DNA of 64,000 nt, from positions 1-64,000 of the forward strand of contig NZ_LGCM01000039.1 in the NCBI RefSeq assembly GCF_001306035.1, given 5' to 3'. The notes under the pieces were generated by a model, which ran no database searches, was not told the DNA's origin, and saw only the letters and a program-made list of their open reading frames with translations. Shown here piece after piece: positions 1 through 64,000 of this stretch; within the stretch, counting starts at the first letter, position 1; each line of letters begins with the position of its first letter. The position numbers and the translations under genes were made by a program. Source of the DNA: Levilinea saccharolytica (GTDB lineage Bacteria; Chloroflexota; Anaerolineae; Anaerolineales; Anaerolineaceae).

Positions 1-245
1 AGCCCTTCTGATGGAGATCTCAGAAGAGTGGCAGATCGGTAAGCACTATTGCGTTGGCAAGTCATTCGATTGTTAAAGAACGATGGATATTTCTGACTCG
101 AATTTACAGAAAAAAGGTTGCACTATCTTGACATGCTAGCACAAAAACATATGTTCGTCAAACTACACGCTTCTTGAACTTCACTCTAAAATGCGATCGA
201 AAATAGAAGCCCAGCTCCCTTTTATTCCTAAAAGGCTTTCTGTTT
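1..245. other. Gene-free left edge
   Basis: No open frame with a convincing start, ribosome site or family motif is seen. The stretch is AT-rich like the rest of the integrated element and lies downstream of the minus-strand regulator that ends at 246. Confidence 0.5.
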
Positions 246-659
246 TTATTCAAAGTACTTCGTTAATAGTGTTCGGATAGCCTCTGTTATCGCTTTTCGA
301 GTCATGGGATCTTTAATTTTTGCGATATCCCGGGCCACTTCAATGGCTTCTGCGGGAAGATTTTCCTCGCTTGAAATCTCTACATCAAAAACTTTCATAG
401 TGGGCCAGCCAGCCAACTTTAGAAAGTCATTTGGACTGATTCCAAAATGGTCGGCGAGAAGGATGCAGGTAACAATATTAGGGCGCTGACCGGCTAGTAA
501 ACGTCGTAAAGCCTGGTGATCAAGTCCAGACTTAAGCGCGGCTTCGCGTAGTGACTCATTACGTTCCTTCAATAAATTCATTAGAAGCGTTGTAAGCGCT
601 TTTGGATCAAACTCTGATTTCATTGCACTGCGCTTTGCTTTTGCAAATGGTGTTTCCAT
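246..659 (-). CDS. XRE-family helix-turn-helix regulator
   Basis: A 137-residue protein with a Cro/CI-type helix-turn-helix around residues 25-75 (SLREAALKSGLDHQALRRLL followed by the LADHFGI recognition region) and a helical C-terminal tail with no recognised domain. After the HTH it carries a short LAGW sequence that recurs at the same place in the second regulator of this module (1015-1410), so the two look like paralogues. The start at 659 has GGAG five bases upstream. It is transcribed divergently from the excisionase-like gene across a region with a small palindrome (676-687), so it is probably a repressor of that promoter and of itself. This role is inferred; the HTH family call is firm. 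Confidence 0.8.
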   Translation of the reverse strand: METPFAKAKRSAMKSEFDPKALTTLLMNLLKERNESLREAALKSGLDHQALRRLLAGQRPNIVTCILLADHFGISPNDFLKLAGWPTMKVFDVEISSEENLPAEAIEVARDIAKIKDPMTRKAITEAIRTLLTKYFE

Positions 660-675
660 ATCATCTCCATTCCGG

Positions 676-687
676 ATTAGTGCTAAT
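676..687. promoter_or_regulatory. Candidate operator palindrome
   Basis: ATTAG-TG-CTAAT is an inverted repeat located between the divergent regulator (659) and the excisionase-like gene (794), just upstream of the plus-strand promoter at 701-729. It is a candidate binding site for the adjacent XRE protein. The half-sites are only five bases, so chance occurrence in AT-rich DNA cannot be excluded. Confidence 0.4.
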
Positions 688-700
688 ATTGCATTGACGC

Positions 701-729
701 TTGACTCGTTGCCGGATAAATGCTATTAT
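701..729 (+). promoter_or_regulatory. Sigma70-type promoter of the excisionase-like gene
   Basis: TTGACT at 701-706 and TATTAT at 724-729 with a 17-base spacer. Transcription would start near 736, giving a leader of about 58 bases before the ATG at 794. Confidence 0.7.
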
Positions 730-793
730 ATCACTGATCCTTGAACGACGATAAAGGTATCACCCCAAATATCTTATTTCTTTTGGAGGCAGA

Positions 794-997
794 ATGCAGC
801 AGGTCAGCAACAACTCAGAGCCAAAACTAACGCGGCTGTTGACCATCGAGGAAGTGGCGGAGCTAACCAAAGTATCAGCTTCGCATTTATATTCTTTGAT
901 TAATGAAGGGGCTTTACCTGCAGTTTCATTTGGTCGGGCGAAACGCATTCGGCCCGAAGATTTGGAGGAATTTATCCGTACCAATTTATCTGCATAA
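794..997 (+). CDS. Excisionase/MerR-like helix-turn-helix protein
   Basis: A 67-residue protein whose body is a single winged helix-turn-helix of the excisionase (HTH_17) type: LLTIEEVAELTKVSASHLYS, then a wing with AVSFGRAKRIRPEDLEEFI. Such proteins act either as recombination directionality factors that steer an integrase toward excision or as small regulators. Its place between two repressor-type genes and upstream of an integrase favours the excisionase role. The start is supported by GGAGG four bases before the ATG and by a clear promoter at 701-729. Confidence 0.8.
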   Translation: MQQVSNNSEPKLTRLLTIEEVAELTKVSASHLYSLINEGALPAVSFGRAKRIRPEDLEEFIRTNLSA

Positions 998-1014
998 CCA
1001 GAGAAAGGGAGACA

Positions 1015-1410
1015 TTATCTTTGCTGCACCCATTGGAGAAAATCTTCTCTAGCAGCCCGATCCCCGATACTGAAGTAGATCCACTTCAGTTTGGCGAGCT
1101 GCTCAGGAGAATTCGCGAATGGGGTTAGCAGGGCTGTCAAGGCTTGGTCATCCTGTTCATCCAGATCAAGCCAGCCGGCCAAGCCATACGCATGTACTCT
1201 TGGAATTCCCAGGAAATCGGCAATAGCATTACATACCCCCGCATCCGGAGCTTTTTCTCCATTCATCAAGTGGGAAAGATGTGAAGCGCCAATATTCATT
1301 TGACTTGATGCTTTACGAATGGAAATTCCACTCTCTTCTAGATGCTTTTTTAGCAGCAGCATCAGCGGAGCAGATTTTACAGGAGAAGGTTTTCGACTGA
1401 TATGCGGCAT
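1015..1410 (-). CDS. XRE-family helix-turn-helix regulator (second copy)
   Basis: A 131-residue protein with an N-terminal Cro/CI-like HTH (SIRKASSQMNIGASHLSHLM, residues about 30-50, then IADFLGIPRVHAYGLAGW) and a helical tail. It shares layout and the LAGW tail motif with the regulator at 246-659 but little other sequence. It converges on the excisionase-like gene (17 bases apart) and is divergent from the integrase. The intergenic region holds an integrase promoter whose -10 box sits inside an ATATAC-N2-GTATAT palindrome, so this protein is the obvious candidate repressor of integrase expression. That link is inferred from position only. Confidence 0.8.
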   Translation of the reverse strand: MPHISRKPSPVKSAPLMLLLKKHLEESGISIRKASSQMNIGASHLSHLMNGEKAPDAGVCNAIADFLGIPRVHAYGLAGWLDLDEQDDQALTALLTPFANSPEQLAKLKWIYFSIGDRAAREDFLQWVQQR

Positions 1411-1413
1411 GGC

Positions 1414-1449
1414 TTGACACTCTTATCAGATCAAAATATACTCGTATAT
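1414..1449 (+). promoter_or_regulatory. Integrase promoter with overlapping palindromic operator
   Basis: TTGACA (1414-1419), a 17-base spacer and TATACT (1437-1442) form a near-consensus promoter. ATATAC (1436-1441) and GTATAT (1444-1449) form an inverted repeat separated by two bases that covers the -10 box, so a protein bound there would block initiation. The divergent XRE gene starts at 1410, directly beside it. Confidence 0.75.
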
Positions 1450-1499
1450 GTGTTTATTTGGACACATGTCAAAGACTCAAAATCCAAACAAGGACAAAC

Positions 1500-2729
1500 A
1501 TGACAGACCAACCAAAGAACTCAAGGCGTGGCAACAATGAAGGCTCCATTCGCGAAAGAAAGGATCGGGGCAACTGGGAAGCTCAGATTAGTGTTGGAGG
1601 GAAGCGCGTAACAAAGACGTTTGAAACACGCACAGCTGCATTGAAATGGGTTCGCGATATGCAAAATCAGGTTGAGGCTGGCTTGACAAGTGATGGCAGT
1701 CGACTGACCATTATAGAAGGGCTCGACAAATGGCTGGAGAACGGAAAAGATTCCTGGCAGCCGAAAACATATGCGAGATACAGTGAAGTTGTTCGGCTGC
1801 ATATCCTACCTTACGTCAAACCCCGCCAGAAGGTGCTTGATTTTCGTCCTGAGCATGTTGATGTTATCCTGAATGCCGCGAAAGAGAAAAAGCTCGGAGC
1901 CCGGACCCAAAAATACACTTTGTCTACGCTGCACAAGTTCTTTGCTTATCTGATCGCGAGAAGAATCATTACCAATAATCCTGCAAAAGCCGGGTTTAAG
2001 ATTGTATATGAACCAGAAAAAAGGCCAACATGGACCAAGGATCAAACTCACGTTTTTTTGCGCATCGCAGAAGGAAGTTGGCACGAACATCTCTACTACC
2101 TGGCGCTTGTAACCGGTATGAGGGAGGGCGAGCTGCTAGGTCTGTTATGGTCTGATGTCGGTTTGGAAGAGGCCAACGGATATATATCAATTAGCCACCA
2201 ACTCCAATGGCTGGACCATCCCAAAGAAGGAGAGCCAAGATTTATCTTCAAAACGCCTAAAACAGACAAGAGCAAACGGCTAATCCCAATCGGACCAGAA
2301 ACAGTAAAAAGATTGAAACAACAGCGACAGAAGGTAACCATGCAAAAGATGATCAACGCGGAAAAGTGGCAAGAACATGACCTGGTGTTTCCAAACCTGG
2401 TGGGCAATCCAATCGATCCCAATAACATGATCAAGGACTTCCGCAAACTGACTGAGAAAGCTGGTTTAACCAAAATTCGCTTCCATGACATCCGGCATAC
2501 CTGCGCAACCCTTTTGCTTCTGGCCAATGTTCATCCAAAGATCGTAAGCGAGCGCTTAGGCCACAAAGACATTCGCATCACGCTCGAGACCTATTCTCAT
2601 GTGATTCCTTCCATGCAAGGGGAGGCAACGCAAATTATTGAGGGATTGGTTGCGGGTGATCCTGGTCTTACGCCTGTTACTCCCCCTAAGCCCGTAGAAC
2701 GGCCGTCATCCAAGGTTTTTGACCTTTAG
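1500..2729 (+). CDS. int: Tyrosine site-specific integrase
   Basis: A 409-residue phage/ICE-type integrase. An N-terminal arm-binding domain (GSIRERKDRGNWEAQI, about residues 10-60) is followed by a SAM-like core-binding domain (about 70-160) and the catalytic domain. The tyrosine recombinase residues are visible: Arg208 in TGMREGELLGLLW, His329 and Arg332 in HDIRHT, His355 in LGHKD and nucleophile Tyr365 in ETYSHV. The ATG at 1500 has AAGGA five bases upstream; an in-frame TTG at 1458 has no ribosome site. The gene points at the tRNA-Arg 3' end at 2843, which is its likely attachment site. The catalytic set is complete, so the enzyme looks active. Confidence 0.95.
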   Translation: MTDQPKNSRRGNNEGSIRERKDRGNWEAQISVGGKRVTKTFETRTAALKWVRDMQNQVEAGLTSDGSRLTIIEGLDKWLENGKDSWQPKTYARYSEVVRLHILPYVKPRQKVLDFRPEHVDVILNAAKEKKLGARTQKYTLSTLHKFFAYLIARRIITNNPAKAGFKIVYEPEKRPTWTKDQTHVFLRIAEGSWHEHLYYLALVTGMREGELLGLLWSDVGLEEANGYISISHQLQWLDHPKEGEPRFIFKTPKTDKSKRLIPIGPETVKRLKQQRQKVTMQKMINAEKWQEHDLVFPNLVGNPIDPNNMIKDFRKLTEKAGLTKIRFHDIRHTCATLLLLANVHPKIVSERLGHKDIRITLETYSHVIPSMQGEATQIIEGLVAGDPGLTPVTPPKPVERPSSKVFDL

Positions 2730-2732
2730 CAC

Positions 2733-2754
2733 AATTGCAGGCAAATTGCAGGCA
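2733..2754. repeat. Perfect tandem 11-bp repeat downstream of integrase
   Basis: AATTGCAGGCA occurs twice head to tail (2733-2743 and 2744-2754), immediately after the integrase stop and about 90 bases before the tRNA 3' end. Short direct repeats at this position are typical of integrase arm-type binding sites next to an attachment core. Function is inferred from position. Confidence 0.7.
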
Positions 2755-2813
2755 GCATCGAAAAATCCATGAAAAATCATCCTGAAATTCGCCTGTTTCT
2801 AGCATATGTGAGG

Positions 2814-2840
2814 GCCGGATCTCTCCGAACCCCCACATAT
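2814..2840 (-). terminator. Hairpin at the tRNA 3' flank
   Basis: ATATGTG (2814-2820) pairs with CACATAT (2834-2840), extended inward by partial G/C pairing. It lies three bases past the encoded CCA of tRNA-Arg in the direction of tRNA transcription. There is no T-run after it, so it may be an RNA-processing or weak termination hairpin, or part of the attachment region. Confidence 0.4.
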
Positions 2841-2842
2841 TC

Positions 2843-2918
2843 TGGCGCCCCCGGCGGGACTCGAACCCACAACCTACTGATTCGAAGTCAGGTGCTCTGT
2901 CCATTGAGCTACGAGGGC
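2843..2918 (-). tRNA. tRNA-Arg (anticodon TCG)
   Basis: On the minus strand the gene reads GCCCTCG for the acceptor 5' side, a D arm with GCTC/GAGC, an anticodon loop CTTCGAA (anticodon TCG, reading CGA), a T arm GTGGG-TTCGAGT-CCCGC, the acceptor 3' side CGGGGGC, discriminator G and an encoded CCA. All stems pair apart from a weak first anticodon-stem pair. Its 3' end faces the integrase and is the inferred insertion site of the element on the left. The copy is intact. Confidence 0.93.
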
Positions 2919-2927
2919 CTGCCCCCC

Positions 2928-2933
2928 ATTATA
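2928..2933 (-). promoter_or_regulatory. -10 box of the tRNA-Arg promoter
   Basis: TATAAT on the minus strand, ten bases before the tRNA 5' end, which fits initiation a few bases upstream of the mature tRNA. A matching -35 box is not convincing and would fall inside the end of the VanZ-like gene. Confidence 0.55.
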
Positions 2934-2942
2934 ACCCATAAT

Positions 2943-3350
2943 TCAGCGCCGGACCCATCTTTGCCATGCCCGATAGGCCGCATAGCCCAGCGCCGCCCCC
3001 ACCGAATCCACCACCAGATCGTACAGCGAGGCCGCCCCAAAGGGATGACCCCGGCTGATCATCTGCAAAATTTCCTGCACCAGCCCCACCCCCAACGCCA
3101 GGCCAATGGTCAGCGCCAAAGCCGGCCCCCGTCCTGCGCGGCCCCGCGCCCAATTGAACCCGAAGCCCAGCAGCGAGAACAAAATGATGTGCGCCGCCAC
3201 ATGCACCCATTCCGCGTAAAACACATCGTTAAACAGGCGCCGCAGCACTGGCGAAAAGCTGAACACCCAACCCATCGGCGTGGCGATAAACAGCACCAAA
3301 GCCCCCACCAGCACCCATCCAGTTTTCTTCAAATCCCATTTCGGTCGCAT
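2943..3350 (-). CDS. VanZ-like membrane protein
   Basis: A 135-residue protein with about four transmembrane segments and the VanZ-family signature: the loop HVAAHIILFSLLGFGF followed by the ...VQEILQMISRGHPFGAASLYDLVVDSVGAALGY region. VanZ homologues are linked to teicoplanin resistance in enterococci, but most members are uncharacterised. The start at 3350 has GAGG five bases upstream; an upstream extension of the frame has no ribosome site and overlaps a hairpin. Its 3' end abuts the tRNA promoter. Confidence 0.8.
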   Translation of the reverse strand: MRPKWDLKKTGWVLVGALVLFIATPMGWVFSFSPVLRRLFNDVFYAEWVHVAAHIILFSLLGFGFNWARGRAGRGPALALTIGLALGVGLVQEILQMISRGHPFGAASLYDLVVDSVGAALGYAAYRAWQRWVRR

Positions 3351-3392
3351 CGCAGCCTCAAATCCTTTCAGGCCATGATTGTAACTTAAATG

Positions 3393-3425
3393 GAGCAAGG
3401 CGGTCAAATATCCACCGCCCTGCTC
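3393..3425 (-). terminator. Hairpin after the ABC-2 exporter operon
   Basis: GAGCAAGGCGGT (3393-3404) pairs with ACCGCCCTGCTC (3414-3425) with one mismatch. It lies just beyond the stop of the permease ending at 3437. The following T content is low, so termination may be weak. Confidence 0.5.
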
Positions 3426-3436
3426 TAAAGACTTGT

Positions 3437-4669
3437 CTAAGCTTTGCCGACCAGCGCACGCAGGAACAATTTCACATTGAAAGTCTGGCCCGAAAGCAGC
3501 GTCTGCGTGCGGAAAAGCCCCCCCACCCAGCGCACCGCCAGCACCGCGCTCACGATCACCAGCCCCAGGGACAGCCCCCCCTGCCACAACGGCACCTCCG
3601 TGGCGGCCATGCGCGCCATCATCGCCACCGGCGCCGTCAGCGGGAACAGGCTCAGCCCCACCGACAAGGCCCCATCCGGGTTCTGCGAAAGCGCCCCAAT
3701 CATCATCAGCGGGATAATCATGGGCACCATCACCAAAAAGGTCACCTGCGACGCCTCGCGCAGATTGGGCGCCAGCGCCCCCGCCCCAGCCATAAAGCTG
3801 GCGTACAGCGCATACCCGCTCACAAAGAACAGTCCCCCCCACACCAGCAGCACCGGCGAAATCTGAAATTCCGCCGGGATCACTGCCTTGCCCGCCAGGC
3901 GCGTGAAAGCGAACCCAATCCCGCTCCACACCAGGGTCTGAAACAGCCCCACCAGCCCCAAAGCCAGAATCTTCCCGGTCATCATCGCCTGCGGGCTGAC
4001 CGAAGTCATCAGGATTTCCATCACATAATTTTCTTTTTCGGTCGAAATGCTGTTCAACATCAAGCTGGCCGAGCTAAAAATGACTGCATAGAATAACATC
4101 GCCACCATGTAGGGCAGAAGGAAGGTCATGACGTTGTCCGCGTCGCGCTGCGGAGCCTCGCTCAGAGTCTGCACCTCCAGCTCCATCGGGTTTTCCAGGC
4201 GGGCAGCCAGGGTCTCATCCTGAATCAACCCCGCGTTCAAAGCCGTTTCCAGCCGGTGAACGTTCCTGCCCTGCTCCAACGGGTTCGGTGAGCTGGTCAC
4301 ATAGGTCGCCTTGCCGCTGCTCAGGTAATCCGGTGGGATCACATAAAAAGCTTCAATCTCTCCCGCGTCCAGGGCAGCGCGGGCCGCAGCTTCGCTGTCA
4401 TAGCGGATCAAATCCTCCTGCGCATCCTCTGGCAAGGCTCCCATCAGCCCGCTGTCGTCCACCACCCCCTCCGGCAGCGCCTCTTTTGCGGGCATCACCA
4501 GCTCCGCCAATGGATTTTCATTCGCCGCCGGATCTTCGGCCGAAGATACGTTGATGACCCAAAAGACCACGCCCACGATCAGCGGCATCAGCACCAGGCT
4601 GATGAAAAACGAGCGCCGCATCACCGTTTGGCGAATTTCTTGTCGAAACACCAGACCCATCTTGCTCAT
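3437..4669 (-). CDS. ABC-2 type permease (NatB-like), second subunit
   Basis: A 410-residue membrane protein with the NatB/ABC2_membrane_3 layout: a cytoplasmic N-terminus and first transmembrane segment (about residues 18-38), an extracytoplasmic domain of roughly 140 residues, then five or six transmembrane segments. The conserved NSISTEKENYVMEILMTSVSP coupling region of this permease type is present, split here as ISTEKENYVMEI and LMTSVSP. It starts four bases after the stop of the related permease upstream, with GAGG seven bases before the ATG, so the two should assemble as a heterodimer energised by the ATPase at 5887-6795. NatAB of Bacillus exports Na+; the substrate here is not visible from sequence. 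Confidence 0.88.
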   Translation of the reverse strand: MSKMGLVFRQEIRQTVMRRSFFISLVLMPLIVGVVFWVINVSSAEDPAANENPLAELVMPAKEALPEGVVDDSGLMGALPEDAQEDLIRYDSEAAARAALDAGEIEAFYVIPPDYLSSGKATYVTSSPNPLEQGRNVHRLETALNAGLIQDETLAARLENPMELEVQTLSEAPQRDADNVMTFLLPYMVAMLFYAVIFSSASLMLNSISTEKENYVMEILMTSVSPQAMMTGKILALGLVGLFQTLVWSGIGFAFTRLAGKAVIPAEFQISPVLLVWGGLFFVSGYALYASFMAGAGALAPNLREASQVTFLVMVPMIIPLMMIGALSQNPDGALSVGLSLFPLTAPVAMMARMAATEVPLWQGGLSLGLVIVSAVLAVRWVGGLFRTQTLLSGQTFNVKLFLRALVGKA

Positions 4670-4673
4670 ACCC

Positions 4674-5894
4674 TCACCTCGCCGACCGCTGGGGGGTCAA
4701 AGCTTCGCGCAAAACCTCTTTCAAGGTTAGCGCCTTGCCGTAGCGCAGCATCCCCAATCGGAAAATCCGTCCCGCCAGCCACAAAGCCCCCACCGCGCTC
4801 AGCGTCAACAGGCTAATAGATGTCACCGTCTGCCACAGCGGCACATTCCCAAAAGCCGATCGCATCGGCAGCGTCACTGGCGCCGTCAGGGGAAAGAGCG
4901 TAAACGCCACCGCCAAAGGGCTGTCGGGGCTGCGCATCAGTGGGGTCATAAACCAATACGGCATCACCAAAGGCAGGGTCAAAAAGCCCGCCACAGACTG
5001 CGCCTCTTTCGGCTCAGTCGCGGTCGCGCCCACCGTAGCCATCAACGCCGCCACCAGCACAAACGCCGGAGGCAGGATCAGCAGCGTCACCAGGATGAAA
5101 GACCCGTCCAGTGAAAAGCCCAGGATCTCCGGCATGGCCGCCTGTAGCAGCAAAAACCCAATCCACGGGATCCCAAACCAAATCACCATTTGCAGCAGCC
5201 CCACGCTCAAATTGCCGATGATCTTACCCACCATCAGCTGCGTCGGCGAAACCGAAGTGATCACAATCTCCATCGTGCGGTTGGCTTTTTCTTCCACCAC
5301 CGCCTGCAGCAAATAACCGCCGCTGGTGTTAATCACCACCACAAACAGGATGCCCACCAGCAGGGGCACAATCACCTGCCCCACCTGCTGCGCCACCGGC
5401 ACCTGGTTGGAACCCACCGTCTCCACTTCCAGGCGCATGCCCTCGGTCACGCGCTCCGCCACATCCTTCGGCAGGCTCGCTGCCAGGTTAGCGCGCAGAT
5501 AATCATCCAGGCTGCCTTCCACGTTGTCATTCAGCCGGCGCTCTACCACCGCCCGCACCTCGCCGGTTTCAAAATAGTCCTGCGGGATGACAAAGTAGGC
5601 CTGAAGCTCACCCGCATCCAGGGCCTGCCGGGCCGATTCTTCGCTCTCAAAAATTTGAAGCGGCACCTCATAGATCGAAAAGGCCCCATCCCCTGCCGTT
5701 AGCGCCGGGTCCAACCGCCCCGAAAGGTCCACCACCCCTGCCGGGGTGCGGTCAAACTGTACCACCGCCGCCAGCGCCGAAACTCCGCCAAAAGCCAGGA
5801 TCATCAGCGGCAAGCTGATCAGAATCCACAGGAAGCGTTTCCGCATCACGTGGTGCAAAAATTCATAGCGGGCTACACGCCAGATCCTATCCAT
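4674..5894 (-). CDS. ABC-2 type permease (NatB-like), first subunit
   Basis: A 406-residue paralogue of the neighbouring permease: one N-terminal transmembrane segment (about 20-45), an extracytoplasmic domain containing ESARQALDAGELQAYFVIP, and a C-terminal block of transmembrane helices. The shared coupling motif appears as VEEKANRTMEIVITSVSPTQ. The ATG at 5894 lies inside the last codons of the ATPase gene (8-base overlap with its stop at 5887), which indicates translational coupling. A longer in-frame reading to 6005 would run far into the ATPase gene and is rejected. Confidence 0.88.
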   Translation of the reverse strand: MDRIWRVARYEFLHHVMRKRFLWILISLPLMILAFGGVSALAAVVQFDRTPAGVVDLSGRLDPALTAGDGAFSIYEVPLQIFESEESARQALDAGELQAYFVIPQDYFETGEVRAVVERRLNDNVEGSLDDYLRANLAASLPKDVAERVTEGMRLEVETVGSNQVPVAQQVGQVIVPLLVGILFVVVINTSGGYLLQAVVEEKANRTMEIVITSVSPTQLMVGKIIGNLSVGLLQMVIWFGIPWIGFLLLQAAMPEILGFSLDGSFILVTLLILPPAFVLVAALMATVGATATEPKEAQSVAGFLTLPLVMPYWFMTPLMRSPDSPLAVAFTLFPLTAPVTLPMRSAFGNVPLWQTVTSISLLTLSAVGALWLAGRIFRLGMLRYGKALTLKEVLREALTPQRSAR

Positions 5895-6795
5895 CCAGCT
5901 CCCCCTGTCCCTGCACCACCTGGATGAAGATCTCATCCAGCGTCGGCATGGCAATTTCAAACTGCTCCAGGGCCACCCCGCGCTGCACCAAATCGCGCAG
6001 CACATCCTGCGGGGTAGCGCTGGCCGTCAGCCGCAGGCGGTATTCGCCGTTCAGCCGTTCCGCGCTGCTCACCCCGACCACATCCGCGGGCAAACCGCCC
6101 ACCGGCCGCACAATCAGCTCCGGCTGCGCGTACTGCCGCCGGATCTCGTCCAGCCGCCCATACAGCATGGTCTTGCCGCGGTTGATCAGCACCAATCGGT
6201 CGCACAGCTCTTCCACCTGGTGCATCTGGTGCGTGCACATCACAATCGTCACGCCCTTGGCACGCGCCTCGCGCAGAATATCCTTCACCATCTGCGTGTT
6301 CACCGGGTCCAGCGCGCTGAAAGGCTCATCAATGATCACCAGCTCCGGCTCATGCGCCAGAGTCACAATCAACTGGGCCTTCTGCTGCATACCTTTGCTG
6401 AGTTCTTTAATTTTCTTTTTGCGGTGCGCGATCAGGTCGAAGCGTTCCATATATTCTTCCACCCGCGTCTTGGCCACGCTGCGCGTCAGCCCCTTCAGGG
6501 TACATAAATACACCAGCGCCCGCTCCAACTGCACATCCTGGTACAAACCGCGCTCTTCCGGCAAATAGCCAATCCGCTCTTTCTTGGCCTCGCTCATCGG
6601 CCCGCCCAAAATGCTCACCGAGCCGCTGTCCGGCTTAAAAATATCCAGCATAATGCGAATAGAGGTCGTCTTACCGGCCCCGTTCGGTCCCAACAGACCA
6701 AACAGCTCGCCCTTTTCCACCTCAAAAGACACGCCGTCCACCGCGCGCTGCTTGCCAAACGATTTGGTAATTTGTTCCACAATAATGCTCGCCAT
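5887..6795 (-). CDS. ABC transporter ATP-binding protein (NatA-like)
   Basis: A 302-residue ATPase with Walker A GPNGAGKTT (about residues 36-44), Q-loop region, signature LSKGMQQ (132-138), Walker B LVIIDEP (152-158), D-loop SALD and H-loop histidine in MCTHQMH. The ~80-residue C-terminal extension matches the DUF4162-like tail common in NatA-type exporters. It is the first gene of a three-gene exporter operon with the two permeases. The start at 6795 is chosen because GGGAGG lies seven bases upstream; a TATAAT box sits about 35 bases upstream on the same strand. Confidence 0.93.
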   Translation of the reverse strand: MASIIVEQITKSFGKQRAVDGVSFEVEKGELFGLLGPNGAGKTTSIRIMLDIFKPDSGSVSILGGPMSEAKKERIGYLPEERGLYQDVQLERALVYLCTLKGLTRSVAKTRVEEYMERFDLIAHRKKKIKELSKGMQQKAQLIVTLAHEPELVIIDEPFSALDPVNTQMVKDILREARAKGVTIVMCTHQMHQVEELCDRLVLINRGKTMLYGRLDEIRRQYAQPELIVRPVGGLPADVVGVSSAERLNGEYRLRLTASATPQDVLRDLVQRGVALEQFEIAMPTLDEIFIQVVQGQGELDG

Positions 6796-6916
6796 ACGCA
6801 ATCCTCCCAGATTCTTCATCCATTATAAAGGCGTTTCCCCTGCTTGCCACCCGCCTACAGGCCAGGTTGCCTCCGTCTGCAGATGGATTCCCCCGCCCGC
6901 GCAGAAGCCGCCGCAT

Positions 6917-6956
6917 CAAAAGAGCCGCACCTCCCTCAGAAAGGGCGTGCGGCTCT
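6917..6956 (-). terminator. Rho-independent terminator after the nucleoside ABC operon
   Basis: AGAGCCGCAC (6921-6930) pairs perfectly with GTGCGGCTCT (6947-6956). On the minus strand the stem is followed by TTTT. It lies 23 bases past the stop of the ATPase gene at 6979. Confidence 0.85.
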
Positions 6957-6978
6957 GTGCTAAAAAACTCGTATCCGC

Positions 6979-8499
6979 TTAAGCTGGTTTTTTCTCGGTG
7001 ATCCCGGCCATCAACAAACCGATACTTTCTTTGGTCGCCTCGGCCGCCGGAACCACAGCCAAAATCTTGCCGCGGTACATCACCGCGATCCGATCCGAGA
7101 GCTGCAAGACCTCATCCAGTTCGGTGGAAACCAACAGCACCGCCACCCCTTCGTCTCTCCGCTTGATGATCTGCCCGTGGATATACTCAATCGAACCCAC
7201 ATCCAGACCGCGGGTCGGCTGCGAAGCGATCAGCAGCTTAATCGGGCGTGAAAGCTCGCGTGCCACAATCACCTTCTGTTGGTTGCCGCCCGAAAGCGTG
7301 CCCACATGCGTCATCGCACTAGGTGTGCGGATGTCAAACTGCTCAATACGCTGGTTCGCGTTCTCCAGCGCCCGATCCCAATGCACCACCAGGCCCTGAG
7401 AAAAAGGCGGCAGGTAATAGGTGTTTAACACCAGGTTATCCATCACTGGGAAAGGCAGCACCAAACCGTCTTTCTGGCGGTCTTCGGGAATATGCGCCGA
7501 CCCCAATTCTGTGATGCGCCGCGGCGAAGCGTTCGCCACCTCTTGCCCGTCCAGGCGGATACTGCCGCCGGATACACGCGCCAAACCCGTCAGCGCCCGC
7601 ACCAGCTCGGTCTGGCCGTTGCCCTGCACCCCGGCGATGCCCAAAATTTCACCCGCCTGCACTGTCAAGGAGACGTCATCCACCGCGACTGTCCCCAGGT
7701 TATCCAATACGCGCAGGTTTGAAACCTCCAGCACCGTTTCTTTCGGCTGGGCGGCGGCCTTGTCCACCGTCAGGCTCACCTCGCGGCCCACCATCAGGTT
7801 AGCCAGCTCGGCTTCGCTGATCTCAGAAGGCGTTGTACTGCCCACCACCTTGCCGCCCCGCATCACCGTGATGCGGTCAGCCACTTCCAACACCTCTTTC
7901 AGCTTGTGGGTGATGAAAACGATGGAAACGCCGCGGTTCGTCAGGTCGTGCATAATCTTGAACAGATCTTCCACTTCCTGCGGGGTCAGCACAGCCGTGG
8001 GTTCATCCAAAATCAAAATTTCGGCCTTGCGGTACAGCGCCTTTACAATCTCCACACGCTGCTGCACCCCCACCGACAGGTCATGCACGTACGCGTTCGG
8101 GTCCAGTTCCATGCCCAAATCGCGTGAAAGTTCCCGCACACGCTCGGCCACCACTTTTTCATCCAAAGCCAGGCCGCGCACGCTTTCCATACCCAACATG
8201 ATGTTTTCGGCCACGGTGAACACCGGAATGAGCATGAAATGCTGATGCACCATGCCGATCCCGTGTTCAATCGCATCTCGCGGCGAAGACATGCTGATCG
8301 CCTGACCGTTCACGCGAATTTCGCCGCCGTCCGGTTTGTATAAACCGTACAACACATTCATCAGGGTAGATTTCCCTGCCCCATTTTCGCCCAGCAGAAC
8401 GTGAATTTCGCCCTTTTTCAGATCGAAGCTCACATCATCATTGGCTAATACGCCAGGGAACTGCTTGCGAATGCCATGTGCTTCCAGCACGATACTCAT
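6979..8499 (-). CDS. Nucleoside-type ABC transporter ATPase (two ATP-binding domains)
   Basis: A 506-residue double ATPase. The first domain has Walker A GENGAGKST (37-45) and signature LSVGVQQRVEI; the second has a degenerate Walker A (GVQGNGQTE, lacking the lysine) but a full signature LSGGNQQKVIVAREL. This asymmetry is typical of the RbsA/BmpA class of importers (compare NupO of Bacillus). It is the last gene of an operon with two permeases and a BMP-family lipoprotein. The ATG at 8499 follows AGAGGAG; upstream in-frame codons lack a ribosome site and overlap the permease stop. Confidence 0.92.
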   Translation of the reverse strand: MSIVLEAHGIRKQFPGVLANDDVSFDLKKGEIHVLLGENGAGKSTLMNVLYGLYKPDGGEIRVNGQAISMSSPRDAIEHGIGMVHQHFMLIPVFTVAENIMLGMESVRGLALDEKVVAERVRELSRDLGMELDPNAYVHDLSVGVQQRVEIVKALYRKAEILILDEPTAVLTPQEVEDLFKIMHDLTNRGVSIVFITHKLKEVLEVADRITVMRGGKVVGSTTPSEISEAELANLMVGREVSLTVDKAAAQPKETVLEVSNLRVLDNLGTVAVDDVSLTVQAGEILGIAGVQGNGQTELVRALTGLARVSGGSIRLDGQEVANASPRRITELGSAHIPEDRQKDGLVLPFPVMDNLVLNTYYLPPFSQGLVVHWDRALENANQRIEQFDIRTPSAMTHVGTLSGGNQQKVIVARELSRPIKLLIASQPTRGLDVGSIEYIHGQIIKRRDEGVAVLLVSTELDEVLQLSDRIAVMYRGKILAVVPAAEATKESIGLLMAGITEKKPA

Positions 8500-8521
8500 C
8501 CTGTTCGCTCCTCTCTGGCGA

Positions 8522-9592
8522 TTACTTCTCGTACGGCGTGCCGTCTGCCGCGGGGGCCACGGTCTTGCCAATCACACCGGTCAGGATCACCATCGTCAAG
8601 ATGTAAGGAACCATCCCGACCACATACGAATATTGCAGGAAAGCCCACTCCGGTGGAATCACCGCACGGAATTGCTGCAAATTGATCTGGAAAGCCTGCG
8701 CCGCGCCAAACACCAGCGCCGCTGCCCAGGCCCCAAAAGGTGTCCAGTTGCCGAAGATCATCGCCGCCAGCGAGATAAACCCGCGGCCGTTGGTCATCAG
8801 CGGTTCAAAAGAGGGCACCGATTCAATCGTGAAATACGCCCCGGCCAGACCCGCCAGCATACCGCCGATGATCACGTTCCAGTAGCGCATCTTGTACACA
8901 TTGATACCGATCGTATCCGCCGCGCGCGGGTGCTCGCCCACAGCCCGCGTGCGCAAACCCCAGCGGGTGCGGAACAGGACAAAATTGGCCACAATCACCA
9001 ACACAATGGCCGCCACCGCGATCGGCTGCTGTTCAAAGACCTTGCCCACCACCGGGATGTCCACCAGGAAGGGGATGCTGATGCGCGGCAAAACACCCGG
9101 CGCATGCGGAATTTGCCCGCCAAAAATGCTGTTCTTTTCAAAGAACAACTGCCGGTTCAAAAAGCCGGTGATGCCAATCGCCAGGATGTTAATCACCGTC
9201 CCGCCGATCACCTGATCCACCTTCAGCGAAACCGACAGCCAGGCGTGCAGCAAACCCAGCAGGCCGCCAATGATGATCGCTACCAGCACGCCGAAAAGCA
9301 AACTGGCCAGCGGGGGCACGCTCCAAATGGTGTTCAGGAAAACCGCGCCAAACCAGCCAAAGAAGGCCGAAGTCAGCATCATGCCTTCAATACCGATGTT
9401 CACCACCCCAGCGCGCTCGCAGAACACCCCCGAAAGCGCCCCCAGAGTCAGCGGTGTCGCCACCGAAATGGTGGTCGCCAGCAAACTCACCAGCAGCACC
9501 AAGGGCGAAATCTGTGCCGAGCCGATCAAGATCACAATCAGGTACAGCAGGATGATAATGGCGGCGATAAAGTAAAAACGTCGTTTATTCAT
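8522..9592 (-). CDS. Nucleoside-type ABC transporter permease (NupQ-like)
   Basis: A 356-residue BPD_transp_2 family permease with eight to ten transmembrane segments. The conserved GALSGVFCERAGVVNIGIEG stretch near residues 55-75 is diagnostic for the second permease of BMP-type nucleoside importers. The start at 9592 has GGAGG seven bases upstream; an ATG six bases earlier would leave almost no spacing. It is paired with the larger permease immediately upstream (13-base gap). Confidence 0.92.
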   Translation of the reverse strand: MNKRRFYFIAAIIILLYLIVILIGSAQISPLVLLVSLLATTISVATPLTLGALSGVFCERAGVVNIGIEGMMLTSAFFGWFGAVFLNTIWSVPPLASLLFGVLVAIIIGGLLGLLHAWLSVSLKVDQVIGGTVINILAIGITGFLNRQLFFEKNSIFGGQIPHAPGVLPRISIPFLVDIPVVGKVFEQQPIAVAAIVLVIVANFVLFRTRWGLRTRAVGEHPRAADTIGINVYKMRYWNVIIGGMLAGLAGAYFTIESVPSFEPLMTNGRGFISLAAMIFGNWTPFGAWAAALVFGAAQAFQINLQQFRAVIPPEWAFLQYSYVVGMVPYILTMVILTGVIGKTVAPAADGTPYEK

Positions 9593-9605
9593 CTGCATCC
9601 CTCCG

Positions 9606-10736
9606 CTACTTGCCCCAGCCGCGCGTCAGCGAGAAGCGCTCATCGCGCGAGCGGATGCGGTAGATATAGCGCACGACCGTATCGGCCGCCACAAACAATA
9701 AGATCAGCGCCTGGATGACCGAAATCACATCCACCGGAATCTGGGTCAGGAACTGCATCCGCGTGGCGCCGTTGCGCATGGCCGCGAACAGCAGTGAAGC
9801 CAATACCACCCCGGCAGGATGGTTTTTGCCCAGCAGGGCGATGGCAATGGCGTCAAACCCATACCCCACCGCAAAGCCCAGCTCATGCCGATAATTCAGC
9901 GCGGTCACTTCAATTGCCCCGGCCATCCCGGCCAGAATGCCAGAGAAGAGCATGGTAACGATAATGGTGCGTTTCACGTTCACACCCGCATAACGCGCCG
10001 CATCCAAATTCGCGCCGGTGGTGCGGATTTCAAACCCCAACGTCGTCTTCCACAACAGCCACCACACCAAGACGGCCATACCGATCGCCAGAATAAAGCC
10101 CCAATGGAAGCGAAATTCAGGGAATACGGGTGGAAGGTGCGCGCTTTCCACAATCAGGGGGGTGCGAGCGACCACATTCATCGGATTCGGGTCTTTCATC
10201 GGCCCGTTCAACAAAAAGCTGGTCAGGTTCAGGGCGATGTAGTTCATCATAATGGTATTAATGACTTCATGGCCGCCCGTATAGGCCTTCAAGAAACCCG
10301 GAATGGCCGCCCAGATACCGCCAGCCAACATGCCCCCGCCCACCGCCAAGATCACATGCAGCACCGCGGGAATATCCGCTCCCAACATACCCGGCAGCGC
10401 ATACCCAATCCATGCCGCCGCCACCGCGCCAAATGCCAACTGGCCTTCAGCGCCGATATTGAACAGCCCTCCCTTAAAGCCAACCGCAACCGCCAGCCCC
10501 GCAAAAATGTACGGCGAGGCCCACACCGTGGTCTCACTCAACGCATTTAAAGAACCAAAGGCCCCTTCAAAAAGGCCTGCATAGGCTGCAAAGGGATTTC
10601 CGCCAGCCGCGGCGATGATCAACCCTCCTACGACCATAGAGGTTAACACTGCCAACAGCGGAACCAGCCCTGTGTTTACGAGCTGCGGAGGAAGCTTGAA
10701 GGACCGGGTCTTCTTGGGGCCTTGCTCTTCGCTCAT
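9606..10736 (-). CDS. Nucleoside-type ABC transporter permease (NupP-like)
   Basis: A 376-residue BPD_transp_2 permease with the GFKGGLFNIGAEGQLAFGA motif (about residues 85-105) that marks the first permease of BMP-family importers, and about ten membrane segments. It follows the substrate-binding lipoprotein gene after a strong hairpin (10771-10805), so it is probably expressed at a lower level than the lipoprotein. With 8522-9592 and the ATPase it forms a complete importer for purine nucleosides or related compounds; the exact substrate is inferred from family. Confidence 0.92.
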   Translation of the reverse strand: MSEEQGPKKTRSFKLPPQLVNTGLVPLLAVLTSMVVGGLIIAAAGGNPFAAYAGLFEGAFGSLNALSETTVWASPYIFAGLAVAVGFKGGLFNIGAEGQLAFGAVAAAWIGYALPGMLGADIPAVLHVILAVGGGMLAGGIWAAIPGFLKAYTGGHEVINTIMMNYIALNLTSFLLNGPMKDPNPMNVVARTPLIVESAHLPPVFPEFRFHWGFILAIGMAVLVWWLLWKTTLGFEIRTTGANLDAARYAGVNVKRTIIVTMLFSGILAGMAGAIEVTALNYRHELGFAVGYGFDAIAIALLGKNHPAGVVLASLLFAAMRNGATRMQFLTQIPVDVISVIQALILLFVAADTVVRYIYRIRSRDERFSLTRGWGK

Positions 10737-10770
10737 AAGATGCTCCCAAATATCTTTCGGATGATTTCAG

Positions 10771-10805
10771 AAAAAGGGGAAAGAGGGATAGTTCCCTCTT
10801 TCCCC
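10771..10805 (-). terminator. Strong hairpin with T-tract between lipoprotein and permease genes
   Basis: A perfect 13-bp stem, GGGGAAAGAGGGA (10776-10788) with TCCCTCTTTCCCC (10793-10805), has a four-base loop and is followed on the minus strand by TTTTT. It sits inside the importer operon directly after the binding-protein gene, so it most likely acts as a partial terminator and RNA 3' stabiliser that raises binding-protein abundance over the membrane subunits. Confidence 0.85.
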
Positions 10806-10825
10806 GGGGGTACTAACAGAACAGA

Positions 10826-11869
10826 TTACTGCGGTTTCGTCGGCGGAACGTTGGTCTGCAGCGTGCCGTCGGCCAGAGCTTTGGCGATCTCTTCCATCTT
10901 GGCCTTAACTTCGGCCGGAACCTGGCTGTCCACATCGTGGAACGGAGCATAACCAGCCTTGCCCATGTAATTGCCGCCAGGGAACTTGCCGTCTTTGGCC
11001 AGTTTGATCAGGTCAAAGGTGCCGGGGGTCAAGAGTTTCATCGCGCTGGAGAGCAGCACTTTCTGCGCTTCAGGAACGGTGAAGTACTGGTCGGTATCCA
11101 CGCCGATGGCGTAAACGCCCTTTTCCGCCGCGCCCAAGAGCGCGCCGTTACCCGTCTTGCCGCCCGCACCGAAGACAATGTCCACACCCTTGTCGATCAT
11201 GGAGATCGCGGTGGTCTTGCCCCATTCGGGATCGGAGAAGGTCTTGTCGAAGCCAACATCATTGTGGTACACAACGTTGATCTCAACATCGGGCTTAATA
11301 TACAGCGCGCCCGCGCGATAGCCTTCACCAAAGCGCCAAACCGGAGGAACCGCATCGGTGCCCAACACAGCGCCGAGCTTGCCGGTTTTGGTCATCTGGG
11401 CCGCCAGCGCACCCACCAGGAAGCCAGCGTGATCTTCGGGGAAGTTCAGGCCAGCCAGGTTCGCGATGGTTTCGCCCTGGAACTGATCCACGCCGATGAA
11501 CTTAACTTCGGGGTACTTCTGGGCCGCCGCGATGGTGGCCTCACCCAGGGCAAAGCCCACGGTGACGATCACATCGTACTTGGCTTCCGCGAAGGTGGAG
11601 ATGTTCTTGTCATAATCCTTCGAGTCAGTCGTTTCGATGTATTGAACAACAGCGCCCAAATCTTTCTCGGCCTGTTTCACACCTTCCCAGGTAGACTGGT
11701 TGAAGGACTTGTCGTCAATCTTACCGACGTCCGTCACCAAACCCACACAGAAGGTTTCGGCTTTGCTGCAATCCGGCTTGGTATCGCCAGACGCGGCCGG
11801 CTGGCAGGCAGTTAATGCCATCGAAGCCAGCAAAACAACAGCCAACAACAGAGACAGCTTTTTGGACAT
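10826..11869 (-). CDS. BMP-family substrate-binding lipoprotein
   Basis: A 347-residue exported lipoprotein. The signal peptide ends in a lipobox LTAC with the lipidated Cys at residue 22, followed by the Bmp/PnrA fold: VGLVTDVGKIDDKSFNQSTWEG is characteristic of this family (shown here as VTDVGKIDDKSFNQ), and later FGAGGKTGNGALLGA and the GVDTDQ ligand-site motif. It delivers nucleosides or similar ligands to the permeases encoded downstream. The start at 11869 follows AGAGGAG; a TTGCGA/TATACT promoter lies at 11951-11979. Confidence 0.93.
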   Translation of the reverse strand: MSKKLSLLLAVVLLASMALTACQPAASGDTKPDCSKAETFCVGLVTDVGKIDDKSFNQSTWEGVKQAEKDLGAVVQYIETTDSKDYDKNISTFAEAKYDVIVTVGFALGEATIAAAQKYPEVKFIGVDQFQGETIANLAGLNFPEDHAGFLVGALAAQMTKTGKLGAVLGTDAVPPVWRFGEGYRAGALYIKPDVEINVVYHNDVGFDKTFSDPEWGKTTAISMIDKGVDIVFGAGGKTGNGALLGAAEKGVYAIGVDTDQYFTVPEAQKVLLSSAMKLLTPGTFDLIKLAKDGKFPGGNYMGKAGYAPFHDVDSQVPAEVKAKMEEIAKALADGTLQTNVPPTKPQ

Positions 11870-11950
11870 ACGTTTCTCTCCTCTTGATTCGGATAACATG
11901 GGTTATCTCCGCAGGGGGGCGGTGAACATACGGCTCCCCCGGGTGTACAC

Positions 11951-11979
11951 AGTATACCTTTTAGTGAAACTTATCGCAA
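11951..11979 (-). promoter_or_regulatory. Promoter of the nucleoside importer operon
   Basis: Minus strand TTGCGA (11974-11979), 17-base spacer, TATACT (11951-11956). The -35 variant TTGCGA also occurs upstream of the diguanylate cyclase at 22270, and TTGCGG upstream of the secreted protein at 19175. Confidence 0.75.
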
Positions 11980-12020
11980 GGTCGTCAGACATAGAAATCT
12001 CTAGGATCAATGTCACTCTC

Positions 12021-13313
12021 TTACGAAGCTGTTTGCTTTTTGGCCTCGCCCCGCCGCACAAAACTCATAAACACAAAAGCGGCAAAGAAGAAAATCGGGC
12101 TGATCAGCATCACCAAATCATAGCGGTTGCCAAATAGCTGCACCATCACCCCATAGGTGATGGGTCCCAAAATGGCCGCCAGGGTGGAGAAGAAATAATA
12201 CAGCCCTGTGTAGGTGCCAATGTGGTCATCGTCCGTCATATCCACCACCATCGGCAGCGAGTTGATGTTAATCAGCGACCAGGCCACCCCCAGACCCATC
12301 ATAATCGCCCCCACCACCGGCACATTCCCCAGCACCGGCAGCTTGGTCAGGCTGATCACCAGGGTTTCCACCGGCAGCAGGTACATGGCCGCCACACCGA
12401 TGGTCATTAAAGCCACGCCGGCCATAATCGTGCGCTTGCGGCCAATCGCCGCGCCCAAATAGCCGGAGGGGATGGCAAAGAGCACAAACGGCAGCGAAAG
12501 CTGCCCCAGCAGGCGTGCCGCATCCGAGGCCGTCATGTTCAGATGATTCTGGCCGTACAAGGTGAAGAAAGCCTCAATGCCGTTGTAGGCGATGAACCAG
12601 AAAAAGATCGCCAGCAAAATCATCAGCGCGCTTTTTTCTTTGCTGGTAAAAACTATCGCCAGGTTTTTCAAAATATCCCGCAGGGCGCTTTTGCTGCCCC
12701 CGTCCCCTTTTTTCGCTTCCGGCTGTTCAGCACCGCTTTCGATCTTTGGCTCACGGATGAACAGGAACACCAAAACCGCTCCCACCAACACCAGTCCTGC
12801 CCCCAAATAAAAGGGGTATGCCGGGTTCATGTCGTATAGGCTGGCCCCGCCCAAAAAAGCGATGATTGCCCCCAACCCACCCATCAGATTGATGATGCCG
12901 TTGGCCTGCGAACGGTACGGCGAAGGGGTGATATCCGGCATGAGCGCCACCACCGGCGTGCGCCAGACCGCCATGCTCAGCAGCAGCAAAACCGCCGCCA
13001 GGAAGAACAGCCACATGCTGGTGCTGAGGGGCAGCAGAATAAAGGCAACCGCCGCCAGCGGCGCACCCACCAGGATGAAAGGCATGCGCCGCCCAATGCG
13101 CGTGCGCAGCCGGTCAGACCAGGCTCCGATCACCGGTTGGATAAACATCGAAGCGATATTATCCAGGGTCATAAACACCCCAATGAATCCCGCAGCCATC
13201 AAATACCGGTCGGCCAAGAAAACCGGCACAAAAGCGTTGTATACGCTCCAAATAACGCTGACGCCAAAAAAGCCAAACCCCAGCAGAAAAGTCTTGCTCA
13301 TGCTGTATTTCAT
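12021..13313 (-). CDS. MFS transporter (GPH/SLC45-like)
   Basis: A 430-residue major facilitator with about twelve transmembrane helices. The loop 2-3 motif SDRLRTRIGRRMPFILVGAP is that of the glycoside-pentoside-hexuronide/SLC45 sugar transporter branch, and the second half has the matching AIGRKRTIMAG. A hydrophilic central loop (about residues 195-215) separates the halves. Sugar or glycoside uptake is the family expectation; the substrate is not readable. GGAGG lies six bases before the ATG at 13313. It begins 21 bases after trmD on the same strand, so it may be cotranscribed with trmD. Confidence 0.85.
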   Translation of the reverse strand: MKYSMSKTFLLGFGFFGVSVIWSVYNAFVPVFLADRYLMAAGFIGVFMTLDNIASMFIQPVIGAWSDRLRTRIGRRMPFILVGAPLAAVAFILLPLSTSMWLFFLAAVLLLLSMAVWRTPVVALMPDITPSPYRSQANGIINLMGGLGAIIAFLGGASLYDMNPAYPFYLGAGLVLVGAVLVFLFIREPKIESGAEQPEAKKGDGGSKSALRDILKNLAIVFTSKEKSALMILLAIFFWFIAYNGIEAFFTLYGQNHLNMTASDAARLLGQLSLPFVLFAIPSGYLGAAIGRKRTIMAGVALMTIGVAAMYLLPVETLVISLTKLPVLGNVPVVGAIMMGLGVAWSLININSLPMVVDMTDDDHIGTYTGLYYFFSTLAAILGPITYGVMVQLFGNRYDLVMLISPIFFFAAFVFMSFVRRGEAKKQTAS

Positions 13314-13334
13314 TTCATCCCTCCGAAGATCGAA

Positions 13335-14120
13335 TTAGGAAATGCCTGTTGTAAGAGTGGGTTCGTTGTCGTCTGCGCCGTCCGCCGCCCCCTGTTCGGC
13401 CTCCAGGCGCGCCAGCACCTTGCGGTCAGACTCGCTCAAGGTCAGGCGAGCCAGCATATCCGGCCGCCGCCGCCAGGTGCGTTCCAGAGCCTGCGCGCGC
13501 CGCCAGCGGGCAATTTCGGCGTGGTTACCCGAAAGCAGCACCTCCGGAACCCCCCACCCTCGGAACTCCGGCGGGCGCGTGTAATGCGGATATTCCAGCA
13601 GCCCCGAAGCGTGCGAATCGTCCATCGCCCCGTCGGGGTCGCCCAAAGCCCCCGGGATCAGGCGGGTCAGCGCATCAATCAAAATCAGCGCAGGCAATTC
13701 CCCGCCCGTCAGCACGAAATCGCCGATGGAAATTTCGTCCGTCACCAGGTGCTGCCGCACGCGCTCATCAATGCCCTCATACCGCCCGCACAGCAGCGCA
13801 ATGTGCGCATGCTGCGCCAGCTCAAAGGCCACCTGCTGGGTAAAGACGCGCCCCTGCGGGGTCATCAGAATCACCGGGCAGTCCGGCGGCGAGCCCAAAA
13901 CCCCCTCCACCGCCGCAAAAATTGGCTGCGGCTTCATCACCATGCCCCCCCCGCCGCCGTAGGGCGCGTCGTCGGTGATATGGTGTTTATCGGTCGTCCA
14001 GGCGCGGATATCGTGCAGATTCACCTCCAAAAGGCCGTTCTGCACCGCACGCTGAAGGATACTGGCCTCCAAATACGGCCTGAGCACATCCGGTAGTAAG
14101 CTGAAAACGTCAAAGCGCAT
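13335..14120 (-). CDS. trmD: tRNA (guanine37-N1)-methyltransferase
   Basis: A 261-residue SPOUT methyltransferase that makes m1G37 in tRNAs with G36. Diagnostic segments are [13 protein letters not shown] at the N-terminus, [30 protein letters not shown] and the trefoil-knot SAM site [14 protein letters not shown]. Length is near the family norm of 240-260, with a slightly longer C-terminal tail. Unusually for trmD it is not beside rpsP/rimM/rplS; instead it starts a minus-strand unit with the MFS gene. A TAGAAT box ends six bases before the ATG, so the transcript should be leaderless. Confidence 0.96.
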
Positions 14121-14126
14121 AGGTTC

Positions 14127-14155
14127 ATTCTATAAGAAGAACCCAAATCCGACAA
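14127..14155 (-). promoter_or_regulatory. trmD promoter, predicted leaderless
   Basis: Minus strand TTGTCG (14150-14155), 17-base spacer, TAGAAT (14127-14132). Only six bases separate the -10 box from the trmD ATG (14118-14120), so transcription should start at or next to the A of the start codon. Confidence 0.7.
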
Positions 14156-14252
14156 GCCGCAGCCCAAAGCCCTCTGCTCGCGGTTTTTTGCACCCTGCTG
14201 AGCGCATGGATTAATCTTCCATTAAAAGGAGGCCGCATTCCTCCGATAAATC

Positions 14253-14281
14253 TTGACGGCCGTCCCTAGAACAGGTAAGAT
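14253..14281 (+). promoter_or_regulatory. Promoter of the TPR gene pair, predicted leaderless
   Basis: TTGACG (14253-14258), 17-base spacer, TAAGAT (14276-14281). The ATG at 14288 begins six bases after the -10 box, so the first TPR gene should be translated from a leaderless mRNA. No ribosome site is present before that ATG. Confidence 0.7.
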
Positions 14282-14287
14282 GATTTT

Positions 14288-15604
14288 ATGTACTTAAGAA
14301 GCAGTAGATGGAGTTACACACACCGCCGGAAGCGGTCTAGCCCCTGGCGAATTTTGGTCTTAGCGATATTGGTGGGCGTGATGGTGATGATTAACCAGGT
14401 GGTGGTGCCAAACACCCAGCCGCTCTTCATCCCTACCCCCACGGCCACCCGTTCGCCCGAATCCTTCGTCACCGAGGCGGAGAATTTGGCCGCCTCTGGC
14501 AAGCTGGCCCAGTCCATCCAGGCCTACACCCAGGCCATCCAGGCAGACCCCAAAACCCCGGCCAATTTCATCGCCCTGGCGCGCCTGCAAATGTTCACCG
14601 GCCAGTACGCCGAAGCTCAAGCCAACGCAGAAAACGCGCTGATCCTCTCTCCCAACAACGCCCTGGCGCTGGCTGTGCGCGGCTGGGCTTTGGGATTCCA
14701 GGGCAACTATCTGGAAGCTGAGGCGGCCATCAACCGCGCCCTGGAGATTGAGCCCAACAACGCCATCGCCTACGCCTATCTGGCCGAGGTCATCGCCCTG
14801 CAAATTCAGGCCGGAAAAGACACCCTCGCTTCCAAAGACAAAATGATCAACGCCTCTCGTCAGGCGGTGGATTACGGCCCCAACCTGCTGGAAACCCACC
14901 GCGCCCGCGGTCTGGTGTTGGAGCTCACCAGCAACTACCAGGAAGCCGCCGTCGAATTTGAAAAAGCCGTGGCGCAGAACCCCAATATCGCCGATCTGCA
15001 TCTGGCCCTGGGCCGCAATTACCGCGCCCTGGAACAGTATGACCGCGCCATGGAAGAGTTTAACCGCGCCAACGCCCTCAACCCCTCCGACCCGCTGCCC
15101 CTGATCTACATCTCGCGCACCTTCTTCACCGTGGGTGAATTCGCCAAAGCCATTCAGGCCGCCCAGCAGGCCATCAACATCACCCCCGCCGATCCCTTCC
15201 TGTACGGCAACCTGGGTTCCATCTATTACCGCAACCGCCAGTACCCCGAAGCCATCCAGACTCTGCGCATGGCCATCCGCGGCGGAACCGCCGAAAACGG
15301 CGAAACCGTCAACGGCCTGCCGTTGGATTACGGGCGCGTGGCCGAATATTACTACACCTACGGCCTGGCCGCCGCCCGCGCGGGCGAGTGCAGCGAAGCG
15401 CTGCAAATCTCGCGCCTGCTGCTCGACGGCGTGCCCAACGATGAAACCGCTGTATTCAACGCCAACGAAATGGTCAACATCTGCCGCGAGGCCGCCAACA
15501 GCCCCCTCCCCACCGCAGCCCCCGGCGCCGACGGCACCGCCCTGCCGGAGGGCGACGGTACGGCTCAGCCAGAGGGTGAAGTCACCCCCACTCCGGCCCC
15601 CTAA
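14288..15604 (+). CDS. Membrane-anchored TPR protein
   Basis: A 438-residue protein with a short basic N-terminus, one transmembrane helix (about residues 21-40, ILVLAILVGVMVMINQVVV), then tetratricopeptide repeats from about residue 60 to 345 (units such as AQANAENALILSPNNALALA and YDRAMEEFNRANALNPSDPL). The last 35 residues are low-complexity Pro/Gly/Ala/Thr. The TPR domain is predicted outside the membrane, where it would scaffold protein complexes; the partner is unknown. It is a tandem paralogue of the next gene (start 15609), sharing the N-terminal plan of Arg/Ser-rich start, one helix, a PTPT/PTPYPT linker and TPRs. Confidence 0.85.
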   Translation: MYLRSSRWSYTHRRKRSSPWRILVLAILVGVMVMINQVVVPNTQPLFIPTPTATRSPESFVTEAENLAASGKLAQSIQAYTQAIQADPKTPANFIALARLQMFTGQYAEAQANAENALILSPNNALALAVRGWALGFQGNYLEAEAAINRALEIEPNNAIAYAYLAEVIALQIQAGKDTLASKDKMINASRQAVDYGPNLLETHRARGLVLELTSNYQEAAVEFEKAVAQNPNIADLHLALGRNYRALEQYDRAMEEFNRANALNPSDPLPLIYISRTFFTVGEFAKAIQAAQQAINITPADPFLYGNLGSIYYRNRQYPEAIQTLRMAIRGGTAENGETVNGLPLDYGRVAEYYYTYGLAAARAGECSEALQISRLLLDGVPNDETAVFNANEMVNICREAANSPLPTAAPGADGTALPEGDGTAQPEGEVTPTPAP

Positions 15605-15608
15605 TCTC

Positions 15609-16958
15609 ATGCAATACGGCAGCCGCCCCCTCTCGTTTCGCTCTCACCGCTCCCGATCCAACCCCTATTGGATCCTGGTGCTTCTGCTCCTTTTGGTCGG
15701 CAGTGCCTTTGTGCTGCAAGCCCTTCAAAAAGAGGAGATCCGCTCGCCCTTCCTGCCCACCCCCTACCCCACCCGCACCGCAAATTCTTATGCGCTGGAA
15801 GGCCAAACCCACTTCGCCGCCGGCAACCTGAACAAGGCCATTGACGCCTATAAAGAGGCCGCCCGCCTGGACCCCACCGACCCCATGCTGCTGGTGGAAC
15901 AGGCCCGCATTCAAACCTACTCATCCGCCATGCTCACCACCGACGCCGAAAAGCGCGACCGCCTGCTGGAAGCCCTGGAAGCCATCACCCGCGCCCGCGA
16001 CCTGTCCCCCGAGGACAGCACCGTGCGCGCCGTGCGCGCCTTTGTCCTCGACTGGCTGGCTTCGCCCAGCCTGGTGGGAGATGAATACACCAAATATCTG
16101 GTGGAAGCCGAGCAGGAGGCCGTCCGCGCCCTGCAATTGGACAACCAGAACACCCTGGCCCTGGTGTACTACGCCGAAATCCTCATTGACCAGCTCAAGC
16201 TCACCCAGGCCCAGCAGTTCATCGGTCAGGCCTTGCAGCGCAACGATGAATCCATGGACCTGCACCGCGTGAACGCCTTCATCCTGGAAAACTACGGCGA
16301 CTACGCCGGGGCCATCGAAGAATACAAGCGCGCCGCCGCCATCACCCCCAATTTGACCTCGCTCTACATCTCCATCGGCGTCAACTACCGCCAGATCAAA
16401 CGCTATGACGAGGCCCTGGAGTACTTCACCAAAGCCGTCACCATCAACGAGCAGCTGGGCATCCGCGATCCCATCCCCTACCTGGCCATCGGCAAAACCT
16501 ATTCGCAGACCGGTGATTTCTTCGCCGCGGGCCTTAACGTGCGCAAGGCGCTGCTCTACAACCCCACCAACGCGGATGTGTACGGCTCCCTGGGGGTCAT
16601 CTACTTCAAGGCGCGCAACTACGAAACCGCCATCCTTGCCCTCAAATGCACCGTGCGCGGGTGCAGCGCCGAAGAAAGCTGCGCCGTGCGCAACCGCGGC
16701 GAAGCCTGCAGCGAGGCTGAAAACGCCCAGTCCGCGGCCGTCGAAGGCCTGCCCCTCTCCAGTTCCACCGTGGTGTACTACTTCACCTATGCGTCCGCGC
16801 TGGCGGGCATGCACCGCCCCTACAACGACTACTGCCAGGAAGCTATGCAAGTCATGTCTGAGGTGCGCAGCGGCTTCAGCCAAGACACCACCATCCTGAG
16901 CATCATCGAGCCCAGCGAGCAGATCTGCGAATCGTTTGGCTACTCACGGCTGAACTAA
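15609..16958 (+). CDS. Membrane-anchored TPR protein (tandem paralogue)
   Basis: A 449-residue protein: basic N-terminus, one transmembrane helix (about 20-37, YWILVLLLLLVGSAFVL), a PTPYPTRT linker and tetratricopeptide repeats including LNKAIDAYKEAARLDPTDPM and YDEALEYFTKAVTINEQLG. A cysteine-bearing stretch near residues 350-375 (CTVRGCSAEESCAVRNRGEAC) is not found in its neighbour as such and could form disulfides if exported. It begins five bases after the stop of the first TPR gene, with no clear ribosome site, so translation is probably coupled. A longer in-frame reading from 15135 overlaps the first gene in another frame and is rejected. Confidence 0.85.
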   Translation: MQYGSRPLSFRSHRSRSNPYWILVLLLLLVGSAFVLQALQKEEIRSPFLPTPYPTRTANSYALEGQTHFAAGNLNKAIDAYKEAARLDPTDPMLLVEQARIQTYSSAMLTTDAEKRDRLLEALEAITRARDLSPEDSTVRAVRAFVLDWLASPSLVGDEYTKYLVEAEQEAVRALQLDNQNTLALVYYAEILIDQLKLTQAQQFIGQALQRNDESMDLHRVNAFILENYGDYAGAIEEYKRAAAITPNLTSLYISIGVNYRQIKRYDEALEYFTKAVTINEQLGIRDPIPYLAIGKTYSQTGDFFAAGLNVRKALLYNPTNADVYGSLGVIYFKARNYETAILALKCTVRGCSAEESCAVRNRGEACSEAENAQSAAVEGLPLSSSTVVYYFTYASALAGMHRPYNDYCQEAMQVMSEVRSGFSQDTTILSIIEPSEQICESFGYSRLN

Positions 16959-17018
16959 TCTCCCCTGCGCCTTTCCCAGCTCAAATATCAGAGTTTTGTT
17001 AATTCCCCCAAAAGCCTC

Positions 17019-17047
17019 TTGACTTCCCATTCAAAGACAGGTATCAT
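17019..17047 (+). promoter_or_regulatory. groESL promoter
   Basis: TTGACT (17019-17024), 17-base spacer, TATCAT (17042-17047). The CIRCE operator starts nine bases after the -10 box and so covers the start point. Confidence 0.85.
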
Positions 17048-17055
17048 ACCTGACG

Positions 17056-17082
17056 TTAGCACTCACAGCGTGAGAGTGCTAA
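17056..17082. promoter_or_regulatory. CIRCE operator (HrcA binding site)
   Basis: TTAGCACTC-N9-GAGTGCTAA, a perfect match to the CIRCE consensus, located between the promoter and groES. HrcA binds CIRCE and represses chaperonin genes until heat or misfolded protein titrates GroEL. hrcA itself is not in this window. Confidence 0.97.
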
Positions 17083-17122
17083 AATCTTCAAAAATAAATC
17101 ATCCTGTAACCGGAGGTATGGA

Positions 17123-17419
17123 ATGGCACTCAACCTGAAACCCTTAGGCAGCCGTGTCATCGTGGAGCCTGTTGAGCAAGAAGAGGTCACCGCGAGCGGC
17201 ATCGTTCTTCCCGAAACCGCCAAAGAAAAACCCCAAAAAGGCACTGTCCTGGCCGCTGGCCCGGGCGACCGTGATGAAGATGGCAAGCGCATCGCTATGG
17301 ATGTGAAAGTGGGCGACACCGTCCTCTTTGCCAAATATGCCGGCACCGAAGTCAAAATTGACGGCAAGAAACTTCTCATCCTGCGCGAGAGCGACATTCT
17401 CGCTATTGTTGAAGCCTAA
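17123..17419 (+). CDS. groES: Co-chaperonin GroES
   Basis: A 98-residue Hsp10 with the [19 protein letters not shown] start, the mobile loop ([18 protein letters not shown]) and the [20 protein letters not shown] end. It caps the GroEL chamber during ATP-driven folding. GGAGG lies seven bases before the ATG. It is the first gene of a CIRCE-controlled operon with groEL 34 bases downstream. Confidence 0.98.
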
Positions 17420-17453
17420 TTTTATCTAGCGATCGTACAGAAGGAGAACCAAA

Positions 17454-19085
17454 ATGGGAGCCAAACAGCTCGTTTTTGCTGAAGATGCCCGCCGCCGGCT
17501 CAAGAGCGGTATTGATGTGGTTGCCAACGCTGTTGCCACCACCCTCGGCCCCAAAGGCCGCAACGTGGCCCTGGATCGCAAGTTCGGATCCCCCACCATC
17601 ACCCACGACGGCGTGACGGTTGCCAAAGAAATTGAACTGGAAGATCCCTTTGAAAACATGGGCGCCCAGCTTCTGAAGGAAGCCGCCACCAAGACCAACG
17701 ACATCGCTGGCGACGGCACCACCACCTCCACCGTTTTGGCCCACGCCATCGTCACCGAAGGTCTCAAGACCCTGGCCGCTGGCGCCAACCCCATGCTCCT
17801 CAAGCGCGGTATCGAAGCCGCCGCCAAAGCCGTTGCCGATGGCATCCGCGCCCAGGCGATTGAAATCACCACCAAAGAAGAAATTGCTTCCGTGGCCACC
17901 ATCTCGGCCCAGGATTCCGTCATTGGCGATCTCATCGCCGATGTGATGGACAAAGTCGGCAAAGACGGCGTCATCACCGTGGAAGAGTCCAAGGGCCTGG
18001 CCTTCGAACAGGAATACGTTGAAGGTATGCAGTTCGACCGCGGCTACATCTCGGCCTACTTTATCACCGACGCCGAGCACATGGAATCCGTCATCAATGA
18101 GCCTTACCTGCTCATCCATGACAAGAAAATCTCCGCCGCCCAGGATATCGTTCCCATCCTCGAAAAACTCGTCCAGATCGGCAAGCGCGACCTGGTCATC
18201 CTGGCCGAAGATGTGGACGGCGAAGCGCTGGCCACCCTCGTGCTGAACAAACTGCGCGGCATGCTCAACGTGCTGGCCGTCAAAGCCCCCGGCTTCGGCG
18301 ACCGCCGCAAGGCCATGCTGCAGGACATCGCCACCCTCACCGGCGCCACCGTGATCTCCGAAGAGACCGGCCGCAAGCTGGACACCATCACCATTCAGGA
18401 TTTGGGCCGCGCTGAAAAGATCGTTGCCGACAAAGACAACACCACCATCATCGGTGGCAAGGGCAACGAAGCCGAAATCAAGGGCCGCATCGAACAGATC
18501 CGCGTGGAAATTGACAAGACCACCAGCGATTACGACCGCGAAAAACTTCAGGAACGTCTGGCCAAGCTCTCCGGCGGCGTTGCCATCATCCGCGTTGGCG
18601 CTGCCACCGAGACCGAACTGAAGGAAAAGAAGCACCGCGTGGAAGACGCCCTGTCGGCCACCCGCGCCGCGGTTGAAGAAGGCATCGTCCCCGGTGGTGG
18701 GGTTGCCCTCATCAACGCCATTGCCTCCCTCGACGGCGTCAAGATGGATGTGGATGACGAGCAGATCGGCGTCAACATCGTGCGCAAGGCCCTCGAAGTG
18801 CCCCTGCGCAAGATCACCGAGAATGCTGGCAAAGAAGGCTCCGTCATTCTGGAGAACATCCGCCAGGCTCAGAAGCGCGAAAACAACACCCGCATCGGCT
18901 ACGATGTCCTGCGCGACACCTACATGGACATGGTCACCGGCGGCGTGATTGACCCCGCCAAAGTGACCCGCGGCGCCCTCGAGAATGCCGCTTCCATCGC
19001 CGCCATGATCCTGACCACCGAGGCCCTGATCACCGACGTGCCCGAAAAGGAAAAACCGGCCGCTCCCCCCATGCCGGAGTACTAA
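17454..19085 (+). CDS. groEL: Chaperonin GroEL
   Basis: A 543-residue Hsp60 subunit. ATP-site motifs [20 protein letters not shown] and [11 protein letters not shown] are intact, as are the apical domain and the LEGG-type end of the equatorial domain ([11 protein letters not shown]). The C-terminus is PPMPEY rather than the GGM repeat of proteobacterial GroEL, as in many other phyla. AAGGAG precedes the ATG. It is expressed with groES under CIRCE control and closed by the terminator at 19105. Confidence 0.98.
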
Positions 19086-19104
19086 ATCTAATCTGTAAAA
19101 CCCC

Positions 19105-19137
19105 AGCCGCGCCCCTCAAAAGGCGCGGCTTTTCTTT
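19105..19137 (+). terminator. groESL terminator
   Basis: AGCCGCGCC (19105-19113) pairs perfectly with GGCGCGGCT (19122-19130), loop CCTCAAAA, followed by TTTCTTTT. The same hairpin and T-tract recur at 22202 as part of a longer duplicated module. Confidence 0.92.
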
Positions 19138-19203
19138 TCCTCCCCTACCTATCAAGGTTGCAAACCGCGTTTTCTTGCGGCTTTCCCCTTTCCCCTGTAT
19201 AGT
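19106..19203 (+). repeat. Duplicated terminator-promoter module, copy 1
   Basis: From the groEL terminator to the -10 box before the secreted protein, this segment aligns with 22202-22298 with a single one-base gap. The first 33 bases are identical, as is an internal CAAGGTTGCAA and the TTTTCTTGCG that contains the -35 box; the bases between are diverged. Confidence 0.8.
19175..19203 (+). promoter_or_regulatory. Promoter of the secreted HEXXH protein
   Basis: TTGCGG (19175-19180), 17-base spacer, TATAGT (19198-19203). It lies at the same place in module copy 1 as the diguanylate cyclase promoter does in copy 2. Confidence 0.7.
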
Positions 19204-19303
19204 TCACCATACTGTCCACAGCGGCAAGCATGGGTTCAAACCGGCCGGGCAGGGCAGCTCGATCGCAGTTTCATTTTTCCATCAGGGAGGCATAACCCGT
19301 ATC

Positions 19304-22177
19304 ATGCAAAAGTTTAAGCTTATTCTATTATTCATCGCCGCAGTCTTTATGACCTTTGCCTTTCAGCCCCAGGCCAGCGTATCTCCAAAGGCAGCCCCAC
19401 CCTCCGCGCCGGTGCCCTCCGCCAGCTTCTTCTCCGGCATCCCCATCCATCTGATCGGTGAAACCGTCAGCAGCGAAGGCTATCAGGTGAGCCTCACCGC
19501 GGTGCAGCTGCAAGGGGACGAAATCACCCTATCGGTCGAAATTTCCAACCTGGGCAGCCAGCCCATTGACCTCAACTGGGGTGTGCAGCTTTACCAACCG
19601 GATGAAGCCCAACTGAGCCTCAAAAACCCCCTGCCCGATTCGCAGGCCCAGCTCCAGCCGGGGGACAGCCTGACGCGCGACTGGGTGTTTCAGAACCCCC
19701 TCCCCGGCCTAGACCCGCAAACCCTGACGAATTACCGCTTTCTCTTCGCCCCGCGCGGATGGTCGGGGCCGGTGGTGCTTTACCGTCTGAGCGATCAGGC
19801 CCCCCAGCCCCAGCCGCCCACCGCGCCGCCGCCCGAACTTCCCGAAGCGGGCATTTCTGCCTACGGCGTCACCGGCGACCCCTGGAAAATGCTGGTGCTG
19901 ATCTACCGCAATATTGACACCGATTACGTGGAAGACGGCGTTCAAAAGCACCTCACCGCCAGCATGCCCGAAGCCGATATCACCAATATGCGCAATTCCT
20001 TCCTCAATATCCCCCACCGCAACGTGGTTTACGGTTATTCGGACAACCTGGCCGAGGTGGAAGCCCATGTGGTCATCGTAGATCGTCCGCTCACCAACCT
20101 GGAACCCATCTCCACCGGTTTCTGGCCTTCGCCCTCCGTTACCAAACCAGAACTAGACCTGTACGCGCCCAAGGGCAAATACGACTCGGTGATCGTTTTC
20201 TGGCAGGCCTCCCACCCCACCACGGGGCAGTCCCTCCCCATTTATGGGTGGGGGCTGGGCTATTGGCCCGGCGATTACGCCAACGGCATGACCTATGCCA
20301 CCGTCTTTAATTTGAGCTGGTATTGGCCCGGCGACCCTTGCCGCGGCGAAGTCTTCCTGCATGAGTGGCTGCACGGCGTGACCGGCTACTACATGTGGCT
20401 GGGTTATCCCTTCCCGGTGGAAGATCTGCACGGCGCAGAGGAGGCCGGTTACACCACCAACGCCAGCGGCTGCTGGGAACCCTGGCTGCGCGACTACATG
20501 CGCGGGCGCGTGCTTGAAAACAGCCAATACAAAGGCCTGGTTCCTGCCACCTGGCAAGGCGGTTCCATCACCACCCGCACCATCACCGGCTGGCGCGGCG
20601 AGTACTTTAATAATGAAACCTTGACCGGCATCCCCGTGTTGGTGCGCGGCGACTCCTCCATTAATTTCGATTGGGCTGCCGAATCTCCTCACCCCCTGGT
20701 TAATGCCGATCATTTTTCTGCGCGCTGGACGCGCACGTTCAATTTTTCCGCTGGGATCTATGAATTCTCCGCGCTTAGGGATGACGGCGCGCGCCTGTGG
20801 ATTGACAACGTATTGGTGATGGACGCCTGGCAGTACGGCCGCCAATGGGAGACCGTCCGTGTGCCGCTGACGGCTGGCAATCACACCCTGCGTTACGAAG
20901 TGTATGAGATTGACGGCTGGTCCGCGGCCATCTTAAACTGGCAATTGGCGCCCGTGCAAAAACCCCTCAACCTGACCGCCTCCCCAGAAGACGACGCCGT
21001 CCTGCTCACCTGGGACAACCAGGAGACCGACAGCGAAATTGTGGTGGAGCGTTCGCCCACGGGAAGCAGTCAATGGGTGCAAATTGCCAAAACGAGTCTG
21101 AACGCGGTCAGCTACCGTGATACCAACGTGGAGTGCGGCCAAACCTACTATTATCGGGTGCGCGCCTTGAAAACCAGCCAGTATTCACCCTACAGCAGCG
21201 TTGCCTCAGCTGGTTTGGAGAACTGCATCGTGGGAACCTGCAAGCCCGCCCGCACCTTGCTGCTCGGAAAAATCCATGCCAGCAGCACCGCGCGTACCTC
21301 CGCTTCCGACAGCATTGATGCTTACCGCGGCGTCCCCTGGGACGAGACCGGCCCAGAGGTCGCCTACACCTTTTATGCCAACAGCAGCGGCACGGTGGAA
21401 TTCCTGCTCGAAGGCTTGCTGGTGGATCTGGATGTCATCGTCCTGGACGACGCCGGTTCCGGCTGCGACCCCAATGAAGTCCTCAGCTACGGCGACACAA
21501 GCGCGTCCATCGAAGCCCAGGCCGGCCACACCTATCACGTGATTGTGGATGGGGCCTATGGGGCTGCCGGGGCCTACAAGCTGCGCGCCCGCGCCTTGAG
21601 CCTCATGCCCGGCCACACCGAAACCGCCCTTTCCCTGCGCCCCACCCTGGCTGTCCCGGAGATCGGCGCACGCTCCTACACTTTGCAGCTGTCCCGTTAC
21701 GCCGATTTTCACAAACTGATGGTGAGCAAGACCCTGCTGCGCCCCGCCTGGACCCCCGGCAGCAATCTGCTGCCCGCCACCGAATACTTTTGGCGGGTGA
21801 AGGTGAAAATGCCTGACGGCAGCAGCCAGCTCATGGGGCCGTATCAATTCACCACCCCCAACCCGCCGGGGAAATCCACCCTCCTCTTACCGGCCTCCGG
21901 CGCGAAAAACGTGTCCAGGCAGCCCTTCCTGCAGTGGACTCTTCCCAGCCTGCCGCCGGACACCCCGTTTGGGTTCTATGAGGTGCAGATCGCCACAGAC
22001 GCCAGTTTCCACAATCCGGTGCGCATTCTGAATGTGGGCGACTTCTATCACGCCTACACGCAGCCTAACACCGCTTTATCGCCGCTCACGCGTTATTACT
22101 GGCGCGTGCGTGCCTATACCGGTGCCAATGAATTCGGCCCCTGGTCGAGTGTGCGCAATTTCAAAACGGGAAATTGA
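19304..22177 (+). CDS. Secreted multidomain protein with HEXXH motif, PA14, PPC and Fn3-like domains
   Basis: A 957-residue exported protein. A signal peptide (about residues 1-25) is followed by a beta-rich domain (45-170), a Pro-rich linker, and a domain with HEWLH (His353, Glu354, His357), a zinc-protease signature; His376 or Glu373 could supply a third ligand. Then come a PA14 domain (about 428-545, GWRGEYFNN and DDGARLWIDN), a fibronectin type III domain (550-645), a bacterial pre-peptidase C-terminal-like domain (about 650-775, EVAYTFYANSSGTVEFLLEG) and one or two Fn3-like domains to the end. PA14, PPC and Fn3 are adhesion or glycan-binding modules in secreted enzymes. The start has AGGGAGG 13 bases upstream, longer than usual. 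Protease activity is inferred from HEXXH only. Confidence 0.8.
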   Translation: MQKFKLILLFIAAVFMTFAFQPQASVSPKAAPPSAPVPSASFFSGIPIHLIGETVSSEGYQVSLTAVQLQGDEITLSVEISNLGSQPIDLNWGVQLYQPDEAQLSLKNPLPDSQAQLQPGDSLTRDWVFQNPLPGLDPQTLTNYRFLFAPRGWSGPVVLYRLSDQAPQPQPPTAPPPELPEAGISAYGVTGDPWKMLVLIYRNIDTDYVEDGVQKHLTASMPEADITNMRNSFLNIPHRNVVYGYSDNLAEVEAHVVIVDRPLTNLEPISTGFWPSPSVTKPELDLYAPKGKYDSVIVFWQASHPTTGQSLPIYGWGLGYWPGDYANGMTYATVFNLSWYWPGDPCRGEVFLHEWLHGVTGYYMWLGYPFPVEDLHGAEEAGYTTNASGCWEPWLRDYMRGRVLENSQYKGLVPATWQGGSITTRTITGWRGEYFNNETLTGIPVLVRGDSSINFDWAAESPHPLVNADHFSARWTRTFNFSAGIYEFSALRDDGARLWIDNVLVMDAWQYGRQWETVRVPLTAGNHTLRYEVYEIDGWSAAILNWQLAPVQKPLNLTASPEDDAVLLTWDNQETDSEIVVERSPTGSSQWVQIAKTSLNAVSYRDTNVECGQTYYYRVRALKTSQYSPYSSVASAGLENCIVGTCKPARTLLLGKIHASSTARTSASDSIDAYRGVPWDETGPEVAYTFYANSSGTVEFLLEGLLVDLDVIVLDDAGSGCDPNEVLSYGDTSASIEAQAGHTYHVIVDGAYGAAGAYKLRARALSLMPGHTETALSLRPTLAVPEIGARSYTLQLSRYADFHKLMVSKTLLRPAWTPGSNLLPATEYFWRVKVKMPDGSSQLMGPYQFTTPNPPGKSTLLLPASGAKNVSRQPFLQWTLPSLPPDTPFGFYEVQIATDASFHNPVRILNVGDFYHAYTQPNTALSPLTRYYWRVRAYTGANEFGPWSSVRNFKTGN

Positions 22178-22201
22178 GTCAGGTTTTCAAGCAAATCCCC
22201 C

Positions 22202-22232
22202 GCCGCGCCCCTCAAAAGGCGCGGCTTTTCTT
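22202..22232 (+). terminator. Terminator of the secreted-protein gene
   Basis: GCCGCGCC (22202-22209) pairs with GGCGCGGC (22218-22225), loop CCTCAAAA, followed by a T-rich tract. It is the same hairpin as the groEL terminator. Confidence 0.9.
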
Positions 22233-22269
22233 TTTTTACCCGCTTTTCAAGGTTGCAAGCTGATTTTTC

Positions 22270-22298
22270 TTGCGATTTCCACATTTTACCTGTATATT
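22270..22298 (+). promoter_or_regulatory. Promoter of the diguanylate cyclase
   Basis: TTGCGA (22270-22275), 17-base spacer, TATATT (22293-22298). Confidence 0.75.
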
Positions 22299-22371
22299 AG
22301 ACAAAGGATTAGAGGATATCCGGTCTGGTCAATTATTTTCTGTCGGTATAGGAAGGCACGCAGGGGATGCC

Positions 22372-23979
22372 ATGCCGTTTCAAATCACCACTTTTGTCCT
22401 TCTGAATGCAGTTGCCGGTCTCACATCCCTTCTACTCACGGGGCTGGCCTGGCAGCGGCGCAGCGTCAACGGCGCGCGTTCGCTGGCCGCCTTATCCCTG
22501 TCCGTAACCATCTGGTGCCTCAGCGCCGCGGTCGAAATGGCGGCGGTGTCCATCCCCGAAAAAATCTTCTGGTCCAAAGTCCAATACATCGGCGTCACCA
22601 CAGCGCCGGTCTTATTTGTGCTCTTCGCCCTGGAATACAGCCGCCTGACCCGCTGGTTAAGCCGCCCAAGAATCGCCCTGTATTTTGTCATCCCCCTCCT
22701 CACCTTTACGCTGGCCGCCACCAACGAATGGCATCATCTCATCTGGGCCAACGTGCGCCCCAGCCCCGACGGCTTTAACCTGGCGGTGTATGACCACGGC
22801 CCGGCCTTTTGGGCGCTGGTGGTCGGCTACGCCTACCTGTGCAACCTCACCGCCTCCTTCCTGCTCATCCGCGCCGTACAGCGCTTCCCCAAGGTTTACC
22901 GACTGCAGTTCATGGCCTTCATCATCGCCATCATCTGCCCCTGGGCCAACAGCATCATCTACATCCTCGGCTTCAATCCGCTGCAAGGCATGGATCTGAC
23001 CCCTGCTTCGTTTTCAGTCTTTGCCCTGAGCATGTCCATCGCCATCTTCCGCTTCCAATTTTTAGATCTGGCCCCCTTTGCTTTCGAAACCATCATCGAA
23101 ACCATGCAGGACGGCATCGTGGTGGTGGATGGGCGCGGCCGCATCCTGGATATCAACCCCTCAGCAGTCCATTGGATCAGCCCTGGAAATCCAGATAAGA
23201 ACGAACTCAAGGGAAAATCGCTAGCTCAAATCAACCCCGATCTGGCCCCCCTCACCCACACGCCGTCTCAGGCGCAGTGGGAATTCACCCTCTATCAGCC
23301 CGACCCGCTCACGCTGGAAGTGCGTGTTTCTCCCATTCAAAATCACCGCAAAGATCCATTGGGGAAAATCATCACCTTTCACGATATCACCCTGCGCCGC
23401 CAGTTTGAAGAAGAGCTGCGCGCCGCCAATGCTCGCCTCCAGGCCCAAATTCAGGAGAATGAACTCCTGCAAATTCACCTGCGCGAACAAGCCGTCCGCG
23501 ACTCACTCACCGGGCTGCACAACCGCCGCTATCTGGAAGAGGTGCTCCAGCAAAGTCTGGCCCGCGCCGAGCGCCAGCAAACCCCCCTCAGCCTGGTAAT
23601 GATTGACATTGACCAGTTCAAGTCCTTTAACGACAACTTCGGCCACAAAGCCGGGGACGCCATGCTGGTGATGCTGTCGGAGCTGCTGATTCGCTACGTG
23701 CGCCGCGAAGATACCGCCTGCCGTTTTGGCGGTGAAGAATTCATCATAGTCCTGCCCGGCGCCCCCATCGAAGTTGCAGAGCGCCGCGCCGAAGAATGGC
23801 GCAGGGCCTTTGAACACAGCCAACTGCTCTATAACGCCCAGACCCTCAGCACCACCTTCTCCTGCGGCGTGGCGTCCTTCCCTCAGGACGGACTGACCGT
23901 GGATGAGCTCATCCAGGCGGCGGATAAGGCCCTGTACACCGCCAAAAAACGCGGCCGCAACTGCGTGACCCGCGCCTAA
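22372..23979 (+). CDS. Membrane diguanylate cyclase (7TM-PAS-GGDEF)
   Basis: A 535-residue c-di-GMP synthase. About seven transmembrane segments (residues 1-225) match the histidine-kinase-type N-terminal 7TM sensor region, followed by a PAS domain (about 240-345), a short coiled coil (ELRAANARLQAQIQEN) and a GGDEF domain. The active site reads GGEEF (453-457), and the RxxD product-inhibition site is present as RRED (444-447), so the enzyme should be active and feedback-inhibited. The DxLT-type entry SLTGLHNRRYLEE is also present. It converges on sdhB, overlapping its stop by three bases. Its promoter is a copy of the one before the secreted HEXXH protein. Confidence 0.93.
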   Translation: MPFQITTFVLLNAVAGLTSLLLTGLAWQRRSVNGARSLAALSLSVTIWCLSAAVEMAAVSIPEKIFWSKVQYIGVTTAPVLFVLFALEYSRLTRWLSRPRIALYFVIPLLTFTLAATNEWHHLIWANVRPSPDGFNLAVYDHGPAFWALVVGYAYLCNLTASFLLIRAVQRFPKVYRLQFMAFIIAIICPWANSIIYILGFNPLQGMDLTPASFSVFALSMSIAIFRFQFLDLAPFAFETIIETMQDGIVVVDGRGRILDINPSAVHWISPGNPDKNELKGKSLAQINPDLAPLTHTPSQAQWEFTLYQPDPLTLEVRVSPIQNHRKDPLGKIITFHDITLRRQFEEELRAANARLQAQIQENELLQIHLREQAVRDSLTGLHNRRYLEEVLQQSLARAERQQTPLSLVMIDIDQFKSFNDNFGHKAGDAMLVMLSELLIRYVRREDTACRFGGEEFIIVLPGAPIEVAERRAEEWRRAFEHSQLLYNAQTLSTTFSCGVASFPQDGLTVDELIQAADKALYTAKKRGRNCVTRA

Positions 23980-24674
23980 CGATTCAGCGCCTCTTTGACC
24001 TCCGCAATCGCACGTGTAATCTGAATATCCCGCGGGCAAGCCTCGCTGCAATTAAAGGCTGTGCGGCAGGCCCACACCCCCATGCGCTGGTTCAGCACCG
24101 CCAGGCGCTTTGCCCCTGCCCGGTCGCGGCTGTCGTAGATAAAGCGGTGGGCGTTCACGATCGCCGCCGGGCCCACATAGTTCTCGCTGGCCCAAAACGA
24201 CGGGCAAGAGGTGGTGCAGGCCGCGCACAGAATGCACTTGGTGGTATCCTCAAAACGCTCCTGCTCCTGTGGCGATTGCAGCCGCTCTTTGCCGTCTTCC
24301 GGCAGCGGCTCATCGTTCACTAGGTAGGGCATCACCGAGCGGTAGTGCGCAAAAAACGGCTCCATATCCACAATCAGGTCCTTGATCACCCGCATCCCCA
24401 GCAGCGGCTCCACCGTCACCTGATCGGTGTTCAAATCCTTCAGTAAGACCTTACAGGCCAGCGCATTGCGCCCGTTGATGCGCATGGCGTCCGAGCCGCA
24501 CACGCCGTGCGCGCAGGAGCGCCGAAAAGCCAGCGTGCCGTCGTTGTAATTCTTCACCATCTCCAACAGGTCCAAAACCCGTTCGGTCGGCTCCGCTTGA
24601 ACATCAAAACGGTCGTAGCGCGGCTTGCGGTCTATTTCGGGGTTAAAGCGAAAGACTTTTAAGTGAACTTGCAT
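23976..24674 (-). CDS. sdhB: Succinate dehydrogenase iron-sulfur subunit
   Basis: A 232-residue SdhB/FrdB. The N-terminal plant-type ferredoxin domain has the [2Fe-2S] cysteines in SCAHGVCGSDAMRINGRNAL-AC; the C-terminal domain carries CILCAACTTSCPSFW and CRTAFNCSEACPRDI for the [4Fe-4S] and [3Fe-4S] clusters. It passes electrons from the flavoprotein to quinone through the membrane anchor. It is the last gene of sdhCDAB, 16 bases after sdhA. Confidence 0.96.
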   Translation of the reverse strand: MQVHLKVFRFNPEIDRKPRYDRFDVQAEPTERVLDLLEMVKNYNDGTLAFRRSCAHGVCGSDAMRINGRNALACKVLLKDLNTDQVTVEPLLGMRVIKDLIVDMEPFFAHYRSVMPYLVNDEPLPEDGKERLQSPQEQERFEDTTKCILCAACTTSCPSFWASENYVGPAAIVNAHRFIYDSRDRAGAKRLAVLNQRMGVWACRTAFNCSEACPRDIQITRAIAEVKEALNR

Positions 24675-24690
24675 CTCCGCTCTCCTTCGG

Positions 24691-26484
24691 CTAATACGTG
24701 CGTTCTTTGGGTGGGAAGCGGGTGATCGTCACCGGCTTATATTCCAGCCGCACCTGTCCATCCGTGTCCAGCCAGGCCAGGCTGTGGCGCAGCCAATTGA
24801 CATCATCGCGCTGCGGGTAATCTTCGCGGGCATGGGCGCCGCGGCTTTCGGTGCGCGCCTGCGCCGCCGCCGTGGCCAAAGCCACATCCAGCAGGTTCCC
24901 CAATTCCCAGGTATTCAGCAGATCCATGTTAAACACCTTACCCTGATCCCGCACGCGCACCTCGCGGTAGCGTTCGCGCAGTTCGCGCATCTTTTCCACC
25001 GCCGCGGCCAACCCCGCTCCCGTGCGGAAGACGCCCACCTCGTCAAACATCACCGCGCGCATCTGCTGTGCCAAATCCGCCGCCTGCTCCTTGCCGCTGC
25101 CGCTGCGCAGTGCCGCTAACCGCTGGTGGGTCGGTCCCTCGGCCGCCTCTCCCAGCGCGGGCAAATCCGTCCCGGCGGCAAATTCCGCCGCGCTCAGCCC
25201 GGCGTGCTTGCCAAACACCACCAGATCCAGCAGCGAATTGGTCCCCAATCGGTTGGCACCATGCACCGAAACGCAGGCACATTCGCCCGCCGCGAACAGC
25301 CCCGGCAAAATCGTCCCCTGCGCATCCACGCGCACGTGCCCATGAATGTCCGTGGGGATACCGCCCATAGCGTAATGCGCCGTGGGCTGAATGGGAATCG
25401 GTTGGCGCACTGGGTCTACCCCCAGGTAGGTCTTGCAGAAATCTGAAATATCCGGGATCTTGGCCAATATGTCTTCCGCCGTCACGCGGTACGGCGTGCC
25501 GTCTGGCCGCACCCGTCCGTCCAGCTCGGCGTAGTGGTTCACCGTCTCCGGCCGCACGTCAATGTAGATATAGCGCTGCCCGTTGATCCCCCGCCCTTCT
25601 TTCAGCTCCAGCGCAATCGCCCGGCTGACCACATCCCGCGAGGCCAAATCCTTCACCCGCGGGGCGTAGCGCTCCATGAAGCGCTCGCCCAGGTCGTTAA
25701 TCAATACCCCGCCTTCGCCCCGCACCGCCTCGGTGATTAGAATACCCAGCTTGTAAATACCGGTGGGGTGGAATTGATAAAATTCCAGGTCTTGGGCTGG
25801 CAGCCCGCGCCGCAGCAGCATGCCCACCCCGTCGCCGGTGTAGGAATAGGCGTTGGAGGTCACCTCCCAAATACGCCCGTGCCCGCCTGTGGCCAGGATG
25901 ACCGCCTTGGCCCGGAATATATGCAGCTCGCCGGTCAGCATCTCCACCGCCGCCACCCCCTTGGCCTGACCGTCCTCAATCAAAACATCCAGCACCTGAT
26001 ATTCGTCGTAGAAGTGGATCTGGTTCTTAATGCACTGCTGGTAAAGGGTCTGCAAAATCATGTGGCCGGTGCGGTCGGCCGCGTAGCAGGCGCGCATCAC
26101 CGGCTTGCCAGTCTGGTTGTTGGTGTGCCCGCCAAAAGGCCGCTGCGCAATCCGTCCCTCCGGCGTGCGCGTGAAGGGCAGGCCCATGTGCTCCAGGTCG
26201 TAAATGGCCTGCACGGCTTCCTGACACATGAATTCAATCGCGTCCTGATCCCCCAGATAATCGCTGCCCTTCACCGTGTCAAAGGTATGCCAATCGGGAT
26301 GGTCCTCTTCCAAATTGGCCAGGGCCGCCCCAATCCCGCCTTGCGCCGCGCCCGTGTGGGAACGGGAGGGGTACAGCTTGGTCAAAACGGCCGTCTTGGC
26401 CTGCCGCGAAGCGTACAGCGCCGCCATCAAGCCTGCGCCGCCGCCGCCGACAATGATCACTTCAAAATCGTGAATTTGACTCAT
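24691..26484 (-). CDS. sdhA: Succinate dehydrogenase flavoprotein subunit
   Basis: A 597-residue flavoprotein that oxidises succinate to fumarate. The FAD-binding [16 protein letters not shown] is near the N-terminus, the covalent-FAD histidine lies in [17 protein letters not shown], and active-site segments HPTGIY, GGI-PTD and the C-terminal [14 protein letters not shown] are intact. The ATG at 26484 has GAGGAG nine bases upstream; the frame upstream lies in the anchor gene's end. It lies between the anchor genes and sdhB. Confidence 0.97.
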
Positions 26485-26497
26485 CGTACCTGGCTCC

Positions 26498-26872
26498 TCA
26501 CTGCACCGGCCGGACGCCGCCAAAGATGGCGGCAGCCCCCATCAACGTGACCACCAGCCACACCACCAACAGGGCCACGTTCACCGCCCGCATATGCCGT
26601 TCCTGGTGAACAAAATCGGAAAGCACCTGCCGCACCCCATTCATGCCGTGCGCAAAGGCAAAGGCCAGCAGGAACAGGTCGTACATGCGCCAACCCCAAT
26701 TGGCCCAACGCATGGCCACGTAATCCAGGTCAATGCGGTGCACCCCCACAATCACATCCTGCAGCAGCACATGCCCAAACGCCAAAAAAATCAGCAGAAC
26801 GCCGCTGTAGCGCATGGCATTCCAGGCGATTTGATCAAAACTCCGCCGTTTCTCCAGGTTCACTGCGCTCAT
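26498..26872 (-). CDS. sdhD: Succinate dehydrogenase membrane anchor subunit D
   Basis: A 124-residue protein with three transmembrane helices; His residues in GHVLLQDV and [13 protein letters not shown] are at positions used for heme and quinone binding in this family. AGGAGG lies six bases before the ATG at 26872. Sequence in SdhD proteins is poorly conserved, so the assignment rests on operon position between sdhC and sdhA as well as helix pattern. Confidence 0.88.
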
Positions 26873-26882
26873 CGCCCGCCTC

Positions 26883-27302
26883 CTAGCCGCCAAACAGCCC
26901 AAAGTTATGGATCAGCAAATTGCGCACCATGATCACCGTCGCCGGCAGCCACAGCAGCAGGGTCAGCCCCAGCGTCCACCGCACCGAGCTGCGCGCGGTC
27001 TGAATTTGCCAGTTCTTTTTCAAGAACAGGTCAAACGCCGCGATTCTCAGCCCGTTGATGCCGTGATAGAACACGCAGAACACCAGGAAGACTTCGCCAA
27101 TGCCAAACAAGGTGGAGCGGTACAAAGCCACCGCGTCCATGTACAGCTCAGGGCGAAAATACACCAGAGCGGTATCCACAATGTGGATGGTGAGAAACAG
27201 CACAGTTCCCAGGCCGGTCACGCGGTGCAGCAGGAAAGCCAGGTGACCTTCGCGGCCCTGATACCCGGCATACCCGCCCAGGGCGGTCTTTAGACGAGAC
27301 AT
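26883..27302 (-). CDS. sdhC: Succinate dehydrogenase cytochrome b556 subunit
   Basis: A 139-residue membrane protein with three helices. The HRVTGLGTVLFLTIHIVDTAL stretch (given in two parts: HRVTGLG and TIHIVDT) contains the typical Sdh cytochrome b arginine and histidine residues, and YHGINGLRIAAFDLF follows the last loop. AGGAGG sits five bases before the ATG at 27302; a GTG two codons earlier overlaps the ribosome site. It is the first gene of the operon. Confidence 0.93.
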   Translation of the reverse strand: MSRLKTALGGYAGYQGREGHLAFLLHRVTGLGTVLFLTIHIVDTALVYFRPELYMDAVALYRSTLFGIGEVFLVFCVFYHGINGLRIAAFDLFLKKNWQIQTARSSVRWTLGLTLLLWLPATVIMVRNLLIHNFGLFGG

Positions 27303-27332
27303 GTTCACCTCCTATCAGAATGGGACAATAAA

Positions 27333-27360
27333 ATTGTAGCATTTTTCCAATAAAGGTCAA
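27333..27360 (-). promoter_or_regulatory. sdhCDAB promoter
   Basis: Minus strand TTGACC (27355-27360), 16-base spacer, TACAAT (27333-27338), about 30 bases before the sdhC start. Confidence 0.75.
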
Positions 27361-27400
27361 CAAAAAACGAATTCGCCCCCCACTTTCAGCCCCCCCAATT

Positions 27401-27430
27401 TTCACAGTCCCCCGGCAAATCCGCTACAAT
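27401..27430 (+). promoter_or_regulatory. Promoter of the Ser/Thr kinase gene
   Basis: TTCACA (27401-27406), 18-base spacer, TACAAT (27425-27430), 46 bases before the ATG. The -35 is weak. Confidence 0.55.
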
Positions 27431-27476
27431 TAAGTCAGCACAGCCGGAACGAACCTTTGCCCGCGGAGGAACACGC

Positions 27477-29561
27477 ATGGATCTTCAGCCTGGCCAAATC
27501 TTGCGAGACCGCTACCGTATCGAGCGCCAGTTAGGCGCGGGCGGCATGGGCGCAGTGTACCTGGCCTACGACGCCACCCTGGAGGTGCAGGTGGCGGTCA
27601 AAGCCAACCGCAACCCCTCCAACGACAGCACCAGCCAGTTCCTGCAAGAAGCCCGCCTACTGGCCTCGCTGCGCCACCCCAACCTGCCGCGCGTCATGGA
27701 TTATTTTGTCATCGAGAACAGTCAATTCCTGGTGATGGATTACATTGCCGGGGATGATCTGGACACGGTTTTGGAGCGCGAAGGCCCCCAGCCGGTGGAA
27801 AAGGTGCTGGCCTGGGCCGAACAGATCGGCTCCGCCCTCACCTACCTGCACAGCCAGCAGCCCCCCGTCATCCACCGCGACATCAAACCCGCCAACCTCA
27901 AGCTCACCCTGGAAGGTGAAGTCACCCTGGTGGATTTTGGCATCGCCAAAGCCGCCGATTCCACCCAGGCCACCGCCGCCGGAGCGATGGGCTACACCCC
28001 CGGCTTTGCCCCGCCCGAACAGTACGGCGGGGCGCGCACGGGGCCCTTCTCCGATCAATACGCCCTCGGCGCTACCCTCTACGCTCTGCTGACCGGCAAA
28101 CGCCCTGTGGACGGCGTGCAGCGCGTTTTGGGCCAGGCCGTGCTCACCCCCCTGCACCTGCTGACCCCCAACATCCCCGCCAGCGTGCAGCGCGCCGTCG
28201 AGCAGGCCATGTCCCCCCGTCCCGAAGAGCGCTTCCCCTCCGTGGCCGCCTTCATCACCGCCCTGCAAGCCCCATCGGAACCCACCGCGGCCGCCGCGCA
28301 GCGCCCCACCGCCGCCCCCACCCTTTCGGCTGCCCCCGGCGCCGCCACGCAGATGGCCCCGCGCGCCGCGGCTGCCCCCCCGCAGCCCCGCCGCCGCACC
28401 CCCTGGGGATGGTTGGCCCTGGGCGGAGGTCTCATCGGCCTGCTGGCCCTGGTGGGGCTGGTGGTGGGCGGGTATTTCCTGCTGCGCCCCAAAAGCACCC
28501 CCCAGGCCCAGCTCCCCGCCGTCACGATCACCGCTCCGGCTGCTAGCGAACCCACCGCCGCCGCGCCCACCCCTGCCCTGGCCGACACCGCCGTGCCCAC
28601 GCTGGAACCTTCCCCCCTGCCCCTGCCGTCCGACACACCCCAGCCGGAGCCCAGCCCCACCCCTGCCCCGCGCGCCCTGGGCAGCGAACGCCTGGTGGCC
28701 TTCCTCTCCGACCGCGCCGACGGTCAGACTCTGCAAATCTGGACGATGAAGGCCTGGCTGGATAACGCCGGTAAGTTCATCGCCACCGATTTCACCCAGG
28801 TCACCTTTGACCCAGGCGACAAGCTGCACCCTGCGTGGTCTCCCGACGGCACGCGCCTTCTCTATTCGGCCCCCGGCGACCCCGGAAACGGCCTGGATAT
28901 CTTCCTGATTGACCTGGCCAACCCCAGCGCCCCGCCCGTCAACCTCACCCGCCTCAAAGGGGATGACACCTACCCGGCCTGGTCGCCCGACGGCCAAACC
29001 ATCGCCTTCACCAACACCGGCCGCTATGTGGAAGGCATCCGCGCCGTGTACTTCATGGACCCCAGCGGCGGGAACCGCGTGCGCGTCAGCGAGGATTTTC
29101 AGGAATACGCTCCCTTCTGGTATCCAGACGGCCAATGGCTGCTGTATGTGATCTTCGCCCGCGATCACAATTATCTCTTCATGCGCGAGGCCAAAACGGA
29201 ATTCAAGACCCCTGAGCCGTATGACAAGAACGACTTCTTTGGCCGCCTGGGTGAGGTGGCAGACCCCGCCGTCTCGCCGGACGGCAGTCAAATTGCCTAC
29301 ACGCGCATAGATGGAAAAAAGCGTGCCATCTACGTGGCCGATTACCGCCAGCGCGGCGGCAAGGTCACCAATCTGACCGAGGGTCAAACCGCCGAATCCG
29401 ACCCTACCTGGTCTCCGGATTCCCTCTATATTGCCTTTCAGTCGGAGCGCGACGGCAACGCGGAAATCTACCTGATGACCGCCGTGGGGCAGCTGCCCAC
29501 CAACCTCACCAACCATCCTGGGCGCGATCTTTCGCCCGTCTGGCAGCCGCTCTCCCCCTGA
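27477..29561 (+). CDS. Receptor-type Ser/Thr protein kinase with TolB-like beta-propeller
   Basis: A 694-residue PknB-type kinase. The kinase domain (about 10-270) has the glycine loop LGAGGMGAVYLAYD, ATP lysine in VAVKAN, catalytic HRDIKPANLK (His133, Asp135) and DFGIAK. A Pro/Ala-rich linker, one transmembrane helix (about 310-335, WLALGGGLIGLLALVGLVVGG) and a second Pro/Thr-rich linker lead to an external domain with five PD40/WD40-like blades, each with a W/Y/V-SPDG core (AWSPDGTRLLYS, AWSPDGQTIAFT, FWYPDGQWLLYV, AVSPDGSQIAYT, TWSPDSLYIAFQ). The propeller presumably senses an extracellular ligand or wall component. GGAGG precedes the ATG. Confidence 0.92.
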   Translation: MDLQPGQILRDRYRIERQLGAGGMGAVYLAYDATLEVQVAVKANRNPSNDSTSQFLQEARLLASLRHPNLPRVMDYFVIENSQFLVMDYIAGDDLDTVLEREGPQPVEKVLAWAEQIGSALTYLHSQQPPVIHRDIKPANLKLTLEGEVTLVDFGIAKAADSTQATAAGAMGYTPGFAPPEQYGGARTGPFSDQYALGATLYALLTGKRPVDGVQRVLGQAVLTPLHLLTPNIPASVQRAVEQAMSPRPEERFPSVAAFITALQAPSEPTAAAAQRPTAAPTLSAAPGAATQMAPRAAAAPPQPRRRTPWGWLALGGGLIGLLALVGLVVGGYFLLRPKSTPQAQLPAVTITAPAASEPTAAAPTPALADTAVPTLEPSPLPLPSDTPQPEPSPTPAPRALGSERLVAFLSDRADGQTLQIWTMKAWLDNAGKFIATDFTQVTFDPGDKLHPAWSPDGTRLLYSAPGDPGNGLDIFLIDLANPSAPPVNLTRLKGDDTYPAWSPDGQTIAFTNTGRYVEGIRAVYFMDPSGGNRVRVSEDFQEYAPFWYPDGQWLLYVIFARDHNYLFMREAKTEFKTPEPYDKNDFFGRLGEVADPAVSPDGSQIAYTRIDGKKRAIYVADYRQRGGKVTNLTEGQTAESDPTWSPDSLYIAFQSERDGNAEIYLMTAVGQLPTNLTNHPGRDLSPVWQPLSP

Positions 29562-29582
29562 GTCCACAGGCTTAAAACTAAA

Positions 29583-29611
29583 CGGCGCGCCTTCGGCGCG
29601 CCGCAGTTTTT
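29583..29611 (+). terminator. Terminator after the kinase gene
   Basis: CGGCGCGCC (29583-29591) pairs perfectly with GGCGCGCCG (29595-29603) over a three-base loop, followed by CAGTTTTT. It lies between convergent genes. Confidence 0.85.
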
Positions 29612-29626
29612 CGCTTGCGGTTTCAA

Positions 29627-29947
29627 TTATTCCTGACGGCTGGGCCGCGGCCCCTTACGCATGGGCTTCTGCATCGGCTTGCGCGGCGGGCGCGGCGTGG
29701 GCTTGCCTGCGTTCGGGCTGAGCAGCAGCGTCAATTGGTTCAGCGCATGGGGATCATACTCGCGCCGCCCGCACACATCGCACACCCAGGCCGGAAAATC
29801 CGGCACGCTGATCAGCTCATCCCCCAGCCAGGTGTAATAGGTCACATACTGCCGCCGCATTTGCCCGGTCTGACAGTCTGTGCAGGCAATGGTCACGCCC
29901 TGAAGATTCGCCAATCCGCTGTTTTCTTCGTTAATCGTTGTTTTCAT
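29627..29947 (-). CDS. YgiT-type zinc-ribbon protein
   Basis: A 106-residue protein with two CXXC pairs, CTDC (about residue 22) and CDVC (about 57), in the arrangement of the YgiT/MqsA N-terminal zinc ribbon. Unlike MqsA, the second half is not a helix-turn-helix but a basic Pro/Arg/Lys tail (PTPRPPRKPMQKPMRKGPRP) that could bind nucleic acid. No toxin partner is adjacent. The ATG at 29947 is preferred to upstream codons, which lack a ribosome site, though the GGGA before it is also weak. Confidence 0.7.
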   Translation of the reverse strand: MKTTINEENSGLANLQGVTIACTDCQTGQMRRQYVTYYTWLGDELISVPDFPAWVCDVCGRREYDPHALNQLTLLLSPNAGKPTPRPPRKPMQKPMRKGPRPSRQE

Positions 29948-30051
29948 ATTCCCATTAATCGTTTCACTCGGCAGCGGATCACATCCAAACCCGCGGTTTG
30001 GGCTGTCGCCCTGCATCCTAATGGGCGCCGCCGCCTGATTGCATTATACCA

Positions 30052-30693
30052 TCACGGCGCCGCTGCGTTGACCACAATTACATCATTTAAAACCCGCATC
30101 TGGTCCAGCGGCCAGTAGATGAAGATCGCCCGCCCCAGCACATTCTCAAAGGGCACAAACCCCCAGCTATGCGAATCGGAAGACTGATTGCGGTTGTCGC
30201 CCAGCACAAATAAGGACCCTTCCGGCACCTGCCATTCGCCTTCGTAACCCGGGCTGGCAGCAATGTAGGATTCCTGCAGAACCTGCCCGTTGACGATCAC
30301 CTGATGATCCCGCACTACCACGTCGTCCCCCGGGAGGCCGATGACGCGCTTGATGTAATCCTCTTCGGGGTTCTGGGGGTAATGAAAGACCACAATATCC
30401 CCGCGCCCCACCTCGCCCCAACGGTAGGCCAGCTTATTCACCAGCAAAAACTCACCCTGCACCAGGGTCGGCCGCATACTGATATTTTCCACGCGCACGC
30501 GAGCCACCACAAAATCCACCATCAAATACAAAACCACCGCCAGCAGCAGGGTTTGGAAGATCTCAAATAAGAACTGGCCGGTGCGTGCCAGCAGACTGGG
30601 CTCGTGCGCCTCCGCCGGAACGGTGGGCGCGCTTTCCTCGGCTGCCGCCGGGTTTTCGCTTTCGGGTGGAACCTTCACATCAGACCAATTCAA
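30052..30693 (-). CDS. lepB: Signal peptidase I
   Basis: A type I signal peptidase of 213 residues from the chosen start, with an acidic/Pro-rich cytoplasmic N-terminus, a single transmembrane helix (about 45-65) and the catalytic dyad: Ser72 in ENISMRPTL and Lys115 in DYIKRVIGLPGD. Box E (GDNRNQSSDSHSWGFV) is intact. It cleaves Sec/Tat signal peptides on the outer face of the membrane. The start is a TTG at 30693 with GGAGG four bases upstream; a further TTG at 30717 overlaps upstream sequence and lacks a site. Confidence 0.92.
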   Translation of the reverse strand: MNWSDVKVPPESENPAAAEESAPTVPAEAHEPSLLARTGQFLFEIFQTLLLAVVLYLMVDFVVARVRVENISMRPTLVQGEFLLVNKLAYRWGEVGRGDIVVFHYPQNPEEDYIKRVIGLPGDDVVVRDHQVIVNGQVLQESYIAASPGYEGEWQVPEGSLFVLGDNRNQSSDSHSWGFVPFENVLGRAIFIYWPLDQMRVLNDVIVVNAAAP

Positions 30694-30810
30694 AATACCT
30701 CCAAGCCGCACAAGCAATCACTTTCGATTATATGCCCGCCCCTCCGGCATGGCAAGGATAGGCGTCCAACTCTCACCGAATTCTTAACCCTACCCGCGCC
30801 CGTCCAAAAA

Positions 30811-30839
30811 AGGAAAAAACGCGCGTGATGCGCGTTTTT
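30811..30839 (-). terminator. Terminator after der
   Basis: AAAAACGCGC (30815-30824) pairs perfectly with GCGCGTTTTT (30830-30839), loop GTGAT. T-runs on both sides make it usable in both directions; the der stop is at 30870. Confidence 0.88.
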
Positions 30840-30869
30840 ATCCAGCCCTGACCCATGCTGTGCCAGCGT

Positions 30870-32231
30870 TTAGCGGCGGGCTTTTAACACAAAGCGGATC
30901 GGCGTTCCCGTGAAGGCGTATTCCTTGCGGAACTGGTTCTCCAGATAGCGGATATAAGTGAAATGCGCCAGCTTAGGATCGTTCACAAACACCATGAACG
31001 TGGGCGGGTCCGAGCGCACCTGGGTGCCGTAATAAATGTGCAGTGAACGCCCCGAACGCGAGGTGGCCGCGTGGTTATCCTGGGCCGCCTGCAAAATGCG
31101 GTTGATCTGCGAGGTGGACAGACGCGCGATGCGCTCCTCCTGCACTTTCACCGCCAGGGGCAGCACCTGATCCACGCGCTGGCCGGATTTGGCCGAGATG
31201 AACAGAATGGGCACATACGGCATGAATTTCAGATCCTGCCGGATGCGCTCGGTGTATTGGTTCATGGTGTAATTATCTTTTTCCACCAGATCCCATTTGT
31301 TCACCAACACCACCGTGCTCTTCCAGGCTTCTTGAATAAAACCGGCGATGTGCGCGTCTTGCGCGGTGATGCCCGTAGTGGCGTCAATCATCAGCAAAGA
31401 CACGTCCGCCCGTTCAATCGCTCGCATGGAGCGGATCACGCTGTATTTTTCCACCCCGGGTTCAATATGCCCGCGGCGGCGGATGCCCGCCGTGTCAATC
31501 AAGGTCACGGGCAGACCTTCGTAATCAATCTTCGTGTCCACCGCGTCGCGCGTGGTTCCCGCGATGGGGCTGACGATAGCGCGCTCCTCCCCCACCAGGC
31601 GGTTCAGCAGGCTGGATTTGCCCACATTGGGCTTCCCCACCAGGGCGATCTTGATCGAATCGGGATCTTCGTCCTCTTCAAAGGTGGGCAGAGCCGCCAC
31701 CAGGGCGTCGAGCAAATCGCCGGTCTCGGTGCCGTGCGCCGCCGAAATGGTGTAGGGGTCGCCGATGCCCAATTCATAAAATTCACCGGCCTGCATGCGC
31801 AGGTTGGCAGAATCGGCTTTGTTTACCACCAGGAAAATGGGCGGGGTCAAATTGCCGTTGACCATCTTTTGACTGCGCCGCAAAATCTCGGCCACTTCCC
31901 GGTCTGCCGGGGTGACCCCGCTCTGCGCGTCCACCAAAAACAGCACGGCGTCCGCTTCCTGCACCGCCAGCACCGCCTGTTCGCGGATCTGGCGCACATA
32001 TTCGGCCGAACCAATCGACAGCGGATCGCTGCGGCCCGAAGCCGGGTCAATCCCGCCCGTGTCAATCACGTCAAATTCCCGCCCCACCCATTCCGCTTCC
32101 CCAAACAAACGGTCCCGCGTGGTTCCGGGGGTGTCGTCCACAATCGCCATGGGTTCCCCCACCAGGCGGTTAAACAACGTGCTTTTACCAACATTGGGGC
32201 GCCCAACCAGGGCGACAACCGGTTTTCTCAT
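30870..32231 (-). CDS. der: Ribosome biogenesis GTPase Der (EngA)
   Basis: A 453-residue protein with two tandem GTPase domains and a C-terminal KH-like domain. G1 motifs are GRPNVGKSTLFN (residue 10) and GKPNVGKSSLLN (about 188), G3 motifs DTGGI and DTAGI, G4 motifs NKAD and NKWD. It acts in maturation of the 50S subunit. It follows the YbbR-like gene after 81 bases; a TACAAT box lies in that gap. Confidence 0.96.
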   Translation of the reverse strand: MRKPVVALVGRPNVGKSTLFNRLVGEPMAIVDDTPGTTRDRLFGEAEWVGREFDVIDTGGIDPASGRSDPLSIGSAEYVRQIREQAVLAVQEADAVLFLVDAQSGVTPADREVAEILRRSQKMVNGNLTPPIFLVVNKADSANLRMQAGEFYELGIGDPYTISAAHGTETGDLLDALVAALPTFEEDEDPDSIKIALVGKPNVGKSSLLNRLVGEERAIVSPIAGTTRDAVDTKIDYEGLPVTLIDTAGIRRRGHIEPGVEKYSVIRSMRAIERADVSLLMIDATTGITAQDAHIAGFIQEAWKSTVVLVNKWDLVEKDNYTMNQYTERIRQDLKFMPYVPILFISAKSGQRVDQVLPLAVKVQEERIARLSTSQINRILQAAQDNHAATSRSGRSLHIYYGTQVRSDPPTFMVFVNDPKLAHFTYIRYLENQFRKEYAFTGTPIRFVLKARR

Positions 32232-32312
32232 CGTTAACCCTCAACCTTCCATACGCTCCGCCGTTCGCGGGCGCTTATTGTAACACTGCTTGCCCAAAAA
32301 CGCACCCTGCGC

Positions 32313-33614
32313 CTAAGGCTGGGGCGTCAGCGTGACGCTGATGGCAGGGGTGGGCGTGCGGGTGATGGTGGGAACCTGCCCGGGCTGGCGCGTGGTGATC
32401 ACCACCTCCAGCGTGGCGGGCAGCAGCGATTCCACGCGCAAATTCGAAATTTGCAGCTCCACCTTGGGGATGCGTTGGAAGGTGCCCAAACCGTCGCCGG
32501 TCAAATCCACGAAGACGCGCACATCCGCTCGCCGCAGTTGATCCAACAACGGCAGCGGCCCCGAAAGAATTACATCCACCGTATCCGGCGAAACCAGCGC
32601 CGAAAGAGAATTGGACAGCCCCACCACCTCCACCGGCATGTTCGCCAGGGTCAAACTGCCCTCAATGGCGGCGATGCCCACCTGCACTTCCACCTGGTTT
32701 TCACCCACCACCGAAACCCCCGCGGGCAAATTCAGCGGCAAAGACAGGTCTAAATCGTCGCTGGCCCCGGTCAGGTCTAATGGGGTGGTTTCCACATACC
32801 CTGGCAGCGCGTCCACCAGTTTGGGATCGCTGGAGAATACCGTCACGGCCGGTGGGAACACCGAGATGTTGGTCACGCGGTATCCGCTGGTCACCTGCCC
32901 ATTCACCACCACCTTCACCACCACGTTGCGGTAGCCGCCGCGTTGGGTAATGGTCAGCGCAATTGTCACCCGTTCTGGGCTGAGGGTGACATCTTCCACG
33001 GTTTGCCCGCTGGCGTCCACCGCCTGCAAGGCCACACTGCGGTTGATGCTCTCTTTGGCCCCGTTTAAATCCAACACCGCGCGCACTTCCTGCACCCGCT
33101 TCACCAGCGATTCCGGCCCGCTGACCGTCACCATATCCTGGCTCAAGTTGGGCGTTTCACCCTGAAAACCCACCGAAAGCTCGCCGCGCTGCACCAAGCG
33201 GATGGGCAGAGAGCGCGTTTCCAGCGGCTCCAGGGTCACGTTAAACGTGCGCGGCGTGTAGGAGATGATCTCCACCGGCCGGATGCCAATTTGAATTTGA
33301 ATGGAAAGGGTGTGCGTGCCGCTGCCCAGGCCTGAAAGGTCAGCCACCGCTCGCACCGGAACCTGCTCGTTGGTCATCCGCTCCCAAATGGAGCGCGGCG
33401 CGCTCAGGGTCAGGCTCACTTGCTGGGGCGGGTTGGTCACCATCATCAGCGCCGGGTCCTGCCCGATGATCTCCAACGGGATAGCCCGCGGATAGATCTT
33501 CTCTTCGGTGGGGTCGGATTCAGTCACCGCCAGAATCCACACCGCCACCGCCAGAATCATGGCCAGCACCAGGGTGGGCACATACTTAAAGGAGCGCCGC
33601 AAAGCCGCCAGCAT
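32313..33614 (-). CDS. YbbR-domain protein, probable CdaA regulator
   Basis: About 433 residues: an N-terminal transmembrane helix (about 15-32) followed by four YbbR-type beta domains ending in a Thr/Pro-rich tail. YbbR/CdaR proteins bind the membrane diadenylate cyclase CdaA from outside the membrane and modulate c-di-AMP synthesis. The gene directly follows cdaA, as in Firmicutes cdaA-cdaR. The ATG at 33614 has GGAGG seven bases upstream; an ATG at 33620 overlaps the cdaA stop as ATGA but is one base from the ribosome site. Confidence 0.88.
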   Translation of the reverse strand: MLAALRRSFKYVPTLVLAMILAVAVWILAVTESDPTEEKIYPRAIPLEIIGQDPALMMVTNPPQQVSLTLSAPRSIWERMTNEQVPVRAVADLSGLGSGTHTLSIQIQIGIRPVEIISYTPRTFNVTLEPLETRSLPIRLVQRGELSVGFQGETPNLSQDMVTVSGPESLVKRVQEVRAVLDLNGAKESINRSVALQAVDASGQTVEDVTLSPERVTIALTITQRGGYRNVVVKVVVNGQVTSGYRVTNISVFPPAVTVFSSDPKLVDALPGYVETTPLDLTGASDDLDLSLPLNLPAGVSVVGENQVEVQVGIAAIEGSLTLANMPVEVVGLSNSLSALVSPDTVDVILSGPLPLLDQLRRADVRVFVDLTGDGLGTFQRIPKVELQISNLRVESLLPATLEVVITTRQPGQVPTITRTPTPAISVTLTPQP

Positions 33615-33616
33615 GG

Positions 33617-34495
33617 TCATTCCTCCAGGCCCTGGTTGGGGTTAATCCGCTGCCACAGGCGGCTCAACCAGTTATCAGCATTGGGCTGCGTGGGGCGGTA
33701 GAAGGCCAACAGAATATTTTCCAGGCGTTCGCTGTCCAAGCGCCGGATCATGCGCCCGCCGTGGGCGATGGAGATGGAGCCGGTCTCTTCCGAAACCACC
33801 ACCGCCACCGCGTCGCTGGCTTCTGAAATCCCCAAAGAAGCACGGTGGCGCAGACCCATCTGCCGTTCGGGGGAGCGGTTCAAAATGCCGCTGGCCGAAA
33901 GCGGCATCACGCAGGCCGCCGCCACCACTTGATTATTGGCCACGATCACCGCGCCGTCGTGCAGCGGGGTATTGGGGTAAAAAATTTGCAGCAGCAATTC
34001 CGGCGTCACCGCCGCGTGCAGGCGCACGCCCGTGCGCACATAATCATCCAAATTATCAGCCCGCTGCAAGATGATCAAAGCCCCGTGCTGCCGCGCCGAA
34101 AGCCGCGCTGCCGCGGTCACAATGGCGTGGATGGTTTTTTGCATGGCCAAAACCGAATTGCGGTCCTGGCGAATCAGCATGGTTCCCGAACCTGCCCGCC
34201 CCAGCCGCTCCAGCGCCCGCCGGATCTCCGGCGCAAAAATCACCGGAATGGCGAACAGCAGGGCGGGCACGGTGTTGCGGATCAGCCACGAGAAAGCCCG
34301 CAAGTTGACCAGGCTGGTGAGCAGGCTCAGCCCAATCACCACCAAGATGACCCCGCGCAGCAGGGTCATAGCCTGGGTGTCGCGCACCATCACCAGCACG
34401 GCAAAGATGACCAAACCAACCAATACAATATCCAGCAGACTCAACCAGTCCAGACGCTGAAATAAGAATAAAAGTTGGTTTACGAGGTCGGGCAC
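33617..34495 (-). CDS. cdaA: Diadenylate cyclase (membrane type)
   Basis: A 292-residue CdaA: three N-terminal transmembrane helices (residues about 20-90) and a DisA_N catalytic domain with DGA (180-182) and RHR (216-218), the ATP-binding residues of the family. It condenses two ATP to c-di-AMP, a second messenger for potassium, osmotic and wall homeostasis. The start is GTG at 34495 with AAAAGG six bases upstream. It sits between coaE and ybbR; glmM, its usual third neighbour in Firmicutes, is absent here. Confidence 0.95.
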   Translation of the reverse strand: MPDLVNQLLFLFQRLDWLSLLDIVLVGLVIFAVLVMVRDTQAMTLLRGVILVVIGLSLLTSLVNLRAFSWLIRNTVPALLFAIPVIFAPEIRRALERLGRAGSGTMLIRQDRNSVLAMQKTIHAIVTAAARLSARQHGALIILQRADNLDDYVRTGVRLHAAVTPELLLQIFYPNTPLHDGAVIVANNQVVAAACVMPLSASGILNRSPERQMGLRHRASLGISEASDAVAVVVSEETGSISIAHGGRMIRRLDSERLENILLAFYRPTQPNADNWLSRLWQRINPNQGLEE

Positions 34496-34507
34496 TTTGT
34501 TACCTTT

Positions 34508-35641
34508 TTACACAGGCCGCATAATGCGGTCCACACGCAGCTGCTTAAAAAACAGGGCGGCGCCTTTGGGCATCGATTCCAGGGCGGCTTCTTTCCAGGC
34601 CAAAACGGTCAGTTCTTCCGGCGCTTTGCGCGTGTAACCCAGTTCTTTCCACACCGAATCCAGGTTCGCCAGGTCGCTGCCCACAAACACCAGGGCCGCC
34701 TCGGCCAACAGGTCGCCAGAGGCGCGCTCCATATCTTCCAGCATCACTTTTAAGGCCCGCTGCGGGGGCAGCTTGGGGTCCACCACCACGTCGGTGGCGC
34801 GCGCCACCAGGTTTTCCACCTGCCAGCCGATCACGCCCACCAGCCCCCCATCGCCTTGCAGCAGCAAAAAGGCCTTTTCGCCAAAGGCGGCCATAATGTC
34901 ATCGCTGTTCATCCGCCGCGAGGGCATGCGCAGGCGGTTAAACAGCTCGGCAATTTCCGCCGAATGGCGCGGTTTGCCCCGCACCACGCGCAGCTCGCCC
35001 GCCGTCTGGCGGCTGGCCGCCGGGGCCGCCTCCACCGCCTCAGGGGAGATCTTTTGATACGCCGCGCTCACCTGCTTCCACGTTTCGGTGAACGTGCCCG
35101 CATTTTGAATCACCACCTGGGCCGCGGCTGTCTTTTGCGCCTGGGGCGGCTGCGCGGTGATGCGCTGGCGCGCCTCGGCCTCGCTCATGCCGCGCGCCTG
35201 CATCAGCCGCCTCAGCTGCACCTCCGGCGGTGCCGCCGTCACCCACACACTGTCGCAGGCCGCGCGCAGATCCGATTCCAGCAGCTTGATCGCCTCAATC
35301 ACGATCACCGGCTGCGAAGTGCGCTGCACCAACATATCCACCGCCTGGCTGACCAGCGGGTGAATGATTTTTTCCAGCTCGGCCAGGGCTGCCGGATCGC
35401 TGAACACGATCTTCCCCAGGCGCGCGCGGTCAATCTGCCCGTCCGCGGCCACCACCCAGCGCCCGAACATCTCCACCACAGGTTTATAGCCGGGGGCGCC
35501 TTTGGTCATGGCGCGGTGCGATAACTGATCCGCGTCAATGCCGTACGCGCCCAGGTGTTCGAGCATCTTACGCACCACGCTCTTGCCGGTGCCAATATTG
35601 CCCGTTAACCCAATTACCGTTTTCCCTGACCACTTGCCCAA
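34508..35641 (-). CDS. coaE: Dephospho-CoA kinase fused to a GNAT-like domain
   Basis: A 377-residue protein. Residues 1-200 are dephospho-CoA kinase, the last step of coenzyme A synthesis: P-loop GLTGNIGTGKSVV, DADQLSH and the lid region QLRRLMQARGMSEAEARQRI. The extra 175 residues (from about 205) resemble an N-acetyltransferase fold: GELRVVRGKPRHSAEIAELFNRL, then a central VGVIGWQVENLVARATDVVVDP strand-loop and a C-terminal helix region. Ordinary CoaE is about 200 residues, so this is a true fusion with no frameshift. Acetyl-CoA-related function of the tail is inferred. The start is TTG at 35641 with AGGAG eight bases upstream. Confidence 0.88.
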   Translation of the reverse strand: MGKWSGKTVIGLTGNIGTGKSVVRKMLEHLGAYGIDADQLSHRAMTKGAPGYKPVVEMFGRWVVAADGQIDRARLGKIVFSDPAALAELEKIIHPLVSQAVDMLVQRTSQPVIVIEAIKLLESDLRAACDSVWVTAAPPEVQLRRLMQARGMSEAEARQRITAQPPQAQKTAAAQVVIQNAGTFTETWKQVSAAYQKISPEAVEAAPAASRQTAGELRVVRGKPRHSAEIAELFNRLRMPSRRMNSDDIMAAFGEKAFLLLQGDGGLVGVIGWQVENLVARATDVVVDPKLPPQRALKVMLEDMERASGDLLAEAALVFVGSDLANLDSVWKELGYTRKAPEELTVLAWKEAALESMPKGAALFFKQLRVDRIMRPV

Positions 35642-35741
35642 TGGTTCGGCTCCTAAAATTAGAATATGCGCAGTCCCGCTGCTTTGATTTTAGCCGCGGC
35701 CCGCTGGAATGTCAAACCAAAGCGAGAAACAAGCCGCGCGT

Positions 35742-36359
35742 TCAGTCCTTAGGCCAATGAAAGCCCGCCGTCCAGTTCAGCATCACGCACGAAGGCCAGC
35801 CTTCTTTCCTTATATACACCCCATTGATCGAGGCTGTGTTCACCATCAAACGCTGAAAATTGTCCAGCGGCATCCCCAAGAAATGCGCCAGTGCCAGGCG
35901 GATGGAATCGCTGTGCGACACACAGGCGATCACCTCGTTTTCCGCGTGGCAATCGCTCAGCTGCTGCAAACAGGCTGCCACGCGTTCCTGCGCCGCCCGA
36001 AACGACTCGCCCCCCGGAAAGGTCACCTGCGAAGGCGCGTTCTGCACCACCGGCCACAGCTTCATGCGCCGCATCTGACGCATGGTTTTGCCCTGCCAGC
36101 GGCCAAAATCCACCTCCATCAGCCCAGGCTCCACGCTCACCGTCAGCCCATGCGCCGCCGCCAGGGGCTGAGCGGTTTCCAGCGCCCGTTCCAAAGGGCT
36201 GGCGTACACCGCCCGCAGGGGGGCTTCTGACAGCGTGTGGGCCACTTCCTCAGCCTGCTGCCGCCCGCGGGCGTTTAAATGCACCCCCGGGGTGCGCCCA
36301 GCCAGGCGCTTACCCACATAATCGTTCTCACCGTGGCGGATCAGCAGGATCAGCGTCAT
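35742..36359 (-). CDS. Histidine phosphatase family protein
   Basis: A 205-residue member of the phosphoglycerate-mutase-like phosphatases: the RHG motif in LIRHGENDY (His9 nucleophile), later Arg and Glu residues in YASPLERALETAQ, and the second catalytic His in CVSHSDSIRLALAH. Substrates in this family range from phosphosugars to cobalamin precursors and cannot be told here. It starts four bases after the rarA stop and is probably in one transcript with it. Confidence 0.9.
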   Translation of the reverse strand: MTLILLIRHGENDYVGKRLAGRTPGVHLNARGRQQAEEVAHTLSEAPLRAVYASPLERALETAQPLAAAHGLTVSVEPGLMEVDFGRWQGKTMRQMRRMKLWPVVQNAPSQVTFPGGESFRAAQERVAACLQQLSDCHAENEVIACVSHSDSIRLALAHFLGMPLDNFQRLMVNTASINGVYIRKEGWPSCVMLNWTAGFHWPKD

Positions 36360-36363
36360 GCTC

Positions 36364-37728
36364 TCATTCCTCTTCGCCGCCGGGCTGCGGGCCCTGGCTC
36401 AGGCCGCGCTGTTGCTCTTCGCGCCAGCGTTCCAGCCGCGCCAGGATCTCGCGCTCATAGCCCTGATCCGACGGCTTGTAAAAAGTGCGTCCCACCATGT
36501 GTACCGGCAAATACTGCTGGGCGGTGAAATGCCCGGGGAAGTCGTGGGGGTACAAATAACCCTGGCCGTGCCCCAAACCGCGCGAATCGCGGCTGGAGTC
36601 CATCAAATGCGTCGGCACCGGCCCGGGCGGCTCGCCCGTGACGGCCTCCAGCGCGCGCCAATAGGCCCCCGCCGAATTGGATTTCGGCGCGGTCGCCAGG
36701 TACAGCGTGGCCTCGGCGATGGGATACACCCCTTCCGGCAGGCCGATGTAATCGTAGGCATAGGCCGCCGAAGCCGCCACCTGCATGGCGTGCGGGTCTG
36801 CCAGGCCGATATCCTCGCTGGCCAAAACGATCAGCCGCCGTAGAATGAAGCGCGGATCCTCACCCGCCGCCAGCATCTTCGCCAGCCAGTACAGGGCCGC
36901 GTCAGGGTCCGAACCGCGCACCGATTTAATGAAGGCCGAGATGATGTCGTAGTGCATATCGCCGTTCTTGTCGTACTGCACCGAACGGCGCTGGATGGAT
37001 TCTTCCGCCACGGATAGGGTGATGTGAATGCTGCCGTCCGGCTCCGGCGCGGTCGTCTCCACCGCCAGCTCCAGCGCATTGAGCAGGTTGCGCGCATCCC
37101 CCGTGGCCAAATCCAGCAGATGGGCGCGCGCATCCTCATCCAACACAATCAGCCGCCCGCCGTAGCCGCGCTCGCGGTCGTTCAGCGCCCGATCCAGGAT
37201 GATGCCCAAATGCGCCTCGGTCATCGGCCGCAGCTCAAAAATCCGCGAGCGCGAAACCAGAGCGCGAATGACTTCAAAATAGGGGTTTTCGGTCGTGGCC
37301 CCAATCAGCGTCACCAAACCGCTTTCCACATGCGGCAGCAGGGCGTCTTGCTGGGCCTTGTTCCAACGGTGCACCTCGTCCACAAACAGCAGGGTGCGCT
37401 TGCGGTACAGGCGGCGCTGTTCCTGCGCCTCTTGAATCACCCGCCGCAGTTCGGCCACCCCCGCCAACACCGCCGAGATGGATTCAAAGCGGGCGCTGGA
37501 GCGTTCCGCGATTAAACGCGCCAGGGTGGTTTTGCCGGTTCCCGGCGGGCCAAAGAAGATGCAGGAGGAAAACAGCCGGTCGGCCTCAATCGCCCGCCGC
37601 AGCAGTTTGCCAGGGCCAATGATGTGCTCCTGGCCCACAAATTCGTCCAGCGTGCGCGGACGCATACGCGCAGCCAGGGGTGACTGCGACTCAAGCTGCT
37701 GGTTTAAGGCGTGATCAAAAAGGTCCAT
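36364..37728 (-). CDS. rarA: Replication-associated recombination ATPase RarA
   Basis: A 454-residue AAA+ protein of the RarA/MgsA/WRNIP1 family. Walker [12 protein letters not shown] (about 58-68), Walker [11 protein letters not shown], sensor [10 protein letters not shown], and the C-terminal family segments [20 protein letters not shown] and [18 protein letters not shown]. It acts on stalled replication forks. A TAGAAT box followed by AAGGA lies just before the ATG, giving a very short leader. Confidence 0.95.
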
Positions 37729-37767
37729 TCCTTAAGATTCTACCATGAATGCACGGCCCGCATGCGC

Positions 37768-37795
37768 AAAGAAAAAGAGCGCTTTCGCGCTCTTT
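37768..37795 (-). terminator. dnaA terminator
   Basis: AAAGAGCGC (37774-37782) pairs perfectly with GCGCTCTTT (37787-37795) over loop TTTC; on the minus strand it is followed by a T-rich stretch. It sits 17 bases after the dnaA stop. Confidence 0.85.
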
Positions 37796-37812
37796 CAGGG
37801 ACTGGGCCACCC

Positions 37813-39156
37813 CTACGCCGCCGCCCTTGCCTGTCCATACAGTTGGTCGCGCACCTGCAAAACCTGCCGCCGCAGGCGGTCATCGCGCTGCATCAAATCC
37901 GCCACCTTGTCGCAGGCATACATCACCGTGGTGTGATCGCGTCCGCCCAGGGCTTCGCCGATCTGCGGCAGAGAGATGTTCGCGTCTTCGCGCATCAGGT
38001 ACATGGCCACCTGCCGCGGCAGAGCCACCTCGCGCGTGCGGTCGCGCCCAAACAGGCGGTCGCTGGGCACGCCAAACACCGAGGACACCGCCGTCACCAC
38101 CGCGTCTACGCCCAGGCTGCTGTGCTGGGGGATCAGGTCGGCCAGGGCCGAATTCACCAGGCCCTGGGTCACCGGCTGGCCGCTCAAATCGGAGTAGGCC
38201 AGCACGCGCGTTAGGGCGCCTTCCAACTCGCGGATATTGGACTGAATCTGCCGGGCAATCAGCTCCAAAATCTCCTGGGGAACCTGCCGGGAGGCGCGTT
38301 CCGCCTTCGAGCGCAGAATGGCGATGCGCGTTTCCAGGTCAGCCGGTTGAATATCCACCGTCAGCCCCCATTCAAAGCGCGAGCGCAGCCGTTCTTCCAG
38401 GGTCACCATCGCTTTGGGCGGACGGTCAGAGGAAATCACCACCTGTTTATCCTGCCCGTGCAGGGTGTTAAACGTGTGGAAGAATTCTTCCTGCGTCGAT
38501 TCCTTCCCGGCGATGAACTGGATGTCGTCAATCAGCAGCACATCAATACGGCGGTAGCGGTCGCGAAAAGCTGCCGTGTTGCGCTTCTGGATGGAATTGA
38601 TCAGATCGTTGGTAAATTCTTCTGAGGAGACGTACAGCACCTGCAAGCCCTGACGGTGCGCCTGGTTGCCGATGGCGTGCAGCAGGTGGGTTTTGCCCAG
38701 CCCCACCCCCCCATACAGGAACAGGGGATTGTAGGCCCGCGCCGGGTTCTCGGCCACAGCCATGCAGGCCGCGTGCGCCAGGCGGTTGTTGGCCCCCACC
38801 ACATAGGTGTCAAAGGTGTAGCGGCTGTTGATCGTCGGGTTGGGTGCCGGGGCTGGCTCTTCTTCCGCCGCTTCTTCCACGCCCTCGCTCTCGCCTTCTC
38901 CTTCGTACTCCTTATGCCAGACGACAAACTCCACCTTTTGGGGGCGGCTCATCATGCCCGTCAGATGACGCGCAACCGTGCTGGACAGGCGGCTTTCCAG
39001 CCAGTCCCGTGCGTAGGCGTTGGTCACACCGATCTTAAACGTCTCACCATCGTGCGTCACCAACTCTGCGTTGCGCACCCACGTCTCAAAAGCAGCTTTG
39101 GACATGTCCATTTGAAGCTGCCCCAAGGTGGCCTGCCAGGCTTGTTGTGCGTTCAT
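37813..39156 (-). CDS. dnaA: Chromosomal replication initiator DnaA
   Basis: A 447-residue DnaA with all four domains: N-terminal domain I (AWQATLGQLQMDMSKAAFETW), a short acidic linker (about 90-115), AAA+ domain III with Walker A GGVGLGKTHLL and Walker B VLLIDDIQF, and domain IV with the DnaA signature GGRDHTTVMYACDKV. It opens oriC. GGGAGG lies seven bases before the ATG at 39156. dnaN, recF and gyr genes are not adjacent, and no DnaA boxes are recognisable upstream, so oriC may be elsewhere. Confidence 0.97.
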   Translation of the reverse strand: MNAQQAWQATLGQLQMDMSKAAFETWVRNAELVTHDGETFKIGVTNAYARDWLESRLSSTVARHLTGMMSRPQKVEFVVWHKEYEGEGESEGVEEAAEEEPAPAPNPTINSRYTFDTYVVGANNRLAHAACMAVAENPARAYNPLFLYGGVGLGKTHLLHAIGNQAHRQGLQVLYVSSEEFTNDLINSIQKRNTAAFRDRYRRIDVLLIDDIQFIAGKESTQEEFFHTFNTLHGQDKQVVISSDRPPKAMVTLEERLRSRFEWGLTVDIQPADLETRIAILRSKAERASRQVPQEILELIARQIQSNIRELEGALTRVLAYSDLSGQPVTQGLVNSALADLIPQHSSLGVDAVVTAVSSVFGVPSDRLFGRDRTREVALPRQVAMYLMREDANISLPQIGEALGGRDHTTVMYACDKVADLMQRDDRLRRQVLQVRDQLYGQARAAA

Positions 39157-39763
39157 ACAGCGACCTCCCAAAAAATTTCTCGCCCTCCCGCCCCAAGCAA
39201 CACAGTCAGATAAGCCCCACAGCATACGCGGTGGGACAGAAGTGTAATCGATTGGTTTAGAGTTACCCGAGTTTCCGGGCGAAGGGCTGCGAGCGTTGCA
39301 CTGCGGCGTTGCTCGATACATGCATTCTAGCAGAAACCAGCCGATCCAACAAGTTGAATACCCTACGCCTGCCTAAAAAAAAGCGAATCTTTAAGAGCCT
39401 GCTAATCTTAAGGGACGGCCGGGGATTCAATGGTATAATTCGACTATACGTATATTTAAGGTCTCCTACAAATACGGGGAACAGTTTTTAGAACACCGCC
39501 ATATATGGGGGTCGCTTTCAATTTAGGCTTTGATTTGACCACCCTTACCGGATTAGATTAACAACCAAACCGGCATTCCCCTGTCTTTCGCGGGCCTTTG
39601 AATTGCACATTTTGGACTCTTCAGGCATAATCATTTCACCGCCTGAAATCTGCCTGTTTTTCCGATTTTAGGATGTAACCACCGCTGCTCGTTCAGCCTT
39701 CCGGCGCTGCACCCCAGGCTGAACTCCTCATCACCGCGCGCCGCTCAAAAGGAGATTTTCCCC
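39157..39763. other. 607-bp intergenic region between dnaA and the alanine dehydrogenase-like gene
   Basis: The stretch is AT-richer than its flanks. It holds the dnaA promoter (39324-39352, minus), an isolated TATAAT at 39434-39439 on the plus strand without a matching -35, and a weak TTGACC-N17-TTAACA at about 39535-39563 that could serve the downstream plus-strand gene. No copy of TTATCCACA or its complement was found, so there is no positive evidence for oriC. No structured RNA was recognised. Confidence 0.5.
39324..39352 (-). promoter_or_regulatory. dnaA promoter
   Basis: Minus strand TTGTTG (39347-39352), 17-base spacer, extended -10 TGCTAGAAT with TAGAAT at 39324-39329. The leader to the ATG is about 160 bases. 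Confidence 0.55.
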
Positions 39764-40891
39764 ATGCAAAAGCTCAAAAAACTCGGTTTCCCTCGGATGC
39801 GAAAAGAATCCGGCGAAAGGCGGGTTTTCCTGCCTGATTTTATCCAGGACCTCACCCAGCTCGGTTTTGAAATCTACATCGAAGAAGGTTACGGCTCCCG
39901 CTCCGGGTACTCCTTTGACGATTATAAGCAGGGCAATCCCCTGGTCAAAAGCTGCTCACGGGAGCAGGCCCACGCCCAGGCCTACGTCATGGTGCTGCGC
40001 TCCCCCTCCGATGCGGAATTTGACCTCATCCCCGCTGGAACCTGCCTGATCTCCATGCTGCACTACCCCACGCGCCCCAAACGGGTAGAGCTGCTCACCC
40101 AAAAGGGCATCAAAGCCATCTCGATGGACAGCATCGTGGATGACAATAACATCCGCCTGATGGAAAACATGAAGGCCGTTGCCTGGAACGGTCTGGAGGC
40201 CGGCTTTGACGCCCTGGAACGCCGTTGGCCGGGGCTGCTGCGCGATGATCCCTGGAAAGTGCTCATTCTGGGCAGCGGCATGGTGGGCAAACACGCTGTA
40301 GATGCCGCCACCAAGCTGGGCAACATCGAGCGAAACAACGATCACATCGCCCAGGGCGGTCCGGGTACAGTGGCCTTGTGTGTCGGCCGCAACATCAGCC
40401 AAAATCCAGAGCAAATGCGCCAGATGTTTTCGGGGGTGGACATGCTGGTCGACGCCGCTCAACGCCGCGACCCCTCCAAACCCATCGTCCCCAATCCGTG
40501 GATCGCCTGGCTGCCGGAACACGCTGTGGTGGTCGACCTCTCGGTGGACCCCTACACCCTCAGCACCGACCCGCCGGTGGTTCGCGGCGTCGAAGGCATC
40601 CCAATGGGCAGCCTGAACAAATACATCTTTGATCCCCAGGATGCAGACTGGATGAAAACCATCCCCGAGTCGGTTGACACCCAACACCGCCGCGTCACAG
40701 CCACCTGCTACTCCTGGCCCGGCATCCACCCCGAAGCCTGCATGCGCCACTACGCCCAGCAAATGCTGCCGCTGATGGAAGCCCTGGCCGAAAAGGGATA
40801 CGACGGCCTCAGCTCCAAGGGCGGATTCTTTGAACGCGCTTTACACCGCGCCAGCCTGCACGAGTGGCTGCGCCTGTCCCAAATCTCCTGA
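39764..40891 (+). CDS. Alanine dehydrogenase/saccharopine dehydrogenase-like NAD-binding protein
   Basis: A 375-residue protein of the alanine dehydrogenase/PNT superfamily. The N-terminal domain (MRKESGERRVFLPDFI, with a lysine/arginine substrate-site context and the later SMLHYPTRPKR) and a Rossmann domain with ILGSGMVGKHAVDAATKLG (about residues 168-186) are clear. The usual KEIKxxExRV start is altered to MRKESGERRVF, and overall similarity is distant, so the substrate may not be alanine. AAAGGAGA precedes the ATG. The threonine aldolase-like gene starts 18 bases downstream, suggesting a joint role in amino acid turnover. Confidence 0.75.
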   Translation: MQKLKKLGFPRMRKESGERRVFLPDFIQDLTQLGFEIYIEEGYGSRSGYSFDDYKQGNPLVKSCSREQAHAQAYVMVLRSPSDAEFDLIPAGTCLISMLHYPTRPKRVELLTQKGIKAISMDSIVDDNNIRLMENMKAVAWNGLEAGFDALERRWPGLLRDDPWKVLILGSGMVGKHAVDAATKLGNIERNNDHIAQGGPGTVALCVGRNISQNPEQMRQMFSGVDMLVDAAQRRDPSKPIVPNPWIAWLPEHAVVVDLSVDPYTLSTDPPVVRGVEGIPMGSLNKYIFDPQDADWMKTIPESVDTQHRRVTATCYSWPGIHPEACMRHYAQQMLPLMEALAEKGYDGLSSKGGFFERALHRASLHEWLRLSQIS

Positions 40892-40909
40892 ATTCTCGAT
40901 CGAGGACCT

Positions 40910-41998
40910 ATGCAAAAACTAGAATTTGGCGACCTGCAAAAACAATGCGCCCACTTTCTGACCCACCACGGCCCGCTCACCGCACGCCAGTCTCTGACTG
41001 AGATTCTGGCTGCCACCGGCGAAGACGAGCGCATGGACGTTTACTGCGCAGGCACGATGATTGCCGACTTTGAAAAAGAAGTCGCCGATTTGCTCGGCAA
41101 GGAAGCCGCCGTGTTCATGCCCAGCGGAACCATGGCCCAGCAGATCGCCCTGCGCATCCACGCCGACCAGCGCCGCGGCTCCACGGTGGCCTTTCACCCG
41201 CGCTGCCACCTGGAAAATCACGAAGACAAGGCTTACCAGCACCTTCACCATCTCAACAGCGTTCTGGTAGGCTCTTACCATAATCTGCTCACCCTGGCAG
41301 ATTTGGAAAAAGTGGCCGACCCCATCACCGCCCTGCTGCTGGAGCTGCCCCAGCGCAATTTGGGCAGCCAACTGCCCCTGTGGGACGACCTCAATGCCCA
41401 GGTGGCCTGGGCGCGCGCCCGCGGCGCAGCCGTGCATATGGATGGAGCGCGCCTGTGGGAAGCGCAGCCCTTTTATCAGCGCCCCTACGCCGAAATCTGT
41501 TCCATGTTCGACAGCGTGTATGTTTCCTTCTACAAAACCCTGGGCGGCATCAGCGGGGCCATGCTGTTGGGGGACGCAGCCTTCATTCGGCAGGCCCGCC
41601 TGTGGATGCACCGCCACGGCGGGCAGATCATCCACCAGTTCCCCGCCCTGCTCTCCGCCCGCCTGGGTCTGCGCACGCGCCTGCCCCGCATCCCCGATTA
41701 CGTCCAGCGCAATCTGGAAATCGCCCATCTGCTGACCCAGTTTGACAAGATCAGCAGCATCCCGCGCCCGCCGCACACCAACATGATGCATCTGGCCCTG
41801 CGCGGCGACCGCCAAAAGCTGGAAGACGCCGCCTACCAGATCGCCATTGAAAAGGGCATCTTCTCTTTCTACGCCCTGGGCGACACCACCCTGCCCGATT
41901 GGCATTTATGGGAGTTCGTCACCGGTGATGCCACCCTGAAGCTCTCGCTGAAGGAGGTCGAAGCCTTCTTCGCCGAGCTGTTGGAACGCGCCGCTTGA
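40910..41998 (+). CDS. Threonine aldolase-like PLP enzyme (beta-eliminating lyase family)
   Basis: A 362-residue fold-type I PLP enzyme resembling low-specificity L-threonine aldolase. Visible landmarks are FEKEVADLLGKEAAVFMPSGTMAQQIALR, the imidazole-stacking histidine region FHPRCHLENHEDKAY, HMDGARLWEA, and the PLP lysine in SFYKTLGGISGAML (lysine about residue 209). Family members cleave threonine to glycine and acetaldehyde. The N-terminus lacks the usual DNxT start of the family and carries about 30 extra residues. It is followed by a strong terminator and is probably cotranscribed with the dehydrogenase-like gene. Confidence 0.85.
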   Translation: MQKLEFGDLQKQCAHFLTHHGPLTARQSLTEILAATGEDERMDVYCAGTMIADFEKEVADLLGKEAAVFMPSGTMAQQIALRIHADQRRGSTVAFHPRCHLENHEDKAYQHLHHLNSVLVGSYHNLLTLADLEKVADPITALLLELPQRNLGSQLPLWDDLNAQVAWARARGAAVHMDGARLWEAQPFYQRPYAEICSMFDSVYVSFYKTLGGISGAMLLGDAAFIRQARLWMHRHGGQIIHQFPALLSARLGLRTRLPRIPDYVQRNLEIAHLLTQFDKISSIPRPPHTNMMHLALRGDRQKLEDAAYQIAIEKGIFSFYALGDTTLPDWHLWEFVTGDATLKLSLKEVEAFFAELLERAA

Positions 41999-42006
41999 AA
42001 CCAAAA

Positions 42007-42046
42007 CCCCCACGGCTTGATCAAAAGCGCCGTGGGGGCATTTTTT
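42007..42046. terminator. Bidirectional terminator
   Basis: CCCCCACGGC (42007-42016) pairs perfectly with GCCGTGGGGG (42029-42038), followed by CATTTTTT on the plus strand and TTTT on the minus strand. It separates the convergent aldolase-like gene and the membrane protein ending at 42061. Confidence 0.9.
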
Positions 42047-42060
42047 ATCTCCAGCCTGGC

Positions 42061-43494
42061 TCAGCGGCCGCGCAGTCGGGGGATGCGGTAATACTCCGCC
42101 ATACAGCGGTTGACCCAATGGTCGGGCGATTCCTGCAAATCAGCCACCCCAAAGCGGCTGGGCAGCCCAACAACGGTGATTTCCTCCACCCCGCTTTGGC
42201 TCAAAGCCCGCAGTTCCGCATCTCGCCGATCCCAATCCTGGGCATACTGGCGGTATTCCGGGGCAGCCTGCGCGGTGCGCCAAGCCGTTACCCCCGCCGC
42301 CAGCATCAGCCCGGCCAAAGCCAGCCCTGCCGCGGCCTGTGCGCTGTGCGGGTGCACACTCCATCTGGATAAAAATCTCATCTGCCGCAAACTGTTCCCC
42401 ACCCACGCACTGCTGGCCGTCAACGCCGCAATCCAAAAGAACAGCGGCAAAAAGATCACACGGTCATCCGGATAGGCGTTCAGCGAATACACCACCGGGG
42501 CGCAGGCCGCCACCATCAGCCCAAAAGCCGCCGTCAGCATCACCCCGGCCGCCTGCACCCACGGCAGCCGCCAGGAAAGCCTCCCCCCGCGCGCTCCTTG
42601 CGCATGGCCCGCGCCAAAAGCCCAGCCGGCCGCCAGCGGAACACCCACCGAAAGCGCCGCCCAGCCCGGCGTCCACAAGAAATATTTACCCATAATATAA
42701 GCTGCGTTGCGGATGGAAAACGTCACCAGACGGATCAGACCCGGCGGTTCAGGCAGCGCACCCCTACGCACCGCGTTGCCAGGCGAAGCCAGAATAATCC
42801 CCAGGGCCAGCCCGCCGCCCAGCAGCCCCGCCCAGGCTGCCGAAAGCAAAGCCCTCCGCGCCCTACCCCTGCCCCACACCGCCGCCCCCACCAGCAAAAG
42901 CACGTAAAAAGCCACCTGTACGCTCGAAAAGGCTTCAGTGAAGCCGCCCGACAGCAGGCTCAGGCCGCCCACCCAGGCCGCGGCAGGTTTGGGTTGTATC
43001 TGCCCCAACCCAAGCCGCACCAGCACCCCCCCGGCCCAGGTGAAGCCCACCAATGGGAAGCTGTAGTTGATCAGGCCGATTTCCCAAAATGCGGATTGAA
43101 ACAGATTCGGTGTGGCGGCATACAGCACCAGCAAAATCAGACCCGCCGCGATCCAGGCGCACAGGCGCGGGTGATCCCACTTCACCCAGCGCGCCAGCGG
43201 CGCCAGCGCCCAGCTCAGCCCCACCAGCCACACCCCCAGGGTCAGCGTGGGCAGCCAGGCGGCAAAACCCGCTCCCAGGGCCGTCAGCAGGCCCGTGAAG
43301 ATGATATAGGAAAACCTTCCCGTCCAATGAGTGTACCACTTGAGAAAATAGGCGGCGGGGTCCAGATGAGTCACGTCTGCCGCGATGCAGTAATCATCCG
43401 CGTGCATCCGCGTAAACGTGCTCAAATACGCAAAACAGGCCAGCGCAGCCAGAACAGCCACCAGGGCTGCGCCGAGGACAACCTTTTTTTGCAT
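42061..43494 (-). CDS. Polytopic membrane protein (DUF6056-like)
   Basis: A 477-residue protein with about twelve transmembrane helices. The first loop has MHADDYCIAADV and later YTHWTGRFSYIIF, features of the DUF6056 family, which is distantly related to GT-C glycosyltransferases (an acidic pair in the first external loop). A C-terminal external segment of about 75 residues includes DWDRRDAELRALSQSG. No function is known. It starts 28 bases after the larger membrane protein upstream and could share its transcript. Confidence 0.72.
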   Translation of the reverse strand: MQKKVVLGAALVAVLAALACFAYLSTFTRMHADDYCIAADVTHLDPAAYFLKWYTHWTGRFSYIIFTGLLTALGAGFAAWLPTLTLGVWLVGLSWALAPLARWVKWDHPRLCAWIAAGLILLVLYAATPNLFQSAFWEIGLINYSFPLVGFTWAGGVLVRLGLGQIQPKPAAAWVGGLSLLSGGFTEAFSSVQVAFYVLLLVGAAVWGRGRARRALLSAAWAGLLGGGLALGIILASPGNAVRRGALPEPPGLIRLVTFSIRNAAYIMGKYFLWTPGWAALSVGVPLAAGWAFGAGHAQGARGGRLSWRLPWVQAAGVMLTAAFGLMVAACAPVVYSLNAYPDDRVIFLPLFFWIAALTASSAWVGNSLRQMRFLSRWSVHPHSAQAAAGLALAGLMLAAGVTAWRTAQAAPEYRQYAQDWDRRDAELRALSQSGVEEITVVGLPSRFGVADLQESPDHWVNRCMAEYYRIPRLRGR

Positions 43495-43522
43495 TAGATC
43501 ACTTTGCCGGATTCAGCGCCCT

Positions 43523-45613
43523 TTACTTCGCCGGAAGGTATCGATACAGCGCCGACCCATAGGCATCTCCTACATAATCCAATCGTCCCGCAAACATGTC
43601 GGTGTACGGCTGAGAATACACCAGAATGTATTCACCCGCATACACATAATCCATTCCGATCTCATCCAGATATTCCGTGGCCGTGCCCGCTTTCAGCCGC
43701 TGGAAATAACTATAGCTGGAAATCAGCCCGTCCAGGTTGACCACCGTGCGGTCCTGAATGAAATAGGCCGTCACGCCGCCACCCGTCGAGCCGACCACCG
43801 CCCCCGGCTCGGTCATCTCCATCACCCCCTTGACCCCCGCCAGATACAGCTCTTCCTGGCCTTTTTTCACCTTCCAGGGGGTGATCTCGGCCATCTGCGC
43901 CATGAAAACGCCCGTCACCACCGCGGCGATCACCACACTGACACCCCAGTTCACCGTCCGCGGCACGCGCACCCGCTGGAGCAATTCATACACGCAGCCC
44001 AAGAGCAGCGCCGCCAGCAGGGTCTTAAAGGCCATCTCGGCCACCCAGTACCAACTGAGGGTCTCCACATAGGTGGTGAACTTGTAATTGGAAAGCTTGA
44101 TCAAACTGCCCCCCAGCAGCGGCAGCAGCAGCATCTGCCCCGCGGCCCGCCCGGCCCAACGCCGGTTGGCCCACAGCAGACCCGCGGCCAGCGCCGCCAG
44201 CCCCAGCCCCACCCCCCAGGCCGCCAGCTTGCGCGCGCGGATGGCGCGGGTTCCGTCGCCCTCAAAGCCCAGGGCTTCGGCGGCAGCGTTGCCCAGCCGT
44301 TTGGGAACCGCACGCACCTCCCACCACGGCCCGCGGTCGGGATCGGGGTTCATGCCCATCAGCCCCGGCAGGTCTTTTTCCGGGTAGCCGTATACGGTGT
44401 AAATCGTGCCCCACCAGCGTTTGATCTGCCCGCTGACCGGCATGGGCGTGCCCGCGTAGAGCACGTTCACCGCCAGGTACACCGCCAGCGTCACTGCCAG
44501 CGGGCCGTAATAACGCAGCCCGGCCTGCAGCCAAGGCTTCCAATGCAGCCGCGGGTCAGTCTCCGGCGCGCTCTCTTCCAAATCCACCCCACGGCGGCGC
44601 AGCACCCAGCCCACGCCGTAGCGCAGGGCAAAGGTCAACGCCATCCCCAAGGCCCAATCCACCACCAGCACCGCGCGCGGGAAGCGCGTCACCGCGCCGG
44701 CCGTGGTCAAAACGATCATCACCAGCCCCACCAGGGCCGAGGCCGCGCTGGCTGCCACGGCGATGCGCCACAGCGAGCGCCGGTTTGGAATCAAAATGCG
44801 CGTTCCGTACAGCCCAAAGAACAGGTACACCGAGAAGCGCATCACCAGCGACACCACCGCCATCCACACGGCGTAATCAGAGTAGAAGAAGTACAGGCCA
44901 ATCCCCAGGCGCAGCAGGTAGCTGGCAAACACCGAAACCAGGGTCAGCACCAGATCCCCCAGCAGCAGGTAGCGCAGCACCGGGGAGCGGAACATGACCC
45001 ACAGCCCCATCACCGCCACCAGGAAGATGTTGTCCAGACGGCTCAGCAGCAGCAAAGCCGCGGTGATGCCCAGTTTCAGCAGAGTCTGGGGGCTGTCTGG
45101 CTCGCCCGCCGCCCGCCGCAGCTCCAGGCTTTGCACCTGCGCCAGCAAAAGCAGGAGGAAAAAGGCGTACAGGCCGGATTCCATCCCCAGCATGTTGGTC
45201 ACTTTGTGAATATCGGGGAAAAACGCCCAAAAAAACGCCGCTGCCACGCCCACCGCCGGGCTGACGGCACGCCGCACGATGCGGTACAGCAAAACCGCGC
45301 TGCCCGCGTTTAACACTGTCATCAGCAGTAGCACAATGCGCAGCGGCAGGATCAAATCCAGGCGTGCCAGGGCAAAGATGGGAACCAGCACCACCATCCA
45401 CAGCGGGTGAAAGCCGTTGGTCAGGCCCAGACCGTCAAAGCTGACCCCGCGGCCCTCGGCAATGTTTTGCGCAGTCTTAAAATAATAAAAACCGTCGTCG
45501 GACGTGAACCAGTTCATCAAACTGTTGGGCGGCGCAAACACCGCGTATAAATGCAGCCCCACCACCAGAATAAAGATGACCCACTCGATTTTGATCGAAA
45601 CGCGCTTGAACAA
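43523..45613 (-). CDS. Polytopic membrane protein, probable GT-C type glycosyltransferase
   Basis: A 696-residue protein with about thirteen transmembrane helices in the first 540 residues and a C-terminal extramembrane domain (AGVKGVMEMTEPGAVVGSTGGG, then LDGLISSYSYFQRLKAGTATEYLDE). The early loop TSDDGFYYFKTAQNIAEGRG has the acidic-pair (DD) motif typical of dolichyl- or polyprenyl-phosphate-sugar dependent GT-C enzymes. The start is TTG at 45613 with GGGAGG five bases upstream. It probably adds sugars to a cell-surface polymer or lipid; donor and acceptor are unknown. Confidence 0.7.
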   Translation of the reverse strand: MFKRVSIKIEWVIFILVVGLHLYAVFAPPNSLMNWFTSDDGFYYFKTAQNIAEGRGVSFDGLGLTNGFHPLWMVVLVPIFALARLDLILPLRIVLLLMTVLNAGSAVLLYRIVRRAVSPAVGVAAAFFWAFFPDIHKVTNMLGMESGLYAFFLLLLLAQVQSLELRRAAGEPDSPQTLLKLGITAALLLLSRLDNIFLVAVMGLWVMFRSPVLRYLLLGDLVLTLVSVFASYLLRLGIGLYFFYSDYAVWMAVVSLVMRFSVYLFFGLYGTRILIPNRRSLWRIAVAASAASALVGLVMIVLTTAGAVTRFPRAVLVVDWALGMALTFALRYGVGWVLRRRGVDLEESAPETDPRLHWKPWLQAGLRYYGPLAVTLAVYLAVNVLYAGTPMPVSGQIKRWWGTIYTVYGYPEKDLPGLMGMNPDPDRGPWWEVRAVPKRLGNAAAEALGFEGDGTRAIRARKLAAWGVGLGLAALAAGLLWANRRWAGRAAGQMLLLPLLGGSLIKLSNYKFTTYVETLSWYWVAEMAFKTLLAALLLGCVYELLQRVRVPRTVNWGVSVVIAAVVTGVFMAQMAEITPWKVKKGQEELYLAGVKGVMEMTEPGAVVGSTGGGVTAYFIQDRTVVNLDGLISSYSYFQRLKAGTATEYLDEIGMDYVYAGEYILVYSQPYTDMFAGRLDYVGDAYGSALYRYLPAK

Positions 45614-45688
45614 ACCGACCTCCCTCTGCGCCGTCCGGTTCAGCGGTGCGGCTCAGGTTTTTTCGTTTTTCGGGCAGCCCCCATTATA

Positions 45689-47065
45689 TCAGCCTTTGGA
45701 AATCAGCTTCCATTCCTCCGGCGGGCGAGCCGCCAGCCCCATCCACAGCACCGCCGCTGGAAACAGTTGGAACAGCACGCGGTCCAGCGAATATTTCAGA
45801 TGCCAGACCTGCGGATGAGGCGTGATCACGTAGATCATCAGCGCCGCCGCCGCGGCAGCCCCCCAAACCGCCAGCCCCGCCCAGCCCGCCAGGGCCTCGG
45901 ATCCCCGCAGCCGTTTCCACGTCAGCGCGGTGTACACCAGCAGCACATGCCAGGCCCCCACCATCGGCAGGGTCTCCACCAACCCGCGCCACACCGCCCC
46001 ATAGCGCGCCGGATCCGCCAGCTTGGCCAGGATGTCGCCTATCCCCTGCGCAAACAAATCCCCTGGCGGCGCGACAAAGCCTTTAAATAGGATCAGGGCC
46101 AACGCGGGCAGTGCCGCCCCTGCCGCCAGCCACCCCAGCCAACGCGGATGGCGCGTGCGCAGGCTCACCGCCGCGCCCAGCATCAGCGTGCCCAGCCCAA
46201 AGACGATGCCCTCGTTTTTCGCCCAGGCCGCCAGTGCCGCGCACAGCCCCGCCAACGCCAGCATGCCCGCGGGATAGCCCCGCGTTGAAGCCAGCCAGGC
46301 CAGGGCCATGGCCGCCAGCACAAAGAAGGCCACGGCCATGTCAGCCGTCTGGTTGCTGCCCACCCAGATCAGCAGCGGAGAGCTGACCACCACCAGCGCC
46401 CCCAGGCTGGCCGCCGCCGCCCCGCGCTGCCCCCACAAGGCGCTGAAGAGCAGCCCCAGCGTGCCCCAGGTCCACAAGCCCGCCAGGAGCATCGGCGTGC
46501 GCACGGTCTGCTGCCCCAGCCAGTTCCAACTGACGGCTGCGCTCAAGGGGATCAACAAGGGGTAATCGGCGTGAGCCTTCCAATTCAGCGCGGGTGAAAA
46601 AGCCGCCCGCCAATCCGCCGCGCTGAGCAGATGCCGCGCACGCAAATTCCAGATGGCATAGGCGTCAAACGTGCCGTGGGGCGTGTGCTGCACCGTTTCC
46701 AGGTAGCTAAAGGCCGCCGCCGCGGCGCACACCGCCAGCACCCCCAGCAACCCCCAACCCCAGGCGCTGGGCCGCGGCCAAAAGCCCCCCGCGGGGCGCG
46801 GCACGGCCCGCCCGGCGCGCAGCGCCAACCCCCACAGACCCGCCGCCAACAGCAGCTCCACCCACAGCAGGCCGCCGAAATGCGCGCCGAACAGCAGCAG
46901 CGAGAAGAAGGCCAGGCAGGTGCGCACCCCCATCCCCAGGCCCGCTCCCACAATCAGCTGAAAGAGCAGCTCCGCCGCCTGGGCGGGGCGCGGCCAAAGC
47001 CAGGCCGTCAGCCCCCAGCCCAGCGCAAAGGCCGGCAGCAGAGTCAGCAGGCTGGCCGCAGTCAC
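45689..47065 (-). CDS. Polytopic membrane protein, glycosyltransferase-like
   Basis: A 458-residue protein with about twelve helices. The external loop TPHGTFDAYAIWNLRARHLL followed by NWKAHADYPLLIPLSAA resembles the first catalytic loop of GT-C family integral membrane mannosyltransferases, with Asp in FDAYAIW and HADYP. The GTG start at 47065 overlaps the upstream stop as GTGA, so translation is coupled. It ends a four-gene run joined by 4-base overlaps. Confidence 0.7.
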   Translation of the reverse strand: MTAASLLTLLPAFALGWGLTAWLWPRPAQAAELLFQLIVGAGLGMGVRTCLAFFSLLLFGAHFGGLLWVELLLAAGLWGLALRAGRAVPRPAGGFWPRPSAWGWGLLGVLAVCAAAAAFSYLETVQHTPHGTFDAYAIWNLRARHLLSAADWRAAFSPALNWKAHADYPLLIPLSAAVSWNWLGQQTVRTPMLLAGLWTWGTLGLLFSALWGQRGAAAASLGALVVVSSPLLIWVGSNQTADMAVAFFVLAAMALAWLASTRGYPAGMLALAGLCAALAAWAKNEGIVFGLGTLMLGAAVSLRTRHPRWLGWLAAGAALPALALILFKGFVAPPGDLFAQGIGDILAKLADPARYGAVWRGLVETLPMVGAWHVLLVYTALTWKRLRGSEALAGWAGLAVWGAAAAAALMIYVITPHPQVWHLKYSLDRVLFQLFPAAVLWMGLAARPPEEWKLISKG

Positions 47066-47517
47066 GGCTGCACCCGCTCAAACAGGTAAATGCCCATGCC
47101 GTACTCGGCATGCACCCGCACCGGGAAATGAGACTCAAAAAATTCATCCGTCTGCGGCTCCGCAAAATTACCCACGATCCACTGCGCATCCGTGCCCTGC
47201 ACCACCACCAGCGGGGCCAGGGCGTATTGGGTCATGGCAAATTCCTCATCCTGATCCACCGCCCCAAATTCCATCCCCGGCACGTCCCGCTCCGAGACGT
47301 AACCCACTTGCCCCTCAGCGGGCAAATCGTGCTTCAATTCTGCCAGCCGCCCCTGCCATTCGCTCACCGCGTCGCGACCGGTGGGCTGCTGGCGCAGTTC
47401 CAGCCCGCGCCGCAGCATCTGCCGCGCTGAAGACAGCCCGCTCAGCACGATCAACGCTAAAAAGACCGCCGCCAGCCAAAACAGCACCCGCCCCAGCAGA
47501 CCGCCGCGCGCCTTCAT
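47062..47517 (-). CDS. Single-pass membrane protein of unknown function
   Basis: A 151-residue protein with one N-terminal transmembrane helix (about 9-30) and an extracytoplasmic remainder with VSEWQGRLAELKHDLPAEGQV, GYVSERDVPGME and ending GIYLFERVQP. The ending resembles the soluble C-terminal regions seen after membrane helices in GT-C-type proteins, so it may be a detached periplasmic partner of the next gene (45689-47065). It overlaps both neighbours by four bases. No family was recognised. Confidence 0.65.
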   Translation of the reverse strand: MKARGGLLGRVLFWLAAVFLALIVLSGLSSARQMLRRGLELRQQPTGRDAVSEWQGRLAELKHDLPAEGQVGYVSERDVPGMEFGAVDQDEEFAMTQYALAPLVVVQGTDAQWIVGNFAEPQTDEFFESHFPVRVHAEYGMGIYLFERVQP

Positions 47518-48407
47518 GCGCCGCCCTCCGCCGCCGCACGCGCATCCGCATACCGGCCCTGCAAACAGGCCAGCAGCACGCGGTTGAAGCGTTCGGGGTG
47601 GTCGCGCTGCGGCCAATGCCCGCTGTTGGGCAAAATCACCAGCTGCCCATCCCGCAGACGCCGCGCCGCCGCCTGAGCATCTGCCAGGGGCACGGCCTGA
47701 TCGCGGTCGCCGTGCAGGATCGTCACCGGCAGCTCCAGTTCGCCCAGGCGATCCATCAGCACCGAACGCAGCCCGTGAGGCAGCATCTCGTGTTTTTGAA
47801 AAGCGTAAAAGCTCTTCCACACCCCCGGTTTGCGGCAGATGGCGTAGACCTCCTCCACCAATTCATCCGTGATCGCCTGGCGGTTGGCCAGGATATACCC
47901 CAGCGTCCAGCGCACCATCGCGCGGCTGCGCGCCAGCCAGGCGTAGGTCCAGCGCACCCACAGGTCCTGCTGAATAAAGGGGTAGGCCAGGCGGTGAAAG
48001 GGCGCGCGGCTTTGAAAGCCGTAACTGTCCACCAGCACCAACTGGCTCACCCGCTGGGGGTGATCCAATGCGAATTGCAGCGCCGAGCCGCCCCCCAGGG
48101 AAATGCCCACCAGGCGCGCGCGTTCAATGCCCAGCGCATCCAGAAAGTTCAGCAGGAAGGCAGCGTTGCCCTCCAGAGTCAGGTCAGATTCACCCACCTC
48201 GCTCTGGCCGTAGCCGGGCCAATCCGGCGCAGTCACGGCAAAATGCTGCCCGAGATACGGCAAGGTATAGCGCCACGAGAGCAGGGCCTCATCCATGCCC
48301 CCGCCGTGCAGCAGCACCACCGCCTCTTCGCCCTGCCCGCTGGTGTAATAGTGAATGCGCGCCGACCCCAGTTGCAGTTCCTGCGAACGAATGTCTTCCA
48401 TGCTCAT
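47514..48407 (-). CDS. Alpha/beta hydrolase
   Basis: A 297-residue alpha/beta-hydrolase fold enzyme. The oxyanion segment LLHGGGMDE, nucleophile elbow VGISLGGGSALQF (Ser in GISLGG), acid residue in HGDRDQAVP and catalytic histidine in PNSGHWPQRDHPERFN are all present. The sequence is near meta-cleavage product hydrolases and haloperoxidase-like esterases, but the substrate is open. The ATG at 48407 overlaps the upstream stop as ATGA; an ATG two codons later is equally possible by ribosome-site spacing. Confidence 0.88.
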   Translation of the reverse strand: MSMEDIRSQELQLGSARIHYYTSGQGEEAVVLLHGGGMDEALLSWRYTLPYLGQHFAVTAPDWPGYGQSEVGESDLTLEGNAAFLLNFLDALGIERARLVGISLGGGSALQFALDHPQRVSQLVLVDSYGFQSRAPFHRLAYPFIQQDLWVRWTYAWLARSRAMVRWTLGYILANRQAITDELVEEVYAICRKPGVWKSFYAFQKHEMLPHGLRSVLMDRLGELELPVTILHGDRDQAVPLADAQAAARRLRDGQLVILPNSGHWPQRDHPERFNRVLLACLQGRYADARAAAEGGA

Positions 48408-49924
48408 GCCTCTCCCACAATCTGCGTCTGAAACGCCTTGCCGTCCTGGCGGCAGATGGACTGCACCGCCAGCCGCCCCGACATGGCCACCACCGGCACG
48501 CTGCCCCCCGGCTCCACCCACTGCCCCGCCATCCAAAAGTTCTTCAGCCCCGGCAGCGTCTTGCGCATGCCCAGGATCATCAGCGGCATGGTGCGCTTGG
48601 TCAGCAGCCAGCCGCAGGAAGACCCCTGCCAGTTGCCCGTGTAGCGCTCATAGCTCAGCGGCGTGGCCACGTCCACCATCTCCACCTGCCCGCCGATGCC
48701 TGGGTAAAAACGCTCCAACTGCTCAATCACCTGATCCGCCACCTGATCCTGCTCGCTGTCATACAGGCGGTGGCCGTAAATGCGCTGCCAGTAGCCGTAA
48801 TGGATGCGCAGCATCACCACCACCACCGATTTGCCCTCCGGCGCCAGGCTGGGGTCGAAGCAGTAATTCTTGATCCCCAACAGGCTGCGCTCCTCGGCGG
48901 CGATGGTCACCGGTTGATCCAGCAGATGCACCGCCCAATGCGGCTCGCCGCTCAGATCGCGGTTGACGCCCAAAGACACCTGAATCTGCGAATGCAGCGG
49001 GAAGCTGCCGTCGTAAAATTTCTTCAGCTGTCGGGTCAGGTATTGGCCGCCCAGCATCTCAAACAGGGTGTTGTGCCCGTCCGCCGCGGAGATGACGTAA
49101 TCGGCACGGTACTCCTCGTCGTTATACAGGCGCACCCCCACCGCGGCGTCCTCTTCCACCAGAATTTTTTCCACGGCCGCGTTGTAATGGATCTGCCCGC
49201 CCAGGGCCAGGTAGCGGCGCTCGATGGCCCGCGCGAAATCCAGGGAAGCCCCCTGCGGAAAACCAGCGTTGCCGTTGGCCATGCACGCCAGCAAAGACAG
49301 CCCGGCCGTCATGGGGATTTCCGGCCAGGAGAACATCTGTGCCGCGGCCTGCCGCAGAAAAGGGTCCTTAAAGCGCGCGGCGAATTCCTCGGCGGAATGC
49401 ATGCCAAAGCGCAGCATAGGCGGCACAAAGGGCAGCATCTTCATCCCCAACGCGCGCCACTCGTTCGGCCCCCAGCTCTCGCGCGGTTCCTGCTGCAGAA
49501 GAGACATGTCAAATTTTCGAAAGGTACGCACCGCATCCGTGAAGGCGTGGATCAGTCGCCCGTCCGCCGGGCTTAGGGCCTGCATATGTTCTTCCAGCCG
49601 GTCGGGGTCAGCGTAAGCCACCAGGGTGCGCCCATCCGCCGCGCGCACACGCAGCAGCTCCTCGTGGTCAATCACCCTCCGCCCCTCCAGCGCGCCCAGC
49701 TCCTGCCACACGCGGTGAAAGGGCTGGCCGGGGCCGCTGCCGAATAAATAGTGAATGCAGCCGTCAAACACGTACTGCTTGCGCTCCCAGGCCGTGCACA
49801 GCCCCCCCGGCAGCGTGTGCAGCTCAAAGATCTGCGAACGGTAGCCGTTCATCTGCGCGTAACAGCCCGCCGCCAGACCGGCGATGCCCCCACCGATGAT
49901 AATGATTTCCTTCTGTGCTGCCAT
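48404..49924 (-). CDS. CrtI/CrtO-like FAD-dependent oxidoreductase
   Basis: A 506-residue phytoene-desaturase-type flavoprotein. The dinucleotide-binding start IIIGGGIAGLAAGCYAQMNG is followed by the GGLCTAWERKQYVFDGCIHYL family segment, and the C-terminal FAD motif appears as FWMAGQWVEPGGSVPVVAMSGR. Family members desaturate carotenoids or saturate related isoprenoids. No other carotenoid genes (crtB, crtE) are nearby, so it may act on another lipid. It heads a run of four genes joined by 4-base overlaps (hydrolase, small membrane protein, glycosyltransferase-like protein). Confidence 0.88.
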   Translation of the reverse strand: MAAQKEIIIIGGGIAGLAAGCYAQMNGYRSQIFELHTLPGGLCTAWERKQYVFDGCIHYLFGSGPGQPFHRVWQELGALEGRRVIDHEELLRVRAADGRTLVAYADPDRLEEHMQALSPADGRLIHAFTDAVRTFRKFDMSLLQQEPRESWGPNEWRALGMKMLPFVPPMLRFGMHSAEEFAARFKDPFLRQAAAQMFSWPEIPMTAGLSLLACMANGNAGFPQGASLDFARAIERRYLALGGQIHYNAAVEKILVEEDAAVGVRLYNDEEYRADYVISAADGHNTLFEMLGGQYLTRQLKKFYDGSFPLHSQIQVSLGVNRDLSGEPHWAVHLLDQPVTIAAEERSLLGIKNYCFDPSLAPEGKSVVVVMLRIHYGYWQRIYGHRLYDSEQDQVADQVIEQLERFYPGIGGQVEMVDVATPLSYERYTGNWQGSSCGWLLTKRTMPLMILGMRKTLPGLKNFWMAGQWVEPGGSVPVVAMSGRLAVQSICRQDGKAFQTQIVGEA

Positions 49925-49983
49925 CCCTCTACTCCCAAACGCCGACTCGGCCGGTTTCCCCCTGCGGCCCTGCGCACATCTGA

Positions 49984-49989
49984 ATTATA
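49984..49989 (-). promoter_or_regulatory. -10 box of the CrtI-like operon
   Basis: A consensus TATAAT on the minus strand about 60 bases before the start at 49924. The -35 position (TTCTGC at 17-base spacing) is weak. Confidence 0.5.
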
Positions 49990-50030
49990 AAAGAGGACGT
50001 GCAAAAGCAGAATGTTTTACGCGCCCCAGC

Positions 50031-50059
50031 TTGAAAACCGCCGCCAGAGATGGCATAAT
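50031..50059 (+). promoter_or_regulatory. Promoter of the small DUF1801-like gene
   Basis: TTGAAA (50031-50036), 17-base spacer, CATAAT (50054-50059). Confidence 0.6.
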
Positions 50060-50107
50060 CAGAGCATATCAGACTGCTTCACTCCAATTTCCCTCCGGAG
50101 GCTTCCC

Positions 50108-50479
50108 ATGACGGACTTACCCGCGATATTCAGCGAATTGAAAAGCCTGCTGCAGGCCTATGCCCCCCCGCTCATTCCCAAAATGGATACGGAGCACAGC
50201 TTTGACCTGTGGTCACAGAAAGACCTGGTGATTGAGGGGCGCAAACGCAAAGAGGTCTATTTTGCCGGGCTGATCATCCAAAAAAGTTACGTGGGCTTTT
50301 ATTTCATGCCCGTGTACGTTGAAACCGAGATGCAGACCTTCTTCCCGCCCGAACTGCTCCGGCATCTCAAGGGCAAATCCTGTTTTCATATTAAGACACT
50401 CACCCCCGAGCTGCGCGAGCAGATCCGCACCGTGCTGCAAAGCGGGTTTGCGCTCTACCAGCAGCGCGGCTGGGTGTAG
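50108..50479 (+). CDS. Small DUF1801-like protein
   Basis: A 123-residue soluble protein. Segments such as SFDLWSQKDLVIEGRKRKEV, YFAGLIIQKSYVGFYFMPVY and LKGKSCFHIKTLTPEL-REQI follow the pattern of the YdhG/DUF1801 fold (ligand-binding beta-sheet with a C-terminal helix), whose functions are poorly known. GGAGG lies six bases before the ATG at 50108. It stands alone with its own promoter. Confidence 0.65.
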   Translation: MTDLPAIFSELKSLLQAYAPPLIPKMDTEHSFDLWSQKDLVIEGRKRKEVYFAGLIIQKSYVGFYFMPVYVETEMQTFFPPELLRHLKGKSCFHIKTLTPELREQIRTVLQSGFALYQQRGWV

Positions 50480-50500
50480 GCCGCCCTCCATTTTGACTCC

Positions 50501-50538
50501 TTGACAAATGTTCCGATTACTGTAAAATTAATTTTACA
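50501..50538 (+). promoter_or_regulatory. Promoter with perfect 18-bp palindromic operator
   Basis: TTGACA (50501-50506), 16-base spacer, TAAAAT (50523-50528). TGTAAAATTAATTTTACA (50521-50538) is a perfect palindrome covering the -10 box and start point, as expected for autorepression by the ArsR-type protein encoded directly downstream. Confidence 0.85.
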
Positions 50539-50552
50539 ATTATCGAATTAGA

Positions 50553-51152
50553 TTGAAGGAGTTCAAAATAAACGACCCACAGCCTGCGTTCATCCAACTG
50601 CTGTCCTTTTTCAAAGCCCTGGCGGACGAGAAGCGCCTGAAGATCATCGGACTGCTAGCCCAAAAACCGCAGTCGGTGGAAAATATCTCCGCCGCCCTGG
50701 GGCTGTCGGTCTCCACCACTTCGCACCATTTATCCCGCCTGTCTAAAGCCGGGCTGGTATCGGCGCGCGCCGAGGGTTACTATTCCATTTATTCGCTCAA
50801 CACGGAGAAATTGCATCAAATGTCGCAGCAAGTCTTGCAGCCCCAAAACCTGCCGGAACTGGCCCCCGAAGCGGTGGAAGATGTCTTCGAACGCAAAGTG
50901 CTGAACGCCTTCATTGACGCCGAGGGGCGCATTAAGGCCTTCCCCGCCCAGCAGAAGAAATTTCTGGTCCTGCTCCGCTACGTGGTCAACGCCTTTGAGC
51001 CGGATACGACCTACACCGAAAAAGAGGTCAACGAAATCCTCCTGCGCTTCAACCCCGACACCGCCCAACTGCGCCGCAGCCTGGTGGAACACCACCTGAT
51101 GAGCCGTGAAGGCGGCGGCGGCCAATACTGGCGCACCGACGAGACCCCCTGA
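50553..51152 (+). CDS. ArsR-type regulator with DUF2087 domain
   Basis: A 199-residue protein. The N-terminal winged helix (about 12-95) is ArsR-like: FKALADEKRLKIIGLLAQ, then the recognition helix GLSVSTTSHHLSRLSKAGLV. The C-terminal 75 residues (FPAQQKKFLVLLRYVVNAFE to the end) are a DUF2087 domain, often attached to such regulators. No metal-binding cysteine pair is visible, so the signal is unlikely to be a metal bound at the classic ArsR site. The only in-frame start near the AAGGAG at 50556 is a TTG at 50553 upstream of it; the true start is uncertain and the mRNA may be nearly leaderless. Confidence 0.85.
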   Translation: MKEFKINDPQPAFIQLLSFFKALADEKRLKIIGLLAQKPQSVENISAALGLSVSTTSHHLSRLSKAGLVSARAEGYYSIYSLNTEKLHQMSQQVLQPQNLPELAPEAVEDVFERKVLNAFIDAEGRIKAFPAQQKKFLVLLRYVVNAFEPDTTYTEKEVNEILLRFNPDTAQLRRSLVEHHLMSREGGGGQYWRTDETP

Positions 51153-51157
51153 TCCCC

Positions 51158-51189
51158 CACCCTCCGCGAAAATCGGAGGGTGATTTTTT
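51158..51189 (+). terminator. Terminator of the ArsR-DUF2087 gene
   Basis: CACCCTCCG (51158-51166) pairs perfectly with CGGAGGGTG (51174-51182), followed by ATTTTTT. Confidence 0.9.
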
Positions 51190-51333
51190 CTGCTCCCTTT
51201 CCGTGAATTCTCAACCTGCTGCCGCGCGGCTTCCGGCGGCGGCCTTAAAGACCAGGACTGCTGTCCAGCCTCCGTTTTCCATTCTGTGACATAATAAGGG
51301 TATATCTTCAGCATCAGAAAGGGGAGGAAAACC

Positions 51334-52695
51334 ATGGCTGTGATTCGCTTTATCCGAGAAGCCCAAGAAGACGAACCCGAAAGCGTCGAAACTTTGGAGG
51401 TCAACGTCTGGGGGCTGGGCGGAAATGCCGAGCAGTCCTTTGTCATCGGCAGCGGCGCGAATTTCAACGCCCGCAAACAATTCTGGATTGAAGTGCGCTA
51501 CAGTGTGCAGGGGGTGCCTGTTTTTGAAACCCGCAACGTCGTCGCACACGCCTGGGATGATTTTTGTGAGGGGCAGGCAGAGGGCCTCGAAGCTTTTGCC
51601 CAGGGCAAGAGCGACCACTTTGGTTATGGCGATATGCTGCCCGAAACGGGCCTCTCCCTCACCCGCAAAACCCATACCACCACATTCAATGGGGAAGAAC
51701 AGACATTCACCCGCTACACCCTGATGGTGGATTTAGATTTCGGCGTGGTCTTTGGCCACACCGCCCCCGGCGAGAGAATAATGGAGATGCAATTTCCAGG
51801 AATTGAACTGGAAGAAGGTCTGGACTTCATGCGCCAACTGATCGCCGAATTAGAAGCCGCCTGCCAGGGCAGGCACCCCGACCCCGCCAAGCTTCCGCCG
51901 GGAACCAGCCGCTGGCAGTTCCCGCGCGAATTGAACCGCCGCGCCTACGATCACCTTTCCAAGGCGTATCAAGAGAAATATTTCGAAGAAAACCCACTCC
52001 TGTTGGATGCCTTTGACACCTGGCTCTCAGAATTGCCCCCGGCTGCCCACGTGCTGGATGCCGGCTGCGGTCATGGGCGGCCGGTCATCGCCCATCTGCT
52101 CGACCGCGGTTTTCACGCCGCGGGCATCGATATTTCCCCTGCCATGCTCAGCCGTGCCCGTGCCCAATTCCCGCAGGTGGAATTTTGGGAACAGGACACC
52201 ACCGAGCTGACCGCTGAAGCACAGTTCGATGGGATCTGTTCCTTTTCCTCCATGCTGTATCTGGACACGGTGGACTTTTTCCACAGCATTTACCGCCTGT
52301 TTCGCGCGCTCAAGCCCGGCGGCAGCCTCTTTCTGTACGGTTGGGAGATGCACCCCGATTGGCGCGGCCAGCCTTATCATATGGTCATGAATCATTGGAT
52401 GTGGGAATTCTCGCGCGGATTGGATGAAACCACCCAGGCCCTGGAAGAACACGGTTACTTTAAAGTAGTGCGCTCCCTCATCCCCGAGACAGACGCAGAT
52501 CGTGAGGAAAAAATCGCCGCCTGGCGCATCGACGCGCAAGAAGAACATGACGAATGGCTCGCCATGTTTGGGCCGGAAAGCCCGATTCCCCGAACCGACT
52601 TTTCCACCGCCGAGCCCCCCGATTTGCCCTACCCTTATGTGATCATCGCCAATCGACGCAGGCGCAAATACCCCCCGCGCAAAGACCACCAGTAG
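51334..52695 (+). CDS. SAM-dependent methyltransferase with extra N-terminal domain
   Basis: A 453-residue protein. Residues about 195-400 form a class I methyltransferase: motif I VLDAGCGHGRP (from residue 240), the acidic GIDISPAML, FDGICSFSSMLYL and LKPGGSLFLYGWE. The first 180 residues are a beta-rich, acidic region (FIREAQEDEPESVETLEVNV ... YTLMVDLDFGVVFGH) with no family I recognise; it may bind the substrate or act separately. GGAGG lies six bases before the ATG. It converges on the membrane protein ending at 52720. Confidence 0.85.
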   Translation: MAVIRFIREAQEDEPESVETLEVNVWGLGGNAEQSFVIGSGANFNARKQFWIEVRYSVQGVPVFETRNVVAHAWDDFCEGQAEGLEAFAQGKSDHFGYGDMLPETGLSLTRKTHTTTFNGEEQTFTRYTLMVDLDFGVVFGHTAPGERIMEMQFPGIELEEGLDFMRQLIAELEAACQGRHPDPAKLPPGTSRWQFPRELNRRAYDHLSKAYQEKYFEENPLLLDAFDTWLSELPPAAHVLDAGCGHGRPVIAHLLDRGFHAAGIDISPAMLSRARAQFPQVEFWEQDTTELTAEAQFDGICSFSSMLYLDTVDFFHSIYRLFRALKPGGSLFLYGWEMHPDWRGQPYHMVMNHWMWEFSRGLDETTQALEEHGYFKVVRSLIPETDADREEKIAAWRIDAQEEHDEWLAMFGPESPIPRTDFSTAEPPDLPYPYVIIANRRRRKYPPRKDHQ

Positions 52696-52719
52696 CCGCG
52701 CCAGCCCGCGCCGCTGTGC

Positions 52720-54930
52720 TTACGTGCGCCGCAGCATCCAAATCGCCATGCCGAACCCGCACAAGGTGAAAAGCAATCCAAGCGGCACATCCCACGGCTG
52801 ATAGCGAAAAGAATAGTGGTGTTTACCCGCCGGTGCTGTCACAGAAAGCCATTGGTTGTCCAGCAATGGCTGCGGCTGGCCGTCACGCCAGGCTTTCCAG
52901 CCCGACCATTGGTTTTCATATACCAAGAGTTTCCCAGCGGCCGCATTTTGACAGACGACATCAATCCAGCCGCCCGCAGCTTCGGCAGCACACGGAATCG
53001 ATCCATCCTCAGTCTGCACAGCCGCGTATTCGATGGCTGGGTCATAGAACGTGCGCAGATGCGCAAAAGAAGCGATAGGGGCCGCATCGCTGGAATAATT
53101 GGGGTCGTTGGTGATCGTATAGAGCGCTGGCGGAAACGAACGGTCTTTCCAAAACCAGGGTCGCCACACCTGCCCAAGCTTAAAACCTTTTTCTAACAGA
53201 ACCGGAATCCACTGGAACTCTCCATCCGGAGGGGTTACCCATGCGGCAGAGTCTACGGATAGGCTCTCGATTAAACTGGGCGGCAGTTGGAGATTCCAGT
53301 TGTTCAGCCATTGGCGGCCAAATTCATACGGCGGCTTCAACGAATATAGAAGAACGAGCAGCAGAACCAGCCCAAACACAGGTATACCGTAATACGTCCC
53401 ATTGGATCGAGGGAACAGCACAGCGGGGGTTTTGACCTTTTTTAAAATACGGTCAATGCTCCAGGCCGCCAGGCCCAGCAGATAAGGCACAGCCAGGCCA
53501 GTCACTGGACTCAGGTGGCGCAAATTTTTAAAACCAGGCAGAATCGGGTAGATTAAATGTGCAAATTCGGAACTGCAAATGACAAAAAGCAGCAGGATGC
53601 TGACCCAAAAATAAACCATCACTGGGCGGCCTTTTTTGGGGACAAACCGCAGAGAAGCCAGAGCGAACAGCACCGGAATCCAACCAATGAAAATGGCATG
53701 GGTATATACCAAGCCATCTTTTCCCAAAATGGACATGTGGTAATAATCACCATCCGATAAGACCAGGTTCAGCGGAATATGCGCCAGCGGCACATAATTA
53801 CTGAAAGTATCATCTCCATCTTTAACATAATTTGGCGAAAAATGGATCAGCGGGGCCCAAAAAACCCCCAGCAGCAGAAAAGCCAACAGAAAGGCCAGCG
53901 CCAGATCTCGCCAAGCCATTTTTAGCTTCCAATTCTTGTCCCACAAAAGCAGCACCGCTGGGGGTAGAATGCCAATCACTGTGCCAATCTGGATGTACCC
54001 TTCGCCAGAAAGCCCCGTCAGTGCCAGAGCAAAGCCCAACCAGACGGCCGAACGGCGGTTGCCATTCCACAGCAGATTGACCAATGCGGGCAAGATGAGG
54101 CTGGCCGAGGCGGTCGATAGAAGGCCAAGCAGCATACCGTTTTCCATTTTTGCCGCCAGATGGCCGCCTGCCACGGCTAATAAGGCACTCCAAATGCGCG
54201 GCAGCCAGCCAAGTTTTAATGCGCGCGCCAACCCCCATTGACCAAGCCCAGCAATCATAAGACTAACCAGGGCGATCACTTTTGATCCATTAAAGACTCC
54301 CCAAATCAGCGTGGTTAAAATCACCAGCGGATGCAGGGGAGCGCCGCTGGTTTCTACAAAGGCGGGGGCGCCCCCGTTAACCTGCCCATTCCATAACACG
54401 CAGCTTCCGCAAATCGGCAGCAAGCGCCAGATCAGGTGTGATTGGGTTAAATGGGGTAATTCATTACCGCCTGGCAGGGTGTTCGGCGAAAAATCAAGAT
54501 AGCTGCGGCCGATAAACAGCGCCCAGATGATGATTAAAATAATTTCAAGAATCACATTCCAGTAAATTCCCAGTATCGTTTTGAAATAATCTCGTGTTCT
54601 TGAGATCAATGTCATCATCCATGACAGCTTTTTTGGCGGCTCGGCAAGGTCACCACCTTCAAATTCAACAGAATGAGGTACCATGGAGGAATTCCTTTGC
54701 AGGATTGCCAATCGGATCCGCTGAAAATGAGAAATGGCAAAATTCTTCCATCCGCTGAACCAGGTCAGAAACGGGGAGGGTGTGCCGCCGAATTCAATGA
54801 TTGTGTTCGTCTCTTGCTGAGTTGTTTTGTATTGATACCATCGCTGTGTCAACTTTCTGACAATTACCCAATCCAAGGGTATTGCGATGCTAAGGCCAAT
54901 GATCCAAAGAAGGATAGCAGGAAGGTCCAT
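52720..54930 (-). CDS. YfhO-like polytopic membrane protein
   Basis: A 736-residue protein with about thirteen transmembrane helices, a large C-terminal extramembrane domain and a last helix. The end, VYENQWSGWKAWRDGQPQPL followed by VTAPAGKHHYSFRYQPWDVP, is the hallmark of YfhO-type proteins, which in Firmicutes help glycosylate lipoteichoic acid. The soluble N-terminal insertion (about residues 30-100) is unusual for the family. No good ribosome site precedes the ATG at 54930, and the base composition of the gene is a little lower in GC than its neighbours. Confidence 0.78.
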   Translation of the reverse strand: MDLPAILLWIIGLSIAIPLDWVIVRKLTQRWYQYKTTQQETNTIIEFGGTPSPFLTWFSGWKNFAISHFQRIRLAILQRNSSMVPHSVEFEGGDLAEPPKKLSWMMTLISRTRDYFKTILGIYWNVILEIILIIIWALFIGRSYLDFSPNTLPGGNELPHLTQSHLIWRLLPICGSCVLWNGQVNGGAPAFVETSGAPLHPLVILTTLIWGVFNGSKVIALVSLMIAGLGQWGLARALKLGWLPRIWSALLAVAGGHLAAKMENGMLLGLLSTASASLILPALVNLLWNGNRRSAVWLGFALALTGLSGEGYIQIGTVIGILPPAVLLLWDKNWKLKMAWRDLALAFLLAFLLLGVFWAPLIHFSPNYVKDGDDTFSNYVPLAHIPLNLVLSDGDYYHMSILGKDGLVYTHAIFIGWIPVLFALASLRFVPKKGRPVMVYFWVSILLLFVICSSEFAHLIYPILPGFKNLRHLSPVTGLAVPYLLGLAAWSIDRILKKVKTPAVLFPRSNGTYYGIPVFGLVLLLVLLYSLKPPYEFGRQWLNNWNLQLPPSLIESLSVDSAAWVTPPDGEFQWIPVLLEKGFKLGQVWRPWFWKDRSFPPALYTITNDPNYSSDAAPIASFAHLRTFYDPAIEYAAVQTEDGSIPCAAEAAGGWIDVVCQNAAAGKLLVYENQWSGWKAWRDGQPQPLLDNQWLSVTAPAGKHHYSFRYQPWDVPLGLLFTLCGFGMAIWMLRRT

Positions 54931-55124
54931 AGGTTTATCGAAAGGTCCGAGTTCCAGGTGTCAAAAAGAACAAAATCACCCCCAAATTAAGAAACAGTAA
55001 TTATAAACCATCGAGCAAGATTGAATATTAAAATTATAGCATAACGAGAAAAATACAGAATTGCTCCCCCCAATATTGAACCTTTTGCCTCCCCACGGGT
55101 ACTACTCTGTGAGAGAGCGCAAAA

Positions 55125-55256
55125 ATGCTGGCTGACTTGACTGCCGCCGTGGTGAGCTGCGGGGGCAGCCCCCAGGCGCAGGCGGTGCAGCCCGGCCTGG
55201 AAGACGGCTACGTCTGGCTGATGAAAAGCTCCGGCCAGGAAGTGAACGGTATATAG
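55125..55256 (+). pseudogene. Possible gene remnant (43 codons)
   Basis: A GC-rich island in an AT-rich gap encodes MLADLTAAVVSCGGSP, ending ...DGYVWLMKSSGQEVNGI, with sequence that continues in frame past the stop as LTKKMVQLTPLC. There is no ribosome site and no recognisable family. It looks like the tail of a decayed gene, but a real small protein cannot be excluded. Confidence 0.3.
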
Positions 55257-55281
55257 CTCACCAAAAAGATGGTTCAGCTTA

Positions 55282-55313
55282 CGCCCCTCTGCTGAGATAT
55301 CAGCAGGGGGGCG
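55282..55313. repeat. Long hairpin
   Basis: CGCCCCTCTGCTGA (55282-55295) pairs with TCAGCAGGGGGGCG (55300-55313) with one G-T pair and a four-base loop. There is no T-run on either side, so it is not a standard terminator; it may be the end of the decayed gene's transcript. Confidence 0.6.
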
Positions 55314-55400
55314 TATCGATTCGTTGCCATGCCCTTGAATCCATGACGGTTTTGCAAGATTTCAGAATTGAAAAGTGGAATAGCGCCCGCTTATGGTACA

Positions 55401-55423
55401 TTTGTCATATTGATATTGACAAA
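55401..55423 (+). promoter_or_regulatory. Inverted repeat at a putative promoter of the kinase-pilin cluster
   Basis: TTTGTCA (55401-55407) and TGACAAA (55417-55423) are perfect inverted half-sites nine bases apart. The right half overlaps a TTGACA (55416-55421). No good -10 box is found at normal spacing (TATCAT is 14 bases away), so an activator bound here could be needed. Confidence 0.45.
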
Positions 55424-55476
55424 CCTCACTGAAATTATCATTTTGCTGCGTTTGACCCGCACAGGAGCCAATGGGC

Positions 55477-59598
<4,122 letters not shown>

Positions 59599-59628
59599 TC
59601 CGTCCAGTCTGAAAAAGGAGGTGTTTTG

Positions 59629-60093
59629 ATGACCAACAAACCCATCCAAGATTTTCCATCCCTCGCTGAGGTGGAAAATGAGGTTGAAAAACAGAGCGCA
59701 GCGCAGGAGAAGGCTCAGGCGCGCTCCCGGCGGCCCTGGACGCGCTACCCCACCATCGCCCTGTTGATTCTGGCGTTGGGGCTGACCGTCCTTCAGCTCC
59801 TCCCCCGCGGCGCTGCGGCCCCCGCAAACGGCACAGGCGGCGTAGCCGGGCAGGTGGTCAACCAGAGCCTGACCCCCATTCCGGCCGAGGTGTACATCCT
59901 CCAGACCGAAAACGTCACCACTGCCGACTCGTCCGGAGCGTTTACCTTAAGCAGCGTGCCCGAAGGCCCGCAGGAGCTGATGGTCAGTTACGGCGGCGTG
60001 GGGTATTCCACCCGGGTGACCATTGAACGCGGGAAGACCTTCAATGTTGGCCAGATCCGCGTGCAGGAAACCATGCTGCCGCCCGAGCAGTGA
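59629..60093 (+). CDS. Membrane-anchored carboxypeptidase-regulatory-like protein
   Basis: A 154-residue protein with a charged cytoplasmic head (about 1-38), one transmembrane helix (about 42-60, IALLILALGLTVLQLL) and an external beta-sandwich (about 70-150) of the carboxypeptidase-regulatory/Fn3-like type: GGVAGQVVNQSLTPIPAEVY, DSSGAFTLSSVPEGPQEL. Such domains serve as structural or adhesion modules. AAAGGAGG lies seven bases before the ATG at 59629. It sits 30 bases after the kinase and 14 before the pilin gene, so it is probably part of the same operon. Confidence 0.82.
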   Translation: MTNKPIQDFPSLAEVENEVEKQSAAQEKAQARSRRPWTRYPTIALLILALGLTVLQLLPRGAAAPANGTGGVAGQVVNQSLTPIPAEVYILQTENVTTADSSGAFTLSSVPEGPQELMVSYGGVGYSTRVTIERGKTFNVGQIRVQETMLPPEQ

Positions 60094-60107
60094 GAAAAGG
60101 GAGAGCC

Positions 60108-60815
60108 ATGATGAAAAACCATTCACTGCGCAGCGAAAAAGGACAGGGCCTGATCGAATATGCCTTGATGATCGCCCTGGTTGTGTTGGTTGTGGTGCTG
60201 GCCCTCTCCCTCACCGGCACCAGCCTGGCGGATGTGTACTGCAATATCGTGCGCCAGATCGCCCCCGACACCGCGCCGGGCTGTTCCGCCTATGTGGAAG
60301 ACGAATTTATCACCATGGGCGATTGGATCACCGTCTACGGCAAGGCCGACTGGTCCATCAACGACGGTGAAATCGAAATGCGGGGCGGCGATCAGCGCAT
60401 CATCAACACCGCCGAGCTGCCCGACGATTACCGCGTCACCGTTAACCCGGCCGTTCTGGAAGGCGGACCCGGCTACGGCATCCTCTTCCGGCAAACGCCC
60501 AACGGCACCAGTTATTCCGGCTATTCCTTTCAGGTGGACAAGGGCCTGGGTAATAAGTTTGCCTTCCGCCGCTATGACAAAAACGGTGTGGAGCTGGGCG
60601 CGCCCCTGGCCGTGGTCAACACGCCCGGCAAGTTCGACTGGCAAGGGCCCCACAAAGTGGAGGTCGAGGTTCGAGGTTCCACCTTTAAAGCCTACATTGA
60701 CGGCACCCTGGTGCTCACCGCCACCGACAGCACTTACCCCACCGGCAAGGCCGGCCTACGCACCTGGCACGGCACCAAAGCCACCTTCGGCAGTTTCACC
60801 GTTTCCCCTCCCTAA
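60108..60815 (+). CDS. Type IVb (Flp-like) pilin fused to a lectin-like domain
   Basis: A 235-residue protein. Its N-terminus is a class III prepilin signal: a short basic leader, then G12-QGLIEY with Glu17 at +5 and Tyr18 at +6 of the predicted mature pilin, and a hydrophobic helix ALMIALVVLVVVLAL. Typical Flp pilins end after 50-60 residues; here about 180 more follow, forming a concanavalin/LamG-like beta-sandwich (DUF1080 type): ADWSINDGEIEMRGGDQRI, GYGILFRQ, FAFRRYDKNG, VRGSTFKAYIDGTLVL. It should be processed by a TadV/CpaA-type peptidase encoded elsewhere. A tip adhesin role is inferred. The ATG at 60111 is an equally possible start. Confidence 0.85.
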   Translation: MMKNHSLRSEKGQGLIEYALMIALVVLVVVLALSLTGTSLADVYCNIVRQIAPDTAPGCSAYVEDEFITMGDWITVYGKADWSINDGEIEMRGGDQRIINTAELPDDYRVTVNPAVLEGGPGYGILFRQTPNGTSYSGYSFQVDKGLGNKFAFRRYDKNGVELGAPLAVVNTPGKFDWQGPHKVEVEVRGSTFKAYIDGTLVLTATDSTYPTGKAGLRTWHGTKATFGSFTVSPP

Positions 60816-60874
60816 GAAGCCAGATCGGGTAGAATCAAACGGTCACGACACCCCTGCCGGTTGGAGATGCTCTG

Positions 60875-62086
60875 ATGGAATCTGCGCATATTTTAGCAGT
60901 CGAAGACAGCGAAATCACCCTCTTTAAGTTAAAAGCCATCCTGGTGCGGTTGGGCTACACCGTCACCACCTACGCCAATCCGGTGCTGGCCCTGGAATGG
61001 CTCAACACCTCCGGCGTGAAGCCCGATCTGGTGATGACCGACGTGATGATGCCGGAGATGGACGGCTTTACCTTTGTGCGCAGCATCCGCGCCATGCCCA
61101 GCCTGGCCGCCGTGCCCATCATCATGCTCACCTCTGTTTCCGACGTGGAAGCCCGCGTGAACGGCCTCAAAGCTGGCGCCGATGATTATCTCAACAAATC
61201 CGTCACCCCCACCGAGCTGGAACTGCGCGTCAAGGCCCTGCTCTCGCGCAGCCAGGCGGATGAGACCACCTTCGTTCAATCGGTGGGGCGCACCATCAGC
61301 GTCTTCAGCCAGCGCGGCGGGGTGGGCACCACCTCGGTGGCCATCAACCTGTCCATTGCCATCGCGCAGCTGTGGGGCATTGATGTCTGTCTTTGGGATC
61401 TGGCGCTCAAGGGCGGGCACTGTGCCACCATGATGAACCTCAAGCCCAAGAATTCCCTGGCCGAGTTGGGCGAGCTGGGCGGCGAGAATATCGAAGCCAG
61501 CCTGCTGGAAAAATTCCTGGTCAAACATGAGGCCGGGGTGTACCTGATGCCCGCCCCGCCCTCCGTGTCTGAATCGGAGCTGGTGACCTCCAAAGTGGTG
61601 GATCAGGTCATGCCCTTTCTGCAAGTGCGCTCCCCCTACCTCATCGTGGACGCAGGCAACCACCTCAACGAGCCGGTGATGAACGTGCTGGAGCGCTCCG
61701 ACGCCATTTTGCTCACCCTGGCCCCGGATATCGCCTCGGTGAAATCCTGCAGCGACGCGCTGGATGTGTTTGAGCAGTTGGGCTACGACCTGCGCAAAGT
61801 CTATCTGGTGATCAATAATATCTTCCCCATGCGCCTGCTGCCGGTGAAGCAAATAGTCTCGGTGCTGAAAAACCGCCCCTATCACGAAATCCCCTACGAC
61901 AGCAGCGGCTTTGTGCGCGCCATCAACACCGGTGAACCGCTGGTGGCCACCGCGCCCAAATCGGAGGCCGGGCTGGCCCTCATCTCATTGGCCTACCGCC
62001 TGAGCTACAAGAGCATGGAAACCAGCAAAAAGGCCGAAAAAGCCTCCCCCCTGCTGGATTTGTTCCACAAGCTGCGACCGCAGTAA
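60875..62086 (+). CDS. Receiver domain fused to CpaE/TadZ-like ATPase
   Basis: A 403-residue protein. The N-terminal receiver (1-125) has phospho-acceptor Asp56 in MTDVMMPEMDG and Lys108 in DYLNKS. The C-terminal half is a MinD/CpaE-type P-loop ATPase with deviant Walker A SQRGGVGTTSVA (about 145-156; Arg replaces the usual first Lys), Walker A' region LWDLALKGGHCA and VDAGNHLNEP. CpaE/TadZ proteins localise Tad (Flp) pilus machinery to the pole. Unlike many TadZ proteins, the receiver is not degenerate. Its place after the pilin-lectin gene and the HPt-bearing kinase suggests phosphorylation-controlled pilus positioning. Confidence 0.9.
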   Translation: MESAHILAVEDSEITLFKLKAILVRLGYTVTTYANPVLALEWLNTSGVKPDLVMTDVMMPEMDGFTFVRSIRAMPSLAAVPIIMLTSVSDVEARVNGLKAGADDYLNKSVTPTELELRVKALLSRSQADETTFVQSVGRTISVFSQRGGVGTTSVAINLSIAIAQLWGIDVCLWDLALKGGHCATMMNLKPKNSLAELGELGGENIEASLLEKFLVKHEAGVYLMPAPPSVSESELVTSKVVDQVMPFLQVRSPYLIVDAGNHLNEPVMNVLERSDAILLTLAPDIASVKSCSDALDVFEQLGYDLRKVYLVINNIFPMRLLPVKQIVSVLKNRPYHEIPYDSSGFVRAINTGEPLVATAPKSEAGLALISLAYRLSYKSMETSKKAEKASPLLDLFHKLRPQ

Positions 62087-62107
62087 ACCGCTTGCCCTAT
62101 TTTCCAC

Positions 62108-62150
62108 CCCAGCCCCTTGGCGCTCCTGCCGCCCTGGGGCCTTTTTTTTA
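62108..62150 (+). terminator. Terminator of the kinase-pilin-CpaE cluster
   Basis: CCCCAG (62108-62113) pairs with CTGGGG (62135-62140), with additional internal G/C pairing, followed by a run of at least seven Ts. Confidence 0.75.
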
Positions 62151-62167
62151 TGGGGGCAATTGACCTC

Positions 62168-62218
62168 TTGACAAGGAATAATAAACGCTGTATATTTATT
62201 ATATATACACCGTTTATT
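62168..62218 (+). promoter_or_regulatory. TetR gene promoter with large palindromic operator
   Basis: TTGACA (62168-62173), 17-base spacer, TATATT (62191-62196). AATAAACG (62180-62187) and CGTTTATT (62211-62218) are perfect inverted half-sites, and GTATAT/ATATAC pair further in, giving a 39-base imperfect palindrome centred on the -10 box. It fits autorepression by the TetR-type protein that starts at 62233. Confidence 0.88.
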
Positions 62219-62232
62219 TAAAGAGGCCCCGC

Positions 62233-62931
62233 ATGTCCCCACGCCCGCGCCGCAGCGCGCAAATCCCCCACCTGCAAGCCGCCATCCAGGAAACCGCCTG
62301 GGCGCAGATCGCCGAGTTCGGCGCCGCTGCCCTCAGCCTGCGTGCCGTGGCCCGCGCCCTGCACATCACCGCCCCGGCCATCTACAACTATTTCCCCAGC
62401 CGCGACGACCTCGTCACCGCCCTGATTGTGGATGCCTTCAGCTCGCTGGCCGATTCGCAGCAGGCCGCCCTGAGCCGCCTGAGCGCCGCTAGCCCGCAGG
62501 AGCAGCTGGTTGCCCTGGGGATGGATTACCGCCAGTGGGCGCTGCGCTACCCCCAGCGCTACCAGCTCATCTTCGGCACCCCCATCCCCCATTACCACGC
62601 CCCCGAAGACGTCACCAACCCCGCTGCCAGCCGCGCCCTGCTGTCTTTGATGCAGGTCATCCAGCGCCTCTACACGATCCAAAATCCGCCGCGGCCCCAC
62701 CTGGCCCCCATGACCCCCGCCCTGGAGGCCATGCTGACCGCCTGGCAAAGCGCCGGGCTGCCCCTGGAGCGCGAGGTCATTTATCTGGCCGTGGTCATCT
62801 GGAGCCGGGTGCACGGCCTGGTGCAGTTGGAAATTGGTCGTCAGTTCCCACCCCACATCACCGACCCTGGCGAAGTCTTCCAGCGGGAAATCCGCAGTAT
62901 GCTGATTCAATATTCATTGAATGGAGAATAA
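62233..62931 (+). CDS. TetR/AcrR-family regulator
   Basis: A 232-residue repressor-type protein. The N-terminal HTH has the family pattern AALSLRAVARALHITAPAIY followed by NYFPSRDDLVTALI, and the C-terminal ligand domain includes VVIWSRVHGLVQLEIGRQFP, as in the TetR_C_13/WHG-type group. AGAGG precedes the ATG. It sits under a palindromic operator and two bases ahead of the NAD-binding protein gene, so it probably controls that gene and itself in response to a small molecule. Confidence 0.93.
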   Translation: MSPRPRRSAQIPHLQAAIQETAWAQIAEFGAAALSLRAVARALHITAPAIYNYFPSRDDLVTALIVDAFSSLADSQQAALSRLSAASPQEQLVALGMDYRQWALRYPQRYQLIFGTPIPHYHAPEDVTNPAASRALLSLMQVIQRLYTIQNPPRPHLAPMTPALEAMLTAWQSAGLPLEREVIYLAVVIWSRVHGLVQLEIGRQFPPHITDPGEVFQREIRSMLIQYSLNGE

Positions 62932-62933
62932 CC

Positions 62934-63893
62934 ATGTCTGAGCTTCACGTCATTTTTGGCAGCGGGCCGCTGGCCCAGGCTGTGCAGCGCGCCCTGCTGC
63001 GCCGCGGTCGCAAAGTGAAAATGGTCAACCGCAGCGGCAAACGCCCCGCCGGGGTACCCGCCGAAGTGGAAATCGCCGCGGGCGACGCCTACAACCTGGA
63101 TTTCACCCGCACCGTCACCCAGGGGGCCGCGGTGGTGTATCAATGCGCCCAACCGCCCTATCACCAATGGGTGACCCAATTCCCACCCCTGCAGGCCGCC
63201 ATCCTGGCGGGCGCGGCCGAAAACCGCGCCAAACTGATCGCCGCCGAGAACCTGTATATGTACGGCGACACCGACGGCCAGCCCCTGCACGAGGGTCTGC
63301 CCTACAGCGCCCGCACCCGCAAGGGCAAAGTCCGCGCCCAGATGGCCCTGGCCCTGCAGGAAGCCCACCGCAGCGGCAAAGTGCAGACCGCCTCGGCCCG
63401 CGGCTCCGATTTCTTCGGCCCGGGCGTGCTGGGCTCCGCATTGGGCGAGCGCACCTTCCTCCCCCTGCTGCAGGGCAAGCCCGCCGAGGTGACTGGCGCG
63501 CTGGATCTGCCCCACGCCTACACCTACATTGACGACTTTGGCGAAGCCCTGGCCGTGCTGGGTGAGCGCCCCGAGGCCCTGGGACGCGCCTGGCACGTGC
63601 CCAACGCCCCCGCCCTCACCCAGCGCCAACTGCTGACCCAGTTCTTTGAAGCCGCCGGCCTGCCGCCCAAATTCACCGTGATGAGCAAATTCATGCTGGG
63701 CCTAGGCGGGCTGTTCATCCCCGCCGCCCGCGAGATGGTGGAGATGGCCTATGAATTTGAAAAGCCCTTCCAGGTGGATGCCAGCGCCTTCACCCAGGCC
63801 TTCGGCGATATCGCCACCCCCCTGGCGCGCGCCGTGCCCGAGACATTGCAGTGGTACCGGCAGCACCTGGCCGCGCATAGAGGGCAAGCCTAA
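62934..63893 (+). CDS. NAD(P)-dependent epimerase/dehydratase-like protein
   Basis: A 319-residue extended short-chain dehydrogenase. The cofactor loop is IFGSGPLAQAVQRALLRRG (GxGxxA variant) with KMVNRSG following beta-2. The active-site Tyr-x-x-x-Lys is altered: the expected region reads ENLYMYGDTDG, and a YSARTRKGKVRA stretch follows, so classical catalysis is doubtful; atypical members bind NADP as sensors or reduce other substrates. YIDDFGEALAVL and WHVPNAPALTQRQL match the family's later segments. It starts two bases after the TetR stop and is under the same operator. Confidence 0.85.
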   Translation: MSELHVIFGSGPLAQAVQRALLRRGRKVKMVNRSGKRPAGVPAEVEIAAGDAYNLDFTRTVTQGAAVVYQCAQPPYHQWVTQFPPLQAAILAGAAENRAKLIAAENLYMYGDTDGQPLHEGLPYSARTRKGKVRAQMALALQEAHRSGKVQTASARGSDFFGPGVLGSALGERTFLPLLQGKPAEVTGALDLPHAYTYIDDFGEALAVLGERPEALGRAWHVPNAPALTQRQLLTQFFEAAGLPPKFTVMSKFMLGLGGLFIPAAREMVEMAYEFEKPFQVDASAFTQAFGDIATPLARAVPETLQWYRQHLAAHRGQA

Positions 63894-63927
63894 AGTTAAA
63901 GAAAAACAGATGCAATAAAGGATCTTC

Positions 63928-63979
63928 CCCTGCCCAGACGTTCGCGCTCAGCTGCGCTACCAGAATGGGCAGGGATTTT
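63928..63979 (+). terminator. Probable terminator at window end
   Basis: CCCTGCCCA (63928-63936) pairs perfectly with TGGGCAGGG (63966-63974), followed by ATTTTC. The loop is large (29 bases) and contains a small internal palindrome, so it may form a branched hairpin. Confidence 0.6.
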
Positions 63980-64000
63980 CTGTATTTGGCTCCCAGCCGT

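Follow-up and report, generated by a model that had tools for sequence, protein, structure and literature searches.

A Flp-type pilin helix fused to a CBM66-like domain within a partly conserved signalling cassette of Chloroflexota

The window analysed here, a stretch of 64,000 nucleotides from the genome of Levilinea saccharolytica, contains a single open frame of 235 codons (positions 60108-60815, forward strand) in which a Flp-type prepilin N-terminus is followed, in the same chain, by a CBM66-like beta-sandwich. This two-part architecture is conserved among Chloroflexota, where the fusion gene sits in a partly conserved cassette, in the window together with a hybrid histidine kinase, an Ig-like membrane protein and a member of a separate TadZ lineage. 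That the gene is often accompanied, in related genomes, by signalling and pilus-positioning genes of its own suggests a regulated sticky part of the pilus, and the reading that we favour, with some reserve, is that of a modular Flp-type pilin serving the Tad pilus as a minor subunit or as an adhesin at its tip, under the control of its own cassette.

A prepilin N-terminus and a CBM66-like domain in one chain

A ribosome-binding-site-like sequence (AGGGAGAG, positions 60098-60105 of the forward strand) precedes the start codon, and the protein opens with MMKNHSLRSEKGQGLIEYALM followed by a hydrophobic stretch. The first 12 residues (60108-60143) form a predicted prepilin leader peptide ending in G12, with the expected cleavage at G^QGLIEY, as judged from the conservation of the motif. 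GQGLIEY occupies residues 12-18, which puts the glutamate E17 at position +5 and the tyrosine Y18 at +6, and the stretch downstream reaches a 19-residue mean hydropathy of up to 2.9. Residues 13-51 (60144-60260) correspond to the Flp-type pilin helix, as indicated by profile, Flp_Fap match and structure model, the last of these with helices at residues 10-36 and 40-51 and strands after them. A chance motif was ruled out by the counts: in the 4.23 Mb genome, the DNA pattern for G-Q-G-(xTx codon)-x-E-Y has three occurrences, each opening a Flp-like frame (besides the fusion, two short ones with 56 and 71 residues), against none for its reversed control, and a similar protein motif is present once across the six frames of the window. 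An artefact of frame or annotation was also discarded, because distant genomes, too, encode the fusion as a single open frame.

The Pfam matches of the N-terminal part, Flp_Fap (20.1 bits, under the gathering score of 32.2 bits) and Class_IIIsignal (21.3 bits), fall below their cut-offs; the short Flps of the same genome miss the Flp_Fap gathering score as well (28.5 and 24.1 bits), so this cut-off does not discriminate here. A profile built from 22 aligned homologues (alignment A1) matches the solved Tad/Flp pilins 8u1k (E = 3e-5) and 8u2b (E = 2.6e-4), which marks the hydrophobic helix as homologous to theirs, and Q13, G14, E17 and Y18 are among the invariant columns of the alignment, with G12 nearly invariant. 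The prepilin signature and hydrophobic helix pointed out in the first-pass annotation are thus borne out by motif, hydropathy and profile. Canonical Flp pilins have about 50-80 amino acids. Because of its 235 residues, and because the Tad core lies on a different contig, we file the protein as a modular Flp-type pilin and not as a canonical Flp; NCBIfam holds no family for it.

The C-terminal part, residues 69-235 (60312-60812, forward strand), is a CBM66-like beta-sandwich. In Pfam, the family 3keto-disac_hyd (PF06439, which we take to be the former DUF1080) covers residues 72-227 at E = 3.8e-9, above the cut-off, and Laminin_G_3 gives a weak match (E = 0.0047). The nearest solved sequences are those of the CBM66 of the Bacillus subtilis levanase SacC, with E = 3.5e-8 in a single-sequence search and a similarity that extends over the whole module. 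This match climbs to E = 1.9e-20 with profile A1, so that one and the same profile recognises both halves of the protein, CBM66 at one end and Tad/Flp pilins at the other. Residues R128, G138, Y139, F141 and D207 are also among the invariant columns.

A structure model of modest confidence (mean pLDDT 57), computed from the window protein and a 92% identical relative, has a concanavalin-like beta-sandwich fold in this region. Its top Foldseek match is 4b1m (E = 1.9e-7), and CBM66 chains take ranks 1-3, 5 and 6; rank 4 is a galectin, as are most of the lower ranks. VIA-align gave a Z of 12.8 to CBM66 4b1l (rmsd 3.5 over 147 residues) and of up to 13.7 to galectins, CBM66 lying within 1 of these and being therefore tied or just under. 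Profile, Foldseek and VIA-align results together argue for a concanavalin-like domain whose closest family is CBM66. The domain had been described at first as LamG/DUF1080-like, of which the concanavalin-like sandwich and the PF06439 assignment stand, while the closest family turns out to be CBM66 and not a generic LamG; no unrelated fold came out of the structure prediction. The joining of a prepilin and a lectin-like domain in one chain, the central claim of that annotation, is supported by the sequence, by the modest model and by conservation across the phylum. As for ligands, CBM66 members differ among themselves: SacC binds fructan ends and the CBM66 of a Cohnella enzyme binds XLT-xanthan and not fructans (PMC11002231). 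Since members of the family bind different sugars, we assign no ligand to the fusion domain.

Spread and conservation of the fusion

We gathered 67 fusion frames from 51 Chloroflexota genomes, in sets of 22 and 45 frames; the total includes one frame truncated by the start of its contig as well as several tandem copies, the protein encoded identically at L007 and G068:C20 is counted once, and one more carrier (G283) was left out of the 51-genome locus set. Within the family, 73 of 147 genomes match the window sequence at E 1e-5, mostly through the pilin part alone, and a reading of the matches listed places the fusion in 17 of the 147, with 22 copies. At E 1e-20, profile A1 finds matches in 23 of 396 genomes of the class and in 19 of 400 of the phylum, with five genomes common to both lists. 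Single-contig genomes of 5,258,541 and 4,684,931 bases are among the carriers, and a plasmid collection yielded zero relatives of the fusion at E 1e-5.

The prepilin motif, defined as [G/A]xxxxE ahead of a hydrophobic run (the glutamate is thus demanded by the pattern), is found in 65 of the 67 frames, those missed being L109 and the cut frame L141. The residue at -1 is glycine in 60 of the 65 motifs and alanine in the other 5, and tyrosine occupies +6 in 46 and is absent from 19. Between the window fusion and its close relative at L007, dN is 0.051 and dS 0.519, which gives a dN/dS of about 0.10 (0.21 for the first 50 codons, 0.08 for the domain). The spread of the fusion, the retention of the motif and this ratio together indicate a maintained gene and no chance join.

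Several variants deserve mention. Five copies, including those at L124, L126 and L129, carry alanine for glycine before the expected cut (AQAxxEY or AQGAIEY), a change that may alter or prevent processing. In the copies of one phylum-level genus (L103-L105, L114-L117) the motif reads GQSx(T/V)E(I/L), with the glutamate at +5 kept and the tyrosine at +6 lost. Loci L106 and L107 each contain three fusion genes in tandem with one gene for the Ig-like partner described below. Prepilin-like proteins with a GQG(L/V)xE(L/V)AL motif, a Pro/Thr-rich linker and another head are encoded at L086:2297-3220 and L088:2314-3312, in fusion-bearing genomes. In genome G108 (L169:7351-8312), a relative of the Ig-like partner precedes a 180-residue Flp-like protein (AQGLVEF) whose C-terminal part, a head unrelated to that of the fusion, lacks any Pfam match, an arrangement that could represent a head swap. 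A protein of 302 residues in genome G004 (L168:7644-8552) has a Flp-type N-terminus, then a long stalk rich in Thr and Pro and finally a small end part, with no partner or TadZ match within the stretch of locus examined.

The cassette, its TadZ and the Tad machine of the genome

Four genes follow one another on the forward strand of the window, separated by gaps of 27, 14 and 59 bases: a hybrid histidine kinase (55471-59598), an Ig-like membrane protein (59626-60093), the fusion and a receiver-MinD protein (60875-62086). The same order is seen at L007. By Pfam, the kinase comprises a membrane/Cache-like sensor (Cache at 19.4 bits, below cut-off), two PAS domains, HisKA, HATPase_c, two receivers and an Hpt domain. 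The Ig-like partner has a short N-terminus, one hydrophobic stretch and a carboxypeptidase-regulatory-like domain (PF13715, E = 6e-10; PF13620, E = 2.1e-9), which would give it an N-in, domain-out topology; no solved relative was found by sequence at E 0.01. The motif SPS(L/F) occurs near the start in 21 of 51 partner rows and is absent from the partner of the window. Upstream of the cassette, a large hydrophobic protein of 736 amino acids is encoded on the reverse strand (52720-54930).

Conservation of this neighbourhood is partial. For 54 of the 67 fusions, a relative of the Ig-like partner is encoded no more than 800 bases away (tandem fusions share one partner in this count), and for 53 it is on the same strand; 14 fusions are without a same-strand partner at this distance, some of them at contig ends. 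A receiver-MinD relative is found within 1.5 kb of 26 fusions, one of these being a 101-residue fragment and another lying on the opposite strand and shared with a neighbouring fusion, and the remaining 41 are without a TadZ at that range, again with some at contig ends. Kinase matches within 3 kb accompany 20 of the 67, a figure that includes three cases of the MinD protein's own receiver, two short receiver-Hpt proteins and two matches on the opposite strand.

The product of 60875-62086 combines a receiver (Response_reg, E = 9.5e-25) with a MinD-like ATPase (AAA_31, E = 1.9e-6), as TadZ/CpaE proteins do; it differs from them in belonging to a separate lineage and in not lying beside TadA/B/C. 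When 24 receiver-MinD proteins from cassettes were compared with 20 TadZs from Tad operons, a single branch split the two groups with support 100/100, and the split was recovered in 100% of 200 bootstrap trees. The tree has no outgroup, and the tree program flags a meeting of long branches between the two groups, so what we claim is their separation and not a rooted order. Judged from this alignment and tree, the cassette TadZ is a paralogous lineage apart from the TadZ of Tad operons. Among 25 aligned rows (24 from cassettes and one from an operon), the receiver lysine is kept in all 25 and the acidic-pocket aspartate in 24, and the phospho-acceptor aspartate is in the printed stretch of every row except one with a gap; because these residues are kept, the receiver can probably be phosphorylated. 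A phosphorelay from the kinase, which ends in an Hpt domain, to the TadZ receiver would be plausible on these grounds. For another member of the Chloroflexota, Litorilinea aerophila, a 2026 paper reports two tadZ copies in the Tad operon (PMC13319060); being inside the operon, this pair may be something other than the cassette TadZ.

The Tad core of the genome (CpaB-TadZ-TadA-TadB-TadC) lies on contig C18, away from the fusion. The 56-residue Flp is near the end of contig C17, which adjoins the CpaB end of C18 when the two contigs are aligned with locus L154 of a relative, and the genome has one match to an A24 prepilin peptidase. No TadA, TadB, TadC or CpaB was found in the fusion loci, taken as up to about 10 kb on each side and less at contig ends, with a CpaB query that is weak in distant genomes. 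As these loci yielded no Tad core gene, it is the TadZ paralogue, the Flp-type helix and co-occurrence that tie the fusion to the Tad machine. In the family, TadB is present in 16 of 17 carriers vs 75 of 130 non-carriers (Fisher p = 0.003, uncorrected for kinship), at a threshold of E 1e-8 or better that five of the 75 pass only at E 1e-8 to 1e-13; non-carriers are here the genomes in which the single window sequence has no full-length match, so that more distant fusions may be missed. The one family carrier without a TadB match (G130) perhaps reflects an assembly gap. Outside the family, all 35 carriers and all 12 non-carriers tried have TadB, which makes the comparison uninformative there. 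In 20 of 20 Tad loci taken from other carriers TadA, TadB and TadC occur together, and 8 of these loci have a short Flp-like frame upstream.

A proposed role and its alternatives

In the favoured reading, the fusion would act as follows. The prepilin peptidase would cut the fusion protein after G12, and the Flp-type helix would let it join the Tad pilus, probably in few copies and at the tip or close to it, so that the CBM66-like domain would be displayed outside as a sugar-binding adhesin. The hybrid histidine kinase, through its own Hpt, would probably hand phosphate to the receiver of the second TadZ, which would set when or where the Tad machine takes up the fusion pilin, and the Ig-like protein would serve this pilin as a partner or tether in the membrane. 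In anaerobic digesters, one study ties the prevalence of Anaerolineae to strongly transcribed Flp/Tad-type pili for cell aggregation (PMC4877987), and a sugar-binding-type head offers a direct and testable candidate for what these pili stick to. Word-based searches of the open-access literature, one of them directed at Flp pilins of Chloroflexi, brought up no article in which such a pilin carries a carbohydrate-binding module.

Known systems offer partial parallels. PilC, from the type 4 pili of Streptococcus sanguinis, is a minor pilin of 52.8 kDa with lectin and Ig-like modules; it has a class III leader, a pilin moiety and a C-terminal concanavalin-like lectin module, and is modelled at the pilus tip (PMC9934059). 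The same succession of prepilin leader, helix and C-terminal lectin module in one chain is found in the fusion, as far as sequence and predicted fold can tell. PilC as described there differs in having an Ig-like module and in being encoded in the pil locus, whereas the fusion joins a short Flp-type helix to CBM66 and belongs to a separate signalling cassette. Lectin-bearing modular pilins are thus already known, and by analogy the fusion would be the Flp-type version of a known kind. With the Tad/Flp pilins 8u1k and 8u2b, and with the 56-residue Flp of the genome, the fusion has in common a Flp-type leader and a single helix, but it is 235 residues long, carries an extra domain and lies outside the Tad operon. 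The Kil tip complexes of Myxococcus resemble it in that their minor pilins can replace one another, in some cases bear an additional C-terminal domain, and come from separate gene clusters; they differ in forming KilLMN trimers and in the extra domain of KilN4, which has no known structural relative, and the available part of the paper describes no TadZ or kinase cassette (PMC12075869). The CBM66 of SacC (4azz, 4b1l, 4b1m) is like the fusion domain in sequence and fold, SacC itself being an enzyme.

The main rival, which we regard as unlikely, takes the protein for a membrane-anchored sugar-binding one: the Flp-like N-terminus would be an anchor only, and the protein, never entering a pilus, would act with the Ig-like partner as an outward co-sensor for the cassette kinase. 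The absence of Tad core genes around the fusions, their linkage to a kinase and to an anchored partner, and the motifs with alanine at -1 or without tyrosine at +6 all agree with it; however, a plain anchor would have no need of the prevailing glycine at -1 or of a glutamate at +5 that is invariant in the 22 homologues, and it leaves aside that the cassette often keeps its own TadZ and that nearly all family carriers have TadB. A distinctly improbable alternative makes the fusion the main subunit of a second, thick and lectin-coated pilus, built by the same machine with the second TadZ. The separate TadZ lineage and the three tandem copies of two genomes (L106, L107) speak for this, but the normal operon has a short Flp and a head of 170 residues on each subunit would presumably be unusual for this type of pilus. 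Least credible of all is an enzyme, a 3-keto-disaccharide hydrolase carried on a pilin, since a catalytic role taken from the Pfam name of PF06439 looks weak when both sequence comparison and Foldseek place the binding module CBM66 first among the solved relatives and when, levanase apart, just one chain hit by the profile bears the name of a hydrolase, with a much poorer match (4jqt, E = 0.00025).

Under the favoured reading, the distinct lineage of the cassette TadZ suggests a single Tad machine that may, depending on signals, work with more than one set of pilins. A bolder version, tentative and on the whole doubtful, would be that of a plug-in cassette that re-equips the Tad pilus of Chloroflexota: a phosphorelay would switch a dedicated TadZ, which would make the one Tad machine take on a Flp pilin that binds sugar; the Ig-like protein would act as docking tether, and the heads would be exchangeable, as the arrangement in G108 may illustrate. 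Elsewhere in the genome, contigs C9 and C30 (L142-L147) show six TadE-like matches, four of them above cut-off and all away from both the Tad core and the fusion; these proteins are other candidates for tip pilins.
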